From contig NZ_CAMYMK010000008.1 of the NCBI RefSeq assembly GCF_947259545.1, positions 62,001 through 126,000 on the forward strand: a stretch of DNA of 64,000 nucleotides, in the 5' to 3' direction. Numbering within the stretch: position 1 is the first letter of the stretch; each line of letters begins with the position of its first letter. Positions 1 to 64,000 of this stretch are shown in pieces. A model generated the notes under the pieces. The model saw only the letters and a program-made list of their open reading frames with translations. It searched no databases and was not told the DNA's origin. The position numbers and the translations under genes were made by a program. This DNA comes from an uncultured Marinobacter sp. (GTDB lineage Bacteria; Pseudomonadota; Gammaproteobacteria; Pseudomonadales; Oleiphilaceae).

Positions 1-1
1 G

Positions 2-520
2 CAGCTTTTCGAGCCGCGCTACATCGACATGCTGACCCGGTGTCTAAAGGAAGATCGGGGGTTTGTGGTGGTGATGCTGCGAGAGGGGCTGGAGACTGCC
101 AAAGAGGCCGCGTTCTATGACATCGGTACCTACGTTCGGATCATCGATTTCCAGCAGTTGGATAGCGGTTTGCTGGGTATTACCGTCGAAGGTGAGGGCA
201 AGGTTTCCGTGGTTCGGAGTTGGCAGGAGTCCGATGGGCTGAACCTGGGGGACGTCGAACGCCTGATGAACGAAGCCAGCTGTGAGGTGCCGGAACGCTA
301 TCTCGAATTGCCTGCAGTGTTGAAGGCTCTGTTTCGCCATCCTGTAATCCGCGATCTGGATATGGAGGTCGACTACAGTGATGCCCGGGATGTGGGATGG
401 AGGCTGACTGAATTGTTGCCCCTGGACAAGCGGGAGAAGCAAAAGCTGGTTGAACTACAGGACCCTATCGAAAGGCTGAGCCGGTTGCATTCCCTGCTTG
501 AGGCGCTGGAGGAGGGCTGA
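2..520 (+). CDS. LON substrate-binding domain protein (5'-truncated by window edge)
   Basis: The frame is already open at base 2 and reads QLFEPRYIDMLTRCLKEDRG, the start of a LON N-terminal substrate-binding domain (the FEPRY motif is typical), so the true start lies upstream of the window. About 172 residues are visible and no AAA or Ser-Lys protease domain follows. This is therefore the stand-alone LON-like family of roughly 190-220 residues, not Lon protease. Such proteins are presumed to bind peptides or substrates, but their role is not established. The gene converges on the DedA-PAP2 gene with only 27 bases between them and no clear terminator. Confidence 0.85.
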   Translation, partial: QLFEPRYIDMLTRCLKEDRGFVVVMLREGLETAKEAAFYDIGTYVRIIDFQQLDSGLLGITVEGEGKVSVVRSWQESDGLNLGDVERLMNEASCEVPERYLELPAVLKALFRHPVIRDLDMEVDYSDARDVGWRLTELLPLDKREKQKLVELQDPIERLSRLHSLLEALEEG

Positions 521-547
521 GCGGTTTTCCTGGTGTTGGGTCTCAGG

Positions 548-2002
548 TCAGAGTCCGTTGGGTGTGTAGAGTGCCAGTGTGTGCGGCCATTGGTACCAGA
601 TATAGGCTGCCGTAAAGACTCCCCCGGCAATCATCGCTGCCAGTAATGAAAAGTCCTGGGACAGCGGTACCCGGTCGTAGCGACTGTAGCTGGCGCGAAT
701 ATAGCCGGTAATGGCCAACCCCAGAAAGAATCCCCCGATCACATCCGTGAACCAGTGTGCTCCGAGATACAGGCGGCTGACCGCGACCAGAAGGATGGGC
801 AGGCTGAGCACCAGATAGATGCGCCAGCGTTGGCGGTGTCTGGTTTCCCTGGCCACGAAATTGGCAGTCAGCATGCAGAAGACAGTGATGCCTGCTGTGT
901 GTGTGCTGGGAAAGGAGCCTGACGCGGGTGGGTTCAGTAAGAGATCCGGTCTCGGGATGGCGGTGAGTGTCTTGAATAGCCACACCAGAAGGGTCGTGAG
1001 CGCAAGAGCGGCAATAATATGCACGGCCGCGCCGTAATACCCCCGAAAGGCAAGCACAAGCGACAGACACGCCCCGGCGACGCTGAGAACCAGCGCCTCA
1101 CCTGTCAGGCTAAAGAAGAGCATGGCGGGATCAAATAGCGGTTGTCGCAACTGCGAGAACCAGGTGGCTGCGGCACTGTCGAGGGGCTGGAGCAGGGTGG
1201 TGCTCATCACCAGTTGGCTCCATATCAGGAACAGTGCCGTGGCAGCGACAGCGAGGGACAGTGAGGGCAGCGGGAATTCACCGCCCTGGGCGGGACGGTC
1301 ACTGGAGTAGAGGCGCCAGAATCGGTGTGTGGCGTCGTACTGTGCCATTTTTCTGGCCAGCCACTGATAGAATCGGCTGCTGTAACCCAACCCCAGCTGA
1401 AAACGGAAAACGGTCAGGTAGATGACAATCAGCGTAGCCATGCTGATTGCGACAACCGGATAAAAATGAGCTGGTGGCCGAACGTCGCTGGCCAGTGCGC
1501 TGCCTACCAGGTAACCCGGAATCATATACACGGGGGCCCAACCCACCGCGGACGTAAGGTTGAACAGCAGGAACCGGCGCCAGGGCATCATCAGGGCGCC
1601 GGCGACCAGCGGAATCACCGGTCGTATCGGGCCCACAAAGCGCCCGATTATGATGCTGACACCGCCGTACCGGTAAAAGAAGTATTCGCCCTTGTGGATG
1701 GCTCTGGGATACCGGCTCAGGGGCCAGATCCGATCCAGCTTGCCCTGACAGAGGCGTCCCAGTGCGAAACTGATGCCGTCACCTGCAATGGCGCCCAACG
1801 CCGCCCAGAGTAAGACCTCCGACAGTGGCATGGAGATTTGTCCGGCCAGGGCGGCTGCGGCGAACATAATAGCCACGCCCGGTATCAGTATGCCGGCAAT
1901 GGCCAGGGATTCGACAAACGCGGTTCCGAAAATTGCCAGGGCAAGCCACTCGGAGTGGTTGATTAACCAGGCGGAGAGGGAGGAAAGCCAGTCACCGCTC
2001 AT
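548..2002 (-). CDS. DedA family - PAP2 phosphatase fusion, inner membrane
   Basis: This 484-residue membrane protein has two domains. The N-terminal ~200 residues are DedA/SNARE-associated: an early acidic patch FVESLAIAGILIPG and the GRFVGPIRPVIPLVAG signature. The C-terminal half is a PAP2 (type 2 phosphatidic acid phosphatase) domain with all three motifs: KTLTAIPRP, PSTHTAG and SRLYLGAHWFTDV, the last holding the catalytic histidine. DedA proteins are linked to undecaprenyl-phosphate or phospholipid translocation and PAP2 enzymes dephosphorylate lipid pyrophosphates, so the fusion probably recycles a lipid carrier. The substrate is not shown by sequence. The ATG overlaps the stop of the upstream degenerate GGDEF gene as ATGA, which implies translational coupling. 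Confidence 0.88.
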   Translation of the reverse strand: MSGDWLSSLSAWLINHSEWLALAIFGTAFVESLAIAGILIPGVAIMFAAAALAGQISMPLSEVLLWAALGAIAGDGISFALGRLCQGKLDRIWPLSRYPRAIHKGEYFFYRYGGVSIIIGRFVGPIRPVIPLVAGALMMPWRRFLLFNLTSAVGWAPVYMIPGYLVGSALASDVRPPAHFYPVVAISMATLIVIYLTVFRFQLGLGYSSRFYQWLARKMAQYDATHRFWRLYSSDRPAQGGEFPLPSLSLAVAATALFLIWSQLVMSTTLLQPLDSAAATWFSQLRQPLFDPAMLFFSLTGEALVLSVAGACLSLVLAFRGYYGAAVHIIAALALTTLLVWLFKTLTAIPRPDLLLNPPASGSFPSTHTAGITVFCMLTANFVARETRHRQRWRIYLVLSLPILLVAVSRLYLGAHWFTDVIGGFFLGLAITGYIRASYSRYDRVPLSQDFSLLAAMIAGGVFTAAYIWYQWPHTLALYTPNGL

Positions 2003-2997
2003 GACCCGGTGGCATCTCCTGGCAGAAACCAGATGGAATCAGCCCCGTGCTTGCGGGCCTCCTCCAGGGCAAGGTGGGCGCGTTTCCTGAGGGCATCCGT
2101 GCGTGTATCGCCGGAGCCACGAGTGGTACAGCCCAGGCTCACGGTTGCTTTGCCGACCACGGCCCAGTTGTGCTCGGCGATAGTCCTGCGAATGCGCTCG
2201 GCAATCACCCGCACCCCCTCTTCGGGGGTAAAGGGGAGAATCAGGAAAAACTCGGATTCCTTCAGGGTGTAAAGCGTGTCCCCTGCGCGAATGACTCCGA
2301 AGAGGTGTTGGGTGATCTCCCGGAAAAGTGTCTGGATGCCATTTTTTCCATGCAGATCTTCTGCCTCATCGGCGTAATCAATTGCCAGTTTGATGATCGA
2401 CAGTGAGTGGCCGGTGGCAATGGCGCGGCTAATTTCCTTCTGCAACGTTTCGTCCAGGAAGCGTGCATTGTGGGCGCCGGTCACGGGGTCGGTTATCGCC
2501 AGATCTTCCGCCGATTGCGCCATATGATTGTAGTGCCATATATACAAGGCCCCGATTGCGATGAGTGCCATGGCGCCCGTCAGTATGGTGGTGGTTTCCT
2601 GCAGCGGATGGCGAAAAATCAGGAAGAATGCCAGGGCCAGGAACAGGAATAAGGACAGGATGAGCCCCTGACGCAGTGGCAGGATCAGCAGATTGAGCAG
2701 GATAAGTGGCATGCTCCAGTGACTGATTCCCGAGGTGTCCAGCGTGTACATGGCTGCAATCAGCCCGACATTCAGGGCGGTCAGGATCATCAGGTGCCCC
2801 GGCGCCGATAACTGTTGGCGGCGACACACGAAGGTGTAGCCCGCGCCGGCCAGAGTCAGCAGGGTCATGCCGGCAGCCAGGTAGAAAAGGTCATAGAACC
2901 CATAGCGCAGATTCTGGAGGGCGAGGCTGGCAATAAACAGGGCCGCCAGACAATAACCGGCCAGATGAGTGTAGGTTCTCAGGCGTGTTTCAGTCAT
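1999..2997 (-). CDS. Membrane protein with degenerate GGDEF domain (second of a pair)
   Basis: This protein has 332 residues. The first ~150 are strongly hydrophobic, about six membrane segments, followed by a GGDEF-type domain that opens with TDPVTGAHNARFL. The catalytic GGDEF motif is replaced by KESEF at residues 246-250, so the two glycines that bind GTP are lost and cyclic-di-GMP synthesis is unlikely. The helix carrying the metal-binding Asp (KLAIDYADEAED) and the C-terminal SLGCT strand are still recognisable. It overlaps the upstream paralogue by ATGA and the downstream DedA-PAP2 gene by ATGA. A nucleotide sensor or scaffold role is an inference. Confidence 0.8.
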   Translation of the reverse strand: MTETRLRTYTHLAGYCLAALFIASLALQNLRYGFYDLFYLAAGMTLLTLAGAGYTFVCRRQQLSAPGHLMILTALNVGLIAAMYTLDTSGISHWSMPLILLNLLILPLRQGLILSLFLFLALAFFLIFRHPLQETTTILTGAMALIAIGALYIWHYNHMAQSAEDLAITDPVTGAHNARFLDETLQKEISRAIATGHSLSIIKLAIDYADEAEDLHGKNGIQTLFREITQHLFGVIRAGDTLYTLKESEFFLILPFTPEEGVRVIAERIRRTIAEHNWAVVGKATVSLGCTTRGSGDTRTDALRKRAHLALEEARKHGADSIWFLPGDATGS

Positions 2998-4013
2998 GCA
3001 ATGGGGCCCTCGACATCGGCTTCCCTGGTAGGTGGTGAGGAATGCGACCAGGTGCTGTAGGACTGGGTGCGGTTGCCTCCCTGTTGCTGTGCCCGGCGCA
3101 AGGCGTTGGCCGCGGACTGTTGCAGGCTGTCTGCGTCGTCTCCGATATTAAGGCCGGCGATGCCCGCGCTGACGGTTAATTCCAGTCCGTGGGAAACCAG
3201 CAATCCCCGAAGGCCCTTGCGGATGGTCTCTGCCCGGCTGGTGGCGTTGGAGGTGGATATGCCGGGCAGGATAATCAGGAATTGCAGATCAGCTACCCGG
3301 TAATAGGCGTCAAAGTCCCGCAATTGCGAATGCAGGTAGCGGCCAATACGGGGCAGGATGGAGCGAATGTCGGCATCGGGATCGGTATCGCTCAAATGGG
3401 TGTCCAGGCCGAGCATGATAATGGACATGTCCGTGCCTTCCCGTTCACTGCGCTGGATTTCCTTGTGCAGGTCGGCGGACAGGTAATCCCGGCTGGCGGC
3501 CTGAGTGAGTTCGTCGGTGCGACGTAAAGGGGCCAGCTGCCGGGACTTGTATTCGCGCAGAAAGACCAGGACCGCGGACAGCATGATAGTGAGTAGAAAG
3601 GCACTGATCATCTGGTGACGCTCCGGTAGCCCGGTCGACCAGTAGGTTGACGCCATGGCCAGGAAGGCGCAGGCCAGAGTTGTTAGAATGGCCAGGGAGA
3701 CGGGCAGCAGTGCAAATGCCAGTAATGGTGCTATGTACAGCCAGTGGACCAGGCTCCTGGGCCCGGTCCACAGGCTACCGGCCAGGAGGATCAGGAAGGC
3801 GCCCAGAATCAGGCGGTTGATCATTGGCCAGGGTGCGCGGGACCGCTGAGTATGAAAGGTGCTCCCGGTAAAGATCAGGGCTGCTGCCATCAGAGCGGTA
3901 ATTGTCGTGAGGTGTTCGCCGAATATGGCAGAGAGCACAGCGATGGCAATCAGTGCGATGAAGCCAGCTCTCGACAGGCGACTTAACAGGAATTTTTCGG
4001 CCATCTGGGCCAT
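2994..4013 (-). CDS. Membrane protein with strongly degenerate GGDEF domain (first of a pair)
   Basis: I place the start at 4013 (MAQMAEKFLL) because a GAGAGGA ribosome-binding site lies 8 bases upstream; in-frame ATGs at 4022 and 4070 are possible. The product has about 339 residues. The N-terminal half is hydrophobic with about six membrane segments. The C-terminal half aligns with GGDEF domains (RTDELTQAASRDYL at its start, LTVSAGIAG near its end), but the signature is ADLQF at residues 241-245 and the usual Asp-rich metal loop is also altered. It appears catalytically dead. Architecture resembles the next gene and the GGDEF protein at 14247-15338, suggesting paralogy. It heads a three-gene coupled operon. 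Confidence 0.75.
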   Translation of the reverse strand: MAQMAEKFLLSRLSRAGFIALIAIAVLSAIFGEHLTTITALMAAALIFTGSTFHTQRSRAPWPMINRLILGAFLILLAGSLWTGPRSLVHWLYIAPLLAFALLPVSLAILTTLACAFLAMASTYWSTGLPERHQMISAFLLTIMLSAVLVFLREYKSRQLAPLRRTDELTQAASRDYLSADLHKEIQRSEREGTDMSIIMLGLDTHLSDTDPDADIRSILPRIGRYLHSQLRDFDAYYRVADLQFLIILPGISTSNATSRAETIRKGLRGLLVSHGLELTVSAGIAGLNIGDDADSLQQSAANALRRAQQQGGNRTQSYSTWSHSSPPTREADVEGPIA

Positions 4014-4201
4014 AGTATCCATCCTCTCCCGGACATCCGTTTGTGTCAGCATAACGCAGGTTGCGTCCACCGTCTGTCATTCAATACCGATCAGGCTGGT
4101 CGGCAGCGGTATAATAATCGTTTGGGATGCGTACTTGAATCGGGAAAGGTAAAGTTACCGTCTTATTTGTGAAATCAGCTATTAAAACCAAAGGTAATCG
4201 A

Positions 4202-5458
4202 ATGGATATTGCAGCGTACATGGCCGAAGTGGGTCAGCAGGCACGTTCCGCGGCCACGGCGGTGGCTCGCGCGACCACGGCGGTGCGGAACCAGGCCCTG
4301 TTGGCAACCGCAGAGGCGCTGGATGCTTCCCGTAGCGAACTGGTGGAGGCCAATGCCCGGGATCTGTCTCAGGGGCGTGAAAACGGGCTGGACGCCGCGA
4401 TGTTGGACCGTCTGGAGCTGACACCGCAGCGAATCGACACCATGATTGAGGGGCTCAGGCAGGTTGCTTCGTTACCGGACCCGATTGGCGCGATTACCGA
4501 TATGACCTACCGACCCTCAGGGATCCAGGTTGGCAAAATGCGGGTCCCACTGGGCGTGATTGGCATTATCTACGAATCCCGGCCCAATGTGACAGTGGAA
4601 GCCGCGAGCCTGTGCCTGAAATCCGGGAACGCCACCATTCTCCGTGGCGGATCCGAATCCATACATTCTAATCAGGCCATCGCCAGTTGCCTCGCCAGGG
4701 GCCTGGCTGAAGCCGGATTGCCTGAAACCTCGGTGCAGGTGATCAAGACCACAGACCGTGCGGCGGTGGGTGAGCTGATTACCATGCCCGCCTATGTGGA
4801 TGTCATCGTGCCCCGGGGTGGCAAGGGACTGATCGAACGGATCAGCCGTGATGCCCGGGTGCCGGTCATCAAGCATCTGGACGGAGTCTGCCATGTCTAT
4901 ATTGACAGCCACGCGGACCCGGAGAAGGCCCTGAAGGTGGCGGTGAACGCGAAAACTCATCGGTACGGCACCTGCAACACCATGGAAACGTTGCTGGTGG
5001 ATGCCGAGATCGCCGAGGATATCATGCCCCTGTTGGCGGATGCCTTTACAGAGAAGGGCGTTGAGCTGCGGGGTTGTGAACGCACAAGCGCTGTGCTGCC
5101 CTCTGTGACAGCTGCGACCGAGGCCGACTGGGAGGAAGAGTATCTGGCTCCGATCCTGGCGATCAGGGTCGTGGATGGCCTGGACGGGGCCATTGACCAT
5201 ATCAATCGGTACAGTTCGCAGCACACCGACAGCATTATCACGGAAAATTACACTCGAGCGCGACGCTTCATCACCGAAGTGGATTCGAGTTCCGTCATGG
5301 TCAATGCTTCCACTCGCTTTGCCGATGGCTTTGAGTATGGTCTGGGGGCCGAAATCGGTATCTCCACTGACAAGATCCATGCGCGGGGACCCGTGGGACT
5401 GGAAGGGCTGACATCGCAGAAATATGTGGTGTTCGGTGACGGCCACGTCCGGACCTGA
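4202..5458 (+). CDS. proA: Gamma-glutamyl phosphate reductase
   Basis: ProA reduces gamma-glutamyl phosphate to glutamate-5-semialdehyde with NADPH, the second step of proline synthesis, in the cytoplasm. The 418-residue product is of normal family length and shows the aldehyde-dehydrogenase-like fold features [14 protein letters not shown] and [12 protein letters not shown], plus the catalytic cysteine in [16 protein letters not shown]. The start at 4202 ([10 protein letters not shown]) follows an AAGGTAA site 7 bases upstream; an in-frame ATG at 4169 lacks a good site. It leads the proA-nadD-rsfS-rlmH-mrdA-rodA block, with proB not adjacent, as in Pseudomonas. Confidence 0.97.
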
Positions 5459-5464
5459 TTGCTT

Positions 5465-6115
5465 ATGCATGTTATCTACGGCGGTACGTTTGATCCGGTA
5501 CACCACGGCCATCTCAGGCTTGCCATCGAGCTGAGGGAATGTCTGGGCGTGTCGGAGATTTCACTGGTGCCGTGCCATATTCCGCCTCATCGCGGGTCAA
5601 CCAGCGCCAGCAGTGCGCAGCGCCTGAAGCTGTTGCAGCTGGCGATTGCCGATGAGGCCGGGCTGGTTGTGGATGATCGTGAGCTGACGCGGCAAGGGGC
5701 TTCCTTTACTGCCGATACCCTTCGTCAGTTACGTGAGGAGCTGGGGGCGCAGGAACCCTTGGTCATGGTGGTGGGCACGGATGCTTTCGCCGGGTTTGAC
5801 CGGTGGCGCGATTGGCAACGGATTCCGCAACTGGCTCATGTGGTGGTTGTGAAACGTCCTGGTCCGGAGCTGGACCCAGAAGGGGTGCCAGCGAAATTAC
5901 TGCGAGACCATGGAGTGTCAGCTGCCGATCAGCTTCATAGAGCCCCCTGCGGGTACTTTTTGGAGCTGAATCCGCCACTTCTGGACATTTCCGCCACCGG
6001 TATTCGTGAGCGCATCCGGTCCGGGCGGTCGCCCCGATATCTCCTTCCGGATCCGGTCTGGCGGGAAATTCGTTGTCTCGGGCTTTACGGCGCCTGCCCC
6101 GACGGGAACTTTTAG
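5465..6115 (+). CDS. nadD: Nicotinate-mononucleotide adenylyltransferase
   Basis: NadD adenylates nicotinate mononucleotide to deamido-NAD in NAD synthesis. The 216-residue protein has the nucleotidyltransferase signature GGTFDPVHHGHLRLA at its N-terminus and the C-terminal ISATGIRERIRSGRS motif, equivalent to ISSTxIR. I chose the ATG at 5465; a TTG at 5459 would add two residues. It begins six bases after the proA stop, so the two are probably co-transcribed. Its C-terminal region reads PRYLLPDPVW, typical of the family. Confidence 0.96.
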   Translation: MHVIYGGTFDPVHHGHLRLAIELRECLGVSEISLVPCHIPPHRGSTSASSAQRLKLLQLAIADEAGLVVDDRELTRQGASFTADTLRQLREELGAQEPLVMVVGTDAFAGFDRWRDWQRIPQLAHVVVVKRPGPELDPEGVPAKLLRDHGVSAADQLHRAPCGYFLELNPPLLDISATGIRERIRSGRSPRYLLPDPVWREIRCLGLYGACPDGNF

Positions 6116-6184
6116 TGCTACAATCGCAACTGAACAACATTTTTGGATGGCCGCCGTCGCCGCCATCCTTCCAGCAGGGTGATT

Positions 6185-6535
6185 ATGCAGGCAGAGCAAC
6201 TGAAAGATCTGGTGATAAGTGCACTTGGAGAAGTAAAAGCACAGGATGTGAGTGTGATAGATGTCAGGGACCGCACCAGCGTGACCGATTACATGGTGCT
6301 GGCATCGGGGACATCCAACCGTCATTTGAAATCGCTGGCGGATTCCGTGATCGCGGAAGCCAAAGAACAGGGGGTTCGTGCCAGCAACGTGGAAGGAAAC
6401 AATGTCAGTGACTGGATCCTTGTCGATCTGGGAGATGTTGTGGTCCACGTGATGATGCCGGCCACCCGTGAATTCTATGATCTTGAGCGCCTGTGGCGCG
6501 ATGCTCCTGATCTGGGTGTTGCGGGTAGCGAATAA
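6185..6535 (+). CDS. rsfS: Ribosomal silencing factor RsfS
   Basis: RsfS binds ribosomal protein uL14 on free 50S subunits and blocks joining of the 30S subunit during starvation. The 116-residue product has the family core [22 protein letters not shown] (positions about 25-45) and the C-terminal [21 protein letters not shown]. The ATG at 6185 is preferred over an in-frame TTG at 6143 because the protein then starts [10 protein letters not shown], as homologues do. It sits 69 bases after nadD and two bases before rlmH, the conserved order. Confidence 0.95.
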
Positions 6536-6537
6536 CC

Positions 6538-7008
6538 ATGCGATTACGTCTGATCTGTGTGGGGCAGAAGATGCCCGACTGGGTCAGCCTGGGATACACT
6601 GATTACGCCCGCCGAATGCCGCCGGAGCTGCCACTGGAACTGGTAGAAATTCCAATGGCTCATCGGGGCAAGAATCCGGACATTGCCCGGCTGATGCAAA
6701 AAGAAAGCGATTCGATTCTGTCAGCCGCTGGCCCGAGAGATCGTGTGGTCGCCCTGGAAGTGGGTGGTCGCCCATGGTCGACAGAGAAGCTTGCCAACCA
6801 ACTGGAGAACTGGCAGCAGGACGGTCGCGATGTCAGCTTCCTGGTCGGGGGGCCGGATGGTCTTGCCGACGCCTGCCGACAGCGGGCAGACCAGCTCTGG
6901 TCCCTCTCCCCCCTGACGCTCCCTCATCCTCTGGTGAGAATTCTGTTGGCTGAGCAGTTGTATCGTGCCTGGTCGATTACCCGTAACCATCCGTACCATC
7001 GGGCTTAG
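6538..7008 (+). CDS. rlmH: 23S rRNA (pseudouridine-1915-N3)-methyltransferase
   Basis: RlmH is a small SPOUT methyltransferase that methylates pseudouridine 1915 in helix 69 of 23S rRNA using S-adenosylmethionine. The 156-residue protein has the family's usual length, begins [16 protein letters not shown], carries the knot motif FLVGGPDGL and ends in the invariant [13 protein letters not shown]. It starts two bases after the rsfS stop and ends eight bases before mrdA. Confidence 0.97.
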
Positions 7009-7016
7009 GACGCATC

Positions 7017-8909
7017 ATGCCCTGGGGAGAATTCAAAGACGTGGCCGCCGAGCGTCGCCTTTTTCAGAGGCGGACGATGGTCATGGTATTCGTTGTGCTG
7101 GTTATGCTGGGGCTATTGGTCGCCAGAATGTATCAATTGCAGATCGTTGAGCACGACGTATACACCACACTTTCCGACAAGAACCGGGTCCAGGTTCAGT
7201 CGGTCGCCCCGCCCCGGGGGCTTGTCTATGATCGTAACGATGAATTGCTGGCAGAAAACCGACCGGTGTTCGGGGTTACCCTTGTGCCCGAGCGTGTTGA
7301 CGGCATGGACGAGACTCTGGCCAAGCTTGGGGGCCTTCTGGATATTTCCAAAGAAGACATGGAGCGATTCCAGCGCCGTCTGCGGGAACCCCGGCGGCCG
7401 TTCCAGCCAATTCCGCTCCGTTATGACCTTAATGAAGAAGAAATTGCCAGCCTTGCGGTTCATCGCCATGAACTGCCCGGCGTTGAGGTATCGGCGGAGC
7501 TTGTTCGCTATTACCCCCACAGCGAACTGACAGCTCACGCCCTGGGATTTGTTGGCCGAATAAACCGGGAAGAGCTGCAGCGAATTGATCCGGTTAACTA
7601 CGCTGGCACCAACTACATTGGCAAGTCCGGTATTGAACGCTTTTATGAGGCCCTGCTACACGGTCAGGTGGGGTACCAGCACGTGGAAACCAATGCGCGT
7701 GGGCGAACCCTGAGGGTGCTGGAGCGCCAGAACCCTGTTCCCGGGGAAGACATTCAGTTACACCTTGATCTGAGGTTGCAGCGGCTTGCCCACCAGCTGC
7801 TTGATGGCCGGCGTGGCGCGATCGTTGCGATTGAGCCGAAAACCGGTGGCCTGCTGGCACTTGCCAGTGTGCCGGGCTTTGATACCAACCAGTTTGTGAC
7901 GGGGATCAGCGTCGAGGACTACCGTGCCTTGAGCACCGATATAGACAAGCCTCTGTTCAATCGTGCGTTGCGTGGTCAATACCCGCCGGGCTCCACCATG
8001 AAGCCCATGCTGGCAGTGGCTGCACTGGACAGCGGTGCAACGACAAGAGAAAAAACCATATGGGATCCCGGTTACTTCCAGTTGAATACGGGCGGACGAC
8101 GTTACCGCGACTGGAAGCGAGGCGGTCACGGCTGGGTGGACCTGACCGATGCCGTAGCCCAATCCTGTGACATCTATTTCTATGAAATTGCGGTGGAAAT
8201 GGGTGTAGACACCATGTACGAATACCTGTCCAAATTCGGTTTTGGTGAAGATGCGGCACTTGACGTCTCCGGCGCCATGAGTGGCTTGTTACCTTCCCGT
8301 GACTGGAAGAGGGCGGTGCGGAACGAACCCTGGTATCCGGGGGACTCGGTCAATATGGGAATCGGGCAGGGCTTTATGCTGGCGACCCCGTTGCAACTGG
8401 CGACGGCGACGTCGCTGATTGCCAATCGGGGCCGCTGGCTCGAACCGAGGCTGCTCAAAAGCATCAAGGGTGATCGTTCCACTGAAGAGTTCCTTCCGCC
8501 GGGGGATCATGCGCCCCTGGAGCTGAAGAACCCGGATGACTGGGAATTCGTGGTCGATGCCATGGCGGAAGTCATGCACGGAACCAAAGGCACCGCGCGT
8601 GGATCAGCCCGCGGGGCGCCTTATCGCATGGCGGGGAAGACCGGAACAGCGCAGGTATTCAGTCTCGCGGAAGATGAAGAGTACGAGGAAGAGGATGTCC
8701 GTGAACGGTTGCGCGACCATGCGCTGTTTGTGGGGTTTGCTCCGGTTGACGATCCGCAGATTGCCGTCGCCATCATCGTTGAAAATGGCGGCGGTGGCAG
8801 CAGCACCGCCGCGCCGGTGGCCAGGGAGATGTTTGATGCGTGGTTGCTGGGCTTCCCGGGTGAGGAAGAGGCACTGGTGAGCGGGACCGAATCCGGGGGC
8901 ACGGAATGA
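7017..8909 (+). CDS. mrdA: Penicillin-binding protein 2, peptidoglycan transpeptidase
   Basis: PBP2 is the class B transpeptidase of the elongasome, anchored in the inner membrane and acting with RodA. The 630-residue product has one N-terminal membrane segment (about residues 21-41), the PBP dimerisation domain with APPRGLVYDRN, and the transpeptidase motifs PPGSTMK (catalytic Ser), QSCD and GKTGTA. The C-terminal extension after residue 590 is acidic. Its stop overlaps the rodA start by four bases (ATGA), which fits tight coupling of the pair. Confidence 0.97.
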   Translation: MPWGEFKDVAAERRLFQRRTMVMVFVVLVMLGLLVARMYQLQIVEHDVYTTLSDKNRVQVQSVAPPRGLVYDRNDELLAENRPVFGVTLVPERVDGMDETLAKLGGLLDISKEDMERFQRRLREPRRPFQPIPLRYDLNEEEIASLAVHRHELPGVEVSAELVRYYPHSELTAHALGFVGRINREELQRIDPVNYAGTNYIGKSGIERFYEALLHGQVGYQHVETNARGRTLRVLERQNPVPGEDIQLHLDLRLQRLAHQLLDGRRGAIVAIEPKTGGLLALASVPGFDTNQFVTGISVEDYRALSTDIDKPLFNRALRGQYPPGSTMKPMLAVAALDSGATTREKTIWDPGYFQLNTGGRRYRDWKRGGHGWVDLTDAVAQSCDIYFYEIAVEMGVDTMYEYLSKFGFGEDAALDVSGAMSGLLPSRDWKRAVRNEPWYPGDSVNMGIGQGFMLATPLQLATATSLIANRGRWLEPRLLKSIKGDRSTEEFLPPGDHAPLELKNPDDWEFVVDAMAEVMHGTKGTARGSARGAPYRMAGKTGTAQVFSLAEDEEYEEEDVRERLRDHALFVGFAPVDDPQIAVAIIVENGGGGSSTAAPVAREMFDAWLLGFPGEEEALVSGTESGGTE

Positions 8910-10045
8910 TACTGGGCAAAGGACTGAATACGGCTGATCATCCCCTGTCGAGACCGCGTAGTCTGTGGTCTGTGTTCCATATCGACCCGATCCTGTTGAC
9001 CTTGCTACTGCTGTTAGTTGGCGGCGGCCTGGTGGTTCTCTACAGTGGCGCTGACCGTAACATCGAAGTAGTCAAGGCGCAGGGAATTCGCATGGGCGTC
9101 GCACTGGTGGTCATGCTGGTGTTTGCCCAGTTGGACCCCGCTGTCTTCCGGCGCTGGGCCCCCTGGCTTTACCTGGCCGGAGTGGCCGGTCTGGCCGCAG
9201 TTTTATTGGTTGGTGTCGGTGCCAAGGGCGCCCAGCGCTGGCTCGCCATTCCGGGGCTGCCGCGGTTCCAGCCCTCGGAGCTGATGAAGCTGGTGGTGCC
9301 GATGATGACAGCCTGGTACCTGTCCCGTCATTTTTTGCCGCCGACATTCTCGCGGGTTGCTGTTGCTGTGGTTCTCGTACTTGCCCCGATGTCGATGATT
9401 ATCCTTCAGCCAGACCTGGGGACCTCTCTGTTGGTCGGTGCCGCGGGTATTTTCGTTGTTTTCTTTGCAGGTATGAGCTGGCGATTGATCGCCGCGTTTG
9501 CCGCCCTGGTATCGGTCTCCGCGCCGCTGATGTGGTTTTTTGTGATGCGGGACTATCAGAAGCAGCGGGTGCTGACTCTGCTGGACCCGCAAAGCGATCC
9601 CCTGGGGGCGGGCTGGAACATCATCCAGTCGAAAACCGCTATTGGCTCCGGTGGCCTGGATGGCAAGGGCTGGCTCCAGGGCACACAGTCTCATCTCGAA
9701 TTCCTGCCGGAAAGCCACACAGACTTTATTGTGGCGGTGCTGGCCGAGGAGTTTGGTTTCATCGGTATGTTGATTTTGATGGCGGTCTACCTGCTCATCA
9801 TCCTCCGGTGCCTGTACATTGCCGCCACTGCCCAGGATTCATTCAGCCGGTTGCTCGCAGGAGCACTGACCATGACCTTCTTTATTTATATTTTCGTCAA
9901 TGTGGGAATGGTCAGCGGGTTATTGCCAGTGGTGGGGGTTCCGCTTCCGCTTGTCAGCTACGGGGGAACATCGAGCGTCACCCTGATGGCGGCCTTTGGT
10001 GTGCTGATGTCCATTCATACTCACAGGCGAATGATCAGCGCCTGA
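8906..10045 (+). CDS. rodA: Rod-shape peptidoglycan glycosyltransferase RodA
   Basis: RodA is the SEDS-family glycosyltransferase that polymerises lipid II during cell elongation. The 379-residue protein is hydrophobic along its length, about ten membrane segments. SEDS hallmarks are FQPSELMKL, ILQPDLGTS, ESHTDFIVAVLAEEFGFIG and the C-terminal LPLVSYGGTS. Its start is embedded in the mrdA stop. The 140 bases between rodA and mltB contain no gene and no convincing terminator. Confidence 0.97.
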   Translation: MILGKGLNTADHPLSRPRSLWSVFHIDPILLTLLLLLVGGGLVVLYSGADRNIEVVKAQGIRMGVALVVMLVFAQLDPAVFRRWAPWLYLAGVAGLAAVLLVGVGAKGAQRWLAIPGLPRFQPSELMKLVVPMMTAWYLSRHFLPPTFSRVAVAVVLVLAPMSMIILQPDLGTSLLVGAAGIFVVFFAGMSWRLIAAFAALVSVSAPLMWFFVMRDYQKQRVLTLLDPQSDPLGAGWNIIQSKTAIGSGGLDGKGWLQGTQSHLEFLPESHTDFIVAVLAEEFGFIGMLILMAVYLLIILRCLYIAATAQDSFSRLLAGALTMTFFIYIFVNVGMVSGLLPVVGVPLPLVSYGGTSSVTLMAAFGVLMSIHTHRRMISA

Positions 10046-10185
10046 CCATGGACAGCGGGTAATGGTTCACCGCTGGTGCTCCGTGGTAATGTAGCTTCGG
10101 TTTTTAGTGAGCCGGCAAAGACCCACGGTCCGGCGTTGCCGTATCCCATGACCGCCAGGCCCGGCCATCAATTTACAGGTAAGTA

Positions 10186-11193
10186 ATGACAGCTGTCCGT
10201 CTCCCAGTTTTTTTCCGCTTTGCACCCCTCCTGTTTGTGATGTTCACCTCGCTTGCTTTTGCCCAGGGTTACGATGCCACGCCGCAAGGCAGGGCTCTGA
10301 TCGAGGAGATGGTAACGAAGCATGGGTATGATCAGGAAAGGCTGGAAGCTCTGCTGGCAGACGCGACCCGGATCGACAGAATACTGGAGTCCATCAGCCG
10401 CCCCGCCGAGAAAACCCTGACCTGGCAGGAGTATCGGAAGATTTTTATCAAGCCTGAAAGGGTTGAGCGTGGCCTGAAGTTTCTCAAGGAGCACGATGGG
10501 GCCTTTGCCCGGGCGGAGTCCGAATTTGGCGTTCCCGCGACGGTGATCGCAGCGATCATTGGGGTGGAAACCTGGTACGGTAAGTACACGGGCAACTACC
10601 GGGTGATGGATGCCCTGGCGACCCTGGCTTTTGATTACCCCCCTCGTAGCCGCTTTTTCCGCAGTGAGCTGGTCCAGTATCTGCTGATGACCCGGGAGCA
10701 GGGATTTGATCCTCTGGATATCAAAGGGTCCTATGCCGGCGCCATGGGCTACGGCCAGTTTATTGCCAGCAGTTACCGCCACTTTGCCATCGACTTTGAC
10801 GGTGATGGTATCGCTGATATTCTGACCAACCCCGTCGACGCCATAGGCAGTGTCGCCAATTATTTCAGTGCGCATCACTGGCGCGGGGGGGAGTCCATTG
10901 CCGAGCCCCTGGGCGGTCACCTGCCGGTGGATAGTCCCTTGTTGACCCCGGGACTGAAGCCGAAGCTGACGGTCACCGACTATCGCACGGCAGGGTTGGA
11001 GCCTGTGTTGATGCCCAGTGACGATGCTCCAGCCCGGGCAATCCTGTTGCAAGGCCGTGAAGGCCCCGAATTATGGCTGACTTACCATAACTTTTATGTG
11101 ATAACCCGTTACAATCATAGCCATCTATACGCCATGGCGGTTTTACAGTTGGCCGATGAGTTAAACAAACACAGGAATCCTGACCGGTGGTGA
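10186..11193 (+). CDS. mltB: Lytic murein transglycosylase B
   Basis: MltB cleaves the MurNAc-GlcNAc bond of peptidoglycan with formation of 1,6-anhydro ends. The 335-residue product has a short N-terminal signal (LFVMFTSLAFAQG) that ends in a signal-peptidase I type site, without a lipobox cysteine, so the protein is probably soluble in the periplasm. The catalytic glutamate lies in IIGVETWYGKYTG, followed by AMGYGQFIASSYR. Its stop overlaps the rlpA start. It belongs to the cell-wall elongation cluster. Confidence 0.94.
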   Translation: MTAVRLPVFFRFAPLLFVMFTSLAFAQGYDATPQGRALIEEMVTKHGYDQERLEALLADATRIDRILESISRPAEKTLTWQEYRKIFIKPERVERGLKFLKEHDGAFARAESEFGVPATVIAAIIGVETWYGKYTGNYRVMDALATLAFDYPPRSRFFRSELVQYLLMTREQGFDPLDIKGSYAGAMGYGQFIASSYRHFAIDFDGDGIADILTNPVDAIGSVANYFSAHHWRGGESIAEPLGGHLPVDSPLLTPGLKPKLTVTDYRTAGLEPVLMPSDDAPARAILLQGREGPELWLTYHNFYVITRYNHSHLYAMAVLQLADELNKHRNPDRW

Positions 11194-12083
11194 ACCATTT
11201 TCCACTCTCGTTGCTGGTAATCATCGTCACAGCATTCGTTGTATCCGGGTGTGCCTCCTCGCCGACGCCGGAGACGGATCATTCGTCCCGGTATACGATT
11301 TCACAGGATCGTGCTCCCGAGGGGGATTTTGACGTGTCGGGGCTTGGGGATGCCCGGCCGCGTTATGAAGCGCCCCGGTCTGCTGGAAACAAGTCCCCCT
11401 ATACCGTGTGGGGCAAGCAATACACGGTGATGGCCAGTAATGATGGCTACGTTGAGCGGGGCACCGCGAGCTGGTACGGCGAGAAATTCCATGGTCATAA
11501 AACCTCCAATGGCGAGGTTTTTGATATGTATGAAATGTCAGCGGCGCACAAGAGCCTGAGAATACCGGGTTATGCTCGGGTCACGAATCTCGACAATGGC
11601 CGTTCAGTCATTGTGCGGGTGAATGATCGGGGCCCTTTCCACGGTGACCGGCTGATCGACCTTTCCTACGCGGCGGCTAAGAAGCTGGGTTATCAGGGCA
11701 GAGGTACCGCCCGGGTGGAAGTTGCCGCCATAACGGTAAAGCAAGACGGTACCATGACCCTGGCCGGTCGGCCGTATGCCGGCGGCGGGGAGCCGATTCC
11801 GGTTGAAAAGATGGCGGATATTGCTGAGGTAAATAGCGGGCCCACGGCACTGTTTGTGCAACTGGGCTCATTCAGTAGCCGTAATCCGGCAGAGGTTCTG
11901 TTGGCCAGGGCCAGAGGTGTGATTGAGAACCCGATGCGGGTAAGGGCGGTGGACACGGCATCCGGACGTTTCCACCGGGTGCAGGTTGGCCCCTTCAGCA
12001 ATCCGGATGAAGCCCGAAAAGCCCAGGCGAGGCTTGAAAACCGGGGATTTGGCCAGACCATACTGCTGACCGATTCCCACTAA
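11187..12083 (+). CDS. rlpA: RlpA family septal-ring lytic transglycosylase lipoprotein with SPOR domain
   Basis: RlpA is an outer-membrane lipoprotein that, in Pseudomonas, cleaves denuded glycan strands at the septum. The 298-residue product has a lipobox (VVSGC, cysteine near residue 22), the double-psi beta-barrel with GTASWYGEKFHGHKTSNGE and VRVNDRGPFHGDR, and a C-terminal SPOR domain from about residue 220 (FVQLGSFSS, HRVQVGPFS) that binds denuded glycans. The start is one of two adjacent GTG codons (11187 or 11190) and overlaps the mltB stop. A 25-base gap precedes dacA. Confidence 0.93.
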   Translation: MVNHFPLSLLVIIVTAFVVSGCASSPTPETDHSSRYTISQDRAPEGDFDVSGLGDARPRYEAPRSAGNKSPYTVWGKQYTVMASNDGYVERGTASWYGEKFHGHKTSNGEVFDMYEMSAAHKSLRIPGYARVTNLDNGRSVIVRVNDRGPFHGDRLIDLSYAAAKKLGYQGRGTARVEVAAITVKQDGTMTLAGRPYAGGGEPIPVEKMADIAEVNSGPTALFVQLGSFSSRNPAEVLLARARGVIENPMRVRAVDTASGRFHRVQVGPFSNPDEARKAQARLENRGFGQTILLTDSH

Positions 12084-12108
12084 AAAGAATCAATACACTT
12101 AACGACGA

Positions 12109-13284
12109 ATGAATGGACCCATGGTGACTAATCCTGTTTTCCGCGCTCTAACCGCTCTATTGCTGCTGGTGTTGATCCCAATAGGATCGGCCAATGCCCA
12201 GACGGTACTGATTCCTTCCCCTCCGCAAGTGGCGGCGAGTTCCTATATCCTGATGGACCCCCTCAGTGGTCGGGTAATCATGGATGAGAACAGCAATGAA
12301 CGTTTGCCGCCGGCAAGTCTGACCAAAATGATGACAGCCTATATCGTTGAGCGGGAGCTGGACGAGAGCCGTCTTTCCATGTCGGACATGGTGCCGATCA
12401 GTGTCAATGCCTGGCGTACGGAAGGCTCCCGTACCTTTGTCCAGGAAGGAACGGAAGTTTCTGTTGAAGATCTGCTCAAGGGCGTGATTATCCAGTCCGG
12501 AAATGACGCATCGGTAGCCCTGGCGGAGTTCGTTGCCGGCAGTGAAGGGGCCTTTGTCGATATCATGAATCAGCAGGCCCAGTTGCTGGGTATGAACGAT
12601 ACCAATTTCGAGAATGCCACCGGCCTGCCATCGCCGGACCACTTCTCCACCGCCTATGATCTGGCACTGCTGGCGATGGCGATCATCAACGATTACCCCG
12701 AGAACTACCCGTTGTACGCTGAAAAGCATTTTACCTACAACAATATTCGCCAACCCAATCGCAACAGTCTGCTTTGGCGTGATGACAGCGTCGATGGCCT
12801 TAAAACCGGCCATACTGAAGAGGCCGGATACTGTCTGGTGGCCTCTGCCAAGCGCAATGGCACCCGGCTGATTGCCGTGGTGATGGGGACTGACAGCACA
12901 GGGGCCCGGGCCCAGGAAGTCCAGAAGATGCTGAACTATGGTTTCCGTTACTATGAAAGCGAGAAACTGTTTGGCGCCGGTCAGGAACTGATCAAGGCAC
13001 GGATCTGGGGCGGTCGTGATGATGAGCTGTCGGTTGGTGTCACTGAAGAGGTTAATGTCACCATTCCCCGCGGTTCCCGCGATTCACTGGAATCGACCGT
13101 GGACCTTGATTCCGTTATTAAAGCACCCATCAAGGTGGGGGATGAGCTTGGTCGTGTGAAGGTCAAACTGGGCGATGACGTCATTGTGGATCAGCCGGTA
13201 CTGGCACTCAGCGACGTGCCTGAAGGTGGGCTATTCAAGCGCCTGTGGGATGCCATCAAGCTCTTTTTTGTTCAGTTGTTCTAG
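12109..13284 (+). CDS. dacA: D-alanyl-D-alanine carboxypeptidase (PBP5/6 type)
   Basis: DacA removes the terminal D-alanine from peptidoglycan pentapeptides. The 391-residue protein has a signal peptide ending near SANAQT, the motifs SLTKM (catalytic Ser and Lys), SGNDAS and KTGHTEEAGYC, a C-terminal beta domain, and a terminal amphipathic helix (GLFKRLWDAIKLFFVQLF) that anchors it on the periplasmic face of the inner membrane. ATG codons at 12109 and 12121 are both possible. A hairpin with arms GAAGAC and GTCTTC at 13288-13306 lies just beyond the stop. Confidence 0.96.
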   Translation: MNGPMVTNPVFRALTALLLLVLIPIGSANAQTVLIPSPPQVAASSYILMDPLSGRVIMDENSNERLPPASLTKMMTAYIVERELDESRLSMSDMVPISVNAWRTEGSRTFVQEGTEVSVEDLLKGVIIQSGNDASVALAEFVAGSEGAFVDIMNQQAQLLGMNDTNFENATGLPSPDHFSTAYDLALLAMAIINDYPENYPLYAEKHFTYNNIRQPNRNSLLWRDDSVDGLKTGHTEEAGYCLVASAKRNGTRLIAVVMGTDSTGARAQEVQKMLNYGFRYYESEKLFGAGQELIKARIWGGRDDELSVGVTEEVNVTIPRGSRDSLESTVDLDSVIKAPIKVGDELGRVKVKLGDDVIVDQPVLALSDVPEGGLFKRLWDAIKLFFVQLF

Positions 13285-13318
13285 TGAAGACCCCTGATGT
13301 CTTCGGGAGTAAGCCGGC

Positions 13319-13588
13319 ATGAGTGAGCCGAAAGCACCTAAAATCGAGTTTCCCTGTGACTATGTCATCAAAGTGATTGGCAATTCGGCGCCGGATTTCA
13401 CCGAATTCGTGGTTGATGTCGTGGAGCAGCATGCGCCGGGCATCAGTGAGGACGATGTGTCCGTCAATGAGAGCAGCGGTGGCCGTTTTTCATCGGTACA
13501 GCTGAAGATCGTGGCCACCGGAGAAGCCCAGCTCAAAGCCCTGTTTGAAGACCTGAAGGCCAGTGGCCGGGTGCATATGGTGCTGTGA
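13319..13588 (+). CDS. ybeD: YbeD family protein (DUF493)
   Basis: This 89-residue protein belongs to the DUF493/YbeD family, a small ACT-like alpha-beta fold of unknown role that is almost always found between dacA and lipB. Visible hallmarks are [19 protein letters not shown] near the start and [18 protein letters not shown] in the middle. It ends four bases before lipB and is presumably co-transcribed. A regulatory role in lipoate metabolism has been suggested from gene context only. Confidence 0.93.
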
Positions 13589-13592
13589 GCCG

Positions 13593-14231
13593 ATGACGCA
13601 ACTGATCGTACGCTCGTTGGGAGAGCAGCCATACCTGGAAACCTGGGAAGCGATGAAAGCCTTCACCGCGGAACGTGACGACACTGTGGCGGATGAGCTG
13701 TGGTGTCTGGAGCACCCCCGGGTCTATACCCAGGGCCAGGCAGGGAAGGCGGAACACATTCTGGCGCCGGGGGATATTCCCGTTATCCAGGTGGACCGGG
13801 GCGGGCAGGTGACCTATCACGGCCCTGGCCAGTTGGTGGTTTATCTGTTGATCAACCTGCCACGGGCCAAGCTGGGTGTGCGGACACTGGTGGATCAGAT
13901 TGAGCAGGCAATCGTTCGGGTGCTGGCCGACTCCGGCATCAAGGCGGCCCCGAGGCCGGATGCTCCCGGAGTTTACGTGGGGGATGCCAAAATAGCCTCA
14001 CTGGGTCTGCGTGTCCGCCGTGGCTGCTCATTCCATGGGCTGGCATTGAACGTGAACATGGACATGGAACCATTTCGCCGCATCAATCCCTGTGGTTATG
14101 CGGGGATGGCCATGTGCCAAATCAGTGACTTTGTCAGCGGTGCCACGGTGGCGGACTTTTCCACCAGGTTGGCGGACGAGCTGGTCACGGGGCTTGGCCA
14201 TGACCAGGTTGAGTATCGTTCCGGTTGGTAA
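13593..14231 (+). CDS. lipB: Octanoyl-[acyl-carrier-protein]:protein N-octanoyltransferase
   Basis: LipB moves octanoyl groups from acyl carrier protein to the lipoyl domains of 2-oxoacid dehydrogenases and GcvH. The 212-residue product shows the substrate motif [15 protein letters not shown], the catalytic lysine in [11 protein letters not shown] and the catalytic cysteine in [11 protein letters not shown] use the ATG at 13593, just after ybeD; an upstream in-frame codon at 13563 lies within ybeD. In Pseudomonas lipA follows directly; here lipA is at 46520 on the other strand. Confidence 0.96.
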
Positions 14232-14246
14232 GGTCGCAACGCCTGT

Positions 14247-15338
14247 CTAGGCAGTGAACTGCCCATCGAAATCGCAAACTGTGTTACGCCCCAGGGTTTT
14301 CGCGCGGTAGAGACCTTCGTCGGCTCTTTGCAACAGTCGGTCCACGGACTCGGCATTCCGGATGGTTGCCACCCCGACACTGATGGTGGCATTGATGGCA
14401 TGGCCTTCTGCGTTCACGGATTTTCGGCTGACCGCTTCGCGTATCCGGTTGGCGGTCTTTACCGCTTCTTCGGTGTTGGTTTCCGGCAGCAATACCAGGT
14501 ATTCCTCTCCACCCCAACGTGCCAGGGTATCGACTTTTCGGCATTGCTCACTCAGTGTCGAAGCCACCAGCTTGATCATTTCATCGCCAATGTGATGGCC
14601 ATGGTTATCGTTAACATTCTTGAACAGGTCGATGTCCATCAGCAGTACTGAGAACAGCCTCGAGTTGCGCAGATAGCGCTGGTATTCGCTTTCAAGTTGC
14701 GCCAGCGCTTCCCGGCGATTGGCGAGACCGGTGAGGGCATCGTGCTTCGCGGCAAACTCGAATTCCTGGGCAAGTTTCAGGAGCCCCAGCTTACTGCGGC
14801 GTCGGCTCTGGTCCAGGACATAACAGGTGGATATTTCAAAAGCGAATACGGCCATCATGGTGAGCCGAAAGCTGGCCGTGTACGGCGTCTCAAACAGCTG
14901 GTCTCCAATCGGGCTGAATAACACAGCCACACCAAGGAGCCCGCCGCTACAGGCAATGACTCCGACCCGGGACTGGCTGATATAGAACACGACCGGGGGG
15001 TAGGCAAACAGCCAGATGATGGCGGAACCATCCTCCACAGCCTGCACCGCCATATAGGTGAACAGCGCCGTGATGAGGGTAATGAAGCCCCTGCGTTGCA
15101 GGGTGCTGTTGTGGCTAACCAGATAGGCAATGCCATTGATCGCCAGAAGTCCCGCGAAAAGGACCAGTACGATGGCAGGAGTGAGATCCTCGCGCAGGGA
15201 TGAGCGGTACGCAAAGAAAACAAGTAAAGGAACGGCAGCAAGCGTCAACCATCCGATCAGCGTGGGAACGGGAATTTCGCCCTTCACCCGGTACTGGGAC
15301 AGATCAGCATCCGCTTTATCTGTGGTTACATGAGTCAT
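14247..15338 (-). CDS. Membrane-bound diguanylate cyclase with intact active site and I-site
   Basis: This 363-residue protein has an N-terminal region of about six or seven membrane segments (residues ~25-185) and a C-terminal GGDEF domain. The motif is GGEEY (residues 276-280), a functional variant, and an inhibitory I-site RKVD lies exactly five residues before it. The domain opens with DALTGLANRREAL and has the metal loop MDIDLFKNVNDNHGH. It should make cyclic-di-GMP from two GTP and be subject to product inhibition. The ligand for the membrane domain is unknown. It converges on lipB, occupying the place lipA takes in Pseudomonas. Confidence 0.9.
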   Translation of the reverse strand: MTHVTTDKADADLSQYRVKGEIPVPTLIGWLTLAAVPLLVFFAYRSSLREDLTPAIVLVLFAGLLAINGIAYLVSHNSTLQRRGFITLITALFTYMAVQAVEDGSAIIWLFAYPPVVFYISQSRVGVIACSGGLLGVAVLFSPIGDQLFETPYTASFRLTMMAVFAFEISTCYVLDQSRRRSKLGLLKLAQEFEFAAKHDALTGLANRREALAQLESEYQRYLRNSRLFSVLLMDIDLFKNVNDNHGHHIGDEMIKLVASTLSEQCRKVDTLARWGGEEYLVLLPETNTEEAVKTANRIREAVSRKSVNAEGHAINATISVGVATIRNAESVDRLLQRADEGLYRAKTLGRNTVCDFDGQFTA

Positions 15339-15601
15339 TTTAAGGTCTTGTTGTTATGGTGTTATTGTTGAGTCTGTTATGTCAGGTTCGCGGTTCAATA
15401 CTAGACGGGTTCCGGGCTTCAGAGTGTTTAGAAACGTAAAGAGTTGCAATAAGTTTTTAGCCATACGCCAGGAGGGGGAGTTTGCATTGGCCGCAAGGCC
15501 AACAAATGATTGGCGAATCAGTGAGGGTTGATGCGACTCGTATACGTATAATGGCCAAAGTAGCCTAACGGCTAAAATGTACTGAACCGGACGGAAGATT
15601 G

Positions 15602-17056
15602 ATGGTGTCCAAAAAACGAGGAACCTCCGTTTCACGTATCAAGACCGGAAGCTTCGAACGCCGTTTGACGCTGACCAGGGCCGGGCTGTTTGCGGGCACG
15701 CGGATGGCGTCACATATGGCGACGAACTGGTTCAGTAGTCGGGAAAAGCGGGATCAGCGTCACCGGGCCATGCTGTCCAGCCAGGCTGAATTTCTGGTGG
15801 ATGAGCTGGGCAAGCTCAAGGGGAGTGTGGTCAAGATTGGTCAGGTTATGGCCCTTTATGGGGAGCACTTCCTGCCGGAAGAAGTGACCGAGGCGTTACA
15901 CACCCTGGAAGACCAGACCACCTCCCTCGAATGGTCCGCCATTGAGCGGGTGTTGAAGGAAGAGTTGGGTACTCAGAGGCTGGCGGAGCTGGATGTTGAT
16001 CCCGAACCCATCGGGGCTGCGTCACTGGGGCAGGTGCACCGGGCCCGCCGCAAAAGCGATGGACTTGAACTGGTTCTGAAGGTTCAGTACCCGGGGGTAG
16101 CGGATGCCGTAGACAGTGATCTGAATGCGGTGGCCCATCTCCTGAAAATTGCGCGCCTGGTGTCTTTCGGGCCGGAGTTCAACGACTGGCTGGAAGAAGT
16201 GCGGGAGATGATGCACCGGGAAGTGGACTACCGGTTGGAAGCTCGTACCACTGAAAAATTCCGCAAAATGCTGGTGGCCGATCCGAGGTTTGTGGTGCCC
16301 AGAGTATTGGAGGAGTTCTCCACCGCTCATGTGATTGCCTCCACTTATGAACATGGCCATTCAGTCAGCTCCGTGGCTGTGCGGGAACTGTCCCTGGAGC
16401 GGCGTTCGGAACTGGGGCTGGCGGCTCTTGAGCTGTTCTTCCGGGAACTGTTTGTCTGGGGCGAAATCCAGACCGATCCGAACTTTGGTAACTACCGTAT
16501 CCGCATCGCCGGTGAGCAAGGCTCCGACCGGGATTATGATCAGATCGTGCTGCTCGATTTTGGCGCGGTGCAGGCCTATTCGCCGTCCTTCCTGGATCCG
16601 GTTATTCAGATGATTCGGGCATCCTATGAAGGAGACCTGCCGACGGTCGTCGAGGGCGGCGTGGAGCTACGCTTCATGAGTCCTGACTGGCCAGACGATG
16701 TGCTCGACAAGTTTGGCGCCGTCTGTATGTCAGTGCTGGAACCGCTTTCCCGGGACCGGAGCCAATGGCCGGATTATGCCGTGAATGCCAATGGCGAGTA
16801 TCGCTGGAAGCAGAGTGATCTGCCATCGCGGGTGGCCCGTCAGGCGGCAAGGTCTGCCATCAGCCGTTATTTCAGGGTGCCGCCAAAGGAATTTGTGTTC
16901 CTCAACCGGAAACTGATTGGGGTGTACACTTTTATTGCGGTACTGAACGCCGAGTTCAATGGTGAGGAACTGCTTCGCGCCTACCTTTACGGGGATGGTA
17001 CTGATTCTGAGGGTACCCCTGCGGTTTCAAGGACCAGCCAAAGCACGAAGCCGTAA
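15602..17056 (+). CDS. ABC1/UbiB-like atypical kinase family protein
   Basis: This 484-residue protein belongs to the ABC1 (UbiB/ADCK) family. It has the KxGQ motif (VVKIGQVMALYGEHFLP), the alanine-rich nucleotide loop PIGAASLGQVHRAR and the metal motif LLDFGAVQAY. It lacks the two C-terminal membrane helices of true UbiB and ends in a polar tail, so it is probably a cytosolic or peripheral paralogue rather than the ubiquinone factor itself. An in-frame TTG at 15599 directly precedes the chosen ATG. The last 70 bases overlap the convergent YqaA gene. A 10-base palindrome TATACGTATA lies upstream at 15541. Confidence 0.85.
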   Translation: MVSKKRGTSVSRIKTGSFERRLTLTRAGLFAGTRMASHMATNWFSSREKRDQRHRAMLSSQAEFLVDELGKLKGSVVKIGQVMALYGEHFLPEEVTEALHTLEDQTTSLEWSAIERVLKEELGTQRLAELDVDPEPIGAASLGQVHRARRKSDGLELVLKVQYPGVADAVDSDLNAVAHLLKIARLVSFGPEFNDWLEEVREMMHREVDYRLEARTTEKFRKMLVADPRFVVPRVLEEFSTAHVIASTYEHGHSVSSVAVRELSLERRSELGLAALELFFRELFVWGEIQTDPNFGNYRIRIAGEQGSDRDYDQIVLLDFGAVQAYSPSFLDPVIQMIRASYEGDLPTVVEGGVELRFMSPDWPDDVLDKFGAVCMSVLEPLSRDRSQWPDYAVNANGEYRWKQSDLPSRVARQAARSAISRYFRVPPKEFVFLNRKLIGVYTFIAVLNAEFNGEELLRAYLYGDGTDSEGTPAVSRTSQSTKP

Positions 17057-17439
17057 CGAACGCCTTTGCCAATGGCGACCAGCACCACGAAGTTCAGCCA
17101 GGGTACGCGCATCACCCCACCAATAAGTGTGAGCGCGTCGCCCCCCAGGGGCATCCAGCCCAATAGTAATGACCACTGACCGTATCGGTTAAACCTGTCC
17201 CGTGCTTTCTGCAATTGCTGCTCTGTTACCGGAAACCAGCGTTTGTCCTTAAAGCGATCCACCTGCCGGCCGATAACCCCATTAACAACCGAGCCCAGTG
17301 TGTTCCCGGCCGTTGCCCAGAACCAGAGCCAGAACAGGGAATAGCTTTGGGTAACCATTGCACCCAGCAAGACCTCAGAGTACGCCGGAAGCAGGGTGGC
17401 TGCAGCAAAAGCAGTCAGGAACAGGGTCAGGTATGCCAA
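16987..17439 (-). CDS. yqaA: YqaA family membrane protein (SNARE-associated/DedA-like)
   Basis: I choose a TTG start at 17439, which has a GAGGT site six bases upstream and gives [20 protein letters not shown], closely resembling YqaA N-termini. The upstream ATGs at 17481 and 17511 would lengthen it but lack such a site. The 150-residue protein has about four membrane segments and the family features [22 protein letters not shown] and [14 protein letters not shown]. Its function is unknown, perhaps lipid or ion transport by analogy with DedA. Its 3' end overlaps the ABC1 gene by 70 bases tail to tail, and the chemoreceptor gene starts 46 bases away on the other strand. Confidence 0.82.
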
Positions 17440-17485
17440 GTTGTTACCTCGCTTTAAACACCGCAATCGAACAGGTTCCATTGCA

Positions 17486-19612
17486 ATGAAAGAGCTTTCG
17501 CTACGTTTCAAACTCTACGCCCTGGTGATTACGCTGCTACTGATTATGGGTGGCAGTATCGTGGTTACAGCCCAGTTGTCACTGGGAGATATGGAAGAGC
17601 GGATAACCACTGAAACCCGGGACACCGTTCAGGGTATTGTGATGGAACGGCTGAGTGCAACCGCAGGCAAGTACGGTGAATTGGTCAGCGGCCAGTTCGC
17701 GACCGCCTATCGTACCCCGGAAGTGGTTCGCAATGTGATTATCCGCAATATCCAGGCTGACAGTTCCGGCCGGATCAGTCGAATCGCGTTGCAGGAGACC
17801 ATTGGCAGGGTGCTGGAGGAGCAAAAGAGCCTCAGTTCGGTGTACGCGCAGTTTGAACCGGATGCCTACGACGGGCAGGACCGGTACTTCACCGGCGGAG
17901 TGGAAGAGCACAGCAGTGATGCGGGTACCCTGGAGATCTATTTCTACCGTTCACCGGATGGAGAGGTCATTTTCAGTCGCACCGAGGACCCGGCTGTCAA
18001 ATACCTGGATAACCGTAATGAGTTCGGTATTCGTGAAGCGGAATGGTACCTGTGTTCGCGGGACAGTAAACAGCCATGCATCATGGAGCCCTATGAATAC
18101 GAGATCGAAGAAGGCTATTCCGAGTTAATGACCAGCCTGGTGGTTCCGATGCTCGATGATGGCAAGTTTGCCGGGGTGGTGGGGGTTGATATCAATCTGT
18201 CGACGCTTCAGCAAACCATTCGGAGTGTCAGTAACGAGCTGTACGATGGCAAATCACGGGTCACATTGTTGAGTGACAAGGGGCTGATCGCCGCATCCAG
18301 CCATTACGATAATCACCTGGGACGACCATTGAACGAAGCTTTACCCGAGCTGGCAAGTGAGTTTGCGAATCTGCACCAGGGCAAACAGAGCTACGATGAT
18401 GGCGAGACTCTTGCCGTATCTTACCCGGTGGAGATTGATTTGCCGGGTACGCAGTGGTCGCTGCTGATTGAGTTGCCGCGGGATATCGCTTTGGCAGACG
18501 TGTCTGAGATTACGGCACTGTTGTCTGATGAAGTCGGTACCACGGCAGCGCGTCAGACCATGGTAGGCGTCGTGGTGTCTGTCATTGCCATTCTGATTCT
18601 GGTGATGCTGGTTCGCTCGGTGACCCGGCCGCTGAACGAGATCCGCGACCGCATGAAGAACCTTGCCAGTGCGGAAGGGGACCTTACCAGCGAGCTGTCC
18701 ATTGATACCCACGCGGAACTGATTGAACTGGCAGGTGGATTCAATGCGTTTCTCGCTCGTTTGCGGGGTATGATCAATGATCTCAAGAGCGTGAATGGCA
18801 AGGTGCGTCAGCAGGCGATGGATGTTGGCGGTATCGCACGGGAGACAGATGAACAGACCGAGCGCCAGCATCAGGACATCGACAGCGTCGTTACTGCCAT
18901 GAACGAAATGTCGGCGGCCGCAGGCGAGGTAGCCGGCTTTGCCGGGGAGGCGGCCGAGAATGCGAGGCAGGCCCAGGATGGGGTGCGGTTCACCCAGGAT
19001 ACGCTCACCGCGGCAGTGGACGGTGTCAGCGCCTTGTCGGCTGATATGGATGAAGCGAGTACCGCCATTACGCAAGTGGCAACCCGTAGCGATGACATTA
19101 ATCGTATTCTGGAGGTAATTCGGGGCGTTGCCGAGCAGACTAACCTGCTGGCGCTGAATGCTGCCATAGAGGCCGCCAGGGCCGGTGAGCAGGGGCGTGG
19201 CTTTGCTGTGGTGGCCGACGAGGTACGTACTCTGGCATCCCGCACCCGGCAATCCACGGACGAGATCAGTGAGATGATCGAAGGTCTGCAGAGCGATGTG
19301 AACGGGGCGGTGTCGGTGATTCGTTCCGGAGTGGACCGTGCGACGACGGCAGTGGATGGCACCCGTGAGGCGGATCACTCCCTGGCGGCGGTGGTCGAGC
19401 GTATCGGGACCATTGTGGAGCATGTGACACAGGTGGCAACGGCGGCCGAAGAGCAGAGCTCTGTCAGTGAAGAGATCAACCGGAACCTGACGAAAATCGG
19501 GGATGCCGCCAGTGACCTCAGGCTTCTTGCCCAGCGGGTTCGCAGTAGCGGTGAGGCTCTGGATGATCAGGTCGAGGTACTGGATTCCGAACTGGGGCGC
19601 CTGAAAACCTGA
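17486..19612 (+). CDS. Methyl-accepting chemotaxis protein with dCache-like sensor
   Basis: This 708-residue chemoreceptor has an N-terminal membrane segment (about residues 10-32), a periplasmic sensor of about 340 residues, a second membrane segment ([17 protein letters not shown]), a HAMP domain starting [10 protein letters not shown] and a signalling domain. The sensor ends with [19 protein letters not shown], typical of double Cache domains. The hairpin tip is [20 protein letters not shown], the CheA/CheW contact. The start at 17486 ([13 protein letters not shown]) is chosen because the longer in-frame extension has no signal-like features. Ligand unknown. Confidence 0.93.
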
Positions 19613-19706
19613 GGAAGCCATCGGATTTTGATAATGGATTCAGTCACTAACCGGTGTATCGGTTCGTGCTATGACGGCCATTCAAACCATCAATTTTCTT
19701 TTTTAC

Positions 19707-19737
19707 GGCGACATGACATCATGTCGCCAAGTTTTTA
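19707..19737 (+). terminator. Rho-independent terminator after chemoreceptor
   Basis: A perfect 10-base inverted repeat GGCGACATGA / TCATGTCGCC (19707-19728) with a two-base loop is followed by a T-run. It lies between the chemoreceptor stop and the glutaredoxin start, so it separates the two units. Confidence 0.8.
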
Positions 19738-19782
19738 TTGAAGGCGTGACCCCCGCCTGATCTTTAGGTTAAGGAGCAAAAT

Positions 19783-20034
19783 ATGGAGCATGTGACCATT
19801 TACGGCCGCTCGTCCTGCGGTTTCTGTGTTCGTGCAAAGCGGCTGTGTGAGGTGAAGGGCATCCCTTTCACCTATATCGACATGATTGAGGAAGGCATGT
19901 CCAAGGCGGACATTGCCGACAAGATCGGTAGGCCGGTGCATACAGTGCCCCAGATCCTGGCTGGCGAGCACTACATTGGTGGTTCCGACGAGTTTGTCCG
20001 TTACCTGAGTGCGCAGGAGGCCAGGGCAAACTGA
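19783..20034 (+). CDS. Glutaredoxin
   Basis: This 83-residue glutaredoxin has the redox motif CGFC (residues 12-15) instead of the commoner CPYC, and the glutathione-binding TVPQI and GGSDE elements. It reduces disulfides or glutathione mixed disulfides in the cytoplasm with glutathione as electron donor. The dithiol site suggests a class I enzyme related to GrxA or GrxC rather than a CGFS iron-sulfur carrier. A strong AGGAG site lies upstream. It stands between two terminators, so it is probably monocistronic. Confidence 0.92.
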   Translation: MEHVTIYGRSSCGFCVRAKRLCEVKGIPFTYIDMIEEGMSKADIADKIGRPVHTVPQILAGEHYIGGSDEFVRYLSAQEARAN

Positions 20035-20053
20035 TCACCGGTACGGTGAAATA

Positions 20054-20090
20054 AAAAAGGCGCTTGCGGTTATGCCGCAAGCGCCTTTTT
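20054..20090. terminator. Bidirectional terminator between glutaredoxin and PPi-PFK genes
   Basis: The hairpin arms are AAGGCGCTTGCGG and CCGCAAGCGCCTT with a TTAT loop, flanked by an A-run on the left and a T-run on the right. It can end transcription of the plus-strand glutaredoxin and the minus-strand phosphofructokinase gene. Confidence 0.92.
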
Positions 20091-20107
20091 GGCTTCAGGG
20101 CCAGGAA

Positions 20108-21370
20108 TCAGAGCTGGAAGTCGGTCTTCAGCTTTTTTTCCACCAGCTTGTTTTGCAGTTTGGCCACTCGCGGCAGGCCATTGTCGAACGGCGGGAAGCT
20201 CTCACCGTGAATCAGTGGCTCCAGGTAGTCACGGCAATCCTGGGTGATGTGAAAACCATCATCCGAAATGTAATGGATGGGCATTTTCTTTTCCTGGTTC
20301 GCCACTTCACTCAGTGGTGCTTCGCCGATGTGCCAGCGATACGGTTTGGATTGTTCGCGGACAATCGTCGGCATCAGCGCCTGCTTGCCTTCCATTGCCA
20401 TTTCAACCGCCGCCTTGCCGACAGCATAGGCTTGCTCAACATCAGTCGCGGAGGCAATGTGGCGTGCACTGCGCTGCAGGTAATCCGCCACGGCCCAGTG
20501 ATACTTGTAACCCAGTGCCTGCTTGACCATATTGGCCAGCGCCGGTGCAACGCCGCCGAGCTGGGTGTGGCCAAAGGCATCCTTGGCGCCGGCATCGGCG
20601 AGGAAGCGGCCGTCTTCGTACTGGGCGCCCTCAGAGGCCACGACCACACAGTACCCGTACTCCTTCACACAGAATTCCACCCGCGCCAGGAAGGCTTCGC
20701 GGTCGAACGGCATCTCCGGGAACAGGATGATGTGAGGCGGCTGGTCTTCGCTCTCACCGGCCAGGCCACCCGCGGCGGCAATCCAGCCGGCGTGGCGACC
20801 CATGACCTCAAGAATGAACACCTTGGTGGAGGTTTCACACATGGACTTGATGTCGAGTCCGGCTTCCAGGGTCGAGGTGGCAATGTACTTGGCCACGGAG
20901 CCAAAGCCGGGGCAGCAGTCGGTGAAGGGCAGGTCGTTATCCACGGTCTTGGGCACGCCAATGCAGGTAATCGGATAGCCCATTTTCTCGGCCAGCTGGG
21001 ATACCTTATAGGCCGTATCCTGAGAATCACCGCCGCCATTGTAGAAGAAGTAACCAATGTCATGGGCGCGGAACACTTCGATCAGGCGCTCGTATTCACG
21101 CTTGTTCTCGGAAATGTTCTTGAGCTTGTGACGGCACGACCCGAAGGCGCCGCCGGGGGTGTGGATCAGTGCCTGAATGGCGTCATCGCTTTCCAGGCTG
21201 GTATCAATCAGCTCTTCCTTGAGTGCGCCAATGATGCCGTTGCGGCCGGCGTAGACCTTGCCGATGCGTTCGGGGTACTTGCGGGCGGTCTGGATAACCC
21301 CGCAGGCGCTGGCGTTAATGACTGCGGTCACACCGCCGGATTGAGCGTAAAAAGCATTCTTGGTGGCCAT
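20108..21370 (-). CDS. pfp: Pyrophosphate-type 6-phosphofructokinase
   Basis: This 420-residue phosphofructokinase converts fructose 6-phosphate and fructose 1,6-bisphosphate, probably with pyrophosphate rather than ATP. Two diagnostic positions support this: the phosphoryl-donor loop reads GGGDSQD, with Asp where ATP enzymes have the second Gly of GGDGS, and the next motif is PKTVDND, with Lys where ATP enzymes have Gly (PGTIDND). EVMGRHAGW is the sugar-phosphate motif. PPi enzymes are reversible and serve both glycolysis and gluconeogenesis. The first Asp of the usual GGDDS is Gly here, matching the GGNDS-like branch. It is divergent from mpl. Confidence 0.9.
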   Translation of the reverse strand: MATKNAFYAQSGGVTAVINASACGVIQTARKYPERIGKVYAGRNGIIGALKEELIDTSLESDDAIQALIHTPGGAFGSCRHKLKNISENKREYERLIEVFRAHDIGYFFYNGGGDSQDTAYKVSQLAEKMGYPITCIGVPKTVDNDLPFTDCCPGFGSVAKYIATSTLEAGLDIKSMCETSTKVFILEVMGRHAGWIAAAGGLAGESEDQPPHIILFPEMPFDREAFLARVEFCVKEYGYCVVVASEGAQYEDGRFLADAGAKDAFGHTQLGGVAPALANMVKQALGYKYHWAVADYLQRSARHIASATDVEQAYAVGKAAVEMAMEGKQALMPTIVREQSKPYRWHIGEAPLSEVANQEKKMPIHYISDDGFHITQDCRDYLEPLIHGESFPPFDNGLPRVAKLQNKLVEKKLKTDFQL

Positions 21371-21532
21371 CTCGGGCTGGAGCCTCCTGCTGGTTCAGTA
21401 AATGCCGCAGATGATACGCCAAATCCCGGTTTTTTTCATGAGCAGGATTGCGGATAACAACTTGACGGCCCGCGGCGTATACGGGAGGCTTGGCACGTTT
21501 CATTCAGGGCCAATCGAGAGGTCAGACCGGTC

Positions 21533-22930
21533 ATGCATATTCATATCCTGGGAATTTGTGGCACATTCATGGGCAGCCTTGCGGTGTTGGCCCGGGAGCT
21601 GGGTCACACGGTGACGGGGTCGGACCAGGGGGTGTATCCACCAATGAGCACTCAGCTGGAAGCCCAGGGTATTGGTCTGATGGAAGGGTATCGCGCAGAG
21701 AACCTGGAGCCCAAGCCGGACCTGGTGCTTATCGGTAATGCCATGTCCCGGGGCAACCCAGAGGTGGAAGCAGTCCTCAACCGCAATATTGATTACATGT
21801 CCGGCCCCGAATGGCTGGCGCGGGAAGTATTGCGCCATCGCTGGGTGCTGGCTGTGGCCGGAACCCATGGCAAGACCACTACTACGTCCATGCTGCTGTG
21901 GATTCTCGAGCAGGCTGGCTTTGATGCGGGCTATCTGGTTGGTGGTGTGCCGAAGGATTTTCCTGTATCTGCACGTCTTGGTTCCAGTGACTTTTTCGTG
22001 ATAGAGGCTGATGAGTACGACAGCGCGTTTTTCGACAAGCGTTCGAAGTTTGTTCATTATCGCCCTCACACCCTGATCATGAACAACCTGGAATTCGATC
22101 ACGCTGATATCTTCGACAATGTCGAGGCCATTGAACGCCAATTCCACCATCTGGTTCGCACCGTGCCCTCCAGCGGCCAGATCATTCGTCCGGCGAACGA
22201 CTTGCACCTGGACCGGGCTCTGGAGATGGGGTGCTGGAGCGGGGTGCAAACCACGGCTATAGGCAGTGAAGTGGCGTACACGACGGATTGGCGTGCGGAG
22301 TTGCTGTCGGAGGACGGCAGCCGTTTTATGGTGGTTCACCACGAGCAGCCAGTGGCCACGGTGACCTGGGCCCAGACCGGACTGCACAACGTTCGCAATG
22401 CCCTGGCCGCCATTGCCGCCGCACGCCATGTGGGGGTGACACCGGACCACGCTGTTGCCGCGCTGTGCCGTTTTTCCGGGGTGAAACGGAGGATGGAACT
22501 GCTGGCGGAGATCAACGGTGTCAGTGTGTATGACGACTTTGCCCACCATCCGACCGCGATCGCGACCACCCTGGAGGGATTGCGTAACAAGGTGGGTGAC
22601 GAACCTGTGATCGCCTTGATCGAACCGCGTTCGAACACCATGCAGCAGGGCGTGCACCAGCAGGCATTGTTGCCGAGCGCCGTCGCCGCTGATCATGTGA
22701 TCTGGGCCAACCTGAATCAATTGGAGTGGCTGCCCGCACTGGTGAAGGCCTGGAAGGGCGGTGAGGGGGAAACCGTACGGCACTATGTGGAAGCGAGTGT
22801 GGACGCCCTGATCGAGCAGACACTGGCGAATGTAAGCGGTCCCTGCCACATTGTGATCATGAGCAATGGCGGTTTTGGTGGCATTCACCAGAAACTGATT
22901 GCCGAACTCGAGCGTAGATACCCGGTATGA
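21533..22930 (+). CDS. mpl: UDP-N-acetylmuramate:L-alanyl-gamma-D-glutamyl-meso-diaminopimelate ligase
   Basis: Mpl recycles murein tripeptide by ligating it to UDP-MurNAc. The 465-residue protein is a Mur ligase with [17 protein letters not shown] at the N-terminus (UDP-binding domain), the ATP loop [32 protein letters not shown] and, in the third domain, [11 protein letters not shown]. Its stop overlaps the ubiX start as ATGA. Together with mltB, rlpA, dacA and mrdA it adds to the murein theme of this window. Confidence 0.96.
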
Positions 22931-23580
22931 CAGAATCTTCGGTGCAACCACGAACCATCAACCTGGCGATTACCGGTGCATCCGGCGCCCAGTACGGCCT
23001 GCGGCTGCTGCAGTGCCTGGTGGCCGCTGGCTGCACGGTGAATGTGATGATTAGCCGTGCCGCACAGGTGGTGATTGCCACGGAAACCGAATTGAAGTTG
23101 CCGGGCTCCCCGCAGGCAATGCAAGAGACGCTAACAGAGTTTTCTGGCGCGAGCCCTGGTCAAGTGCTGGTATTCGGGCGGGAAGACTGGTTTGCGCCAC
23201 CCGCATCCGGTTCTGGTGAGAAGGCCCCACTGGTGGTGTGTCCCTGCAGCACCGGCACCCTGTCCGCACTGGCCACCGGCGCCAGCAACAACCTGATCGA
23301 GCGGGCCGGAGATGTGGCCCTGAAAGAGCGTCGACAACTGATCCTGGTGCCCCGCGAAGCGCCATACTCAGAGATACACCTGGAGAACATGTTGCGGCTG
23401 ACCCGAATGGGCGCGGTCATCATGCCGGCCAGCCCCGGGTTCTATCACAGCCCGCAATCGGTGAGTGATCTGGTTGATTTTATTGTGGCCCGCATTCTCG
23501 ATCACCTCGGCCTTCCCCAGGACCTGATGCCGCGCTGGGGCGAGGAGCGCGCTAAGGCAAAGCGCGGCGACCAGGGTTAG
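22927..23580 (+). CDS. ubiX: Flavin prenyltransferase UbiX
   Basis: UbiX attaches a dimethylallyl unit to FMN to make prenylated FMN, the cofactor of the UbiD decarboxylase in ubiquinone synthesis. The 217-residue protein has [16 protein letters not shown] (FMN-binding), [19 protein letters not shown] and the [18 protein letters not shown] region with conserved Arg and Glu. It is coupled to mpl by a 4-base overlap. Confidence 0.95.
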
Positions 23581-23691
23581 GCGATGGTTTTGGTCAGCCC
23601 GATTGATGGTTTTCACCATTGAGCGAAACTGCCTCTGCGCAGAGACTTGGTGAACGATAACCACAACACAGGTCATTCACCGAGGTTTACC

Positions 23692-24831
23692 ATGATTCCA
23701 CGCACACTCTTTGATGCCGATCTCGAAGGCTTCCGCGATTCCGTTCGTAAATTCCTGGAGCAGGAAGCGGCTCCCTACCATGAGCAATGGGAAAAAGACG
23801 GGCACGTCAGCCGCGAACTGTGGACCAAAGCCGGCGAGTTGGGCTTCCTGTGTCCGACCATGCCGGAAGAGTTTGGTGGTGTGGGCGCAGATTTCCGTTA
23901 CAGCGCCGTGATCATGGAAGAGATTTCCTATGCCGGCCTGTCCGGTATTGGATGGGGGCTGCATTCCGACATTGTCGCGCCTTACATCCTTAATTACGGT
24001 TCCCAGGAACAAAAGGAGCGGTACCTGCCCAAGCTGGCATCCGGTGAGATGATCGGGGCCATTGCCATGAGCGAACCCGGCGCCGGTTCTGATCTTCAGG
24101 GCGTAAGAACCACCGCGATCAAGGATGGCGACCACTATATTCTCAACGGCTCCAAGACCTTTATCACCAACGGCCAGATGGCTGACCTGGTTATTGTCGT
24201 AGCCAAGACCGATCCCAAGGAAGGCGCCAAAGGCACCAGCCTGCTGATCGTCGAAACCGCGTGGGAAGGCTTCGAAAAAGGCCAGAACCTGAACAAGGTC
24301 GGCATGAAAGCCCAGGATACCTCGGAGCTGTTCTTCCAGGACGTGAAAGTGCCTGCGGGGAACCTGCTGGGGTCTATGGAAGGTCAGGGATTCTTCCAAC
24401 TGATGCAGGAATTGCCTGCCGAGCGCCTGCAGGTGGCACTGACTGCCGTTGCTGCGGCCGAGGCCGCCTGGCAGTGGACTCTGGATTACGTCAAGGAGCG
24501 TAAAGCGTTCTCCAAGCCGGTGATCGCATACCAGAACACCCGTTTCAAGCTGGCGGAAATGAAATCGGAAATCACCGCTGCTCGGGTTTTCTGTGATCGC
24601 TGCCTGGAGCTGCACCTGGAGAAGAAACTCGACATTCCGACCGCGGCCATGCTGAAGCAATGGACCACTGACATCCAGTGCAAGGTGATCGATGAGTGTG
24701 TCCAGTTGCACGGTGGTTACGGCTACATGTGGGAATACCCGATTGCCCGGGCCTGGGCGGATTCCCGTGCCCAGCGCATTTATGCCGGTACCAATGAAAT
24801 CATGAAGGAAATTGTTGCCCGTTCATTCTGA
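23692..24831 (+). CDS. Acyl-CoA dehydrogenase, long-chain type
   Basis: This 379-residue FAD enzyme catalyses the first oxidation of fatty acyl-CoA. The start at 23692 (MIPRTLFDADLEGF) follows a GAGG site; an in-frame upstream codon at 23647 has none. Family motifs are MSEPGAGSDLQG, KTFITNG, CVQLHGGYGYMWEYPI and YAGTNEIMKE. The helix with VAAAEAAWQW places a glutamate where long-chain (LCAD) and isovaleryl enzymes carry the catalytic base, so a long or branched substrate is more likely than a medium-chain one. Monocistronic, ended by a hairpin. Confidence 0.92.
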   Translation: MIPRTLFDADLEGFRDSVRKFLEQEAAPYHEQWEKDGHVSRELWTKAGELGFLCPTMPEEFGGVGADFRYSAVIMEEISYAGLSGIGWGLHSDIVAPYILNYGSQEQKERYLPKLASGEMIGAIAMSEPGAGSDLQGVRTTAIKDGDHYILNGSKTFITNGQMADLVIVVAKTDPKEGAKGTSLLIVETAWEGFEKGQNLNKVGMKAQDTSELFFQDVKVPAGNLLGSMEGQGFFQLMQELPAERLQVALTAVAAAEAAWQWTLDYVKERKAFSKPVIAYQNTRFKLAEMKSEITAARVFCDRCLELHLEKKLDIPTAAMLKQWTTDIQCKVIDECVQLHGGYGYMWEYPIARAWADSRAQRIYAGTNEIMKEIVARSF

Positions 24832-24839
24832 TCTGGCTG

Positions 24840-24870
24840 GCTCCGGTATCGTGAGGTACCGGAGCTTTTC
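24840..24870 (+). terminator. Terminator after acyl-CoA dehydrogenase
   Basis: The inverted repeat GCTCCGGTA / TACCGGAGC (24840-24865) is followed by TTTTC. It begins 9 bases after the stop codon. Confidence 0.7.
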
Positions 24871-24970
24871 GTTACCAAACTTTACAAATTGCCAAGCCTA
24901 TCAAGGTTCCCTTCTGCAACATCCCCTAGAGTAGCGGCACAACCTCCAACAAGGATAACCGGTTGCTGCC

Positions 24971-26815
24971 ATGAAAAGCCTTCTTCCTCTGTCTGTATCG
25001 CTGTTTGCCCTGGCTATGGCCGGCTGTGGCGAAAAGTCTGATGAGCTGCCCATCGATGGTCGTGATTTCGACGGCGTTAACTACAGTGAGCCCGCCCCTT
25101 ACACTGGAAGAGTGATCGACGGATACCTGCGTAACGCCAGGGTATGGCTTGATATTGACGGGGACGGCCAATACTCACCGGGGCCCCTGACCGTCGTGTT
25201 GGAATCCGGCACCGAAGTGATCCTGCGGGAAGGGGAGCCCACGGCGATGTCCGGGGCTAACGGTGTGTTTTCGCTGGATACTCAGTCGTTGGTGCGTGAT
25301 CCTGGCGAAGCCCCCGACATTGATCCCAGGGATTATTCCCTGCACGCTCTGGCATTGCCGGGAAAGACGGTGGAGCAGTTACCCGATGGTGATCGGCCTG
25401 TCGACAAAGCCTATCTGATGTCTGCACCACCAGGTGTCCGGCAGGTTACGCCGTTAACCACCCTGGCTCGTTATCGCGGCCTGGCGGGCGAGGGCTCTGC
25501 GGTTTCGGGAAGCGTCGACTCCTCCATGGCGAGCGTGAACCTGCTGTCAGATTACATACAGTCCGGGGACCAGCGGGCCCACGCTTATGCCCGGGCGTTT
25601 GCCCGATTCATGGCAAGTCAGTTTCCTGTGCCGTACAGCGAGGAGCTGGCGGCCAGCGGCGCCGATGGAACCGAGCGGCTCCTGAGCCGGCAAGCGGTTT
25701 ACCTGCTGGGGCTGTCACTTGCCCGGAATGCGCCAGACGTTGTCGCTATTGTGGACGATGCCGCGTCTGCGGGAGGGTATGCCGGTGTTGATGTCGGTAA
25801 CCTGGCGTTGCCAGAGGTGGAGCTGGATTTGTCCGACCCGGTGCTGTTAACGCGGCAGGTGGTCTCGGCCCAGTCCGAATACGGAGACTTGCCTACCAGT
25901 CCGTCCAGCCTGATGACCACTGCGGAGCTGTCATTTGCCTATGGCCCCGATGGCCGGGTGAAAGCTATTTCGGCAGAGGGCTGCATGGCGCCTTCGATGA
26001 CGGAGTTGGCGCGGTTGGTCACTGTTGGTGGTCAAATGGCAAGCCTGGGCACCCAGTGGCTGCCCTCCATCTCGCTGTCGCTGCAAAGTCGGGTAGCCTA
26101 TGAGAGCGGTGGCGTGGATGAACGACTGACCTTCGATTGGGAGAGCCAGCGGATCTATTTCGAAACCACCACCCAATGTCAGGAGAGCCTGGCCGATACC
26201 TCCGAGTTCGGAGGGCCGCCGGAAGTGACTTACAGCTGGATCCGGGGTGATGATGGTGTTGCGGAGCTGACGGCGACTTCTGACAGCGAGGACCGTGTGC
26301 TTCAGTTGGACTACGCCAATGGAACGCCTTTGGTCACCGGTCATCGGTTGCTGGTCAACGGGGAGGAGCGAGCCGTGCTGAGCCTGTCGGAGCTGTCGGA
26401 CGAGTGTGCTCTGCCTGAGGACGTTAAAGACGCAGGGCATGTGGTTTCCCGACAGCAGGATTACAGTTACAGCGCTATTGATGCCCCGGTTGGCTTTGAT
26501 GATTTGACGCTGGAGTTCGATGCCCGCAACGAGTATTTCCGGCTGTTGCGCTACTCATTCGCCGATTTGGATATGGCCGGGCTTGACCACGTTTCCTCGG
26601 AAGGCGGGTTCGACTGGGTCATGGTTTATCCGGAGGAAGGTGCTGTAGATTACGTGGACGACCAGCCCAACCTGATTGCGGAGGCGTATCTCACCGAGCC
26701 CGGAACGCCTGCGGACTGTGGCCGGGAGTTCGAAGAGGTGCCATTCGGGGTATTCGGGCAGGTAAATTACCAGTACCAGCGCTTGTCGGCCTATTTGACG
26801 GAACAGGTGCAATAA
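24971..26815 (+). CDS. Large lipoprotein of unknown function
   Basis: I do not recognise a named family. The 614-residue product has a signal peptide with the lipobox AMAGC (cysteine at residue 19), so it should be lipidated. Residues ~37-60 read GRVIDGYLRNARVWLDIDGDG, containing an EF-hand-like DIDGDG loop of the sort seen in secreted calcium-binding proteins. VRQVTPLTTLARYRG near residue 160 resembles segments found in other large marine lipoproteins. The rest is acidic and beta-rich by eye, with six spaced cysteines in the last half. It stands alone with an AAGGA site upstream. A surface or periplasmic role is an inference. Confidence 0.75.
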   Translation: MKSLLPLSVSLFALAMAGCGEKSDELPIDGRDFDGVNYSEPAPYTGRVIDGYLRNARVWLDIDGDGQYSPGPLTVVLESGTEVILREGEPTAMSGANGVFSLDTQSLVRDPGEAPDIDPRDYSLHALALPGKTVEQLPDGDRPVDKAYLMSAPPGVRQVTPLTTLARYRGLAGEGSAVSGSVDSSMASVNLLSDYIQSGDQRAHAYARAFARFMASQFPVPYSEELAASGADGTERLLSRQAVYLLGLSLARNAPDVVAIVDDAASAGGYAGVDVGNLALPEVELDLSDPVLLTRQVVSAQSEYGDLPTSPSSLMTTAELSFAYGPDGRVKAISAEGCMAPSMTELARLVTVGGQMASLGTQWLPSISLSLQSRVAYESGGVDERLTFDWESQRIYFETTTQCQESLADTSEFGGPPEVTYSWIRGDDGVAELTATSDSEDRVLQLDYANGTPLVTGHRLLVNGEERAVLSLSELSDECALPEDVKDAGHVVSRQQDYSYSAIDAPVGFDDLTLEFDARNEYFRLLRYSFADLDMAGLDHVSSEGGFDWVMVYPEEGAVDYVDDQPNLIAEAYLTEPGTPADCGREFEEVPFGVFGQVNYQYQRLSAYLTEQVQ

Positions 26816-26896
26816 GAATAGCTCGGGCCAGTGCGTGCCTGAGTGACTTTAATAGCTGCTTTGGGATTTTTTCTTGCCACTTCCTGAGGGAGGAAG

Positions 26897-26983
26897 TGGT
26901 GCCGAGGAGAGGACTTGAACCTCCACGGGGTTGCCCCCACTAGCACCTGAAGCTAGCGTGTCTACCAATTTCACCACCTCGGC
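26897..26983 (-). tRNA. tRNA-Leu (anticodon CAG)
   Basis: The minus strand reads GCCGAGG at its 5' end and CCTCGGC-ACCA at its 3' end, so the CCA tail is encoded. The anticodon stem CTAGC/GCTAG encloses the loop TTCAGGT with anticodon CAG, decoding CUG. The long variable arm (GGGGGCAACCCC) is typical of class II tRNAs. A stem-loop with arms CCACTTCCT and AGGAAGTGG starts in the CCA end (26876-26899). Confidence 0.95.
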
Positions 26984-27235
26984 AGGTGATTCACAGAGAC
27001 GTCCACAGTTTATTGAAAACTTGGCGTTTCTGCCAGCGGTGAGGTGTGTCCCTCAACCGATGGCGCGTACTTTAATGATTGCGGAAAAAGCTGTCAAACA
27101 TTTTTTTTGGAATTTTTCGGGAATTTAATGGCTTTATTTTGTTGCCGGTTAGGCAGGGTGGCCGAACCGGCGTTATACTCCTGAGCACATGCAATATAGC
27201 CGCGTTATTGAGAGGCGGACAGGACAAGGACCCGA

Positions 27236-29779
27236 ATGGTTTCCAGAAAAAAGACGGACAGTGATCCGCACGCCAGTCGTGAGGCGGAAAAATACGACAA
27301 CCCCATCCAGAGCCGGGAGTTCATTCTTGAGCACCTGAAAGAGCGTGGTGCCCCGGCTACTCACGAAACCCTCTGCCAGGAACTCGGGCAGAATTCCCCC
27401 GAAGGCATCGAGGCGTTGCGTCGCAGGCTGATAGCCATGTGCCGTGATGGTCAGATGATCTGCAACCGTCGCGGTGCTTATTTGCCCATTGAAGAAGCCG
27501 ATCTGGTCACGGGCCGGGTAATAGGGCACAAGGACGGTTTCGGTTTTCTGGTTCCGGATGATGGCGGCAGCGACCTGTTCCTCACCGCCCGCCAGATGCG
27601 TCAGGTATTTCATGGTGATCGGGTTGCCGCTCGGGTTGACCGTGTCGATGACAAGGGGCGCCGGGAAGGTGTGATTGTTGAGGTGCTGGAGCACAAGACC
27701 AGTCAGACCGTCGGTCGCTTCTTCCAGGAAAGTGGCATCAGCTTTGTGGTTCCGGAGAACGCCCGCATTAACCACGAGGTATTGATCCCCCAAGAGCATG
27801 GTGGTGAGGCCCGTCATGGTCAGTATGTGGTGGTGGATATTATTCGTCAGCCGACCGTGCGTACCCAGCCGTTAGGCAAGGTGGTTGAGGTACTTGGCGA
27901 GCACATGGCGCCAGGCATGGAGATCGATGTCGCTATCCGTTCCTACGATATTCCCCATAGCTGGCCGCCCGCGGTAGGCGAGCAGGTCGCGAAGATTCCG
28001 GAGGAGGTGGCGGAGAAGGACAAGACAAATCGCGTTGATATCCGCAACCTTCGCTTGGTCACCATCGATGATGAAACTGCCCGGGACTTTGATGACGCGG
28101 TTTACTGCGAACCCCGGGCCCGTGGTGGTTACCGGTTGCTGGTCGCGATTGCCGATGTCTCCCATTACGTGCGGCCGGAAACGCCGCTGGACGAGGAAGC
28201 CGTCAATCGCAGTACCTCTGTGTATTTTCCGGATCACGTGGTACCGATGCTGCCAGAAAAGCTGTCCAATGGTCTGTGCTCCCTGAATCCGGGGGTGGAT
28301 CGTCTGTGCATGGTGGCTGATATGACCATCAGTGCCGCGGGCAATATCAGCAGCTACAGCTTCTATCAGGCGGTCATGTACAGCCATGCGCGTCTTACCT
28401 ACAACAAGGTGAGCGACATGCTGACTCAGCCGGATACCGAATCCGGCTACCGTTTGTGTGAGCAATACGCCCACGTGCTGCCGCAATTGCACAACCTTTA
28501 CGGTCTATACCAATTGCTGCGCAAGGCACGTACCGAGCGTGGAGCCATTGATTTCGAAACCACCGAAACCAAGATTGTTTTTGATGCCAACCGGAAGATT
28601 GAAGAGATTGTTCCGGTGCAGCGCAACGAAGCCCACAAGATCATTGAAGAGTGCATGCTGTGCGCCAACGTCGCCACGGCCCGCTTCCTCAAGAAATACA
28701 AATTGCCGGCCCTGTATCGCGTTCATGATGGTCCTTCGGAGGAGCGCCTGAATGCCGTTCGGTTGTTCCTGGCAGAGCTGGGACTGCAGTTGGGTGGCGG
28801 TGACAGCCCGACCTCCGCGGACTACCAGGCTCTGCTTTCTGAGATTGCGGATCGCTCGGACGCCAACGTGATCCAGACGGTCATGTTGAGATCCCTGAGT
28901 CAGGCGGTCTACAGCCCGGAGGAAAGCGGTCACTTTGGCCTGGGCTTTGCCAGCTATGCCCACTTTACCTCGCCCATTCGCCGATATCCGGATTTGATCG
29001 CCCACAGGGCCATCAAATCCATCGTGCATGGCGAGAAACCAGCGAAGGATGTGGTCAAGCCGCCCAAGCTGGACCCGGAGCTGGCTGAATACCCCTATGA
29101 CTATGCGAGCATGGAACGGCTTGGTGAGCATACTTCCATGGCCGAGCGCCGGGCGGACGACGCCACTCGTGATGTCATGGCCTGGCTCAAGTGTGAATAC
29201 CTCAGCGATCACGTAGGTGAAGAGTTTGATGGCGTGATAGCCGCCGTGGTGCCTTTTGGCTTCTTTGTGGAGTTGTCTGGCGTCTATATTGAAGGGTTGG
29301 TTCATGTTTCAACCCTCAGCGGTGATTTCTTCCACCATGATGCAGCCAAGCATCGTCTGATCGGAGAGCGCACCGCCCAGAGTTTCCGGCTCGGCGACGA
29401 GGTCCGCGTTAAGGTGGTCCGTGTTGGCATGGAAGATCGCAAAATTGACCTTGAGCTGATCAGTGAGCCCCGTCATCGTCAGGCCGACAGGGATGCGCTG
29501 GATTTGACTCGGAAGGAGCCTCGTGGCAAAGCGAAAGGGCGAGGCAAGGGTGCGGGAAGGGATGGTAAGCCCAAGTCCCGGTCGGATTCCCGAGAGAAGG
29601 CGTCGCCCAAAAAACGCCCGGCCAAAGCCGCAGGTGACAAGCCCAAAGGCAAGCCGGCGGCGAGCGAGAAGGGGTCAAGTAATGAGCCGATGTCGGCAAG
29701 GGACGAGCTCGTGGCTCAGGCGGCCAAGCTGGCCCTTGGCAAGGATAAAAAACGGAAATCCCGCAAGTCAGGAAAATAA
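27236..29779 (+). CDS. rnr: Ribonuclease R
   Basis: RNase R is the processive 3'-5' exoribonuclease that degrades structured RNA and helps quality control. The 847-residue protein has an N-terminal helix-turn-helix-like region, cold-shock domains (GRVIGHKDGFGFLVPDDGG), an RNB catalytic domain with the metal-binding DDETARDFDDAVYCEPRARG and SPIRRYPDLIAHR, an S1 domain (FDGVIAAVVPFGFFVEL) and a lysine-rich tail of about 90 residues ending KKRKSRKSGK. It is followed four bases later by rlmB, the conserved arrangement. Confidence 0.97.
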   Translation: MVSRKKTDSDPHASREAEKYDNPIQSREFILEHLKERGAPATHETLCQELGQNSPEGIEALRRRLIAMCRDGQMICNRRGAYLPIEEADLVTGRVIGHKDGFGFLVPDDGGSDLFLTARQMRQVFHGDRVAARVDRVDDKGRREGVIVEVLEHKTSQTVGRFFQESGISFVVPENARINHEVLIPQEHGGEARHGQYVVVDIIRQPTVRTQPLGKVVEVLGEHMAPGMEIDVAIRSYDIPHSWPPAVGEQVAKIPEEVAEKDKTNRVDIRNLRLVTIDDETARDFDDAVYCEPRARGGYRLLVAIADVSHYVRPETPLDEEAVNRSTSVYFPDHVVPMLPEKLSNGLCSLNPGVDRLCMVADMTISAAGNISSYSFYQAVMYSHARLTYNKVSDMLTQPDTESGYRLCEQYAHVLPQLHNLYGLYQLLRKARTERGAIDFETTETKIVFDANRKIEEIVPVQRNEAHKIIEECMLCANVATARFLKKYKLPALYRVHDGPSEERLNAVRLFLAELGLQLGGGDSPTSADYQALLSEIADRSDANVIQTVMLRSLSQAVYSPEESGHFGLGFASYAHFTSPIRRYPDLIAHRAIKSIVHGEKPAKDVVKPPKLDPELAEYPYDYASMERLGEHTSMAERRADDATRDVMAWLKCEYLSDHVGEEFDGVIAAVVPFGFFVELSGVYIEGLVHVSTLSGDFFHHDAAKHRLIGERTAQSFRLGDEVRVKVVRVGMEDRKIDLELISEPRHRQADRDALDLTRKEPRGKAKGRGKGAGRDGKPKSRSDSREKASPKKRPAKAAGDKPKGKPAASEKGSSNEPMSARDELVAQAAKLALGKDKKRKSRKSGK

Positions 29780-29782
29780 TCA

Positions 29783-30520
29783 GTGTCCGGAGAATTCATA
29801 TTTGGTTGGCATGTGGTTGAGGCTGTCCTCAAGCGCGAGCCGGAGCGGCTGCAGCAGGTCTGGATACAGACCGGGCGTCAGGACAAGCGGGTAAAAGGCA
29901 TTACTTCCGCTCTTGAGGAGCTCGGTGTTCGCTGGAGCGTGGTGCACCGGAAGGAGCTGGATGAAAAGGTGTCCGGTGTCCACCAGGGGATAGTGGCCGC
30001 GGTGTCGGAAAGCCGCGAGTGGGGCGAAGATGATCTGATGGCCATGCTGGCCGGGTCCGATAAGCCACCGTTTCTGCTGGTGCTGGATGGTGTCACCGAT
30101 CCTCATAACCTGGGCGCCTGCATGCGAACGGCGGATGCCGTCGGTGTGCAGGCCGTGATTGTTCCCAAGGATAAATCGGCAACCCTGACGCCTGTGGCCC
30201 GCAAGGTCGCCTGTGGTGCAGCGGAAACCGTGCCCTTTGTGCGAGTGACCAACCTGGCGCGCTGTCTGAGAACCCTGAAGGATGAGGGGGTGTGGCTGAT
30301 TGGTACCGCCGGCGAGGCTGACAGTACTTTGTATCAGGCTAACTTCACCGGTGCCGTGGCCCTGGTGATGGGGGCTGAGGGCAAGGGGATGCGGCGGCTG
30401 ACCCGGGAACATTGCGACGCCCTGATCAACATTCCGATGCTGGGCCATGTGGACAGCCTGAATGTCTCCGTGGCGACTGGGGTCTGTCTATACGAAGCGC
30501 TGCGTCAGAGGCTTGCATAG
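29783..30520 (+). CDS. rlmB: 23S rRNA (guanosine-2251-2'-O)-methyltransferase
   Basis: RlmB methylates G2251 in the peptidyl-transferase P-loop of 23S rRNA. The 245-residue SpoU-family protein carries all three motifs: [31 protein letters not shown] and [18 protein letters not shown]. The GTG start at 29783 gives [15 protein letters not shown], standard for the family. It is in the rnr-rlmB-rpsF order of Pseudomonas. The start of the rpsF promoter overlaps its 3' end. Confidence 0.96.
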
Positions 30521-30541
30521 AACTCCCGACACGCCTAGAAT
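30513..30541 (+). promoter_or_regulatory. Sigma-70 type promoter for the rpsF operon
   Basis: TTGCAT (30513-30518) and TAGAAT (30536-30541) are separated by exactly 17 bases. The -35 box lies in the last codons of rlmB. Transcription would start near 30548, giving a leader of about 205 nt before rpsF. Confidence 0.6.
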
Positions 30542-30592
30542 ACGGCACCCCTTTTTATAGGGGCGGTGTTGTATTGTCTGAATTCCGGGCAG
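30542..30592 (+). promoter_or_regulatory. Structured leader of rpsF, possible S6:S18 control element
   Basis: Just after the promoter, a hairpin forms from GCACCCC and GGGGCGGTG with a T/A-rich loop, extended by AATAC/GTATT. The leader as a whole is about 205 nt, long for a gene that needs only a ribosome-binding site. Bacterial rpsF leaders are known to bind the S6:S18 complex for autoregulation; whether this hairpin has the required bulge I cannot decide by eye. Confidence 0.35.
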
Positions 30593-30752
30593 CAACATGA
30601 CGCTTTTGATCGGGCCTTTCTGTAACGCCTTATTGATAAAGCAAAAAGAAACCGGCAGCGTGACTGCCACCTCCTTGCTTTCATATTTAGCGACGGTGGG
30701 TGCTTCATACCCCTCGTTAAAAAGGAAGCTGTTTAAACCGTAGGGAGAACTC

Positions 30753-31172
30753 ATGCGTCACTACGAAATCGTTTTTATGGTACACCCGGATCAGAGCGAG
30801 CAGGTGCCCGCGATGATCGAGCGTTATACCAACGTCATCACTGAAGATGGCGGCAAGGTACATCGCCTGGAAGATTGGGGCCGTCGTCATCTGGCATACC
30901 CGATCAACAAGATCCACAAGGCTCATTACGTGCTGCTGAACGCTGAATGTTCACAGGCCGCTATGGACGAGCTGACCCACAACTTCCGGTTTAACGATGC
31001 CATCATCCGTGACCTGATTCTGCGTCGCGATGAAGCTGTTACCGATCTGTCTCCGATGAAAGCCGCCGAGTCCCGTGAGGACCGTCGTTCTGGTGGAGAT
31101 GAGCGTCCGGCACGTCGTCCGGCCGAATCTGACGAGCGTCAGAAGGCTGAGACCCAGGACGAAGAAGAGTAA
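30753..31172 (+). CDS. rpsF: 30S ribosomal protein S6
   Basis: This 139-residue bS6 protein starts [18 protein letters not shown] and has the family strands [25 protein letters not shown] (around 36-60) and the acidic, charged C-terminal tail seen in gammaproteobacterial S6. It binds S18 and helps build the 30S platform. It leads rpsF-rpsR-membrane protein-rplI, with a GGGAG site before the ATG. Confidence 0.97.
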
Positions 31173-31197
31173 TTAACCGGAGTTGAGGAGTTAAGTT

Positions 31198-31428
31198 ATG
31201 GCTCGTTTTTTCAGACGTCGTAAGTTCTGCCGCTTCACGGCAGAAGGTGTTAAAGAGATCGATTACAAGGATCTGGACACCCTGAAAGGTTATATCACTG
31301 AAACCGGCAAGATCGTGCCCAGCCGCATTACCGGCACCAAAGCACGTTATCAGCGTCAGCTGGCTACCGCTGTCAAGCGTGCCCGCTACCTGGCTCTGCT
31401 GCCGTACTCGGACAGCCACGATAACTAA
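31198..31428 (+). CDS. rpsR: 30S ribosomal protein S18
   Basis: This 76-residue bS18 protein starts [13 protein letters not shown] and contains [20 protein letters not shown] and the RNA-binding [20 protein letters not shown]. It forms a dimer with S6 on the 30S platform. It lies 25 bases after rpsF with a GAGGAG site. Confidence 0.98.
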
Positions 31429-31454
31429 TTAACAGATAAACAGGACTTGGGACC

Positions 31455-32321
31455 ATGCGTGCACTGGCACAATTTGTAATGCGCGGTCCCCTGCAGGCAG
31501 GCGGGGTTGCTGCAGTTGCTACTGCGATACCCCTGCTGTTCTGGGTTGGAGCTGCCGTTATCGGCCTGGTGATTCTCAGGTTGGGTATCGGCCAGGGACT
31601 GAATATCGGTCTCTGGGCATTGCTTCCGGCACTGGGCTGGAGCTGGTTCGGGCAGGACCCGACAGCGCTGGCGGTATTGCTCGAAGTGATGCTGATGGCC
31701 TCCATTCTCAGAGTATCTCTGTCCTGGGAAAGAGCCCTTCTTGGAGGGAGCTTTCTGGCGATTGTCACAGGGCTGATGTTGCCTGTGATGTACCCGGGGT
31801 TGCTGGATGATCTGGTCCGCACCGGGGTCAGTTTTTACGAACAATACAATGCCGAGGTGGCCCGCAGTCTGGGCGATGAGCTGGAGACAGTCATTCGGGA
31901 CACCATGAATGCCAGCATGGCAGGTACCTACCTGGTAACAGGTGTGGCGATGACCATGTTGGCAAGATCCTGGCAGGCCGGGCTTTATAATCCCGGCGGT
32001 TTCCGGAAAGAGTTTCATGCTTTTCGGCTGTCACCCCCGGTGGCTGTGCTGTGCGCAGTGACCATGGTGGTAGGGCCTCTTCTGGGGCTGAACACGATGT
32101 TGCTCGGATGGGCTGCGGGCATGCCGCTTTTTGTTGCGGCGCTGGCGCTTGTTCACGGTGTGGTTGGTCGTAAAGGTCTGAGTGGTCAGTGGCTGGTGCT
32201 GTTTTACATCGCACTGGTGCTTCTGGGCCCAAGCCTGATGATTCTGTTGGTGTTTCTGGCGTTTGTGGATAGCTGGCTGGATATCCGGGGGCGAATCAAG
32301 CCCGCCGGGCCGGCTGAATAA
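31455..32321 (+). CDS. Multi-pass membrane protein between rpsR and rplI
   Basis: This 288-residue protein is hydrophobic throughout, about seven or eight membrane segments, with a more polar stretch near residues 120-145 ([19 protein letters not shown]). It is reminiscent of DUF2232/YybS-type membrane proteins, though I cannot confirm the family. In Pseudomonas a membrane gene of similar size also sits between rpsR and rplI (PA4933), so the location is conserved. The 27-base and 20-base gaps to its neighbours show it is co-transcribed with ribosomal protein genes. Its function is unknown. Confidence 0.8.
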
Positions 32322-32341
32322 AGCACGAAGAGGTTAACGAG

Positions 32342-32788
32342 ATGGAAGTTATTCTGCTCGAGAAAGTAGCAAACCTTGGTTCACTGGGTGACAAGGTCAA
32401 GGTAAAGGCCGGTTACGGTCGTAATTTTCTGCTGCCATACGGCAAAGCTGTTGCAGCCACTGCTGAAAACCTGAAGGCCTTTGAAGAGCGCCGCGCAGAA
32501 CTGGAAAAGGTTGCCGCTGAAAAGCTGGCTACTGCCCAGACTCGTGCCGAAGCTCTGGAAGGCGCTTCCTTCACCATCGCCTCCAAGGCAGGTGAAGAAG
32601 GCAAGCTGTTCGGTTCAATCGGTGTGCGCGACATTGCTGACGCTATCACTGCTGGCGGTACTGAAGTCGAGAAGAGCGAAGTTCGTCTGCCTGAAGGTCC
32701 GCTGCGCGTGACCGGCGAGTACGACATCGAGCTGCAACTGCACTCTGACGTTACCGTTAATATCAAGCTGGTTGTTGTCGCCGAGTAA
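32342..32788 (+). CDS. rplI: 50S ribosomal protein L9
   Basis: This 148-residue bL9 protein begins [20 protein letters not shown] and continues [16 protein letters not shown], the N-terminal rRNA-binding domain, then a long connecting helix and the C-terminal domain. It is the last gene of the rpsF operon; a GC-rich hairpin follows at 32886. Confidence 0.98.
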
Positions 32789-32885
32789 TCGGAGACGGCG
32801 GTGTGGCAGTCCGGCGTCTCAGCCGGAGTGTTGACACGGCCAGTGGCACAGGCAGGGGTTCCGGGTTGTTCGGAACCTCCGCTGT

Positions 32886-32928
32886 ACAGGCCCGGTCCGC
32901 GCAAGCGGTTCCGGGCCTGTTGCTTTCT
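32886..32928 (+). terminator. Terminator-like hairpin after rplI
   Basis: ACAGGCCCGG (32886-32895) pairs with CCGGGCCTGT (32911-32920); inside, CCGC-GCAA-GCGG forms a GNRA tetraloop cap. Only a weak T-rich tract (TGCTTTCT) follows, so termination may be partial, letting some transcripts reach dnaB. Confidence 0.6.
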
Positions 32929-33015
32929 GATATGATCTTCTATTTGCAGCCCTCCCATCGCGGATGTAATAGGCTTAAACTGTCGCGGAAATGATCCTTA
33001 ACTGAAGATGTGTTC

Positions 33016-34422
33016 ATGGCCAATCCCAATCTCAAGCCCGCAAAAACAGATATAGAAACCAGCCGGATCAAGGTGCCGCCTCATTCCGTCGAAGCCGAAC
33101 AGGCTGTTCTTGGTGGATTGATGCTGGATAACCGCCGGTTTGATGAAATCAGTGAGGTTATTTCAGCCGCTGACTTCTACCGCCAGGACCATCGACTGAT
33201 CTTTGCTGCGGTGGAGCGCCTTGCCAGCGAGAGCGAACCGCTGGATGTGGTTACCCTGGCAGAGTTCCTGGAGCGTGCGGGTGATATCGAGGACGCCGGC
33301 GGGCTGTCCTATCTGGCGGAAATGGCTGAAAAAACGCCGGGTGCCGCGAATATCCGGGCCTATGCGGACATTGTCCGGGAGCGTTCCATCTTACGCCAGC
33401 TGGTGGAGGTGTCCGGCAAGATTTCCGATTCGGCGTTCAATCCCCTCGGGCGTAACAGCAATGAGATCCTGGACGAAGCCGAGCGCAATGTTTTCCAGAT
33501 TGCCGAGTCTCGAGTAAAAGAGGGATCTGGGCCCCAGGCCATTAACCCGATACTGACCAAGACCCTGGGGCGTATTGAAGAGCTGTTTGAGTCCGGTGAG
33601 CAGACCACGGGCCTGACCACCGGTTTCCGGGATCTGGATGATCAGACCTCCGGTATGCAGCCCGCAGACCTGATTATTGTGGCGGGGCGTCCGTCCATGG
33701 GTAAGACCACCTTTGCCATGAACATTGTGGAGAATGCCCTGATCAGTACCGGCACGCCGGTCCTGGTATTCAGTATGGAAATGCCGGCAGATGCTCTGGC
33801 CATGCGTATGCTCTCTTCCCTGGGGCGAATCGACCAGACCAAAGTGCGGGGTGGCAAGCTGGAAGAGGACGATTGGCCGCGATTGACCTCGGCGGTGAGC
33901 CTGCTGAAAGACAAGCCGCTCTATATCGATGATACCCCGGGCCTGAGTCCCACTGAAATGCGCTCTCGGGCCCGCCGGATTGCTCGTGAGAACGATGGCA
34001 AAATCGGTCTGATCATGGTGGATTACCTTCAGTTGATGCGGGTGCCGGGCAACACCGAAGGCCGGACGGCGGAGATTTCGGAAATCTCCCGCTCTCTGAA
34101 GGGGATTGCGAAAGAGCTCAGTTGCCCCGTAGTGGCCCTGTCCCAGCTGAACCGGAGTCTGGAACAGCGTCCCAACAAACGTCCGGTCAACTCGGACCTG
34201 CGGGAATCCGGCGCGATCGAGCAGGATGCTGACGTCATCATGTTTGTGTACCGGGATGAGGTCTACAACGAAGACACCCCGGACAAGGGCATCGCCGAGA
34301 TTATCATCGGCAAGCAGCGTAACGGTCCGATCGGGACTATACGCCTGGCGTTTATCGGCAAGTACACCAAGTTCGAAGACTTGGCCCATGGGGATTACGG
34401 CGATTATGGTGGTGATTACTGA
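33016..34422 (+). CDS. dnaB: Replicative DNA helicase
   Basis: DnaB is the hexameric 5'-3' helicase at the replication fork. The 468-residue protein has the N-terminal domain opening VPPHSVEAEQAVLGGLMLDN, the Walker A motif AGRPSMGKTTFAMN, Walker B IMVDYLQLM and the DLRESGAIEQDADVIMF segment. No intein interrupts it. I use the ATG at 33016; a GTG two codons earlier is possible. Its stop TGA shares a base with the alr start. Confidence 0.97.
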   Translation: MANPNLKPAKTDIETSRIKVPPHSVEAEQAVLGGLMLDNRRFDEISEVISAADFYRQDHRLIFAAVERLASESEPLDVVTLAEFLERAGDIEDAGGLSYLAEMAEKTPGAANIRAYADIVRERSILRQLVEVSGKISDSAFNPLGRNSNEILDEAERNVFQIAESRVKEGSGPQAINPILTKTLGRIEELFESGEQTTGLTTGFRDLDDQTSGMQPADLIIVAGRPSMGKTTFAMNIVENALISTGTPVLVFSMEMPADALAMRMLSSLGRIDQTKVRGGKLEEDDWPRLTSAVSLLKDKPLYIDDTPGLSPTEMRSRARRIARENDGKIGLIMVDYLQLMRVPGNTEGRTAEISEISRSLKGIAKELSCPVVALSQLNRSLEQRPNKRPVNSDLRESGAIEQDADVIMFVYRDEVYNEDTPDKGIAEIIIGKQRNGPIGTIRLAFIGKYTKFEDLAHGDYGDYGGDY

Positions 34423-35501
34423 TGCCGCGAAGTACCGTTGCCCGCATTGACCCGGAGGCCTTGCGCCACAATTACCGGTTGGCCTGTGAGCGTGCGGGTT
34501 CCGCCCGGGCCATGGCGGTGATCAAGGCCGATGGTTACGGTCATGGTATCCGGCAGGTTGCCAGAGCATTGGCCGGTGAGGCACCCCGCTACGGCGTTGC
34601 CTGTCTTGAAGAAGCGATGGCCGTTCGTGAGGAGGGACTTACCCATCCTGTGGTGATGCTGCAAGGGACCCATGCGCCGGAAGACGTGGCTCTCTGCGCG
34701 CATCAGGGCTTCCAGCCGGTCATGCACAGTGATTACCAGCTGGCGTGGCTGAGAGAGGCCCAGGCCATTCCGAATTTCTGGCTGAAAGTGAACACCGGTA
34801 TGAATCGGCTCGGGTTTTCGGCCGATGATCTGGCGGGGAGAGTGGAGCCCTTGCTGTCATCACCAGACACCCGGTCCGCGCTGCAAGGCTTTGTCACGCA
34901 CTTTGCGTGCGCCGATGACCATCACAGCAGCTTTACGCTGGCGCAAACGCAGCGTTTCAAAGCGGCCGTCTCGGCCTGGCCACAGCTTGAGAGAAGCGTT
35001 GGGAATTCCGCTGCGCACTTTTTCCCTGGCCAGGAGCTGTTTGACTGGAGCCGCCCGGGCATCATGCTTTATGGTGCGTCTCCGGTCCTCGGTGTGACCG
35101 GGCCCGAACTGGGCCTGAGAGCGGCGATGACGCTGGAAGCTCCGTTAATTGCCCGGCGTGTACTTAAGGCGGGTGACAGTGTTGGGTATGGTTGTTCCTG
35201 GGTTGCGGAAAAAGAGACGCCGATGGGGATAGTCGCTGTGGGTTATGGTGATGGTTACCCTCGCCATGCCGGGACAGGGACGCCAGCAGCGGTAAATGGG
35301 AAACGTATCCGCCTGATTGGCCGGGTGTCCATGGATATGCTGGCGGTGGACCTGTCGGAGGCGCCAGAGGCTCAGGCCGGGGATCGGGTAGAGTTATGGG
35401 GCAATCGGGTTAGTGTGGATGAAGTCGCCACGCATGCCGGCACCATCGCCTATGAACTCCTGACGGGAGTAACAGCCCGGGTGCCCAGGCTGTACCCGTA
35501 A
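34422..35501 (+). CDS. alr: Alanine racemase
   Basis: Alr interconverts L- and D-alanine for peptidoglycan synthesis using pyridoxal phosphate. The 359-residue protein carries the PLP lysine in AVIKADGYGHG, the substrate motif VNTGMNRLGF, the catalytic tyrosine in SVGYGCSW and the conserved VGYGDGYPRH and GRVSMDMLAVD. The dnaB-alr overlap (TGATG) matches the Pseudomonas order. Confidence 0.96.
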   Translation: MPRSTVARIDPEALRHNYRLACERAGSARAMAVIKADGYGHGIRQVARALAGEAPRYGVACLEEAMAVREEGLTHPVVMLQGTHAPEDVALCAHQGFQPVMHSDYQLAWLREAQAIPNFWLKVNTGMNRLGFSADDLAGRVEPLLSSPDTRSALQGFVTHFACADDHHSSFTLAQTQRFKAAVSAWPQLERSVGNSAAHFFPGQELFDWSRPGIMLYGASPVLGVTGPELGLRAAMTLEAPLIARRVLKAGDSVGYGCSWVAEKETPMGIVAVGYGDGYPRHAGTGTPAAVNGKRIRLIGRVSMDMLAVDLSEAPEAQAGDRVELWGNRVSVDEVATHAGTIAYELLTGVTARVPRLYP

Positions 35502-35514
35502 GTCAGAAGGCGGC

Positions 35515-35877
35515 TCAGGCAGCCTCAGTTTCCGGCTCGTGGATGATTTCTTCGACGAAGTCCAGAATAGAGTGCAGGCTACGGTCATCGAGCTTTTTCA
35601 GCACCTTGTGAATGACCATCTTGCTGCCTTTGAGCATGCTGCCAATGCCCATTTTGGCCATGCTCATCATCATGTTGCCGGCGTTGAGGCGTCGCAGGGG
35701 CTCAAGGAAGAAAAAGTCGAGCCCTTCTTCGGTCATCTCCACAATCAGGTTGTAGAGCTTATCGATGGCTTCCTTGTCGGCCTTGCTCCGTCCGCGAAGT
35801 TCTTCAACGGTCAACAGGGCGCGTGTGCGTAGTTCATCGGGAATCGGTGCAACAATGTGGCTTTGTTGTTTCAACAT
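35515..35877 (-). CDS. Small helical protein of unknown function
   Basis: I do not recognise a family. The 120-residue product has no signal peptide and is predicted by eye to be almost wholly helical. A central methionine- and glycine-rich segment, NAGNMMMSMAKMGIGSML, lies between charged helices (RSKADKEAIDKLYNLIVEM before it, VLKKLDDRSLHSILDFVEEI after it). It converges on alr with a 13-base gap and diverges from the NAD-binding gene at 36021. It has normal codon use for the region, which supports a real gene. Confidence 0.7.
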   Translation of the reverse strand: MLKQQSHIVAPIPDELRTRALLTVEELRGRSKADKEAIDKLYNLIVEMTEEGLDFFFLEPLRRLNAGNMMMSMAKMGIGSMLKGSKMVIHKVLKKLDDRSLHSILDFVEEIIHEPETEAA

Positions 35878-36020
35878 GACAGTTCCTGTTGTTGTATGCT
35901 CTTCAGGTTCGGATTGGCTCAGTTGCGTAGTATTGTATGGCGGTTACCCGCAGTGCCATTGGCTTGATCGTTATCGGGTGACCGTCACATAAGTGATATT
36001 TCGGGAGGCGTGGGACGCTT

Positions 36021-36899
36021 GTGCATGTTGTTGTAGTTCACGATTACGGTCCATTGGGCAGGCTATTGCTGGAGCGGTTGCGGGATACACCGCTCTATAT
36101 CAGTCCGTTGCTGGTAAGCGACCTGGACAAGGCGGACCTGTCTGCCCTGGAAGAATGGATTCCTGCGGATACGGATCTGATCGTCAATGCCCTGTGGCTG
36201 ACGGATCCTGAAGCAGCAGAACGCGATCCCGAAGGTGTCCGCAAGGCCGCCTTTTCCCTGCCAATAGCGTTGGCGGAATTCGCCCGTGACCGCGACATGG
36301 CGCTGTTGCAGCTGTCCTCCTGTTACGTTTTTGATGGTCGCAAGCAGAATGCGTATATTTCCTCCAATCCCGGCCATCCCTGCAATGAATTGGGTAACTG
36401 GCAATGGGAGTGTGAGCAGGCTCTGAGAACGCTGTTACCCCGCCACATTATTCTACGCACCGGCTGGAGCCTCGGGCGCTTCATTCGCAAAGTACAGCAG
36501 GAAACGGGGCCGGGAGATACCTTGCGGTTGCCGGGCCGCTGCCGGGGACAGCCGGTCACGGTTCGGGACCTGGCCAGGGTGATGAAGGCGGTGATCCTGC
36601 AGCTGGATTGTGGCGCAGAAGTGTGGGGCACCTATCAATACGCCGGCGCAGAAGAAATCTCCCTCTACGAACTCGGGCTGGCAATTGCCGGTTTAGCGGG
36701 GATTCCCAGCGGTATTCGGGTGGTGGATGAAATGCCCGACTGGGGCGCACTGGAGCCGGCCAACGCTACCCTGATCTGCACAAAAATCCGCAATACGTTT
36801 GGTATCAAGCAGCTGCCTTGGCGCTCGGGATTGTCAGATGAGCTGGATGCTCTGTCATTGGTTGCCGGCAAGCAGGCCACGGACTCGCCGGCCCACTGA
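36021..36899 (+). CDS. RmlD-like NAD(P)-dependent sugar nucleotide reductase family protein
   Basis: This 292-residue protein resembles the RmlD (dTDP-4-dehydrorhamnose reductase) branch of extended short-chain dehydrogenases. It starts with HVVVVHDYGPLGRLLLERL, a shortened nucleotide-binding strand in which the classical GxxGxxG is not intact, then LIVNALWL, QLSSCYVFDGRK (SSxxVFDG is an RmlD hallmark) and TGWSLGR. A clear catalytic YxxxK is not visible, as YVFDGRK is followed by NAYISSNPGHPCNELGNWQWE. A true reductase role is therefore doubtful. It starts with GTG and no rhamnose genes are nearby. Confidence 0.7.
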   Translation: MHVVVVHDYGPLGRLLLERLRDTPLYISPLLVSDLDKADLSALEEWIPADTDLIVNALWLTDPEAAERDPEGVRKAAFSLPIALAEFARDRDMALLQLSSCYVFDGRKQNAYISSNPGHPCNELGNWQWECEQALRTLLPRHIILRTGWSLGRFIRKVQQETGPGDTLRLPGRCRGQPVTVRDLARVMKAVILQLDCGAEVWGTYQYAGAEEISLYELGLAIAGLAGIPSGIRVVDEMPDWGALEPANATLICTKIRNTFGIKQLPWRSGLSDELDALSLVAGKQATDSPAH

Positions 36900-36911
36900 G
36901 TGACAGTGGGC
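36891..36911. terminator. Hairpin at convergent gene ends
   Basis: GCCCACTG and CAGTGGGC flank the stop codon of the RmlD-like gene. There is no T-run, so it may slow rather than end transcription between this gene and the convergent anr. Confidence 0.3.
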
Positions 36912-36933
36912 GGCTACATAGCGGTGATCTTTA

Positions 36934-37680
36934 CTAGGGGGCCTGGCGGTTGAACTCCGGCATAACGCCACGCAGGGATTCGGTATCCAGAAGCTCAATT
37001 TCACGGCCCTGAGTCCTGATGATGCCCTGATTCTGAAAGCGGGTGAAAACCCGGCTGACGGTCTCGACCGCAAGCCCGAGAAAGTTGGCAATATCGCTAC
37101 GAGCCATTGGCAAGTTGAATTTCGTGCCAGACATGCGCCTGCGCTGAAAACGGCTGGACAGCGACAGAAGCAAAGCGGCGATGCGCTCTTCCGCACTGTT
37201 TTTGCTCAGCAGCATGGCCAGTTGGTGGCCGCTTCGGATTTCCTTGCTCATCAGCTGATACATGTGGTGCTGAAGCTCTGGCATCGCGCTGGTCAGCTCC
37301 TCCAGCTTCTCTATCGGGAATCGACACACGCTGGTGCGTTCCAGTGCCTTTGCGGTGCATGCATAGCGTTCTCCGCTCAAGCTGTCCAGACCTACCAGTT
37401 CACCGGGCAGGAAGAAACCGGTGACCTGTTCGCTGCCGTTCTCGGTAATGATCGAGGTTTTTACAGCTCCGCTACGGACCGCCAGACAGGAGCGGAACGG
37501 CGCGTCCTGGTCAAAAAGATGATCACCACGATCATAGATTCGCCCCTGCTCCACAATGTCTTCCAGTCGGTCGAGCTGGTTTTCATCAACGGCAAGAGGA
37601 AGACATAGATTGCTGAGGCTGCATGTATGGCAGGAAGCCTTGAGCGAGGGAGAGAGTTTGACGCTGATTGCTCGGTCCAT
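36934..37680 (-). CDS. anr: FNR/ANR-type oxygen-sensing transcription regulator
   Basis: This 248-residue Crp/Fnr-family protein has the four cysteines of oxygen-sensing FNR: C17, C20 and C26 in CHTCSLSNLC, and C119 in ERTSVCRFP, which would hold a [4Fe-4S] cluster. The C-terminal helix-turn-helix carries ETVSRVF, whose E-x-x-S-R residues read TTGAT half-sites. It should activate anaerobic or microaerobic genes such as denitrification and terminal oxidases. A matching FNR box overlaps a TATAAA sequence 19 bases before the start codon, suggesting negative autoregulation. In Pseudomonas the orthologue is Anr. Confidence 0.93.
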   Translation of the reverse strand: MDRAISVKLSPSLKASCHTCSLSNLCLPLAVDENQLDRLEDIVEQGRIYDRGDHLFDQDAPFRSCLAVRSGAVKTSIITENGSEQVTGFFLPGELVGLDSLSGERYACTAKALERTSVCRFPIEKLEELTSAMPELQHHMYQLMSKEIRSGHQLAMLLSKNSAEERIAALLLSLSSRFQRRRMSGTKFNLPMARSDIANFLGLAVETVSRVFTRFQNQGIIRTQGREIELLDTESLRGVMPEFNRQAP

Positions 37681-37698
37681 GACAGATGTCTACCCAGA

Positions 37699-37712
37699 TT
37701 GATTTATATCAC
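37699..37712 (-). promoter_or_regulatory. FNR/ANR box upstream of anr
   Basis: On the minus strand the site reads GTGATATAAATCAA, matching the consensus TTGAT-N4-ATCAA at 9 of 10 defined positions. It contains TATAAA, a likely -10 element, so binding would hinder the promoter. Confidence 0.65.
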
Positions 37713-37769
37713 GCTTGTAGCCTAATACGGATAGCCTGCCAAGCCAATAACGATACGTATGGTCACTGA

Positions 37770-37815
37770 TAAAAAGTTAAGGCGGAGAGTCCGTTTGGTG
37801 AGTGGACTCCCCGCC
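37770..37815 (-). terminator. Terminator after fabB
   Basis: On the minus strand GGCGGGGAGTCC pairs with GGACTCTCCGCC (one G-U pair), followed by TTAACTTTTT. It begins 8 bases beyond the fabB stop. Confidence 0.8.
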
Positions 37816-37822
37816 GGCGGGA

Positions 37823-39031
37823 TTAGACTTTCTGGAATATCAGAGAGGCATTGGTGCCGCCAAAACCAAAACTGTTGGACATAACGGTATTCAGCTCAGC
37901 CTCCGTTGCGCTGGGGCCAACAAGCGGCATCTGACTGATCTTTTCGTCCGGAGAATTCAGGTTGGCTGTACCGGCGATGAAACCGTTCTGGAGCATCAGC
38001 AGGGAGTAAATAGCTTCGTGGACGCCGGATGCGCCCAGGGAATGGCCGGACAGCGACTTGGTGGAAGAGATCCTTGGCACGTCATCACCAAAGACGTTGC
38101 GAACCGCACCCAACTCCGCGACATCGCCGACCGGCGTACTGGTGCCGTGGGCGTTGATGTAGTCCACTGGCGAGTTGACGGTGGCCAGGGCCTGCTTCAT
38201 GCAGCGCATGGCGCCCTCACCGGAAGGGGCGACCATGTCATGGCCATCGGATGTGGCGCCGTAACCAGTGAGTTCCGCAATAATCGTTGCGCCGCGCTTA
38301 CGGGCGTGCTCCAGCTCTTCCATCACCAGCATGCCGCCACCACCGGCAATGACAAAGCCATCACGACCGCTGTCAAAGGGACGGGAAGCCGTTTCAGGGG
38401 CATCATTGTACTTGGTGGACAGGGCACCCATGGCGTCAAACAGCATGGTCAGGCTCCAGTCCTCTTCCTCGCCACCGCCGGCGAACACGATATCCTGTTT
38501 GCCGGACTGGATCTGTTCCATGGCGTGGCCAATACAGTGAGCGCTGGTGGCGCAGGCCGAGGACATGGAGTAGTTGACCCCGCGGATCTTGAACGCCGTG
38601 GCCAGACAGGCAGAGACAGTACTGGTCATGATGCGCGGGACCATATAGGGGCCGATGCGCTTGACGCCTTTCTCCCGCATCAAGTCCACCGCCTCGACCT
38701 GGCTGGCGCTGGACGCCCCGCCGGAGCCTGCAATCAGGCCGGTGCGATCATTGGATACCAGGTCTTCGGTCAGACCGGCGGACGCCACGGCCTGCTGCAT
38801 GGCCAGATAGCTGTACATCGCGGACTGACCCATGAAACGACGCAGTTTGCGATCGATCACACTGGTATCCACATCCACCGAACCGCAAATCTGACTGCGG
38901 AACCCCAGCTCCTTATAGGTATCGCTGAAGCGAATGCCTGACTTGCCGTTTTTCAGGCTGTCCAGCACTGCATCGGTCGAGTTTCCCAGACATGAAACAA
39001 TGCCCATACCGGTGACGACAACGCGTCTCAT
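37823..39031 (-). CDS. fabB: 3-oxoacyl-[acyl-carrier-protein] synthase I
   Basis: FabB condenses malonyl-ACP with acyl-ACP and is needed for unsaturated fatty acid synthesis. The 402-residue protein has the catalytic cysteine in [16 protein letters not shown] and the two histidines in [12 protein letters not shown] and [12 protein letters not shown]. The N-terminus [17 protein letters not shown] is typical. In Pseudomonas and many relatives fabA lies directly upstream; here the upstream 212 bases hold no gene and fabA is absent from the window. Confidence 0.95.
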
Positions 39032-39243
39032 AGCTTCCTCCTCATGAGCCCACCCAGGTGTTGGGTGGAGCTGATAGTTCGCAGACGTTACAGAGCAGTT
39101 TAAGTGTTTTGTCGCTCAGGTGATATTTGACCTTGGTAAGGGTAATCGTCGCCCGGGTGCTCCTTCATAGCCGTTACGTACAAGGCAGGGCCGGATGACG
39201 TTGATAACATGACATCCGTCAAATACAACAAGAGGATAGTTTT

Positions 39244-39768
39244 GTGCGTAGCTTGTCCCAGTTTCTCCATGATTACGGCGACAGCCATCAGAACCCCGTC
39301 AACCAGTGGGTTCATATCGTGTGTGTGCCGGCCATCCTGATCTCGACACTTGGTTTGCTGTGGCTGATACCGGTAGGCCAGTGGCTGGGCTTGTCTGGCG
39401 CCGCGGCAGAATGGATCAACGGTGCCACCATACTCGCCGTGGTGTCCGGTATCGTGTACCTGCGATTGTCCGTGTGGGTGTTTGTGCTGATGGCCGCCTG
39501 GTTTGCGCTGTCGGCGTGGATTATCCAGAGCGTTATCGCCGCCGGTTGGTCGCTGTTCTGGAGCAGTCTTGTGGCCTGGGTCCTGGCGTGGGCGGTTCAG
39601 GTATGGGGTCACAAGGTAGAAGGTAAAAAGCCGTCGTTTGTAGAGGACCTGGTGTTTTTGCTGATCGGCCCGATCTTCGTCAGCATCGAATTTGCCGCCA
39701 AGCTGGGCATCCCGGTTCCCCATGCCCAGGGAACGCACGCCACCAGTAACACCGCCCGGGGTCACTGA
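39244..39768 (+). CDS. DUF962/Mpo1-like membrane protein
   Basis: This 174-residue protein with about four membrane segments matches the DUF962 family. Its hallmarks are HDYGDSHQNPVNQWVHIVCVP at the N-terminus, with the conserved histidines, and GHKVEGKKPSFVEDL after the third segment. Yeast Mpo1 of this family is an iron-dependent dioxygenase that alpha-oxidises 2-hydroxy fatty acids; whether the bacterial protein does the same is not known. It starts with GTG after a GAGGA site. It neighbours fabB but on the opposite strand. Confidence 0.85.
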   Translation: MRSLSQFLHDYGDSHQNPVNQWVHIVCVPAILISTLGLLWLIPVGQWLGLSGAAAEWINGATILAVVSGIVYLRLSVWVFVLMAAWFALSAWIIQSVIAAGWSLFWSSLVAWVLAWAVQVWGHKVEGKKPSFVEDLVFLLIGPIFVSIEFAAKLGIPVPHAQGTHATSNTARGH

Positions 39769-39820
39769 CATGTACTGATTGGGGTATGCTTGGCAGCAGA
39801 GTCCTGATCAGGCGCATTCT

Positions 39821-40603
39821 ATGACATGGAAATCCGCGGGGCGTGCCCCCGCCTCTGACAACCCCCAGGGCACGCTGTTCCTTTGGCCCGATCACTGGCA
39901 GGTGGTTGGGCGGCTGATGCCGAACCGGCCTCATCGACACATCAGCGCATCGCTGCTGGTGGGTCTGGATCAGACATTCCAGCTGAAAGTGGACGGCCAT
40001 TGGCGTCGTACCCGGGCTGCCATCGTTTCCCCCGACGTCATTCAGGCACTCGATCCCGGTTCTACCAGCATGTGGATTGCCCAGATGGATCCCGATAGCC
40101 GCCACTGGCGCTCACTGTGTCATCTGGTTGGTGATTCGGGTTCGGCTGACCTGAATCTGGACCACCTTGAGATGCCATCAGTTCAGGAACCAGCCTGTGA
40201 AGCCGTGGAACGCTGTCTGGAAGGATTATTGACCAACACCGGACGCCCGGCGGAACCACTGGATGAACGGGTGTCACAGGTCTGTGAAATCCTGCGAAGG
40301 GAGCTGCCGGAGAAGTTGGACGTCAGCCTGCTGGCGGGGTACGTCGGACTGTCCTCCTCGCGTCTGAGCCACCTGTTCCGTCAGCAGACCGGCGTGCCGT
40401 TGCGTCGTTTTCTGCTTCACCTGAAAATGAACCGGGCGCTGGCATTCTGGGAGCCCGGAATATCCGTGTCACGGCTTGCCACAGAGGCCGGTTTCTACGA
40501 CCAGCCCCATCTGGTGAGAACCGCGCGGGACATGTTCGATGCCTTGCCCTCGGAATACGTCACCGCCGGCTGGTTTCGGGTCTGCCGCTGCCCGTCACCC
40601 TGA
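39821..40603 (+). CDS. AraC family transcriptional regulator
   Basis: This 260-residue regulator has a cupin-like N-terminal sensing region (residues ~20-100, with LMPNRPHRHISASLLVGLD) and a C-terminal double helix-turn-helix from about residue 155: LAGYVGLSSSRLSHLFRQQT and VSRLATEAGFYDQPHLVR. I use the ATG at 39821 (MTWKSAGRAP), since the in-frame TTG at 39779 is only 11 bases past the preceding stop. The target genes are unknown. Its last nine bases overlap the convergent GTPase gene. Confidence 0.9.
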   Translation: MTWKSAGRAPASDNPQGTLFLWPDHWQVVGRLMPNRPHRHISASLLVGLDQTFQLKVDGHWRRTRAAIVSPDVIQALDPGSTSMWIAQMDPDSRHWRSLCHLVGDSGSADLNLDHLEMPSVQEPACEAVERCLEGLLTNTGRPAEPLDERVSQVCEILRRELPEKLDVSLLAGYVGLSSSRLSHLFRQQTGVPLRRFLLHLKMNRALAFWEPGISVSRLATEAGFYDQPHLVRTARDMFDALPSEYVTAGWFRVCRCPSP

Positions 40604-41488
40604 CTGGTTGGCCTCCCTGGCCAGCCTGGCGGCCTCGGCTTCACGGGCTTCCTGCTCGACCATCTCCGGCGTCTCCAGGGAGATCCGCCCCAGCGTGCCG
40701 GCCCGCAACTCGTTCAGCAGTACCTCGGACACCTTGTGCAGGTCGGGAATGCCTCCCCGCGCAAAGAACCGGCGTTTGGCGGCGATAGCATCCATCAGGG
40801 CCAGACCGTCCACCGGCAGCTCCTCGAAACCGTAGCGCTTCATGATCAGCTCAGGGTAGGCCTGCAGCAGGTAGTCAGCTTCGAACAGAGCCACATCCTC
40901 GAAATCAATCACCGCACTGCGGATGGCGCCGGTAATCGCGAGACGATAACCACAGGCTTCCGGTGACAGTTTGGGCCAGAGGAACCCCGGGGTGTCGTAC
41001 AGCAGAATGTTATTCGGCAGCTTGATGGCCTGTTGCGCGCGAGTCACCGCCGGCTCGTTACCGGTTTTCGCCGCCGGGCGTCCAGCCAGGGTATTGATCA
41101 GAGTGGACTTCCCGACGTTGGGAATGCCAAGGATCATCACCCGCAGTGCGCTTTTCTGGCGGTCGTGGTCAGGCGTCATCGCAGCAGCGAGTTTGAGGAT
41201 CTCCATGGCCTCGCCGCGCTGATTGTGGGTAAGGGTGATGGCACGAACGCCTCTTTCTTTTTCCAGCCAGGCCTGCCAGCGGGCGGTAACGTCCGGATCT
41301 GCCAGATCACGTTTGTTGAGTACCTTGATCAGTGGCGTATCGCCCCGCAGGTTGGGGACGAGCGGATTCTCGCTGCTGAAAGGAATGCGGGCATCGACGA
41401 CCTCAATGATAAGGTCCATCTGCGGCATTACCTTTTTGATCTCCTTGCGGGCCTTGTGCATATGCCCGGGAAACCAGTTGATGGCCAT
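40595..41488 (-). CDS. Ribosome biogenesis GTPase, YlqF/RbgA type
   Basis: This 297-residue circularly permuted GTPase starts MAINWFPGHMHKARKEIKK, the RbgA/YlqF signature. G4 (LNKRD) precedes G1 ([14 protein letters not shown]) and G3 (DTPGF), the permuted order. RbgA acts in late assembly of the 50S subunit in Bacillus; the proteobacterial relatives are less studied. The start at 41488 has a GGAGTG site; an in-frame extension to 41608 is unlikely. The C-terminal 20 residues are acidic and alanine-rich (EQEAREAEAARLAREANQ). Confidence 0.9.
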   Translation of the reverse strand: MAINWFPGHMHKARKEIKKVMPQMDLIIEVVDARIPFSSENPLVPNLRGDTPLIKVLNKRDLADPDVTARWQAWLEKERGVRAITLTHNQRGEAMEILKLAAAMTPDHDRQKSALRVMILGIPNVGKSTLINTLAGRPAAKTGNEPAVTRAQQAIKLPNNILLYDTPGFLWPKLSPEACGYRLAITGAIRSAVIDFEDVALFEADYLLQAYPELIMKRYGFEELPVDGLALMDAIAAKRRFFARGGIPDLHKVSEVLLNELRAGTLGRISLETPEMVEQEAREAEAARLAREANQSG

Positions 41489-41729
41489 GTTGACACTCCA
41501 GAATTGGCTGAATCGCGCCATTATGGACGGGAATGACCAAATTTTCACATTTGATTGAAACCGCCGGTGCTGCGGGATTCCGCCGGGTAGATTGAGAAAT
41601 GTGTACAAAAAGAAGGGGTATCGGGGTGAAAGCGGAGGGTGTTTTGTTTTAGGGTGGTGGACCTGAACCGAGAAACCAATGATGATCAGCGGTTTGACGT
41701 TAATTGCCGCTTAATTTACGGAGACATTT

Positions 41730-42194
41730 ATGAAGCTTGTAAAACTGTTTGGTATCGCTCTTCTGACTATCGGGCTGGCCGGCCCGGTAATGGCTCAGGA
41801 CATGAGCCAGCAACAACGGCCCCAGGGCGACCAGGTAGACCAGCTGGCGGAGCTGGTGGGTCTGAGCGATGATCAGCAGAAAGAGATTCGCGGCATCATC
41901 GAAGAGATGCAAGGTGAGATTCAGGGTCTTCAGGCGGAAGCTCAGCAGCTGCAGCAGACTATTCAGGCCGAGATCAAGCCGGACTATAACGAAGACGCCA
42001 TCCGCGACAACGCCGAGAAGCTGGGTGACCTGACTGGCGAGATGACTGCCCTGTCCACCCTGATGCAGGCCAAGGTGGATGCGGTATTCACTGAAGAGCA
42101 GCGCGCAGAGCTGGACAAGCGCATGAAGCAGATGCAGCAGCAGATGCAACAGCGCCGTCAGATGCAGATGCAGCAGCAAATGCAGCAGCAGTAA
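41730..42194 (+). CDS. Small periplasmic Spy/CpxP-like protein
   Basis: This 154-residue protein has a signal peptide (MKLVKLFGIALLTIGLAGPV, cut near VMAQD) and a helical, glutamine-rich body. QLAELVGLSDDQQKEIRGII and MQAKVDAVFTEEQRAELDKR resemble the two LTxxQ segments of the Spy/CpxP family, periplasmic chaperones or stress-signal inhibitors. The last 30 residues are a Gln/Met repeat (MQQQMQQRRQMQMQQQMQQQ). The family assignment is moderate; a DUF4168-like coiled coil is an alternative. It is monocistronic with a GGAG site and a strong terminator. Confidence 0.75.
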   Translation: MKLVKLFGIALLTIGLAGPVMAQDMSQQQRPQGDQVDQLAELVGLSDDQQKEIRGIIEEMQGEIQGLQAEAQQLQQTIQAEIKPDYNEDAIRDNAEKLGDLTGEMTALSTLMQAKVDAVFTEEQRAELDKRMKQMQQQMQQRRQMQMQQQMQQQ

Positions 42195-42206
42195 GCGCCT
42201 GACCCG

Positions 42207-42246
42207 AAAAAAGCCGCCACGGTTCCTGACCGTTGGCGGCTTTTTT
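42207..42246. terminator. Bidirectional terminator after the Spy-like gene
   Basis: GCCGCCACGGT pairs with ACCGTTGGCGGC (one bulge). A-runs to the left and T-runs to the right make it usable from both strands: for the plus-strand Spy-like gene, and for minus-strand transcripts running past the exporter gene through both repeat elements. Confidence 0.88.
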
Positions 42247-42265
42247 GTTTTGGGCTTTGGGGGCT

Positions 42266-42375
42266 GCCTGTTGGTGTACTGGCCTCGCCAGAACCGCTAC
42301 AAGCACTTCCCTGTGCGCTTCTCTCCGGCCATCCATGGCCTCCGAAATTCTGTCGAGGCCAGTACACCAACAGGC
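42266..42375 (-). repeat. Structured repeat element, copy 1 (two GGA hairpins inside a long stem)
   Basis: Outer arms 42266-42287 and 42354-42375 are a perfect 22-base inverted repeat, extended inward by five more pairs after one mismatch. On the minus strand the core holds hairpin 1 (42327-42340, GGCC-ATGGAT-GGCC) and hairpin 2 (42303-42316, GCAC-AGGGAA-GTGC). Both loops are hexamers of the form ANGGAN closed by C-G. The core is 56/64 identical to copy 2, which lies inverted 90 bases away. No transposase or target-site duplication is seen. Confidence 0.85.
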
Positions 42376-42465
42376 GATTCGACCTCTCAGAAAGCCTTCA
42401 GAAAACTCTTTTGTATGAATTGTTAAGTCTCAGTGGCTCTTTAGGCGATATCTGAGAAGTAAGAA
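42376..42465. other. Spacer between the two repeat copies
   Basis: Ninety AT-richer bases separate the two repeat elements. I see no open reading frame of note, no clear promoter and no further copy of the core. Confidence 0.6.
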
Positions 42466-42577
42466 GAGTGTCTGTGATGGTGCCCTTCCCAAAATTTCGA
42501 AGGCCAAGGATGGCCTGAGAGAAGCGCACATGGATGTGCTCGTAGCGGTTTTGGGAAGGGCATCATTACAGACACTC
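42466..42577 (+). repeat. Structured repeat element, copy 2 (two GGA hairpins inside a long stem)
   Basis: Outer arms 42466-42494 and 42549-42577 pair over 29 positions; the two non-Watson-Crick positions are G-T, which stay paired as G-U only in plus-strand RNA. The core on the plus strand holds hairpin 1 (42502-42515, GGCC-AAGGAT-GGCC) and hairpin 2 (42526-42539, GCAC-ATGGAT-GTGC). Linkers GAGAGAAGC and GTAGCGG are shared with copy 1. The outer arms are largely unlike those of copy 1. Confidence 0.85.
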
Positions 42578-42607
42578 CCCCTCCCAAACCAGCAGGCTAC
42601 AATAAGG

Positions 42608-45100
42608 CTATTCCACGGCACCAGAACCAAACGGCTTGATCAGAACGATCAGGCGCGGCAGTAGGGTCAGGGCGCCTGCCAGGGCCATGAACATGGCGAA
42701 GCCGGTGAACAGGCCGAAGTAGATGGTCGGGATGAAGTTCGACAGCACCAGGATCGAGAAACCAATGATGATGGTCAGGGACGTGTAAAACATCGCCCGG
42801 CCGATGCTGCGGTGACAGCGGTGCATGGTGGCGATGTAGTCGCCGTCTTTGGCGAATTCGGTCTTGAAACGATGGATGTAGTGGATAGTGTCATCCACAG
42901 CAATACCGACCGTAATGGCCGCCACGGTAATCGTCATCATATCCAGCGGAATGCCCAGCCAGCCCATCAGACCCAGCACCGAGCCGGCGGCGATCAGGTT
43001 CGGGGCCATGCCGATCAGGGCCAGAAGAATCGAGCGGAACAGGATCAGGAACATTAGCATAATGGCCAGGAACACCAGGCCCAGGGTCTTGATCTGGGAC
43101 TCGAACAGACTTTGCAGCATGTTGTTGTACATCACCGTCATACCGGTTAAGAGTACCTGATCGTCATCAAAGCCAAGCTCACCGGTCAGGTGTTCGTGAA
43201 TGGTGTCCAGCAACTGATCGCGCCGCAGATCCGGCATGGTTTCCAGGATACGAACACTGAAGCGGGCCTGGTCGTGCTCTTCGGAGATGTACGGGGTCAG
43301 CAGGATGTCCTGAAGGTCGTCCGGTACCGCCGTCGGCACAAAGGCCAGCTGCAGCGCATCCAGCTGCTCACCGCCGTTGACCTGTGCCAACAGGTCCAGC
43401 GTCGTGCTGATGGACAGCACCTTGCCGGTGTCCGTCAAGCTGTCCAGATAATTGTGGACGCTCCTGAGACGCTCCATTTTCTGGTAGGTGAACCAGGTGT
43501 CCCGGTACTCCTCAGTCTCGCCGCAATCCTCGACGAACGGGTCACAATCACTGGCAAAAGGATCGCCCGAGCCCGCGTTCTCAGGGGGAGGGTCGTCGGT
43601 GATCACCACATCCAGCGGGGTGGTGCCTCCGAGGCGATTGTCTATCGTGATCATGCCCTGATGGATTTCCGTGGTGGACTTGAAGTAGTTGATGAAACTG
43701 TTTTCAACGGTAAGTCTGCTCATTCCAACCACGCACAGCACGGCAATCACCACGGAACCGCCAATCACCATCTTGCCGTGGTGTTCGGTAAAGCGGGCAA
43801 AGGCATCGGTGAACGGGATCCGGTCGGATGCGACCAAACGGTCAAGGGGCGGTGGCAGCAGCGTCAGCAACGCCGGAAAGATCAGGAACGTGATCAGGAA
43901 CGCAACGGACAGGCCAATGGTCATCATCCAGCCAAAATCAATCACCGGGCGGATGCCGCTAAAGGTCAGTGATCCGAAGGCCACGATTGTGGTAATGGCC
44001 ATGTAGAAGCAGGGTTTGATCATGGCCAGCAGCGTACGCCTCAAAGTGTCCCGGGGGGCTGCCTCCGGTTCATCGTGCTGGAATTCCCGGTAGCGGACGA
44101 TCAGGTGAATCGTCAGGGACAGGGTCATGATCAGCAGCAGCGACACGAAGTTGGAGGAAATCACCGTCACCGGCCACTGGGTCCAGGACAGGTATCCGAT
44201 CACCAGCCATACCGTGAAACCACAGCACAACAGGGGCACCAGCACCCAGCGCCATTGGCGGAAGATGATTGCCAGGGTCAGCAGCAGGAAGATCAGCACA
44301 CCCACGCCGAATGTGGACAGATCGCTCTTGATGAACCGGATCATGTCGGCAACGATCATGGGGACGCCGCCCAGATAGATTTCGGCGTGGTCCCGGTAGC
44401 TGTCCAGAATGGTGCGAACCTGGCTGATGGTCTGGTCCCGTTTCGCGCCCATCTGTTCGGTGAAGCGGATGAATTCGTTGCTGACCTGCTCGAGCTTTCT
44501 CCGGTCCTCTTCACTTGCGGTATCACTGGCAACCTTATCGCGCAGTGCCTCTCGCTGGTTGAGCAGGTCGAAATAGCGGTCCGGTGTGGGCAGGTTAACC
44601 TGGATGGCCGTTGTCCTGGCATCCTCGCTGATCAGCAGGTTGGGGTAGAGCGGGTTTTCCAGCAGCGCCTTGCGGGCCGTGTCCGGCGACACGTTGTCTT
44701 CGTCCATGGTCCGGATCTCGGAATCCACGGTGTCGAGAGTCAGGTCCGGGCTGTGGAGCAGTGGCACGTTGAGAATGCTGTTGGTGGAGCTGACTCTGTC
44801 CAGCGCTGCCAGCTCGTCTCTCAGTTGGCGAAGGGTGCCCAGGGTGTCCTCGCTGAACAGCTCGCCGTCGGGAGTGAAGGTAACGATGAGGAAGTCGTCG
44901 GACGTGGTGAAGCGCCAGTTGACCTCGCGATACTGTTCCAGCGACCGGTCGTTCTCCAGAACGAGTGATTCTGCCGAGGCATCCAGCCGGAACTGGTCGA
45001 GCCTGAGGCTGGCGAGTACGAGTATGCTGGCGAAAACAATCAGGACAACAACCGGGTGGGGGAGAATCAGCCGGTCATAGAGGGAACGGATCAGGGTCAT
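42608..45100 (-). CDS. RND/MMPL superfamily exporter
   Basis: This 830-residue inner-membrane protein is a predicted exporter of the RND superfamily. It has two repeats, each with one membrane helix, a large periplasmic loop and a cluster of about five helices. The second cluster includes AITVGIAVDDTIHYIHRF, the family's charged motif. It is shorter than tripartite RND pumps and has no adjacent membrane-fusion gene, so it groups with MMPL/HpnN-like lipid or sterol exporters. The ATG at 45100 (MTLIRSLYDRL) is preferred over a TTG at 45148. Its mRNA would run into the repeat elements downstream. Confidence 0.88.
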   Translation of the reverse strand: MTLIRSLYDRLILPHPVVVLIVFASILVLASLRLDQFRLDASAESLVLENDRSLEQYREVNWRFTTSDDFLIVTFTPDGELFSEDTLGTLRQLRDELAALDRVSSTNSILNVPLLHSPDLTLDTVDSEIRTMDEDNVSPDTARKALLENPLYPNLLISEDARTTAIQVNLPTPDRYFDLLNQREALRDKVASDTASEEDRRKLEQVSNEFIRFTEQMGAKRDQTISQVRTILDSYRDHAEIYLGGVPMIVADMIRFIKSDLSTFGVGVLIFLLLTLAIIFRQWRWVLVPLLCCGFTVWLVIGYLSWTQWPVTVISSNFVSLLLIMTLSLTIHLIVRYREFQHDEPEAAPRDTLRRTLLAMIKPCFYMAITTIVAFGSLTFSGIRPVIDFGWMMTIGLSVAFLITFLIFPALLTLLPPPLDRLVASDRIPFTDAFARFTEHHGKMVIGGSVVIAVLCVVGMSRLTVENSFINYFKSTTEIHQGMITIDNRLGGTTPLDVVITDDPPPENAGSGDPFASDCDPFVEDCGETEEYRDTWFTYQKMERLRSVHNYLDSLTDTGKVLSISTTLDLLAQVNGGEQLDALQLAFVPTAVPDDLQDILLTPYISEEHDQARFSVRILETMPDLRRDQLLDTIHEHLTGELGFDDDQVLLTGMTVMYNNMLQSLFESQIKTLGLVFLAIMLMFLILFRSILLALIGMAPNLIAAGSVLGLMGWLGIPLDMMTITVAAITVGIAVDDTIHYIHRFKTEFAKDGDYIATMHRCHRSIGRAMFYTSLTIIIGFSILVLSNFIPTIYFGLFTGFAMFMALAGALTLLPRLIVLIKPFGSGAVE

Positions 45101-45152
45101 CGGCACATAGTCCACACTGTTATAAAACGAGTGCAGAGTGTGCCACAAACTG

Positions 45153-46373
45153 TCAGTTAACTGTGACCCTGTTTGAGGCCACTTCCAGCGAGTCGATCAG
45201 GTCTTTGAGGCGTTGGGTCATATCGGCGCTCTCGGCCAGTTGGGTCACCATATTCTGGGTGGTGTCACGGATACCCTGTACGTTGGCCAGTACGTCGTCG
45301 GTGGAAGCGGTCTGATCTGCCGACATGGTGGCGATTTCCTCGTTGGTCTCGTCAATGCGACCGACAACCGAGTTGATGGCATTCAGGGCTTTGCGACCCT
45401 CCTCGGATTCTTCCACGCATCGACTGGCGTCTGCGGAGCTTTCGGTCATCTGGGTGACAGCGGTGTCCATGGCCGTGAGCAGGCGATCAATCGTATCTTG
45501 AATCTGGTCGGTGGAGTCCTGTACCCGTTGGGCCAGGTTGCGTACTTCGTCAGCAACCACTGCGAAACCGCGTCCCTGCTCACCAGCACGGGCAGCCTCG
45601 ATGGCGGCGTTCAGGGCAAGCAGGTTGGTTTGCTCGGCAATACCCTTGATCTCGGTGACCGCATGGCTGATCTCGTGGCTGTTCTCGGCAAGGGATTCCA
45701 CGCTGGATGCCGAGTGGCGAATGATCTCTTCGAGACGGCGAATGGAGTCGGCACTGCGGGATACCCGTTCACCACCCTCCTGGGCCGTACTGCGGGCTTC
45801 GTGAGACAGGGTTTTGGCAATGCTCGCCTGCTCGGCAATGCCGCTGAAGCTCTGAAGCATGGCTTCGATCACTTCGGCAGAACGGTCGGCACCGGACTGC
45901 TGTCGGGCCAGGTCATCCCGGCGGGCCTCGGCGGCGGCAGTGAGCTCACGGACCTCGCTGTGTAGTCGGTCGATGGCTTCCTTCATGCTCCTGACCACGC
46001 CCATGGTGCGGTCCTGCATGGCGTTGAAGGCGTCGCCCATTTCACCGATTTCATCCGTGGAATCCACCTCGGCCCGCTGGCTGAGGTTGCCTGAGGCCTG
46101 TACATCCACCATGGTGCTTTTGAGACGATTAACATGGCGTTCAATAAAGGAAATCAGTAACTGGGAGCCGGCCATTTCCAGGGCCATCAGTATTGCCACA
46201 ATTCCGGCAAATTCCAGTGCGGTGTCGCTGAAGACGTCGGCAAACGTGCGGTCAGTGGCGGAGGCGATGCTGCCCATGGCATAGAGCACCAGAAGGCAAA
46301 GTACGGTCAGTACGACAATGTTCAGCAGCCAGAATTTGTATTTCAGCCGTGCGTTTTTGAGTAATTGCAGCAT
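45153..46373 (-). CDS. Methyl-accepting chemotaxis protein without large sensor domain
   Basis: This 406-residue chemoreceptor has two N-terminal membrane segments (about residues 15-35 and 50-70) separated by only about 15 residues, so there is almost no periplasmic sensor. A HAMP domain ([20 protein letters not shown]) and a signalling domain with the conserved tip [20 protein letters not shown] follow. It may sense membrane or cytoplasmic signals. It lies 52 bases before the exporter gene on the same strand, so the two could be co-transcribed. Confidence 0.92.
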
Positions 46374-46519
46374 AGAAACCCGCTTTCCCTTCAGCCAGTG
46401 ACTTCCGGTATTGGAAGGTCAAGATGAGCCTGGAAACGCTAAAGCTAGCAGTAGCTGGTGAACTTTTCCTTGTTCCAGGTCATGGTCTTTGTTGGATTTA
46501 ACAATGACTCACAATGGTC

Positions 46520-47560
46520 TTAGTCGAGGGTCTTGACCGGAATCTGCTGAATATCACTGGCGGGCACCTCGGGCACGGTCAGGCCCAGGTTGTTCTTGTC
46601 GAAGACCCGATCCGCACGGTAGCTGGAGCGCACCATGGGCCCGGAAGGTACTTCCATAAAGCCCTTTTTCAGGCCGATGTCGCGGTAGCGATTGAATTCT
46701 TCCGGTGTGACATAACGCTCCACCGGCAGGTGGTTCGGGGTGGGGCGCAAGTATTGGCCCAGGGTCAGGATATCCACACCGATGGCGCGCAGGTCGTCCA
46801 TGGTTTCCAGGATATCTTCCTCGGTTTCACCCAGTCCTAGCATCAGGCTGGTCTTGGTGAGAACATCCGGGCGGTATTGCTTGGCATGGGCCAGTACGCT
46901 CAGGGTTTTTTCATAACCGGCACGGGGATCACGCACGCGGCTGGTCAGGCGTTTGACGGTTTCCACGTTCTGGGCGAATACGTCCAGGCCGGAATCCACC
47001 ACCTTTTCCACATCCGACATCACTGCGTCGAAATCCGGGGTCAGTGCTTCAACCGCCACCTCCGGCGTGCGCTGCTTGATGGCGGAAACACAGGCTGCGT
47101 AATGAGCCGCGCCGCCGTCGTCCAGATCGTCCCGGTCCACAGAGGTCAGCACGATATATCGCAACCCCATCAGTTCCACTGACTTGGCGGTATTTTCCGG
47201 CTCTTCGTGATCCAGCCATCCCTTGGGGTTGCCTGTATCCACCGCGCAGAAGCGGCAGGCGCGGGTACATACAGAGCCCATCACCATGATGGTGGCGGTG
47301 CCGTTGGTCCAGCATTCGCCAATATTGGGGCAATGGGATTCCTGGCAGACGGTACTTAGACGGTGTTCGCTGACGTTTTTGCGAACGGCGTCATAGCGCT
47401 CCCCGCCGGGCATACGCGCCCTCAGCCATTTGGGTTTGCGCTCAACGGCCGGCGTATCCTTGTGTCCGGATTGCTTGATTCCATCCTTGATGGCTGAAAA
47501 ACCATGCTCGTTGCGGAATTTGGAACCACTGCTGATACGGGGCTTCGCGCTGTCGCTCAT
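46520..47560 (-). CDS. lipA: Lipoyl synthase
   Basis: LipA inserts two sulfurs into protein-bound octanoyl groups to make lipoate. It is a radical-SAM enzyme. The 346-residue protein has the auxiliary cluster cysteines in [13 protein letters not shown], the radical-SAM cluster CTRACRFC and the C-terminal [10 protein letters not shown] region with the conserved RSSY serine ligand. It stands alone here, far from lipB at 13593. Confidence 0.97.
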
Positions 47561-47688
47561 TGCAACCGGACTCTCATTAAAACTTAGGGGATTCGTAAAG
47601 GGTAATGCCCGGGCAGGGTAGATACAAGGCAGATACGGGCAATCACGGGGATAACCGGACCCGACATTCGTCGAACCCGGTTACAGAG

Positions 47689-48966
47689 TCAGCTACCGGC
47701 TTTGTCCAGCGCCTGAGTGATGTCGGCGATGATGTCGTCCACGTGTTCAATGCCAATAGACAGGCGCACCAGATCCTCGCTCACCCCCGCACTCTTGAGT
47801 TCGTCCGGGTTCAACTGGCGATGGGTGGTGGTAGCCGGATGACAGGCCAGGGACTTGGCGTCCCCGATGTTCACCAGGCGATAGATCAGTTCCAGCGCGT
47901 CGATAAACCTCGCGCCTGCCTCGCGTCCACCCTTAATGCCGAAGCTCAGGATGCCTGAGGCCTTACCGCCGCAGATTTTCTCGCACGTTGCCTTGTAAGG
48001 GCTATCGGCCAGGGCGGCGTAGTTGACCCATTCCACGGAGGGATGGTTCTGCAGGAAGTTGGCGACTTTCTCTGCGTTCTCGCAATGGCGTTCCATGCGC
48101 AGTGCCAGGGTTTCCAGGCCCTGCATGATCAGGAAAGCATTGAATGGAGCCAGAGCGGCGCCGGTGTTGCGCAGAGGTACCACGCGACAGCGACCGATAA
48201 AGGCCGCCGCGCCGAGCGCTTCGGTGTAGACCACACCGTGATAGGACGGGTCCGGCTCGTTCAGCATCGGGAACTTGTCGGCACTGGCCTTCCAGTCGAA
48301 CTTGCCGGAATCCACCACAACGCCCGCCACGGTAGTGCCATGGCCACCGATGTACTTGGTAAGGGAATGAATCACGATATCCGCACCGTGATCGAAGGGG
48401 CGGCACAGGAAGGGTGTGGCTACGGTGTTATCCACGATCAGTGGAATACCATGTTTATGGGCGATATCGGCCCAGCGCTGGATGTCCACCACATTGCCGG
48501 CCGGGTTGCCGATGGATTCGCAGAACAGGGCGCGGGTGTTGTCATCAATGGCGTTTTCCACGGCTGCGAAATCGTCGTGCTGCACCATGCGACAATCTAT
48601 GCCCTGGTTTGGCAGGGAATGGGCAAACAGATTGTAAGTACCGCCGTAGAGCTGGCCGGTGCTTACGATGTTGTTTCCAACCTTGCAGATCGTTTGTAGC
48701 GCATAGGTGATGGCTGCCATACCGGAAGCCACAGCCAGTGCGCCCACACCACCTTCCAGCTCCGCCATGCGTTCTTCCAGAACGGCGTTGGTGGGGTTCA
48801 TGATGCGGGTATAGATATTACCCTGTACCTTCAGATCAAACAGGTCGGCGCCATGCTGGGTGTCATCAAAGGTGTAGGAAGTGGTCTGGTAAATTGGTGT
48901 GGTTGCGGCCCGGGTGGTGGGGTCGCTCTTGAAGCCCGCGTGAAGGGCGAGGGTTTCCGGTCTCAT
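47689..48966 (-). CDS. metY: O-acetylhomoserine/O-succinylhomoserine sulfhydrylase-type enzyme
   Basis: This 425-residue PLP enzyme is of the Cys/Met metabolism family. It starts MRPETLALHAGFKSDPTTRA; the longer in-frame form to 49080 lacks family features. The PLP lysine is in IHSLTKYIGGHGT, and ERMAELEGGVGALAVASGMA is the cofactor loop. The internal length and the motif NIYTRIMNPT favour O-acetylhomoserine sulfhydrylase (MetY), which makes homocysteine from sulfide. A hairpin with arms GAAGCCC and GGGCTTC at 49031-49049 lies in its upstream region. Confidence 0.9.
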   Translation of the reverse strand: MRPETLALHAGFKSDPTTRAATTPIYQTTSYTFDDTQHGADLFDLKVQGNIYTRIMNPTNAVLEERMAELEGGVGALAVASGMAAITYALQTICKVGNNIVSTGQLYGGTYNLFAHSLPNQGIDCRMVQHDDFAAVENAIDDNTRALFCESIGNPAGNVVDIQRWADIAHKHGIPLIVDNTVATPFLCRPFDHGADIVIHSLTKYIGGHGTTVAGVVVDSGKFDWKASADKFPMLNEPDPSYHGVVYTEALGAAAFIGRCRVVPLRNTGAALAPFNAFLIMQGLETLALRMERHCENAEKVANFLQNHPSVEWVNYAALADSPYKATCEKICGGKASGILSFGIKGGREAGARFIDALELIYRLVNIGDAKSLACHPATTTHRQLNPDELKSAGVSEDLVRLSIGIEHVDDIIADITQALDKAGS

Positions 48967-49154
48967 ATCAACGGTCCTTGCTGTTACGTGTTTGTTATTC
49001 GTTGCGATACAGGAGTATGCCACATCAACTGAAGCCCGAGCAGGGCTTCTGGCATTAAATGAGTACCGCCGGTCTATCATTAATCACTATGATTAGATCG
49101 TTGTAGGAAGTGCCGGTAAGATGCCGGTGTTCACTCATTGAAGAGAGAGTATCC

Positions 49155-49736
49155 ATGAACACGAAAATGATTCGTTCCACTGTGATTGCAACAGGTATTG
49201 TTCTGGCCGGAAGCCTGTCAACTGCGCCAGCCTGGGCTCAGTCTGAAGCTGCCGACAATGCCCAGCGAGCAATGGAAATGTCCGAAAAAGGCGAAGGCAA
49301 GGCTCGCGAAGCGAAAGAGAAAGCGAAAGAAGCCCGCAACAAGGGCAAGGAAAAAGCAGCAGAAATGCGTGAGCGCGCTGAAGAGGATGCCGAGGACGCA
49401 CGGGATCGCGCCGAAGACGAGGCTGAGAAGGCGCGTGAACGTGCTGAAGATGAGGCCGAGCGCAATCGTGAGCGTGCCGAGGAAGAAGTCGAGCGCAACC
49501 GCGAGCGTGCCGAAGAGGAAGCGGAGCGTAATCGTGAGCGTGCTGAGGACGAGGCTGAACGTGCCCGCGAGCGCGCCGAAGAGGCGGAAGAAAGGGGCGA
49601 GAATGCCCGGGAGCAGGTAGAGGCTTCCAATCGGGATAATGAAAACCGCAAGGCTGACCCTGCATCAAAAGGCAGCGAAAAAGGCCAAGAGAAGAAGAAA
49701 GAGAACGCCAAAGCCTGGTGGAATATCTGGGACTGA
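49155..49736 (+). CDS. Secreted hendecad-repeat coiled-coil protein
   Basis: This 193-residue protein has a signal peptide cut near AWAQS and a long charged body. Residues ~72-137 contain six exact-length 11-residue repeats (RERAEEDAEDA, RDRAEDEAEKA, RERAEDEAERN, RERAEEEVERN, RERAEEEAERN, RERAEDEAERA) plus a seventh partial one. At the DNA level these are 33-base tandem units at 49368-49565. Eleven-residue repeats form long right-handed coiled coils, as in LEA-like and some envelope proteins. It ends AWWNIWD. Periplasmic location is inferred; function unknown. Two tandem hairpins follow. Confidence 0.8.
   Translation: MNTKMIRSTVIATGIVLAGSLSTAPAWAQSEAADNAQRAMEMSEKGEGKAREAKEKAKEARNKGKEKAAEMRERAEEDAEDARDRAEDEAEKARERAEDEAERNRERAEEEVERNRERAEEEAERNRERAEDEAERARERAEEAEERGENAREQVEASNRDNENRKADPASKGSEKGQEKKKENAKAWWNIWD
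49368..49589 (+). repeat. 33-base tandem repeats coding 11-residue units
   Basis: Six full units of 33 bases run from 49368 to 49565, each opening CGTGAGCG or a close variant (CGG/CGC), and a partial seventh follows. Synonymous changes between units show they are not very recent copies. Confidence 0.85.
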
Positions 49737-49756
49737 ATCAGATCAGATCCTGAAGA

Positions 49757-49814
49757 CGAGTTGGCCGGCGTTGTGCGCAATCCGGCCAACTCGGGCGGGG
49801 CACTGAGGCCCCGC
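49757..49814. terminator. Two tandem hairpins after the coiled-coil gene
   Basis: A perfect 12-base stem CGAGTTGGCCGG / CCGGCCAACTCG (49757-49793) is followed at once by a second stem GCGGGGC / GCCCCGC (49795-49814). There is no T-run, so they may act as transcript-end stabilisers or a processing site rather than a classical terminator. Confidence 0.5.
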
Positions 49815-49965
49815 GGTTCTTGACCCATTACCCACCTGGTCAGCCTCATCGACCCGCTCTAAGAACTCTGCCTGAGTCTGCGCAATCCATACGATGACCC
49901 AAACTGGGATCAGTGTTTGCATGACTTCATGCTCTGTTATACCCCGCAAGAAAGAGAATCGATAA

Positions 49966-50304
49966 ATGACTGACTCAGTTTTTAAAGCAACATTAATTGT
50001 GGCCTGTCTTTTCTTCACGGGCTTCTTTGCACTAGTCGTCGTGCCGCCGCTTATTGAGAATTTTGATGTATGGGGCGCATTTGCAGCAGGGTTTGTAAAC
50101 CCATATTCCAGCGGCTACTCGATGGACGTACTTGTTTGCTGGGCTATTCTTGCGGCCTGGGTCGTGTACGAAGCAAAGAAATACTCGGTTCGGAAGGGGT
50201 GGGTTTGTCTGCTTCTTGGCATTGTTCCTGGCGTCGCGGTGGGGTTTGCTTTGTATTTGCTTCTTCGAGAAAAACAAATCAGAGCGGTCAGGCGTGATGC
50301 ATAA
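49966..50304 (+). CDS. DUF2834 family membrane protein
   Basis: This 112-residue protein has three membrane segments. The middle reads NPYSSGYSMDVLVCWAILAA and WVVYEAKKYSVRKGW, which match the DUF2834 family; it ends LYLLLREKQIRAV. Function unknown. Codon use is more AT-rich than in neighbours on the left, marking the start of the accessory stretch. Confidence 0.75.
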   Translation: MTDSVFKATLIVACLFFTGFFALVVVPPLIENFDVWGAFAAGFVNPYSSGYSMDVLVCWAILAAWVVYEAKKYSVRKGWVCLLLGIVPGVAVGFALYLLLREKQIRAVRRDA

Positions 50305-50352
50305 CCAGTTGCTTCAGCCGTCCCTGCGCCGATTTAAGCAACTTTATAATAA

Positions 50353-51336
50353 TTATCGCTTTTTGGTGAGCCGATCTATTAACTTGAATGAACTCTGTAT
50401 TGCACCGTTTCTTAGCTTAGATGAAAGGGCATCGACGCGCCGTGACAAACCTGAACGATTAGAGGGCTCCAAGTGTACTGTATCACCTACCCGAATGATG
50501 CCAGGCTTGATCACTGAAAGGTTAACCCCGAGGTGACGCTGAGTGTGCGCTTCCAATGCTCGTAGCACCTTCGCATCTTTCTTCATTGTTACTTGTGGTT
50601 GGGCGGGCATGGAGCAGCGCACCGTTCGAGAAACGACTTTTAACACGGTTTCTCCGATATAAAGCTTACCTTCCACCCATTGAAATTCGTCAAAATCAAA
50701 ACTGTCTGAGCCGGTGTCTATGAACAGGTTTGGCCGGAAGCGCTCGACACAGAAATCCCCGTCGGGTTCCAATAGTTTTAACTTTTCGAGGGAGCTGTTT
50801 GTTAGCAGATGCAGAGGGTAGACGTCATGGTACCTGCCCAGGGGGGTTGCGAAAATGGCAAGCTCCATCATTAAGCGCCAGGTTACTGAAGACATGTCCG
50901 GCATTTCTTTGGTTGCGAACTGCTTTTTCATCGCCGTAGCGCCTGCAGGCACTTTTAAGCGGTAGTGCTGTAGATTTGTTTTAGGTTGCAGGGGCCAAAG
51001 ACTGACGGGTTTACCAATAGCCGCACTTAATTTTTCATTGATATTGTCATCGGCGCTCTTTACCAGGCTGCCATCCGGTAACTCTATGGTTACAGGGGAG
51101 ACTCTCTCTGGGCTGGGTTCTTTGTCATAGATAGCTTTGAATTTAAGGAGTTTTGGGTTTTTTCTGACGGTGCTGAGTTCTCCAATTGATTCGTCCCTTA
51201 GTGCCCAGTTGCGATCGCCTAGCATCCCCGTTTTTCCTATGACGCCTTCTTCTACCCGGGTCCCCTCCATTGACTTCACGGGATAACGCCATAATTCGCT
51301 TACCTTGCCTACTTCAAGCCGTTTTTTCTCATCCAT
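50353..51336 (-). CDS. MOSC domain protein with N-terminal beta-barrel domain
   Basis: This 327-residue protein has a MOSC_N domain (SELWRYPVKSMEG at the start, DRNWALRDE) and a C-terminal MOSC domain with the conserved cysteine in RTVRCSMPAQPQ. Relatives such as YcbX and mARC bind molybdenum cofactor and reduce N-hydroxylated compounds. About 100 residues separate the two domains, and no [2Fe-2S] ferredoxin domain follows as it does in YcbX, so a partner reductase would be needed. It is in the AT-richer stretch. Confidence 0.82.
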   Translation of the reverse strand: MDEKKRLEVGKVSELWRYPVKSMEGTRVEEGVIGKTGMLGDRNWALRDESIGELSTVRKNPKLLKFKAIYDKEPSPERVSPVTIELPDGSLVKSADDNINEKLSAAIGKPVSLWPLQPKTNLQHYRLKVPAGATAMKKQFATKEMPDMSSVTWRLMMELAIFATPLGRYHDVYPLHLLTNSSLEKLKLLEPDGDFCVERFRPNLFIDTGSDSFDFDEFQWVEGKLYIGETVLKVVSRTVRCSMPAQPQVTMKKDAKVLRALEAHTQRHLGVNLSVIKPGIIRVGDTVHLEPSNRSGLSRRVDALSSKLRNGAIQSSFKLIDRLTKKR

Positions 51337-51734
51337 TGTATTGCCCTTTTAAACTGCCTTCTTCATATCGATCCACCGTTTACAGGATGCCTTCAATCAA
51401 TTTTACCCCTGCATACCGAAGAATCTTTATATCTTGGAGGGTGGGAAGTATCCATTTTAAATGCCTTTGCAGATCACGGCATGTCTTTTCGTTTTTCCAC
51501 AAATTCATTTTCGTATCGTTATTTTCAACCCCAATGCAGCCGCCTCTCATGGTGATTCGGCCGCATTTTGTAATTCTCGTATAGTGGACAAGTTGACGGT
51601 TATCCTCGATGGACGGCTTCGTTCAGGTCGGGCATCGCCTTACCCCTTTGTCGGATCCGATCGTTGACTGAGAATAAGCGTACGCGTACGATTTAGTCAA
51701 ATGAGAGCGCTTTGGTTCCGAGGGTGAGGTGTTG
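51337..51734. other. Gene-free stretch upstream of the TetR gene
   Basis: About 400 AT-rich bases between the MOSC start and a small frame at 51735 contain no gene I can support. A 65-codon frame beginning at 51387 has no recognisable features. A 12-base palindrome at 51679 is the only clear signal. Confidence 0.6.
51679..51690. promoter_or_regulatory. Palindrome, candidate TetR operator
   Basis: CGTACGCGTACG is a perfect 12-base palindrome. It lies inside an outer pair TTGACT (51664) / AGTCAA (51695). Its position upstream of the TetR gene fits an autoregulatory operator, but no experiment or homologous site is known to me. Confidence 0.35.
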
Positions 51735-51866
51735 ATGGACGATCTCGTTATCAAAAATGTAACGGTATGGGCCGGGCCCCGACCGAAACCTCGCCGAGGC
51801 TGGGTAACCATGCCGTTTATGCCTATACCATCGCAAAGTCTAAAGGCATCACGGGAATGTCCATGA
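51735..51866 (+). pseudogene. Small frame resembling an amidohydrolase N-terminus
   Basis: After a GAGGTG site the frame reads MDDLVIKNVTVWAG, like the first strands of amidohydrolase or dihydroorotase-type enzymes, then continues with unrelated residues to a stop after 43 codons. It overlaps the TetR start in another frame. It may be a gene remnant or a chance frame. Confidence 0.25.
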
Positions 51867-52471
51867 ATCAAGACACTAAGATGGGGAGGCCCAAACAATC
51901 GGATGATGAGCGGCAGCAAAAGGTCGATGCAATCATTCAATCGGCTCAATCTCTGTTTATAGCGGAAGGGTTTCCGTCGGTTTCCATGAGAAAGATTGCT
52001 GCAAAAGCCAGCATGGGTACGATGACGTTATACAAGTACTTTCCGAACAAGAATGCGATTTTGCATCATATCTGGGCTGGTTTTTTCGATGAACTATTCG
52101 ATTTAGTGAGGTCGGATGTTGAAAAGGAAACAGATGCGAAAAGTAAGTTGAAGGCGATGTGTATGACTTACTTGAATTACTGGGTAGGGCACCCGGATCG
52201 GTTCCGTATCGTTTTTCTCAACGAAGACAGAGCTTCGTCCACCGATGAATTTTTTATTAACCATGCCAACATCACGCAAGAAATGCTGCTCACTGTTGGT
52301 CCTATGATGCAAGATTTATCAAAGTCTGTTGATCCATCTTCAATGATGGTATTTCTGGAAAGTTTGATGTGCTTTGTTCATGGGGTTGCATTGAATGTCA
52401 TCACGATCAGTGAATACCCATGGAGTGATTACGAAAAGTACATCGATATTTTTTTGGATTCAAAATTCTAA
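51857..52471 (+). CDS. TetR family transcriptional regulator
   Basis: This 204-residue regulator starts MSMNQDTKMGRPKQSDDERQ; ATGs at 51857 and 51863 are both possible, while an in-frame extension to 51767 is unlike the family. The helix-turn-helix is FPSVSMRKIAAKASMGTMTL followed by YKYFPNKNAILHHIW. The C-terminal ligand domain is unassigned. It probably controls the flavoprotein gene that starts 72 bases downstream. Confidence 0.88.
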   Translation: MSMNQDTKMGRPKQSDDERQQKVDAIIQSAQSLFIAEGFPSVSMRKIAAKASMGTMTLYKYFPNKNAILHHIWAGFFDELFDLVRSDVEKETDAKSKLKAMCMTYLNYWVGHPDRFRIVFLNEDRASSTDEFFINHANITQEMLLTVGPMMQDLSKSVDPSSMMVFLESLMCFVHGVALNVITISEYPWSDYEKYIDIFLDSKF

Positions 52472-52543
52472 TCAATATGCCATGAACATCTTGGCCGCTT
52501 ATGGCTGTGGTTGTATAAATAACATACAGGAAACACATTACAT

Positions 52544-53545
52544 ATGAAGCTGACCAAGATTGAACAGGTTCAGAAAAGAGTCGGGAAATTGCCGGCACCT
52601 CGAGACCTTAAAGTCATCGACCATGCTGACGAGCATGCCGTGCGTTGGCTGTCGTATTCTAATTTCGCGTTTATCGCTTTTGGCAAAGCCGGAGATATTC
52701 AGCTTACCTCAGCGGGTGGTGAAAGAGGTTTTGTGTCTACTTCCGATTCCGGGCATTTGCTCATTCACCTGGCTGCACTAGACGATGGAAGTATCGTTGA
52801 GCAGGGTTTGTCTTTTGGTGCACTGTTTATGGTGAGTGGTATGGACGAAACCTTGCGCGTCAATGGTAGGGTCTCTCATATTAATGATGGACTAGCGACT
52901 TTGGAAGTGGAGGAGTGTTATTTACACTGCGCCAAATCGTTCCGCCGCTCGAATTTTTGGTCGCCTCGGTCAGTAGGGCGGTCGCATGATGAGATATCGG
53001 ATTTCGTTAAGCGGTCCAGATTTTTGGTTCTGGCAAGCATCAATAGTCGTGGGCAAGCGGATGTCAGCCCAAAAGGTGATCCGGAGAATTTTCTAATCCA
53101 AGAGGACGGTGGCTTTATCTGTTTCTCTGATCGCCCAGGTAATCGAAGAATAGACAGTTTCGGCAACATTATTGAGCAGCCGGACGTTAGCATTATAGCC
53201 TTGGTGCCAGGTTGCAAGGACATTCTCGAGCTTAAGGGTACAGCAGAGCTTTGCACTGATGAGCATCTCCTGGATAGATTCGAGATAGAAGGTAAGAAGC
53301 CAAAGCTCATCACAAGAATAAATCCAGCCTCAATGCGAATAAGACCAAGCTTGGCCATTGCCAATTCAGTTCTGTGGCCCGCGGAAAAAGTGCCTGAAGA
53401 TCTGAGGCCTTCAGAGATTTTTAAGGCTCACGTGAAAAAAAGTAAAGAGAGTTCTCTGCAAGCAAAGGTTGCGCGTGCAGCGGTGTCTTTGCCTGGCGCT
53501 ATGGAGAAGGGCCTGGAGTTGGACTATAAACATAACATGTACTGA
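52544..53545 (+). CDS. PPOX/MSMEG_1061-type flavoprotein with a duplicated domain
   Basis: This 333-residue protein combines two related segments. Residues ~100-145 (ETLRVNGRVSHI, then ECYLHCAKSFRRSNFW) look like the C-terminal half of a pyridoxamine-phosphate-oxidase-like flavoprotein. Residues ~155-245 (ASINSRGQADVSPKGDPENF, SDRPGNRRIDSFGNIIEQPD) are a second, full split-barrel with the FMN/F420-family motif. So the N-terminal domain appears degenerate or partial. Cofactor and substrate are unknown. It sits downstream of the TetR gene, its likely regulator. Confidence 0.75.
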   Translation: MKLTKIEQVQKRVGKLPAPRDLKVIDHADEHAVRWLSYSNFAFIAFGKAGDIQLTSAGGERGFVSTSDSGHLLIHLAALDDGSIVEQGLSFGALFMVSGMDETLRVNGRVSHINDGLATLEVEECYLHCAKSFRRSNFWSPRSVGRSHDEISDFVKRSRFLVLASINSRGQADVSPKGDPENFLIQEDGGFICFSDRPGNRRIDSFGNIIEQPDVSIIALVPGCKDILELKGTAELCTDEHLLDRFEIEGKKPKLITRINPASMRIRPSLAIANSVLWPAEKVPEDLRPSEIFKAHVKKSKESSLQAKVARAAVSLPGAMEKGLELDYKHNMY

Positions 53546-53613
53546 GCTGATGGTAGCTCACCGTCCCGCCCCATCGAATTGAGGTTAAAAGTACTTAAGT
53601 TTTCACGAGAGTG

Positions 53614-54123
53614 ATGGGAATAAGCGGTGTGAGATATTTTGCCTACGGATCAAACATGTCCCTCCCAAGGTTGCGGCAAAGGGTTCCCGGCGCCAAGCGA
53701 CTAGGCGCCTATGCGCTTGCAGAGCACTCTCTGCGGTTTCATAAGGTGAGCAAGATAGATGGATCTGCAAAATGCGATGCTCTGTTTACAGGCCACTCTG
53801 AAGACTGTGTGATCGGTGCGCTGTTCGAAATACCCGAGAACGAAAAACTAGCCCTGGATCGGGCCGAAGGCCTGGGTTTTGGCTATGAAGAAAAGCGTGT
53901 CTTGGTCAGTGATTCTCAGGGGAGCGTCGTTGAAGCGTTTACTTACTATGCAACCCATACCGATCCTGATTTGCTGCCTTACTCCTGGTACCTATACCAC
54001 GTCATATACGGCGCGATGGAAACAGACGTTCCAGCTGGTTACTTGGGTGCTATAGAAGCGACCATCAGTAAGGAAGACCCTGACAGGGATCGGGATGCGA
54101 GTGAGCGTGCAATATACCGTTAA
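53614..54123 (+). CDS. Gamma-glutamylcyclotransferase-like protein
   Basis: This 169-residue protein has the GGCT fold signature YFAYGSNMSLPRL and the catalytic glutamate region LDRAEGLGFGYEEK. Such enzymes cyclise gamma-glutamyl amino acids to 5-oxoproline or act as detoxifying amidases. The ATG at 53614 follows a GTG at 53611. It is the last gene of the AT-richer stretch. Confidence 0.85.
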   Translation: MGISGVRYFAYGSNMSLPRLRQRVPGAKRLGAYALAEHSLRFHKVSKIDGSAKCDALFTGHSEDCVIGALFEIPENEKLALDRAEGLGFGYEEKRVLVSDSQGSVVEAFTYYATHTDPDLLPYSWYLYHVIYGAMETDVPAGYLGAIEATISKEDPDRDRDASERAIYR

Positions 54124-54163
54124 CAAGAACCGGTGCGGGGGCAAAAAGGGGAGGGCAACCAAC

Positions 54164-54194
54164 AAAAAAGGGCCGCGACGTTAATCGCGACCCT
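54164..54194 (-). terminator. Terminator after tRNA-Met
   Basis: On the minus strand AGGGTCGCG pairs with CGCGGCCCT (one U-G pair), followed by TTTTTTG. It lies ten bases past the tRNA 3' end. Confidence 0.85.
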
Positions 54195-54203
54195 TTCGAA
54201 TAC

Positions 54204-54280
54204 TGGTAGCAAGGGGCGGAGTCGAACCGCCGACCCCAGCATTATGAGTGCTGTGCTCTAACCAACTGAGCTACCTTGCC
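54204..54280 (-). tRNA. tRNA-Met (anticodon CAT)
   Basis: The minus strand reads GGCAAGGTAGCTCAGTTGG at the 5' end, the anticodon arm CAGCACTCATAATGCTG and 3' end CTTGCTACCA with encoded CCA. The body matches elongator tRNA-Met much better than the CAU tRNA-Ile2 or initiator tRNA. The first pair is G-U rather than G-C. Confidence 0.9.
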
Positions 54281-54372
54281 ATTTCGCTTTGGGCATCGCC
54301 CCAAACGAGGCGCGTATTTTCAGTATTTGGGCGCTTCCTGTCAAGGCTTGAAGCCCGTTTTTTCCTGAAAAG

Positions 54373-55464
54373 TTACACGTTGAAGCGGAAGTGGATGACG
54401 TCGCCGTCCTGGACGATGTATTCCTTGCCTTCCAGGCGCCATTTGCCGGCCTCTTTGGCACCGGCTTCGCCGTTGTATTGCACGAAGTCGTCGTAGCTGA
54501 CCACTTCGGCGCGAATGAAGCCTCGCTCGAAGTCGGTGTGGATGACTCCGGCCGCCTGAGGGGCCGTAGCACCGATTTTAACGGTCCAGGCGCGGACTTC
54601 CTTAACACCGGCGGTAAAGTAGGTCTGCAGGCCCAGGAGGCTGTATCCGGCGCGAATTACGCGGTCCAGGCCGGGCTCTTCCATGCCCATCTCGTCGAGG
54701 AACATGGCTTTCTCATCGTCTTCCAGTTCGGAGATCTCGGCTTCCAGTTTGTTGCAGATGGGTACCACCACGGCGTTTTCCGAAGCGGCGATTTCCCGGA
54801 CGGTATCCAGGTGCGGGTTGTTCTCGAAGCCGTCCTCATTGACGTTGGCGATGTACATGGTCGGCTTGACGGTCAGCAGGCACAGTTCCCGGACCAGGGC
54901 CATCTGGTCTTTGTCCAGGTTCATGCTGCGCACGGGCTTGCCTTCGTTCAGTACCGGCAGCAGTTTTTCGAACATCTCCAGCTGGGCCTTGGCTTCCTTG
55001 TCACCGCTCTTGGCCACGCGCTGAACGCGTTTGATGGCCTTTTCGACGGTTTCCAGGTCGGCCAGGGCCAGCTCGGTGTTGATGACGTCGATGTCGGAGG
55101 CCGGATCAATCTTGTTGGCCACGTGGATGACGTTGCCGTCCTCGAAGCAGCGCACGACGTGGGCGATGGCGTCAGTCTGGCGGATGTTGGCCAGGAATTG
55201 GTTGCCCAGGCCTTCGCCCTTGGAGGCACCAGCGACCAAGCCCGCGATGTCCACAAACTCCATGGTTGTGGGTACCACCCGCTCCGGCTTGACGATGTCG
55301 GCCAGCTTGGTGAGGCGGGGGTCGGGCATGGCGACGACACCGGCATTGGGCTCGATGGTGCAGAACGGGAAGTTTTCCGCGCCAATGCCTGATTTGGTCA
55401 GTGCGTTGAACAGGGTGGATTTGCCGACGTTGGGAAGGCCGACGATGCCGCAGTTAAATCCCAT
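54373..55464 (-). CDS. ychF: Ribosome-binding ATPase YchF
   Basis: YchF/OLA1 is an Obg-related P-loop ATPase that binds ribosomes. The 363-residue protein has the G1 motif [15 protein letters not shown]3 [16 protein letters not shown], and NVNE in place of the NKxD guanine motif, which explains its ATP preference. A C-terminal TGS domain ends [13 protein letters not shown]. It follows pth in the rplY-pth-ychF order common in gammaproteobacteria. Confidence 0.97.
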
Positions 55465-55541
55465 GGAATGCCTCTGCTGGTGCTGGAAAATTTGGGCGGA
55501 TTATACCGGTGTATGGTGGCGTAAGCGAGTAAGGGGATGTG

Positions 55542-56132
55542 TCAGGGGGTTGGCTTGAAACTGTGCAGACGGTTCATGGCGGCGGGGAGTTTGCCGTTTG
55601 CGGCGTCTGGCAGTACGCGCATGATTTCGTCGATCACGGCGTTCAGCTCTTCGGTTTCCCGTTTGCCAAGGCGGCCGAGTACGTAGCCGGTCACTTTGCG
55701 GCTGTCGCCAGGGTGGCCAATGCCGACTCGCAGTCTCAGGAAGTCGTTACTGCCGAGGTGGGCGATGGTATCCCGCAGACCGTTATGTCCGCCGTGTCCG
55801 CCGCCTTTCTTGAGCTTGGCGGTGCCGGGAGGAATGTCGAGCTCGTCGTGGGCGACCAGGATCTGTTGGGGCTGAATCTTGAAGAAATCCGCCAGTGCCT
55901 TGATAGACAGGCCGCTGCGGTTCATAAAGGTGGTGGGATTCAGCAAGTGCAGGTCGAGACCCTGCCACTGGATACGGGCGTAAAGCCCGTGATATTTACG
56001 TTCGGGGCGGAGCGTCTGGCCCGCAGCGCGGGCCAGAGCTTCGACGAACAGGGCGCCGGCGTTATGGCGGGTATTCTCGTAGTCAGCGCCGGGATTTCCC
56101 AGACCAACCACCATGAGGATATCCTGTGCCAT
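55542..56132 (-). CDS. pth: Peptidyl-tRNA hydrolase
   Basis: Pth releases peptides from prematurely dropped peptidyl-tRNAs. The 196-residue product has [18 protein letters not shown] with the catalytic histidine, PTTFMNRSG and [21 protein letters not shown]. It begins 30 bases after rplY and is probably co-transcribed with it. Confidence 0.97.
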
Positions 56133-56162
56133 CCGCCGTTGCCCTCGTTAGTGCAGGAGTGA

Positions 56163-56807
56163 TTACTCCTTGCTTTCGCCTTCTTCGCCTTCTTCACCTT
56201 CTTCGGCGTCATCAACCTTGGCACCGCGCGGCTTGTGGATAGCCACTACAGGCAGGTCGTGATCTTCACCCTGGAGCAGGGCAGCAACACGAACGCCTTT
56301 CGGCAGTTTCAGGTCGCTGAGGTGGACAACCTTGTCCATGTCCACTTCAGCCATATCGACTTCGATGAACTCGGGCAGGTTCTGCGGCAGACAGATCACT
56401 TCCACTTCGGTGATCTGGTGGTTGGCAACGCCGCCCTGAAGCTTGATAGCCGGTGCGCTGTCTTCGTTGAGGAAGTGCAGCGGAACGTTAACGTGGATTT
56501 CGTGATCCTTGTCAACGCGCAGGAAGTCGGCGTGGGTCAGCAGCGGCTTGTACGGGTGACGCTGCAGATCCTTCAGGATCACACTCTCCTTCTTGCCATC
56601 GAGTTCGATGGTCAGAACGTGAGAGAAGAAGGCCTCGTTCTCCAGAGCTTTTTTCAGCTCGTTGTGCCAGATGGAGATCGGAGTGGCTTCCTTGTTACCA
56701 CCGTAAACGATGGCCGGGATTTTACGTTCCTCACGACGCAGGCGGCGGCTCGCACCTCTCCCCTGATCGCCACGAGGAAATGCTTCGATAACAAATTCCT
56801 GGGACAT
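56163..56807 (-). CDS. rplY: 50S ribosomal protein L25 (Ctc form)
   Basis: bL25 binds 5S rRNA. This is the long form of 214 residues with an N-terminal L25 domain (EAFPRGDQGRGASRRLRREE) and a C-terminal TL5-type domain, ending in an acidic tail rich in Glu and Gly. The start at 56807 (MSQEFVIEAFPR) has a TGAGGT site; an earlier in-frame ATG lies at 56828. Confidence 0.95.
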   Translation of the reverse strand: MSQEFVIEAFPRGDQGRGASRRLRREERKIPAIVYGGNKEATPISIWHNELKKALENEAFFSHVLTIELDGKKESVILKDLQRHPYKPLLTHADFLRVDKDHEIHVNVPLHFLNEDSAPAIKLQGGVANHQITEVEVICLPQNLPEFIEVDMAEVDMDKVVHLSDLKLPKGVRVAALLQGEDHDLPVVAIHKPRGAKVDDAEEGEEGEEGESKE

Positions 56808-56902
56808 GATATGTACCTCAATCGTCACCTGAACTGCCCGCGACCAGGCGTGTGAACAGGTGATGTTTCTGAATAGCCGTTGAAACTTTTCTCCGGCTGA
56901 CT

Positions 56903-56936
56903 AAAAGAGTCGGGAGCCTTGCAGGGCTCCCGACTC
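56903..56936 (-). terminator. Terminator after prs
   Basis: On the minus strand GAGTCGGGAGCC pairs with GGCTCCCGACTC around a short loop, followed by TTTT. It separates prs from rplY. Confidence 0.85.
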
Positions 56937-56997
56937 AAATGCTTTTTCAGCGTATTGTAACCGGCTGAATGGCCTGAATATCTCCGGATTTTCCGGG

Positions 56998-57948
56998 TCA
57001 GGCGTTCTCGAACATGGCGCTGATGGACTCTTCGTTGCTCACGCGACGAATGGACTCCGCGAGCAGACCTGCCATTCCGAGGGTGCGGATTCTATCACAA
57101 TTCCTTGCTTTGTCACCCAGCGGGATCGTGTCGCAGACAATCAGCTCGTCCAGTTGGGAGGCATTGATGTTTTCAATGGCCGGGCCCGAGAGAACGGGGT
57201 GGGTGATGTAGGCAACCACTTTCGCTGCGCCATGCTCTTTCAGGGCGTTGGCGGCCTTGCACAAAGTGCCGGCGGTGTCGATGATGTCGTCCACTAGGAT
57301 ACAGGTCTTGTCTTTCACATCACCAATGATGTGCATGACCTGAGAGACGTTGGCCTTCGGACGACGCTTGTCGATGATGGCCAGGTCGGCGTCGTCCAGT
57401 CGCTTGGCGACCGCACGGGCGCGTACAACACCACCAACGTCCGGGGAGACAACAACAAAGTTTTCGAAGCGCTGCTTCTCGATGTCTTCCAGCATGACTG
57501 GAGTGGCGTAGATGTTGTCTACCGGGATATCGAAGAAGCCCTGAATCTGGTCTGCGTGCAGGTCCACGGTCAGTACACGATCCACGCCGATGCTGGAGAT
57601 CATGTCGGCCACGACCTTGGCGCTGATAGCTACCCGCGTTGAGCGAACGCGACGATCCTGGCGGGCGTACCCGTAATAGGGAATGACCGCGGTGATGCGT
57701 GTTGCGGAGGCACGGCGAAGTGCGTCGGCCATCACGATCAGTTCCATCAGGTTGTCGTTGGTGGGGTAGCAGGTGGGCTGGATGATGAAGACATCATGGC
57801 CCCGGACATTCTCATCGATCTCAACGGTGGTTTCACCATCGCTGAATCGGCCTACAGTGGCCTGACCCATGGGGATGTGGAGTTTCTGGGCAATAGCTTT
57901 GGCAAGGTCTGGATTGGCGTTGCCAGCGAAAATCATCAGTTTGGACAC
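56998..57948 (-). CDS. prs: Ribose-phosphate pyrophosphokinase
   Basis: Prs makes PRPP from ribose 5-phosphate and ATP for nucleotide, His and Trp synthesis. I choose the GTG at 57948 with an AAGGA site 8 bases before it, giving [19 protein letters not shown] and 316 residues, the usual length. A longer in-frame reading continues through tRNA-Gln and is spurious. PRPP-loop [19 protein letters not shown] and the flexible loop [10 protein letters not shown] are intact. Confidence 0.96.
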
Positions 57949-58000
57949 GACGGCATCCTTCACGGTATCGGCGTTTGATTCAGAAGAAGCAGGAGAAAGG

Positions 58001-58075
58001 TGGCTGGGGTGGCAGGATTCGAACCTGCGCATGACGGGATCAAAACCCGTTGCCTTACCACTTGGCGACACCCCA
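58001..58075 (-). tRNA. tRNA-Gln (anticodon TTG)
   Basis: The minus strand begins TGGGGTGTCGCCAAGTGG and ends CACCCCAGCCA with encoded CCA. The anticodon loop in GGGTTTTGATCCC gives TTG, decoding CAA. It lies between ispE and prs on the same strand, the same place as in Pseudomonas. Confidence 0.95.
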
Positions 58076-58094
58076 GTATCGTGCTTTTTTGGCA

Positions 58095-58985
58095 TCATTT
58101 TAGCTCTGTCAGCTTTGTGTGAAGCGGTGACACGTTCACCCCTTGAGCGACGAACCCCGTGATGCCGGAGGGTTTGCTTTCCCAGATAATCCGGGCTGCG
58201 GATTCTGTCGGGAAACGTCCAAAAATGCAAGCCCCGGTTCCGGTTAATCTTGCAGGTCCGAATTGTGAAAGCCATTCCAGGCTCTGATTAACCTCTGGAT
58301 ACAGTTTGCGAACTACATCCTCACAGTCGTTTCGGTACCTCGAGGCGTCTCCCTCAAAAGCGGGCGCTATTTTGATTCTAGGGGTGTTCCTTGTCAACCC
58401 TTGCTCGGAAAAAATCTTTCGTGTGTTTATATCGCAGGCGGGTTTAAGAACCAAAAACCAGTCTTCGGGTGGGTTGGCCGGGGTCAGTTTTTCACCCACA
58501 CCTTCGCCCCAGGCGGCGTGACCGCGAACAAATACCGGTACGTCCGCGCCCAGTTGCAGGCCCAGTTCGGCGAGGTGGTCGAGCGTCAGCCCCAGTTGCC
58601 AGTAATGGTTGAGGCCCAGCAGCACGGTGGCTGCATTGGAGCTGCCACCGCCAAGGCCGCCGCCCATGGGCAGGCGTTTGTCCACGGACAGGGTGATGCC
58701 AGGCAGCTTCTCGTCCCGCGTGCCGGCCAGCAGGCGTGCGGCCCGGAGGATCAGGTTGTCGTCATCTGCGACGCCGGGTATTGAAGGCTCAAGGTGGATG
58801 TCATGATCGCCATCCCTCGCTGGCCGGAAGGTAATGTCGTCGCCGTAGTCGAGGAACTGGAACAGCGTCTGCAGCTCGTGATAACCGTCTGGCCTGCGCC
58901 CCACAATATGCAGGCAAAGATTGAGCTTCGCAGGGGAGGGAAGGGTAAAGGCGTTCACCGGGTCGGATCCGTTGTCTCGTTCCAT
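58095..58985 (-). CDS. ispE: 4-diphosphocytidyl-2-C-methyl-D-erythritol kinase
   Basis: IspE phosphorylates CDP-methylerythritol in the MEP isoprenoid pathway. The 296-residue GHMP kinase has [15 protein letters not shown] at the N-terminus and the ATP loop [16 protein letters not shown]. Its start overlaps the end of lolB by about 31 bases. The C-terminal tail ends [13 protein letters not shown]. Confidence 0.96.
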
Positions 58986-59602
58986 TGGACGACAACCACT
59001 CTGACTCGCTTGTCTTCCTTTACTGCGGTTATGCGTGCTGGCAGTGGGGGGTACCCAGCTATAAACGGTTGCCAGCGGTCGTAGCGGATTTCCCAGCCCT
59101 GTTGGCGAATCATGGCCAGTTGGTTTTCGTCGTTAAACAGCAGGCGGAAATCGCCGTCGGGTCCGGGCAGTCCGCGAATCCACCACACCAGGCTGTTGAG
59201 TGGAAGCTGCCAGCCCGTGGCCGCCGCAATCAGGGCTTCCGGGTCCCCTGAGCGATAGGTCTCGCCATCGGGCAGGGTCAGCGAGATAAAACCGGGCACG
59301 CCCTGTAGGCTGGTTCGGCCCATGCCTAGGAAGGATGACGACAACTCCAGGTCATAGGCGTCCCGTTTCTGGATCCAGTGGTTGATAATGGCTGTGCCGC
59401 TGTCGGAAGGCTGTTTCACGGCGAGTTTGCCGCTCAACTCCCAGGAATGGAAAGCTTTAAGGCGCTCGCTACGCTCGCTCCAGTCGGCAGGCGGTTGGTC
59501 GGTGAGGCCCTCTGGCAGAGGTTCCAGCTGAATGGAGGTGCAGGCACCGAGCATCAGGGCGCAAGCGCCTGCCAGCAAGAGTTTTGGGCTGGGCAAATTC
59601 AA
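58955..59602 (-). CDS. lolB: Outer-membrane lipoprotein LolB
   Basis: LolB receives lipoproteins from LolA and inserts them into the outer membrane. The 215-residue product has a lipobox LGAC (cysteine 20) and the family body with [19 protein letters not shown] and [19 protein letters not shown]. It overlaps the start of ispE downstream and the end of the TPR gene upstream (ATGA). Confidence 0.94.
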
Positions 59603-61353
59603 GGGGCCTGTTCTCCTGTCAGCCGTTCGATGGTTTCAATGAGAATGGGGTGGTCCGGGTCTGCGTCTATGCCTTCCTTCCAGATGACTCTTGCCTGGTT
59701 TCGGGCACCGGTGGCCCACAGGACCTCGCCATAGTGTGCGGACACTTCCGGGTCAGGGTAGGCGGCCCAGGCTTTCGACAGGTAAGCCAGCGCCTCCTGC
59801 TGTTGTCCCTGGAGGTAGAGCACCCAGCCCATACTGTCCAGGATTGCGGGGTTCTCAGGATCCAGGGCCAGGGCACGCTCTATGTACGTTCGTGCTTCAT
59901 CCAGGCGGTCGCGGTGGGAGGTGAGAATGTAGCCCAAGGCGTTCAGGGCCACGGCATTCTCCGGGTCCTCTTCGACAATCTGTCGCAGGTCCTCTTCTGC
60001 CTGCTGTGTCGAGCCCGTGCCATCGAACAGCATGGCGCGAGCGTAGCGAATCCGGATGTTGTTCGGGAATGACTGCAGCGCCTCGGTGGCCGCGTCCAGG
60101 GCGGCTTTTTCCTCTCCCTGGTCGATCAGCAGGTTCACTTCCAGCAGCCAGAAGTTTTCTGCCTGATTCGGGTTGGCCTCGCGCAGATTGCGGATGTCGG
60201 TCAACGCTGTATCCAGTTCGCCCTGTTCGGCGAGGAGGGCGCTGGCCCTGGCCAGGGCGGGAAAATAATAGTTGCCTTCCTCTACGCTGCGATAATAACC
60301 GATAGCCTGCTCAGGGTTATTCTCTTCGTCCGCTATCCGGCCGAGGTAGTAATGGGCTTCATTGGTATGGTGTCCCTGCTGGACCAGGCGGGTAAGGTCC
60401 TGCCTGGCCAGGTCGGTCTGGCCATTTTCCAGGGCGACCAGGGCGTGGGACAGGCGCAGCCCCGGGGTGTTGGGAAAGCGCCGCATCAGTCGGTCGAATT
60501 CATCCTGGGCGGCCTGGAGCTCTCCTTCGCCAATCAACATGCGACCGTAAAGGGTGCCCATCTGACGGTTGGTCGGGAAGCGGCGGGTATTCACCAGCAA
60601 ATAATCCAGGGCTTCACGGCGTTTGCCTAACTGGTATAGCAGATCGCCCTTGAGGACGATGGCGGGCTGGAACGTCGGATTATCTTCCAGGAGCGCGTCG
60701 ATTCTTTCCAGGGCCTCGTTGGATTTGCCGGTTACCTTGAGAAGCAGGGCCGTGCTGTAATTGAGTTCCGGTGTTTCCGGGTGACGTTCGGCCATTTTTT
60801 TATAGAGGCCGAGCAATTCCTGTTGCTGCTCGGGTGGCAGGTTGCCGGCCATAGCAGCAAGGCTGTCGAAGTCGGCGTCGCCGCCCAGGTCCATGATCCG
60901 TTCCATATGGTTCAGGGCGGATTGCAGGTCGTTGCTTCTGACCGCCTGGATGGCTGAAACCCGGTGTGCCTGAAGGTTGTCCGGGTCTACTTCCAGCAAC
61001 AGGCTGGCGAGCTGTTGCTGGGCGTTGTCACCGTTAAGGGACTGTGCGATGCGCATGGCCCGCTCAATGACTGCTTTGTCACGGGATTGTTTGGCGGCAT
61101 TCAGGTAATTCACCAGGGTCACGTCATAGCGGCCCCGCTGGGCGGCGATCTCGGCAGACAACAGCAGGTAGAGTACTTCCGGCTCGAAATCGGCGTACTG
61201 GATTTCGCCTTCCCCGGAACTGGTCGGGGTATCCCCGGTGGATGCCTGTTCTCCGGTATCGGCTGAGTCGTCCGGTGTTCCGGTCAGTGAGGCACAGCCA
61301 GTGAGTGACAGCCCAAGAAGGCAGGAAAGCAACAACGGTGCGGATCTATGCAT
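59599..61353 (-). CDS. TPR-repeat lipoprotein
   Basis: This 584-residue protein has a lipobox (LSLTGC) and at least nine tetratricopeptide-like repeats, for example NAVALNALGYILTSHRDRLD and NPAILDSMGWVLYLQGQQQE near the C-terminus. The same position next to hemA and lolB is held in Pseudomonas by a TPR protein (PA4667). It may scaffold envelope assembly. I use the ATG at 61353; an ATG at 61383 adds ten residues ahead of the signal peptide. Confidence 0.88.
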   Translation of the reverse strand: MHRSAPLLLSCLLGLSLTGCASLTGTPDDSADTGEQASTGDTPTSSGEGEIQYADFEPEVLYLLLSAEIAAQRGRYDVTLVNYLNAAKQSRDKAVIERAMRIAQSLNGDNAQQQLASLLLEVDPDNLQAHRVSAIQAVRSNDLQSALNHMERIMDLGGDADFDSLAAMAGNLPPEQQQELLGLYKKMAERHPETPELNYSTALLLKVTGKSNEALERIDALLEDNPTFQPAIVLKGDLLYQLGKRREALDYLLVNTRRFPTNRQMGTLYGRMLIGEGELQAAQDEFDRLMRRFPNTPGLRLSHALVALENGQTDLARQDLTRLVQQGHHTNEAHYYLGRIADEENNPEQAIGYYRSVEEGNYYFPALARASALLAEQGELDTALTDIRNLREANPNQAENFWLLEVNLLIDQGEEKAALDAATEALQSFPNNIRIRYARAMLFDGTGSTQQAEEDLRQIVEEDPENAVALNALGYILTSHRDRLDEARTYIERALALDPENPAILDSMGWVLYLQGQQQEALAYLSKAWAAYPDPEVSAHYGEVLWATGARNQARVIWKEGIDADPDHPILIETIERLTGEQAP

Positions 61354-61574
61354 GCAACATCCCGTATTCTGTATACAACGCATCTGGAACGGCCACCCCT
61401 AAGTGGGTATGTGACCATGCAGTGCCGAGGCTCTATGATGGCACAAGCATCTGATATTGCCCAACCTGTCAGCACTTCCCGAACTCTCTTGGGTTTTGGG
61501 TGGCGACTGGGGCGGCTGGTCGGTAAAATGTCGTCAATAGTCCGTACTCTGGCATAAGGTCACGCAAACCCGAA

Positions 61575-62861
61575 ATGGCTCTGGTTACGCTGGGAATCAA
61601 TCATCGCACCGCACCGGTCGAGCTGCGCGAGCGCGTCGCGTTCACGCCTGAGCGTATGGCGGAGGCTTTTGCCGAACTGCGTGCAATGTGCGGTGCCAGC
61701 GAGGCGGCGATCCTGTCTACCTGCAACCGTACCGAACTGTACATCGCCGGCGACGACAGCTGTGCGCCGGTGGTGCTGCGTTGGCTGGCCGGGTTCCATG
61801 ACCTGGACGCCGCCGAACTGGAAGAGGTGCTTTACCTCCACCGCGACGGCGATGCCGTGCGCCATATGATGCGGGTTGCTGCCGGCCTTGATTCCATGGT
61901 GCTGGGTGAGCCGCAGATACTGGGGCAGTTAAAGGATGCGTATGCGCTCTCCCGGGAGCACGGCGCCACCGGCACCTTCCTCTCGCGCCTTTTCGAGCAT
62001 ACCTTTTCCGTGGCCAAGCGGGTGCGCACCCAGACTGCCATTGGGGAGAACCCGGTATCGGTGGCCTACGCCGCAGTGAACATGGCGCATCATATCTTTG
62101 CGGATATGTCTCGCAACAAGGCGTTGCTGATTGGTGCCGGCAAGACCATTGAGCTTGTTGCCCGCCATCTTGCCGATGCCGGGGTAAAGGATTTCCTGGT
62201 TGCCAACCGTACACTGGAACGTGCCCAGGCACTGGCCGAGTCCCGGGGCGGCAAGGGCATCCTTCTGTCTGATATCCCGGAGCACCTGCAGGATGTGGAC
62301 ATTGTCATTTCGTCCACGGCCAGTCCGCTGCCCATTCTGGGCAAGGGCGCTGTCGAGCGGGCCCTGAAAAAGCGCAAGCATCGGCCCTATTTCATGGTGG
62401 ATATTGCCGTACCCAGGGATATTGAGCCGGAAGTGGCTTCCCTGGCGGATGTCTACCTGTACACTGTGGACGATCTGCGCCAGGTGATTGAAGAGAACAT
62501 CCGTTCCCGCGAGGGTGCCGCCCGGGAAGCGGAAAACCTGGTGACCGATGGTGTTCAGGATTTTCTGAGCCAGTTACGGGCACTGGATGCGGTATCCACG
62601 CTTAAACAGTTCCGGCAGCGCGCCGAGACCCTGCGTGATACCGAAACCGAGAAAGCGTTACGGGCCCTGCGCAACGGTGGTGACCCTGAAACCGTGTTGC
62701 GAAGTCTTGCCCGTGGCCTCACCAATAAATTCCTCCACGAACCCTCCATTCAGGTTCGCAAGGCAACAACCGAAGGTCGCAGTGAAGTGACCGAGTGGCT
62801 GAGGGAACTGCATCAACTTGATGCCCAGGACGACGACGCCACGACCCCGGAAAAACTATGA
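61575..62861 (+). CDS. hemA: Glutamyl-tRNA reductase
   Basis: HemA reduces glutamyl-tRNA to glutamate-1-semialdehyde, the first committed step of heme synthesis. The 428-residue protein has the catalytic cysteine in STCNRTELY, the tRNA/Glu region [17 protein letters not shown] and the NADPH fold [20 protein letters not shown]. It diverges from the TPR lipoprotein with a 221-base gap holding the two promoters. Its stop overlaps the prfA start (ATGA). Confidence 0.97.
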
Positions 62862-63943
62862 AAGCATCTATCCAGAACCGCCTCGAGCAATTGTCAGATC
62901 GCTTCGAGGAAGTCAGTGCGTTACTGAGCGATTCCAGTGTTATTTCCAATCAGGACAAATTCCGCGACCTTTCCCGGGAGTTTGCCGAGATCGAGCCGAT
63001 TGTTCATTGCTTCCAGGCCTGGAAGAGTTCCCTGGCTGATATTGAGGAGGCCCGTGAGCTGGCTCGTGATGGTGATGCCGACATGCGGGAGATGGCCGAG
63101 GAAGAACTGACGCTGGCCGAGGGAAAAGCCGATGAGCTGGATGAAGAACTCCAGCGCCTGATGTTGCCGAAAGACCCCAACGACGGCAAGAACGTGTTTC
63201 TTGAAATTCGTGCCGGGACGGGGGGCGATGAAGCCGCCATTTTTGCCGGGGACCTTTTCCGCATGTACCTGCGCTACGCTGAGCGCCATCGCTGGCAAGT
63301 GGAAGTGATCAGTGAAAATGAGGGTGAGCACGGCGGCTATAAGGAAATGATTGCCCGGGTAGTAGGGGCTGGTGTGTATGGCGCCCTGAAATTCGAATCC
63401 GGGGCGCACCGTGTTCAGCGGGTACCGGAAACCGAGTCCCAGGGGCGCATCCATACCTCGGCCTGTACCGTGGCGGTGATACCTGAGGCGGACGAAGCGG
63501 AGGCGATCGAGATCAACAAGGCAGACCTGCGGGTGGACACCTTTCGTGCCTCCGGGGCCGGTGGTCAGCACGTTAACAAGACCGATTCAGCCATTCGCCT
63601 CACTCACCTGCCAACGGGAATCGTGGTGGAGTGCCAGGAAGAGCGTTCCCAGCACAAGAACCGCGCCAAGGCGATGAGCCTGCTGGCATCGCGACTGCAG
63701 AATGCCGAAACCGAGCGTCAGCAAAAATCGATGGCCGAAACCCGCAAGAGCCTGGTGGGCAGTGGCGACCGGTCCGAGCGTATTCGCACCTACAACTTCC
63801 CCCAGGGACGGGTGACTGATCACCGCATCAACCTGACGTTGTACAAGCTGGATGAAGTCATCTCCGGCGATCTCGATTCAGTGGTGGTTCCGCTACAACA
63901 GGAACACCAGGCTGAATTGCTTGCGTCCCTCTCCGATGAGTGA
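62858..63943 (+). CDS. prfA: Peptide chain release factor 1
   Basis: RF1 ends translation at UAA and UAG. The 361-residue protein has the PxT-type recognition loop ([18 protein letters not shown] region), the GGQ motif in [18 protein letters not shown] and the RNA-binding [13 protein letters not shown]. It lies between hemA and prmC as in most gammaproteobacteria. Confidence 0.97.
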
Positions 63944-64000
63944 GTCATCGCTTACTTGTGATGCCCTTCTGCGAAAAGGGACCATTACAATTGCGGGGGA
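63936..64000 (+). CDS. prmC: Start of release-factor glutamine methyltransferase PrmC (truncated by window edge)
   Basis: An ATG inside the last codons of prfA opens a frame reading [20 protein letters not shown] to the window end. Position after prfA and the N-terminal LTCDALLR-like sequence fit PrmC, which methylates the GGQ glutamine of release factors. Only about 21 residues are visible. Confidence 0.7.

Follow-up and report, generated by a model that had tools for sequence, protein, structure and literature searches.

CsrB/CsrC and RsmX/Y/Z are encoded by one to a few sRNA genes, each holding many sites, and they share GGA hairpin loops with the element that we describe here, which by contrast has two sites and many dispersed copies. 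The GGA loops of these sRNAs sequester CsrA/RsmA (PMC4333381). From marine gammaproteobacteria, CsrR1/CsrR2 of Alcanivorax (PMC9788540) and Aln1a-c of Alteromonas (PMC5864184) have been proposed as CsrA-antagonist RNAs; as those sources present them, they are individual sRNAs with several GGA motifs, as against the dispersed two-hairpin repeats reported below.

The TwoAYGGAY RNA (Rfam RF01731), like our element, places two terminal GGA-hexaloop hairpins on one strand within an external stem. Weinberg 2010 (PMC2864571) lists it as a probable RNA that is probably not a cis-regulator, with the human gut, Gammaproteobacteria and Clostridiales as its sources; a paper of 2014 proposed that it sequesters CsrA, and the legend given there for RF01731 calls the external stem poorly conserved in sequence (PMC4333381). 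Another source terms the family 'relatively unexplored' (PMC11661157). Rfam types RF01731 as Cis-reg and places it with RsmZ (RF00166) in clan CL00106. REP/BIME repeats are dispersed, intergenic and palindromic, form inverted pairs and keep the sequence of their stems conserved. The element shares their dispersed, intergenic, palindromic, inverted-pair arrangement, but its stem is unique to each copy and its loops are invariant.

A divergent pair between convergent genes

The window, which is the whole 64,000-nt stretch of DNA analysed (G000:C8:62001-126000, where G000 is its own genome), was scanned for inverted repeats. Two copies were found at 42266-42375 and 42466-42577, where a reading made from the sequence alone had placed them, each with paired arms (96% complementary in copy 1, 93% in copy 2), and the core of copy 2 matches that of copy 1 at 88% over 65 nt. 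In the following list, R1 is a covariance model built from 24 own-genome copies, and the hairpins are read from the sequence.

42266-42375, GGA/RNA strand minus: copy 1, TwoAYGGAY-like element, arms 42266-42293 and 42348-42375; R1 match at G000:C8:104267-104373
42259-42382, minus: RF01731 match to copy 1, 22.1 bits, E 0.54
42327-42340, minus: 5' hairpin of the copy 1 RNA, GGCC-ATGGAT-GGCC, loop 42331-42336
42303-42316, minus: 3' hairpin of the copy 1 RNA, GCAC-AGGGAA-GTGC, loop 42307-42312
42376-42465, no strand: spacer separating the divergent elements, with GATATC at 42447-42452, 13 nt ahead of the copy 2 stem
42466-42577, GGA/RNA strand plus: copy 2, TwoAYGGAY-like element, arms 42466-42494 and 42549-42577; R1 match at G000:C8:104469-104575
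42451-42592, plus: RF01731 match to copy 2, 35.1 bits, E 6e-4, gathering score 43
42502-42515, plus: 5' hairpin of copy 2, GGCC-AAGGAT-GGCC, loop 42506-42511
42526-42539, plus: 3' hairpin of copy 2, GCAC-ATGGAT-GTGC, loop 42530-42535
42593-42599, plus: CAGGCTA motif, a possible repeat-unit end, about 16 nt past the 3' arm of copy 2

On the GGA strand the loops read as had been claimed, ATGGAT and AGGGAA in copy 1 and AAGGAT and ATGGAT in copy 2, all closed by C-G. What the sequence-only reading overlooked is that each copy has an outer stem of its own, unrelated to the other, that the GGA strands diverge, and that the family is in Rfam. An ORF on the plus strand (41730-42194) lies upstream of the pair and another on the minus strand (42608-45148) ends just past copy 2, so that the pair sits between convergent genes. 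The upstream ORF is followed by a terminator-like hairpin (arms 42207-42219 and 42234-42246) with a 14-nt loop, beyond the limits of our terminator scan; a simple consensus scan of 42150-42700 returned neither a sigma-70-like promoter nor a consensus terminator, and neither window copy has a T-run 3' of its stem. At 42113-42189, 12-nt repeats (CAGATGCAGCAG-like) encode the Q/M-rich tail that ends the upstream ORF.

At the gathering threshold Rfam returns nothing but three tRNAs across the whole window. A permissive search of the locus matches RF01731 to both copies on the GGA strand, at 35.1 and 22.1 bits against a cut-off of 43; one other place in the genome exceeds the cut-off, at 44.3 bits, and the four own-genome RF01731 matches that we compared with R1 fall at the same places on the opposite (GGA) strand. 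Within the genus, 29 of 31 genomes (own included) have a match at E <= 1 and 8 of the 31 one over the cut-off, whereas none of 14 control genomes matches at E <= 1. Of 229 genomes in the class, 19 have a match at E <= 0.01 and 11 exceed the cut-off, and in three genomes all 11 scored candidates match; multi-copy RF01731 is thus not confined to the genus, some other gammaproteobacterial genomes holding several above-threshold copies. Own copies show the feature given for RF01731 of an external stem around both hairpins with weak sequence conservation. They differ from the described RNA in that positions 2 and 6 of the loops are relaxed from Y to N, in the 86 places in one genome, in the divergent pairs, in the 23-25 nt loop spacing and in the sub-threshold scores of the window copies. 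Judged from sequence, the Marinobacter elements are a many-copy, hypervariable-stem, mostly sub-threshold branch of TwoAYGGAY with divergent pairs. The statement in the sequence-only reading that no repeats of such form had been described as sponges was mistaken: RF01731 has the same anatomy, and with the CsrA-sequestering proposal in PMC4333381 the sponge idea is already in print for the family.

Neither RsmZ (RF00166) nor CsrB (RF00018) gave anything over its cut-off in 13 genus genomes, own included. A weak RsmZ-like match (28.9 bits, cut-off 44) at G000:C9:187709-187824 (L334:1010-1125) overlaps the end of an ORF and is a possible canonical Rsm sRNA.

Copy number, spread and pairing

R1 has 87 matches at E <= 0.001 in the own genome (150 candidates scored), which make 86 places because one place matches on both strands. 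With the same number of candidates, four congeners have 66, 95, 114 and 113 matches at E <= 1e-4; others are poor in copies, with 3 in G020, 3 in G026 and 9 in G029. At least one match occurs in 118 of 120 genus genomes (32 candidates scored per genome). No match turned up in two congeners, G049 and G072, although 150 candidates were scored in each; the element is accordingly dispensable, and these two genomes, having no detectable copy, are natural controls for its role. In the order, R1 matches are present in 53 of the 194 genomes and in 31 of the 96 genera (own genus included; 20 candidates scored each). The exact core pattern occurs in at least 109 stretches of named genomes, and among the matches listed (80) all are titled Marinobacter.

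Read by eye in 30 congener loci, the locus orthologous to 42195-42607 is an empty site, a pair or a partial deletion. Some congeners have a left copy of a different core class at this spot (L195-L224), the partial deletions between the arms are found in L203, L204, L216 and L223, and in L196 (the G021 locus) the left copy holds about 82 extra bases inside its first hairpin.

The divergence seen in the window is general. All 65 neighbouring copies less than 600 nt apart in the wider set diverge on their GGA strands, as do all 12 own-genome pairs with starts less than 700 nt apart, once the stronger match decides the orientation of the place that matches on both strands. Of 332 copies, 71 have CAGGCTA in the flank downstream, in most cases at +42 to +45 counted from the core. 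By eye, several divergent pairs have it as terminal inverted repeats, TAGCCTG...CAGGCTA, which are possibly the ends of a mobile unit. REP-like GTCGGATTA palindromes lie between some pairs. Along the GGA strand, the interval 30-120 nt ahead of the core, which falls in the middle of a divergent pair, is enriched in REP-like palindromes (GTAGGTCGGATTA...TAATCCGACCTAC), as in the L005/L025 pair (G000:C7:725108-725539) among others. An insertion of the core into pre-existing terminator stems was considered and rejected: the motifs recur outside stems.

In the own-genome census, 62 of the 83 copies with both neighbours found are intergenic, and some of the 21 'inside' copies may be due to spurious ORFs. 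Many own-genome copies lie within tens of bases of a stop codon, with convergent genes on either side (crude gene caller).

Invariant loops, drifting stems and a strand bias in mispairs

The two-site core is the constant part of the element. Two C[ANGGAN]G sites are present in 84 of the 86 own copies, and by eye the remaining two hold one such site and an AGGAC pentaloop; of 17,200 mononucleotide-shuffled cores, 2 had two sites, in a comparison in which the real copies also had to show at least two pairs. A chance origin of the two-site cores is excluded. The pattern that would have spoken against the sequence-only reading, loops lost while stems stay, was not seen, both ANGGAN hexaloops being kept in those 84 copies. 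Its picture of a portable two-site RNA with CsrA/RsmA-type loops on the GGA strand is supported. The hexaloops of own copies are spaced 23-25 nt from start to start.

A finder blind to the loops (inverted repeats 40-110 nt apart, 13-mer seeds) returned 367 repeats in 326 loci, unrelated ones included. The 353 repeats whose cores measure 49-90 nt contain 579 hexaloop hairpins of at least 4 bp, and 571 of these carry ANGGAN on one strand; since these loci had been fetched by core, the bystander repeats give the fairer number, 47 of 50. No scored ANGGAN hexaloop at 4 bp or more was found in 21 of the 53 bystander repeats, of which, by eye, 11 have both ANGGAN on shorter or bulged stems (in one of them, L139:5192, the closing pair is broken) and the other 10 are unrelated.

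Within the loop, A1, G3, G4 and A5 are nearly invariant and positions 2 and 6 vary, frequencies that are partly conditioned on the motif; AYGGAY accounts for 109 of 170 own loops, positions 2 and 6 being N and not Y. Of 669 hairpins, 659 are closed by C-G, and this is the free test, C-G closure being built into the search pattern of the site count and of the pair covariation. The second hairpin pair co-varies: it is formed in 251 of 251 cases in either hairpin, where shuffling gives means of 232.6 and 215.5. Deeper in the hairpins pairing is incomplete. Co-variation is absent from pairs 4-5 of the 3' hairpin, and pair 5 is paired in 13.1% of cores there and in 45.4% in the 5' hairpin; the inner stems are therefore short. 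As in a CsrA site, ANGGAN lies in a hairpin loop with its GGA unpaired, in a structure derived from sequence and co-variation. ANGGAN is the consensus, and RsmN makes base-specific contacts to both A and both G (PMC3791407). On this evidence from sequence, the loop pattern is the recognition pattern of CsrA-family proteins. A csrA gene is present in the own genome (G000:C7:765695-765850, E 2.2e-25, ORF of 65 aa). It is found in 176 of 188 genomes of the order, and being near-universal its co-occurrence with the element says little: csrA is in 51 of the 52 element-positive genomes searched (53 known in the order), one of the 12 csrA-negative genomes carries the element, and in element-positive G299 (88% complete) csrA was not found.

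The outer stem keeps its pairing and not its sequence. It spans 26-31 bp in 79 of 86 own copies and encloses a two-hairpin core of about 50-58 nt, and the 5' arms (20 nt adjoining the core) are all distinct, 86 of 86. In 24 aligned own copies, 98.1% of stem cells are paired over 26 pairs, and 25 of these 26 pairs show double-sided changes. For the full structure of 36 pairs, 98.3% are paired as against 71.6% with shuffled 3' letters, and shifting the partner by one column lowers the whole-structure figure from 98.3% to about 45%. At the window's locus, the flanks and cores remain recognisable in G021 and G054 (94% and 92% identical over a neighbouring 391-nt query), and in both the outer part of the left stem is exchanged in both arms. 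Elsewhere, the paired changes between orthologous copies are smaller (L008 compared with L238, for example), and orthologous copies with flanks only about 70-94% identical retain the core and a paired stem.

The remaining mispairs point to one strand. Read on the GGA strand, 337 elements with 8949 pairs have 111 G.U, 9 A.C and 47 other mispairs, by a finder that penalised every mispair type alike; deduplicated and with the two outermost pairs dropped, 106 G.U stand against 9 A.C, with 45 other (p = 4e-22), and the excess holds in both locus orientations (61 vs 7 and 49 vs 1). In the own genome, even scoring gives 48 G.U vs 1 A.C (20 other) and a fixed 22 pairs gives 32 vs 1 (12 other). With G.U and A.C both neutral the own-genome counts are 76 vs 23 (26 other), a ratio that probably reflects over-extension beyond the stem end, and a count of 69 vs 2 is inflated, that scoring having favoured G.U over A.C. 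Strand-symmetric mutation predicts equal counts, and the excess is most simply explained by selection on RNA of the GGA strand: the outer stem appears to be selected as RNA read from that strand. A transcription-linked mutational bias could add to the G.U excess, and it too needs GGA-strand transcription. We first favoured a mechanism at the DNA level, in which each insertion duplicates the stem in inverted form, because our first covariation count, made on the TCC strand, had no G.U in the outer stem; the hypothesis is rejected, the GGA-strand mispairs being mostly G.U.

Proposed role and competing explanations

Alongside the structure, the conserved loops, the strand bias in pairing, the copy number, the divergent pairing and the presence of csrA, all of which are observed, we consider it likely that the copies are CsrA/RsmA-binding RNA platforms, distributed sites that soak up CsrA or recruit it locally; their transcription, the binding and the direction of its effect are what we infer. 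Each copy would be a TwoAYGGAY-type structured RNA, read from the GGA-loop strand, in which an outer stem that is free in sequence but paired presents two ANGGAN hexaloops 23-25 nt apart, and a single CsrA/RsmA dimer could bridge both. Transcripts of the copies would either form the 3' portion of adjacent mRNAs or arise from the spacer of a divergent pair, and would offer sites at which CsrA is soaked up or recruited locally. Together, the 86 places would amount to a dispersed sink for CsrA, and any one copy could in addition mark or affect the mRNA that carries it. A further version of this reading, which is conceivable although we lean against it, is a genus-wide distributed CsrA sink of about 100 two-site modules per genome at most, many in divergent pairs and all spread and maintained as repeats, in which global transcription, in place of one or two sRNA genes, would set the level of free CsrA and the drifting stem would prevent recombination or cross-pairing.

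Much about the element also recalls a DNA-level repeat of the MITE or REP kind, whose hairpins, in the form of single-stranded DNA or cruciforms, would be used by a transposase or nucleoid protein, the loops having no RNA role: the copies are dispersed and mostly intergenic (283 of 309 in the wider set, by a crude gene caller), close pairs are always inverted (65 of 65; own genome 12 of 12), CAGGCTA stands at the outer ends, and the same site is occupied or empty among congeners. However, G.T is tolerated far above A.C on one strand (106:9; 48:1), for which a DNA hairpin offers no reason; selection on DNA alone predicts mispairs without strand preference, whereas the ratios are 106:9, 48:1 and 32:1. 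Orthologous copies that keep core and paired stem between flanks about 70-94% identical are also unlike recent transposition. We judge an explanation in DNA terms alone improbable; the element may be a mobile unit carrying a functional RNA. Readings as integron attC, retron or guide RNA were considered and dropped.

Two other explanations accept the RNA and change its task. The long stem might act locally, stabilising or ending the upstream mRNA, with CsrA binding secondary or absent, and the many copies placed between convergent genes and only tens of bases from a stop codon would suit such a 3'-end element. Yet no T-run follows the stem in the window, a stabiliser has no need for invariant GGA loops, and the orientation bias of solo intergenic copies in the own genome, of which 26 of 40 share their strand with the upstream gene, is not significant (p = 0.08), and we regard this explanation as unlikely. 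The loops might instead bind another RNA-binding protein, or pair with an RNA, in place of CsrA. Conserved core bases outside the loops (e.g. AAGC and AGCG, by eye) are left unexplained by CsrA and would fit a different partner, but the fixing of A1, G3, G4 and A5 with 2 and 6 free is the ANGGAN motif of RsmN/RsmZ, which makes a partner other than CsrA hardly probable in our view.

The idea of CsrA sequestration is already known for TwoAYGGAY; a search of open-access papers found no earlier description of the Marinobacter branch, its copy number, the divergent pairs or the strand evidence. Most of what is understood about CsrA antagonism comes from a few dedicated sRNAs. If the reading as distributed CsrA/RsmA-binding platforms is true, a repeat family that shows selection as RNA, stands at 86 places in one genome and has a match in 118 of 120 sampled genomes of the genus would represent a different way of organising the control of a global regulator, and a class of repeats that is easily dismissed as structural DNA would gain a function. 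Marinobacter offers a tractable host in which the 2014 CsrA proposal for the TwoAYGGAY family becomes directly testable.
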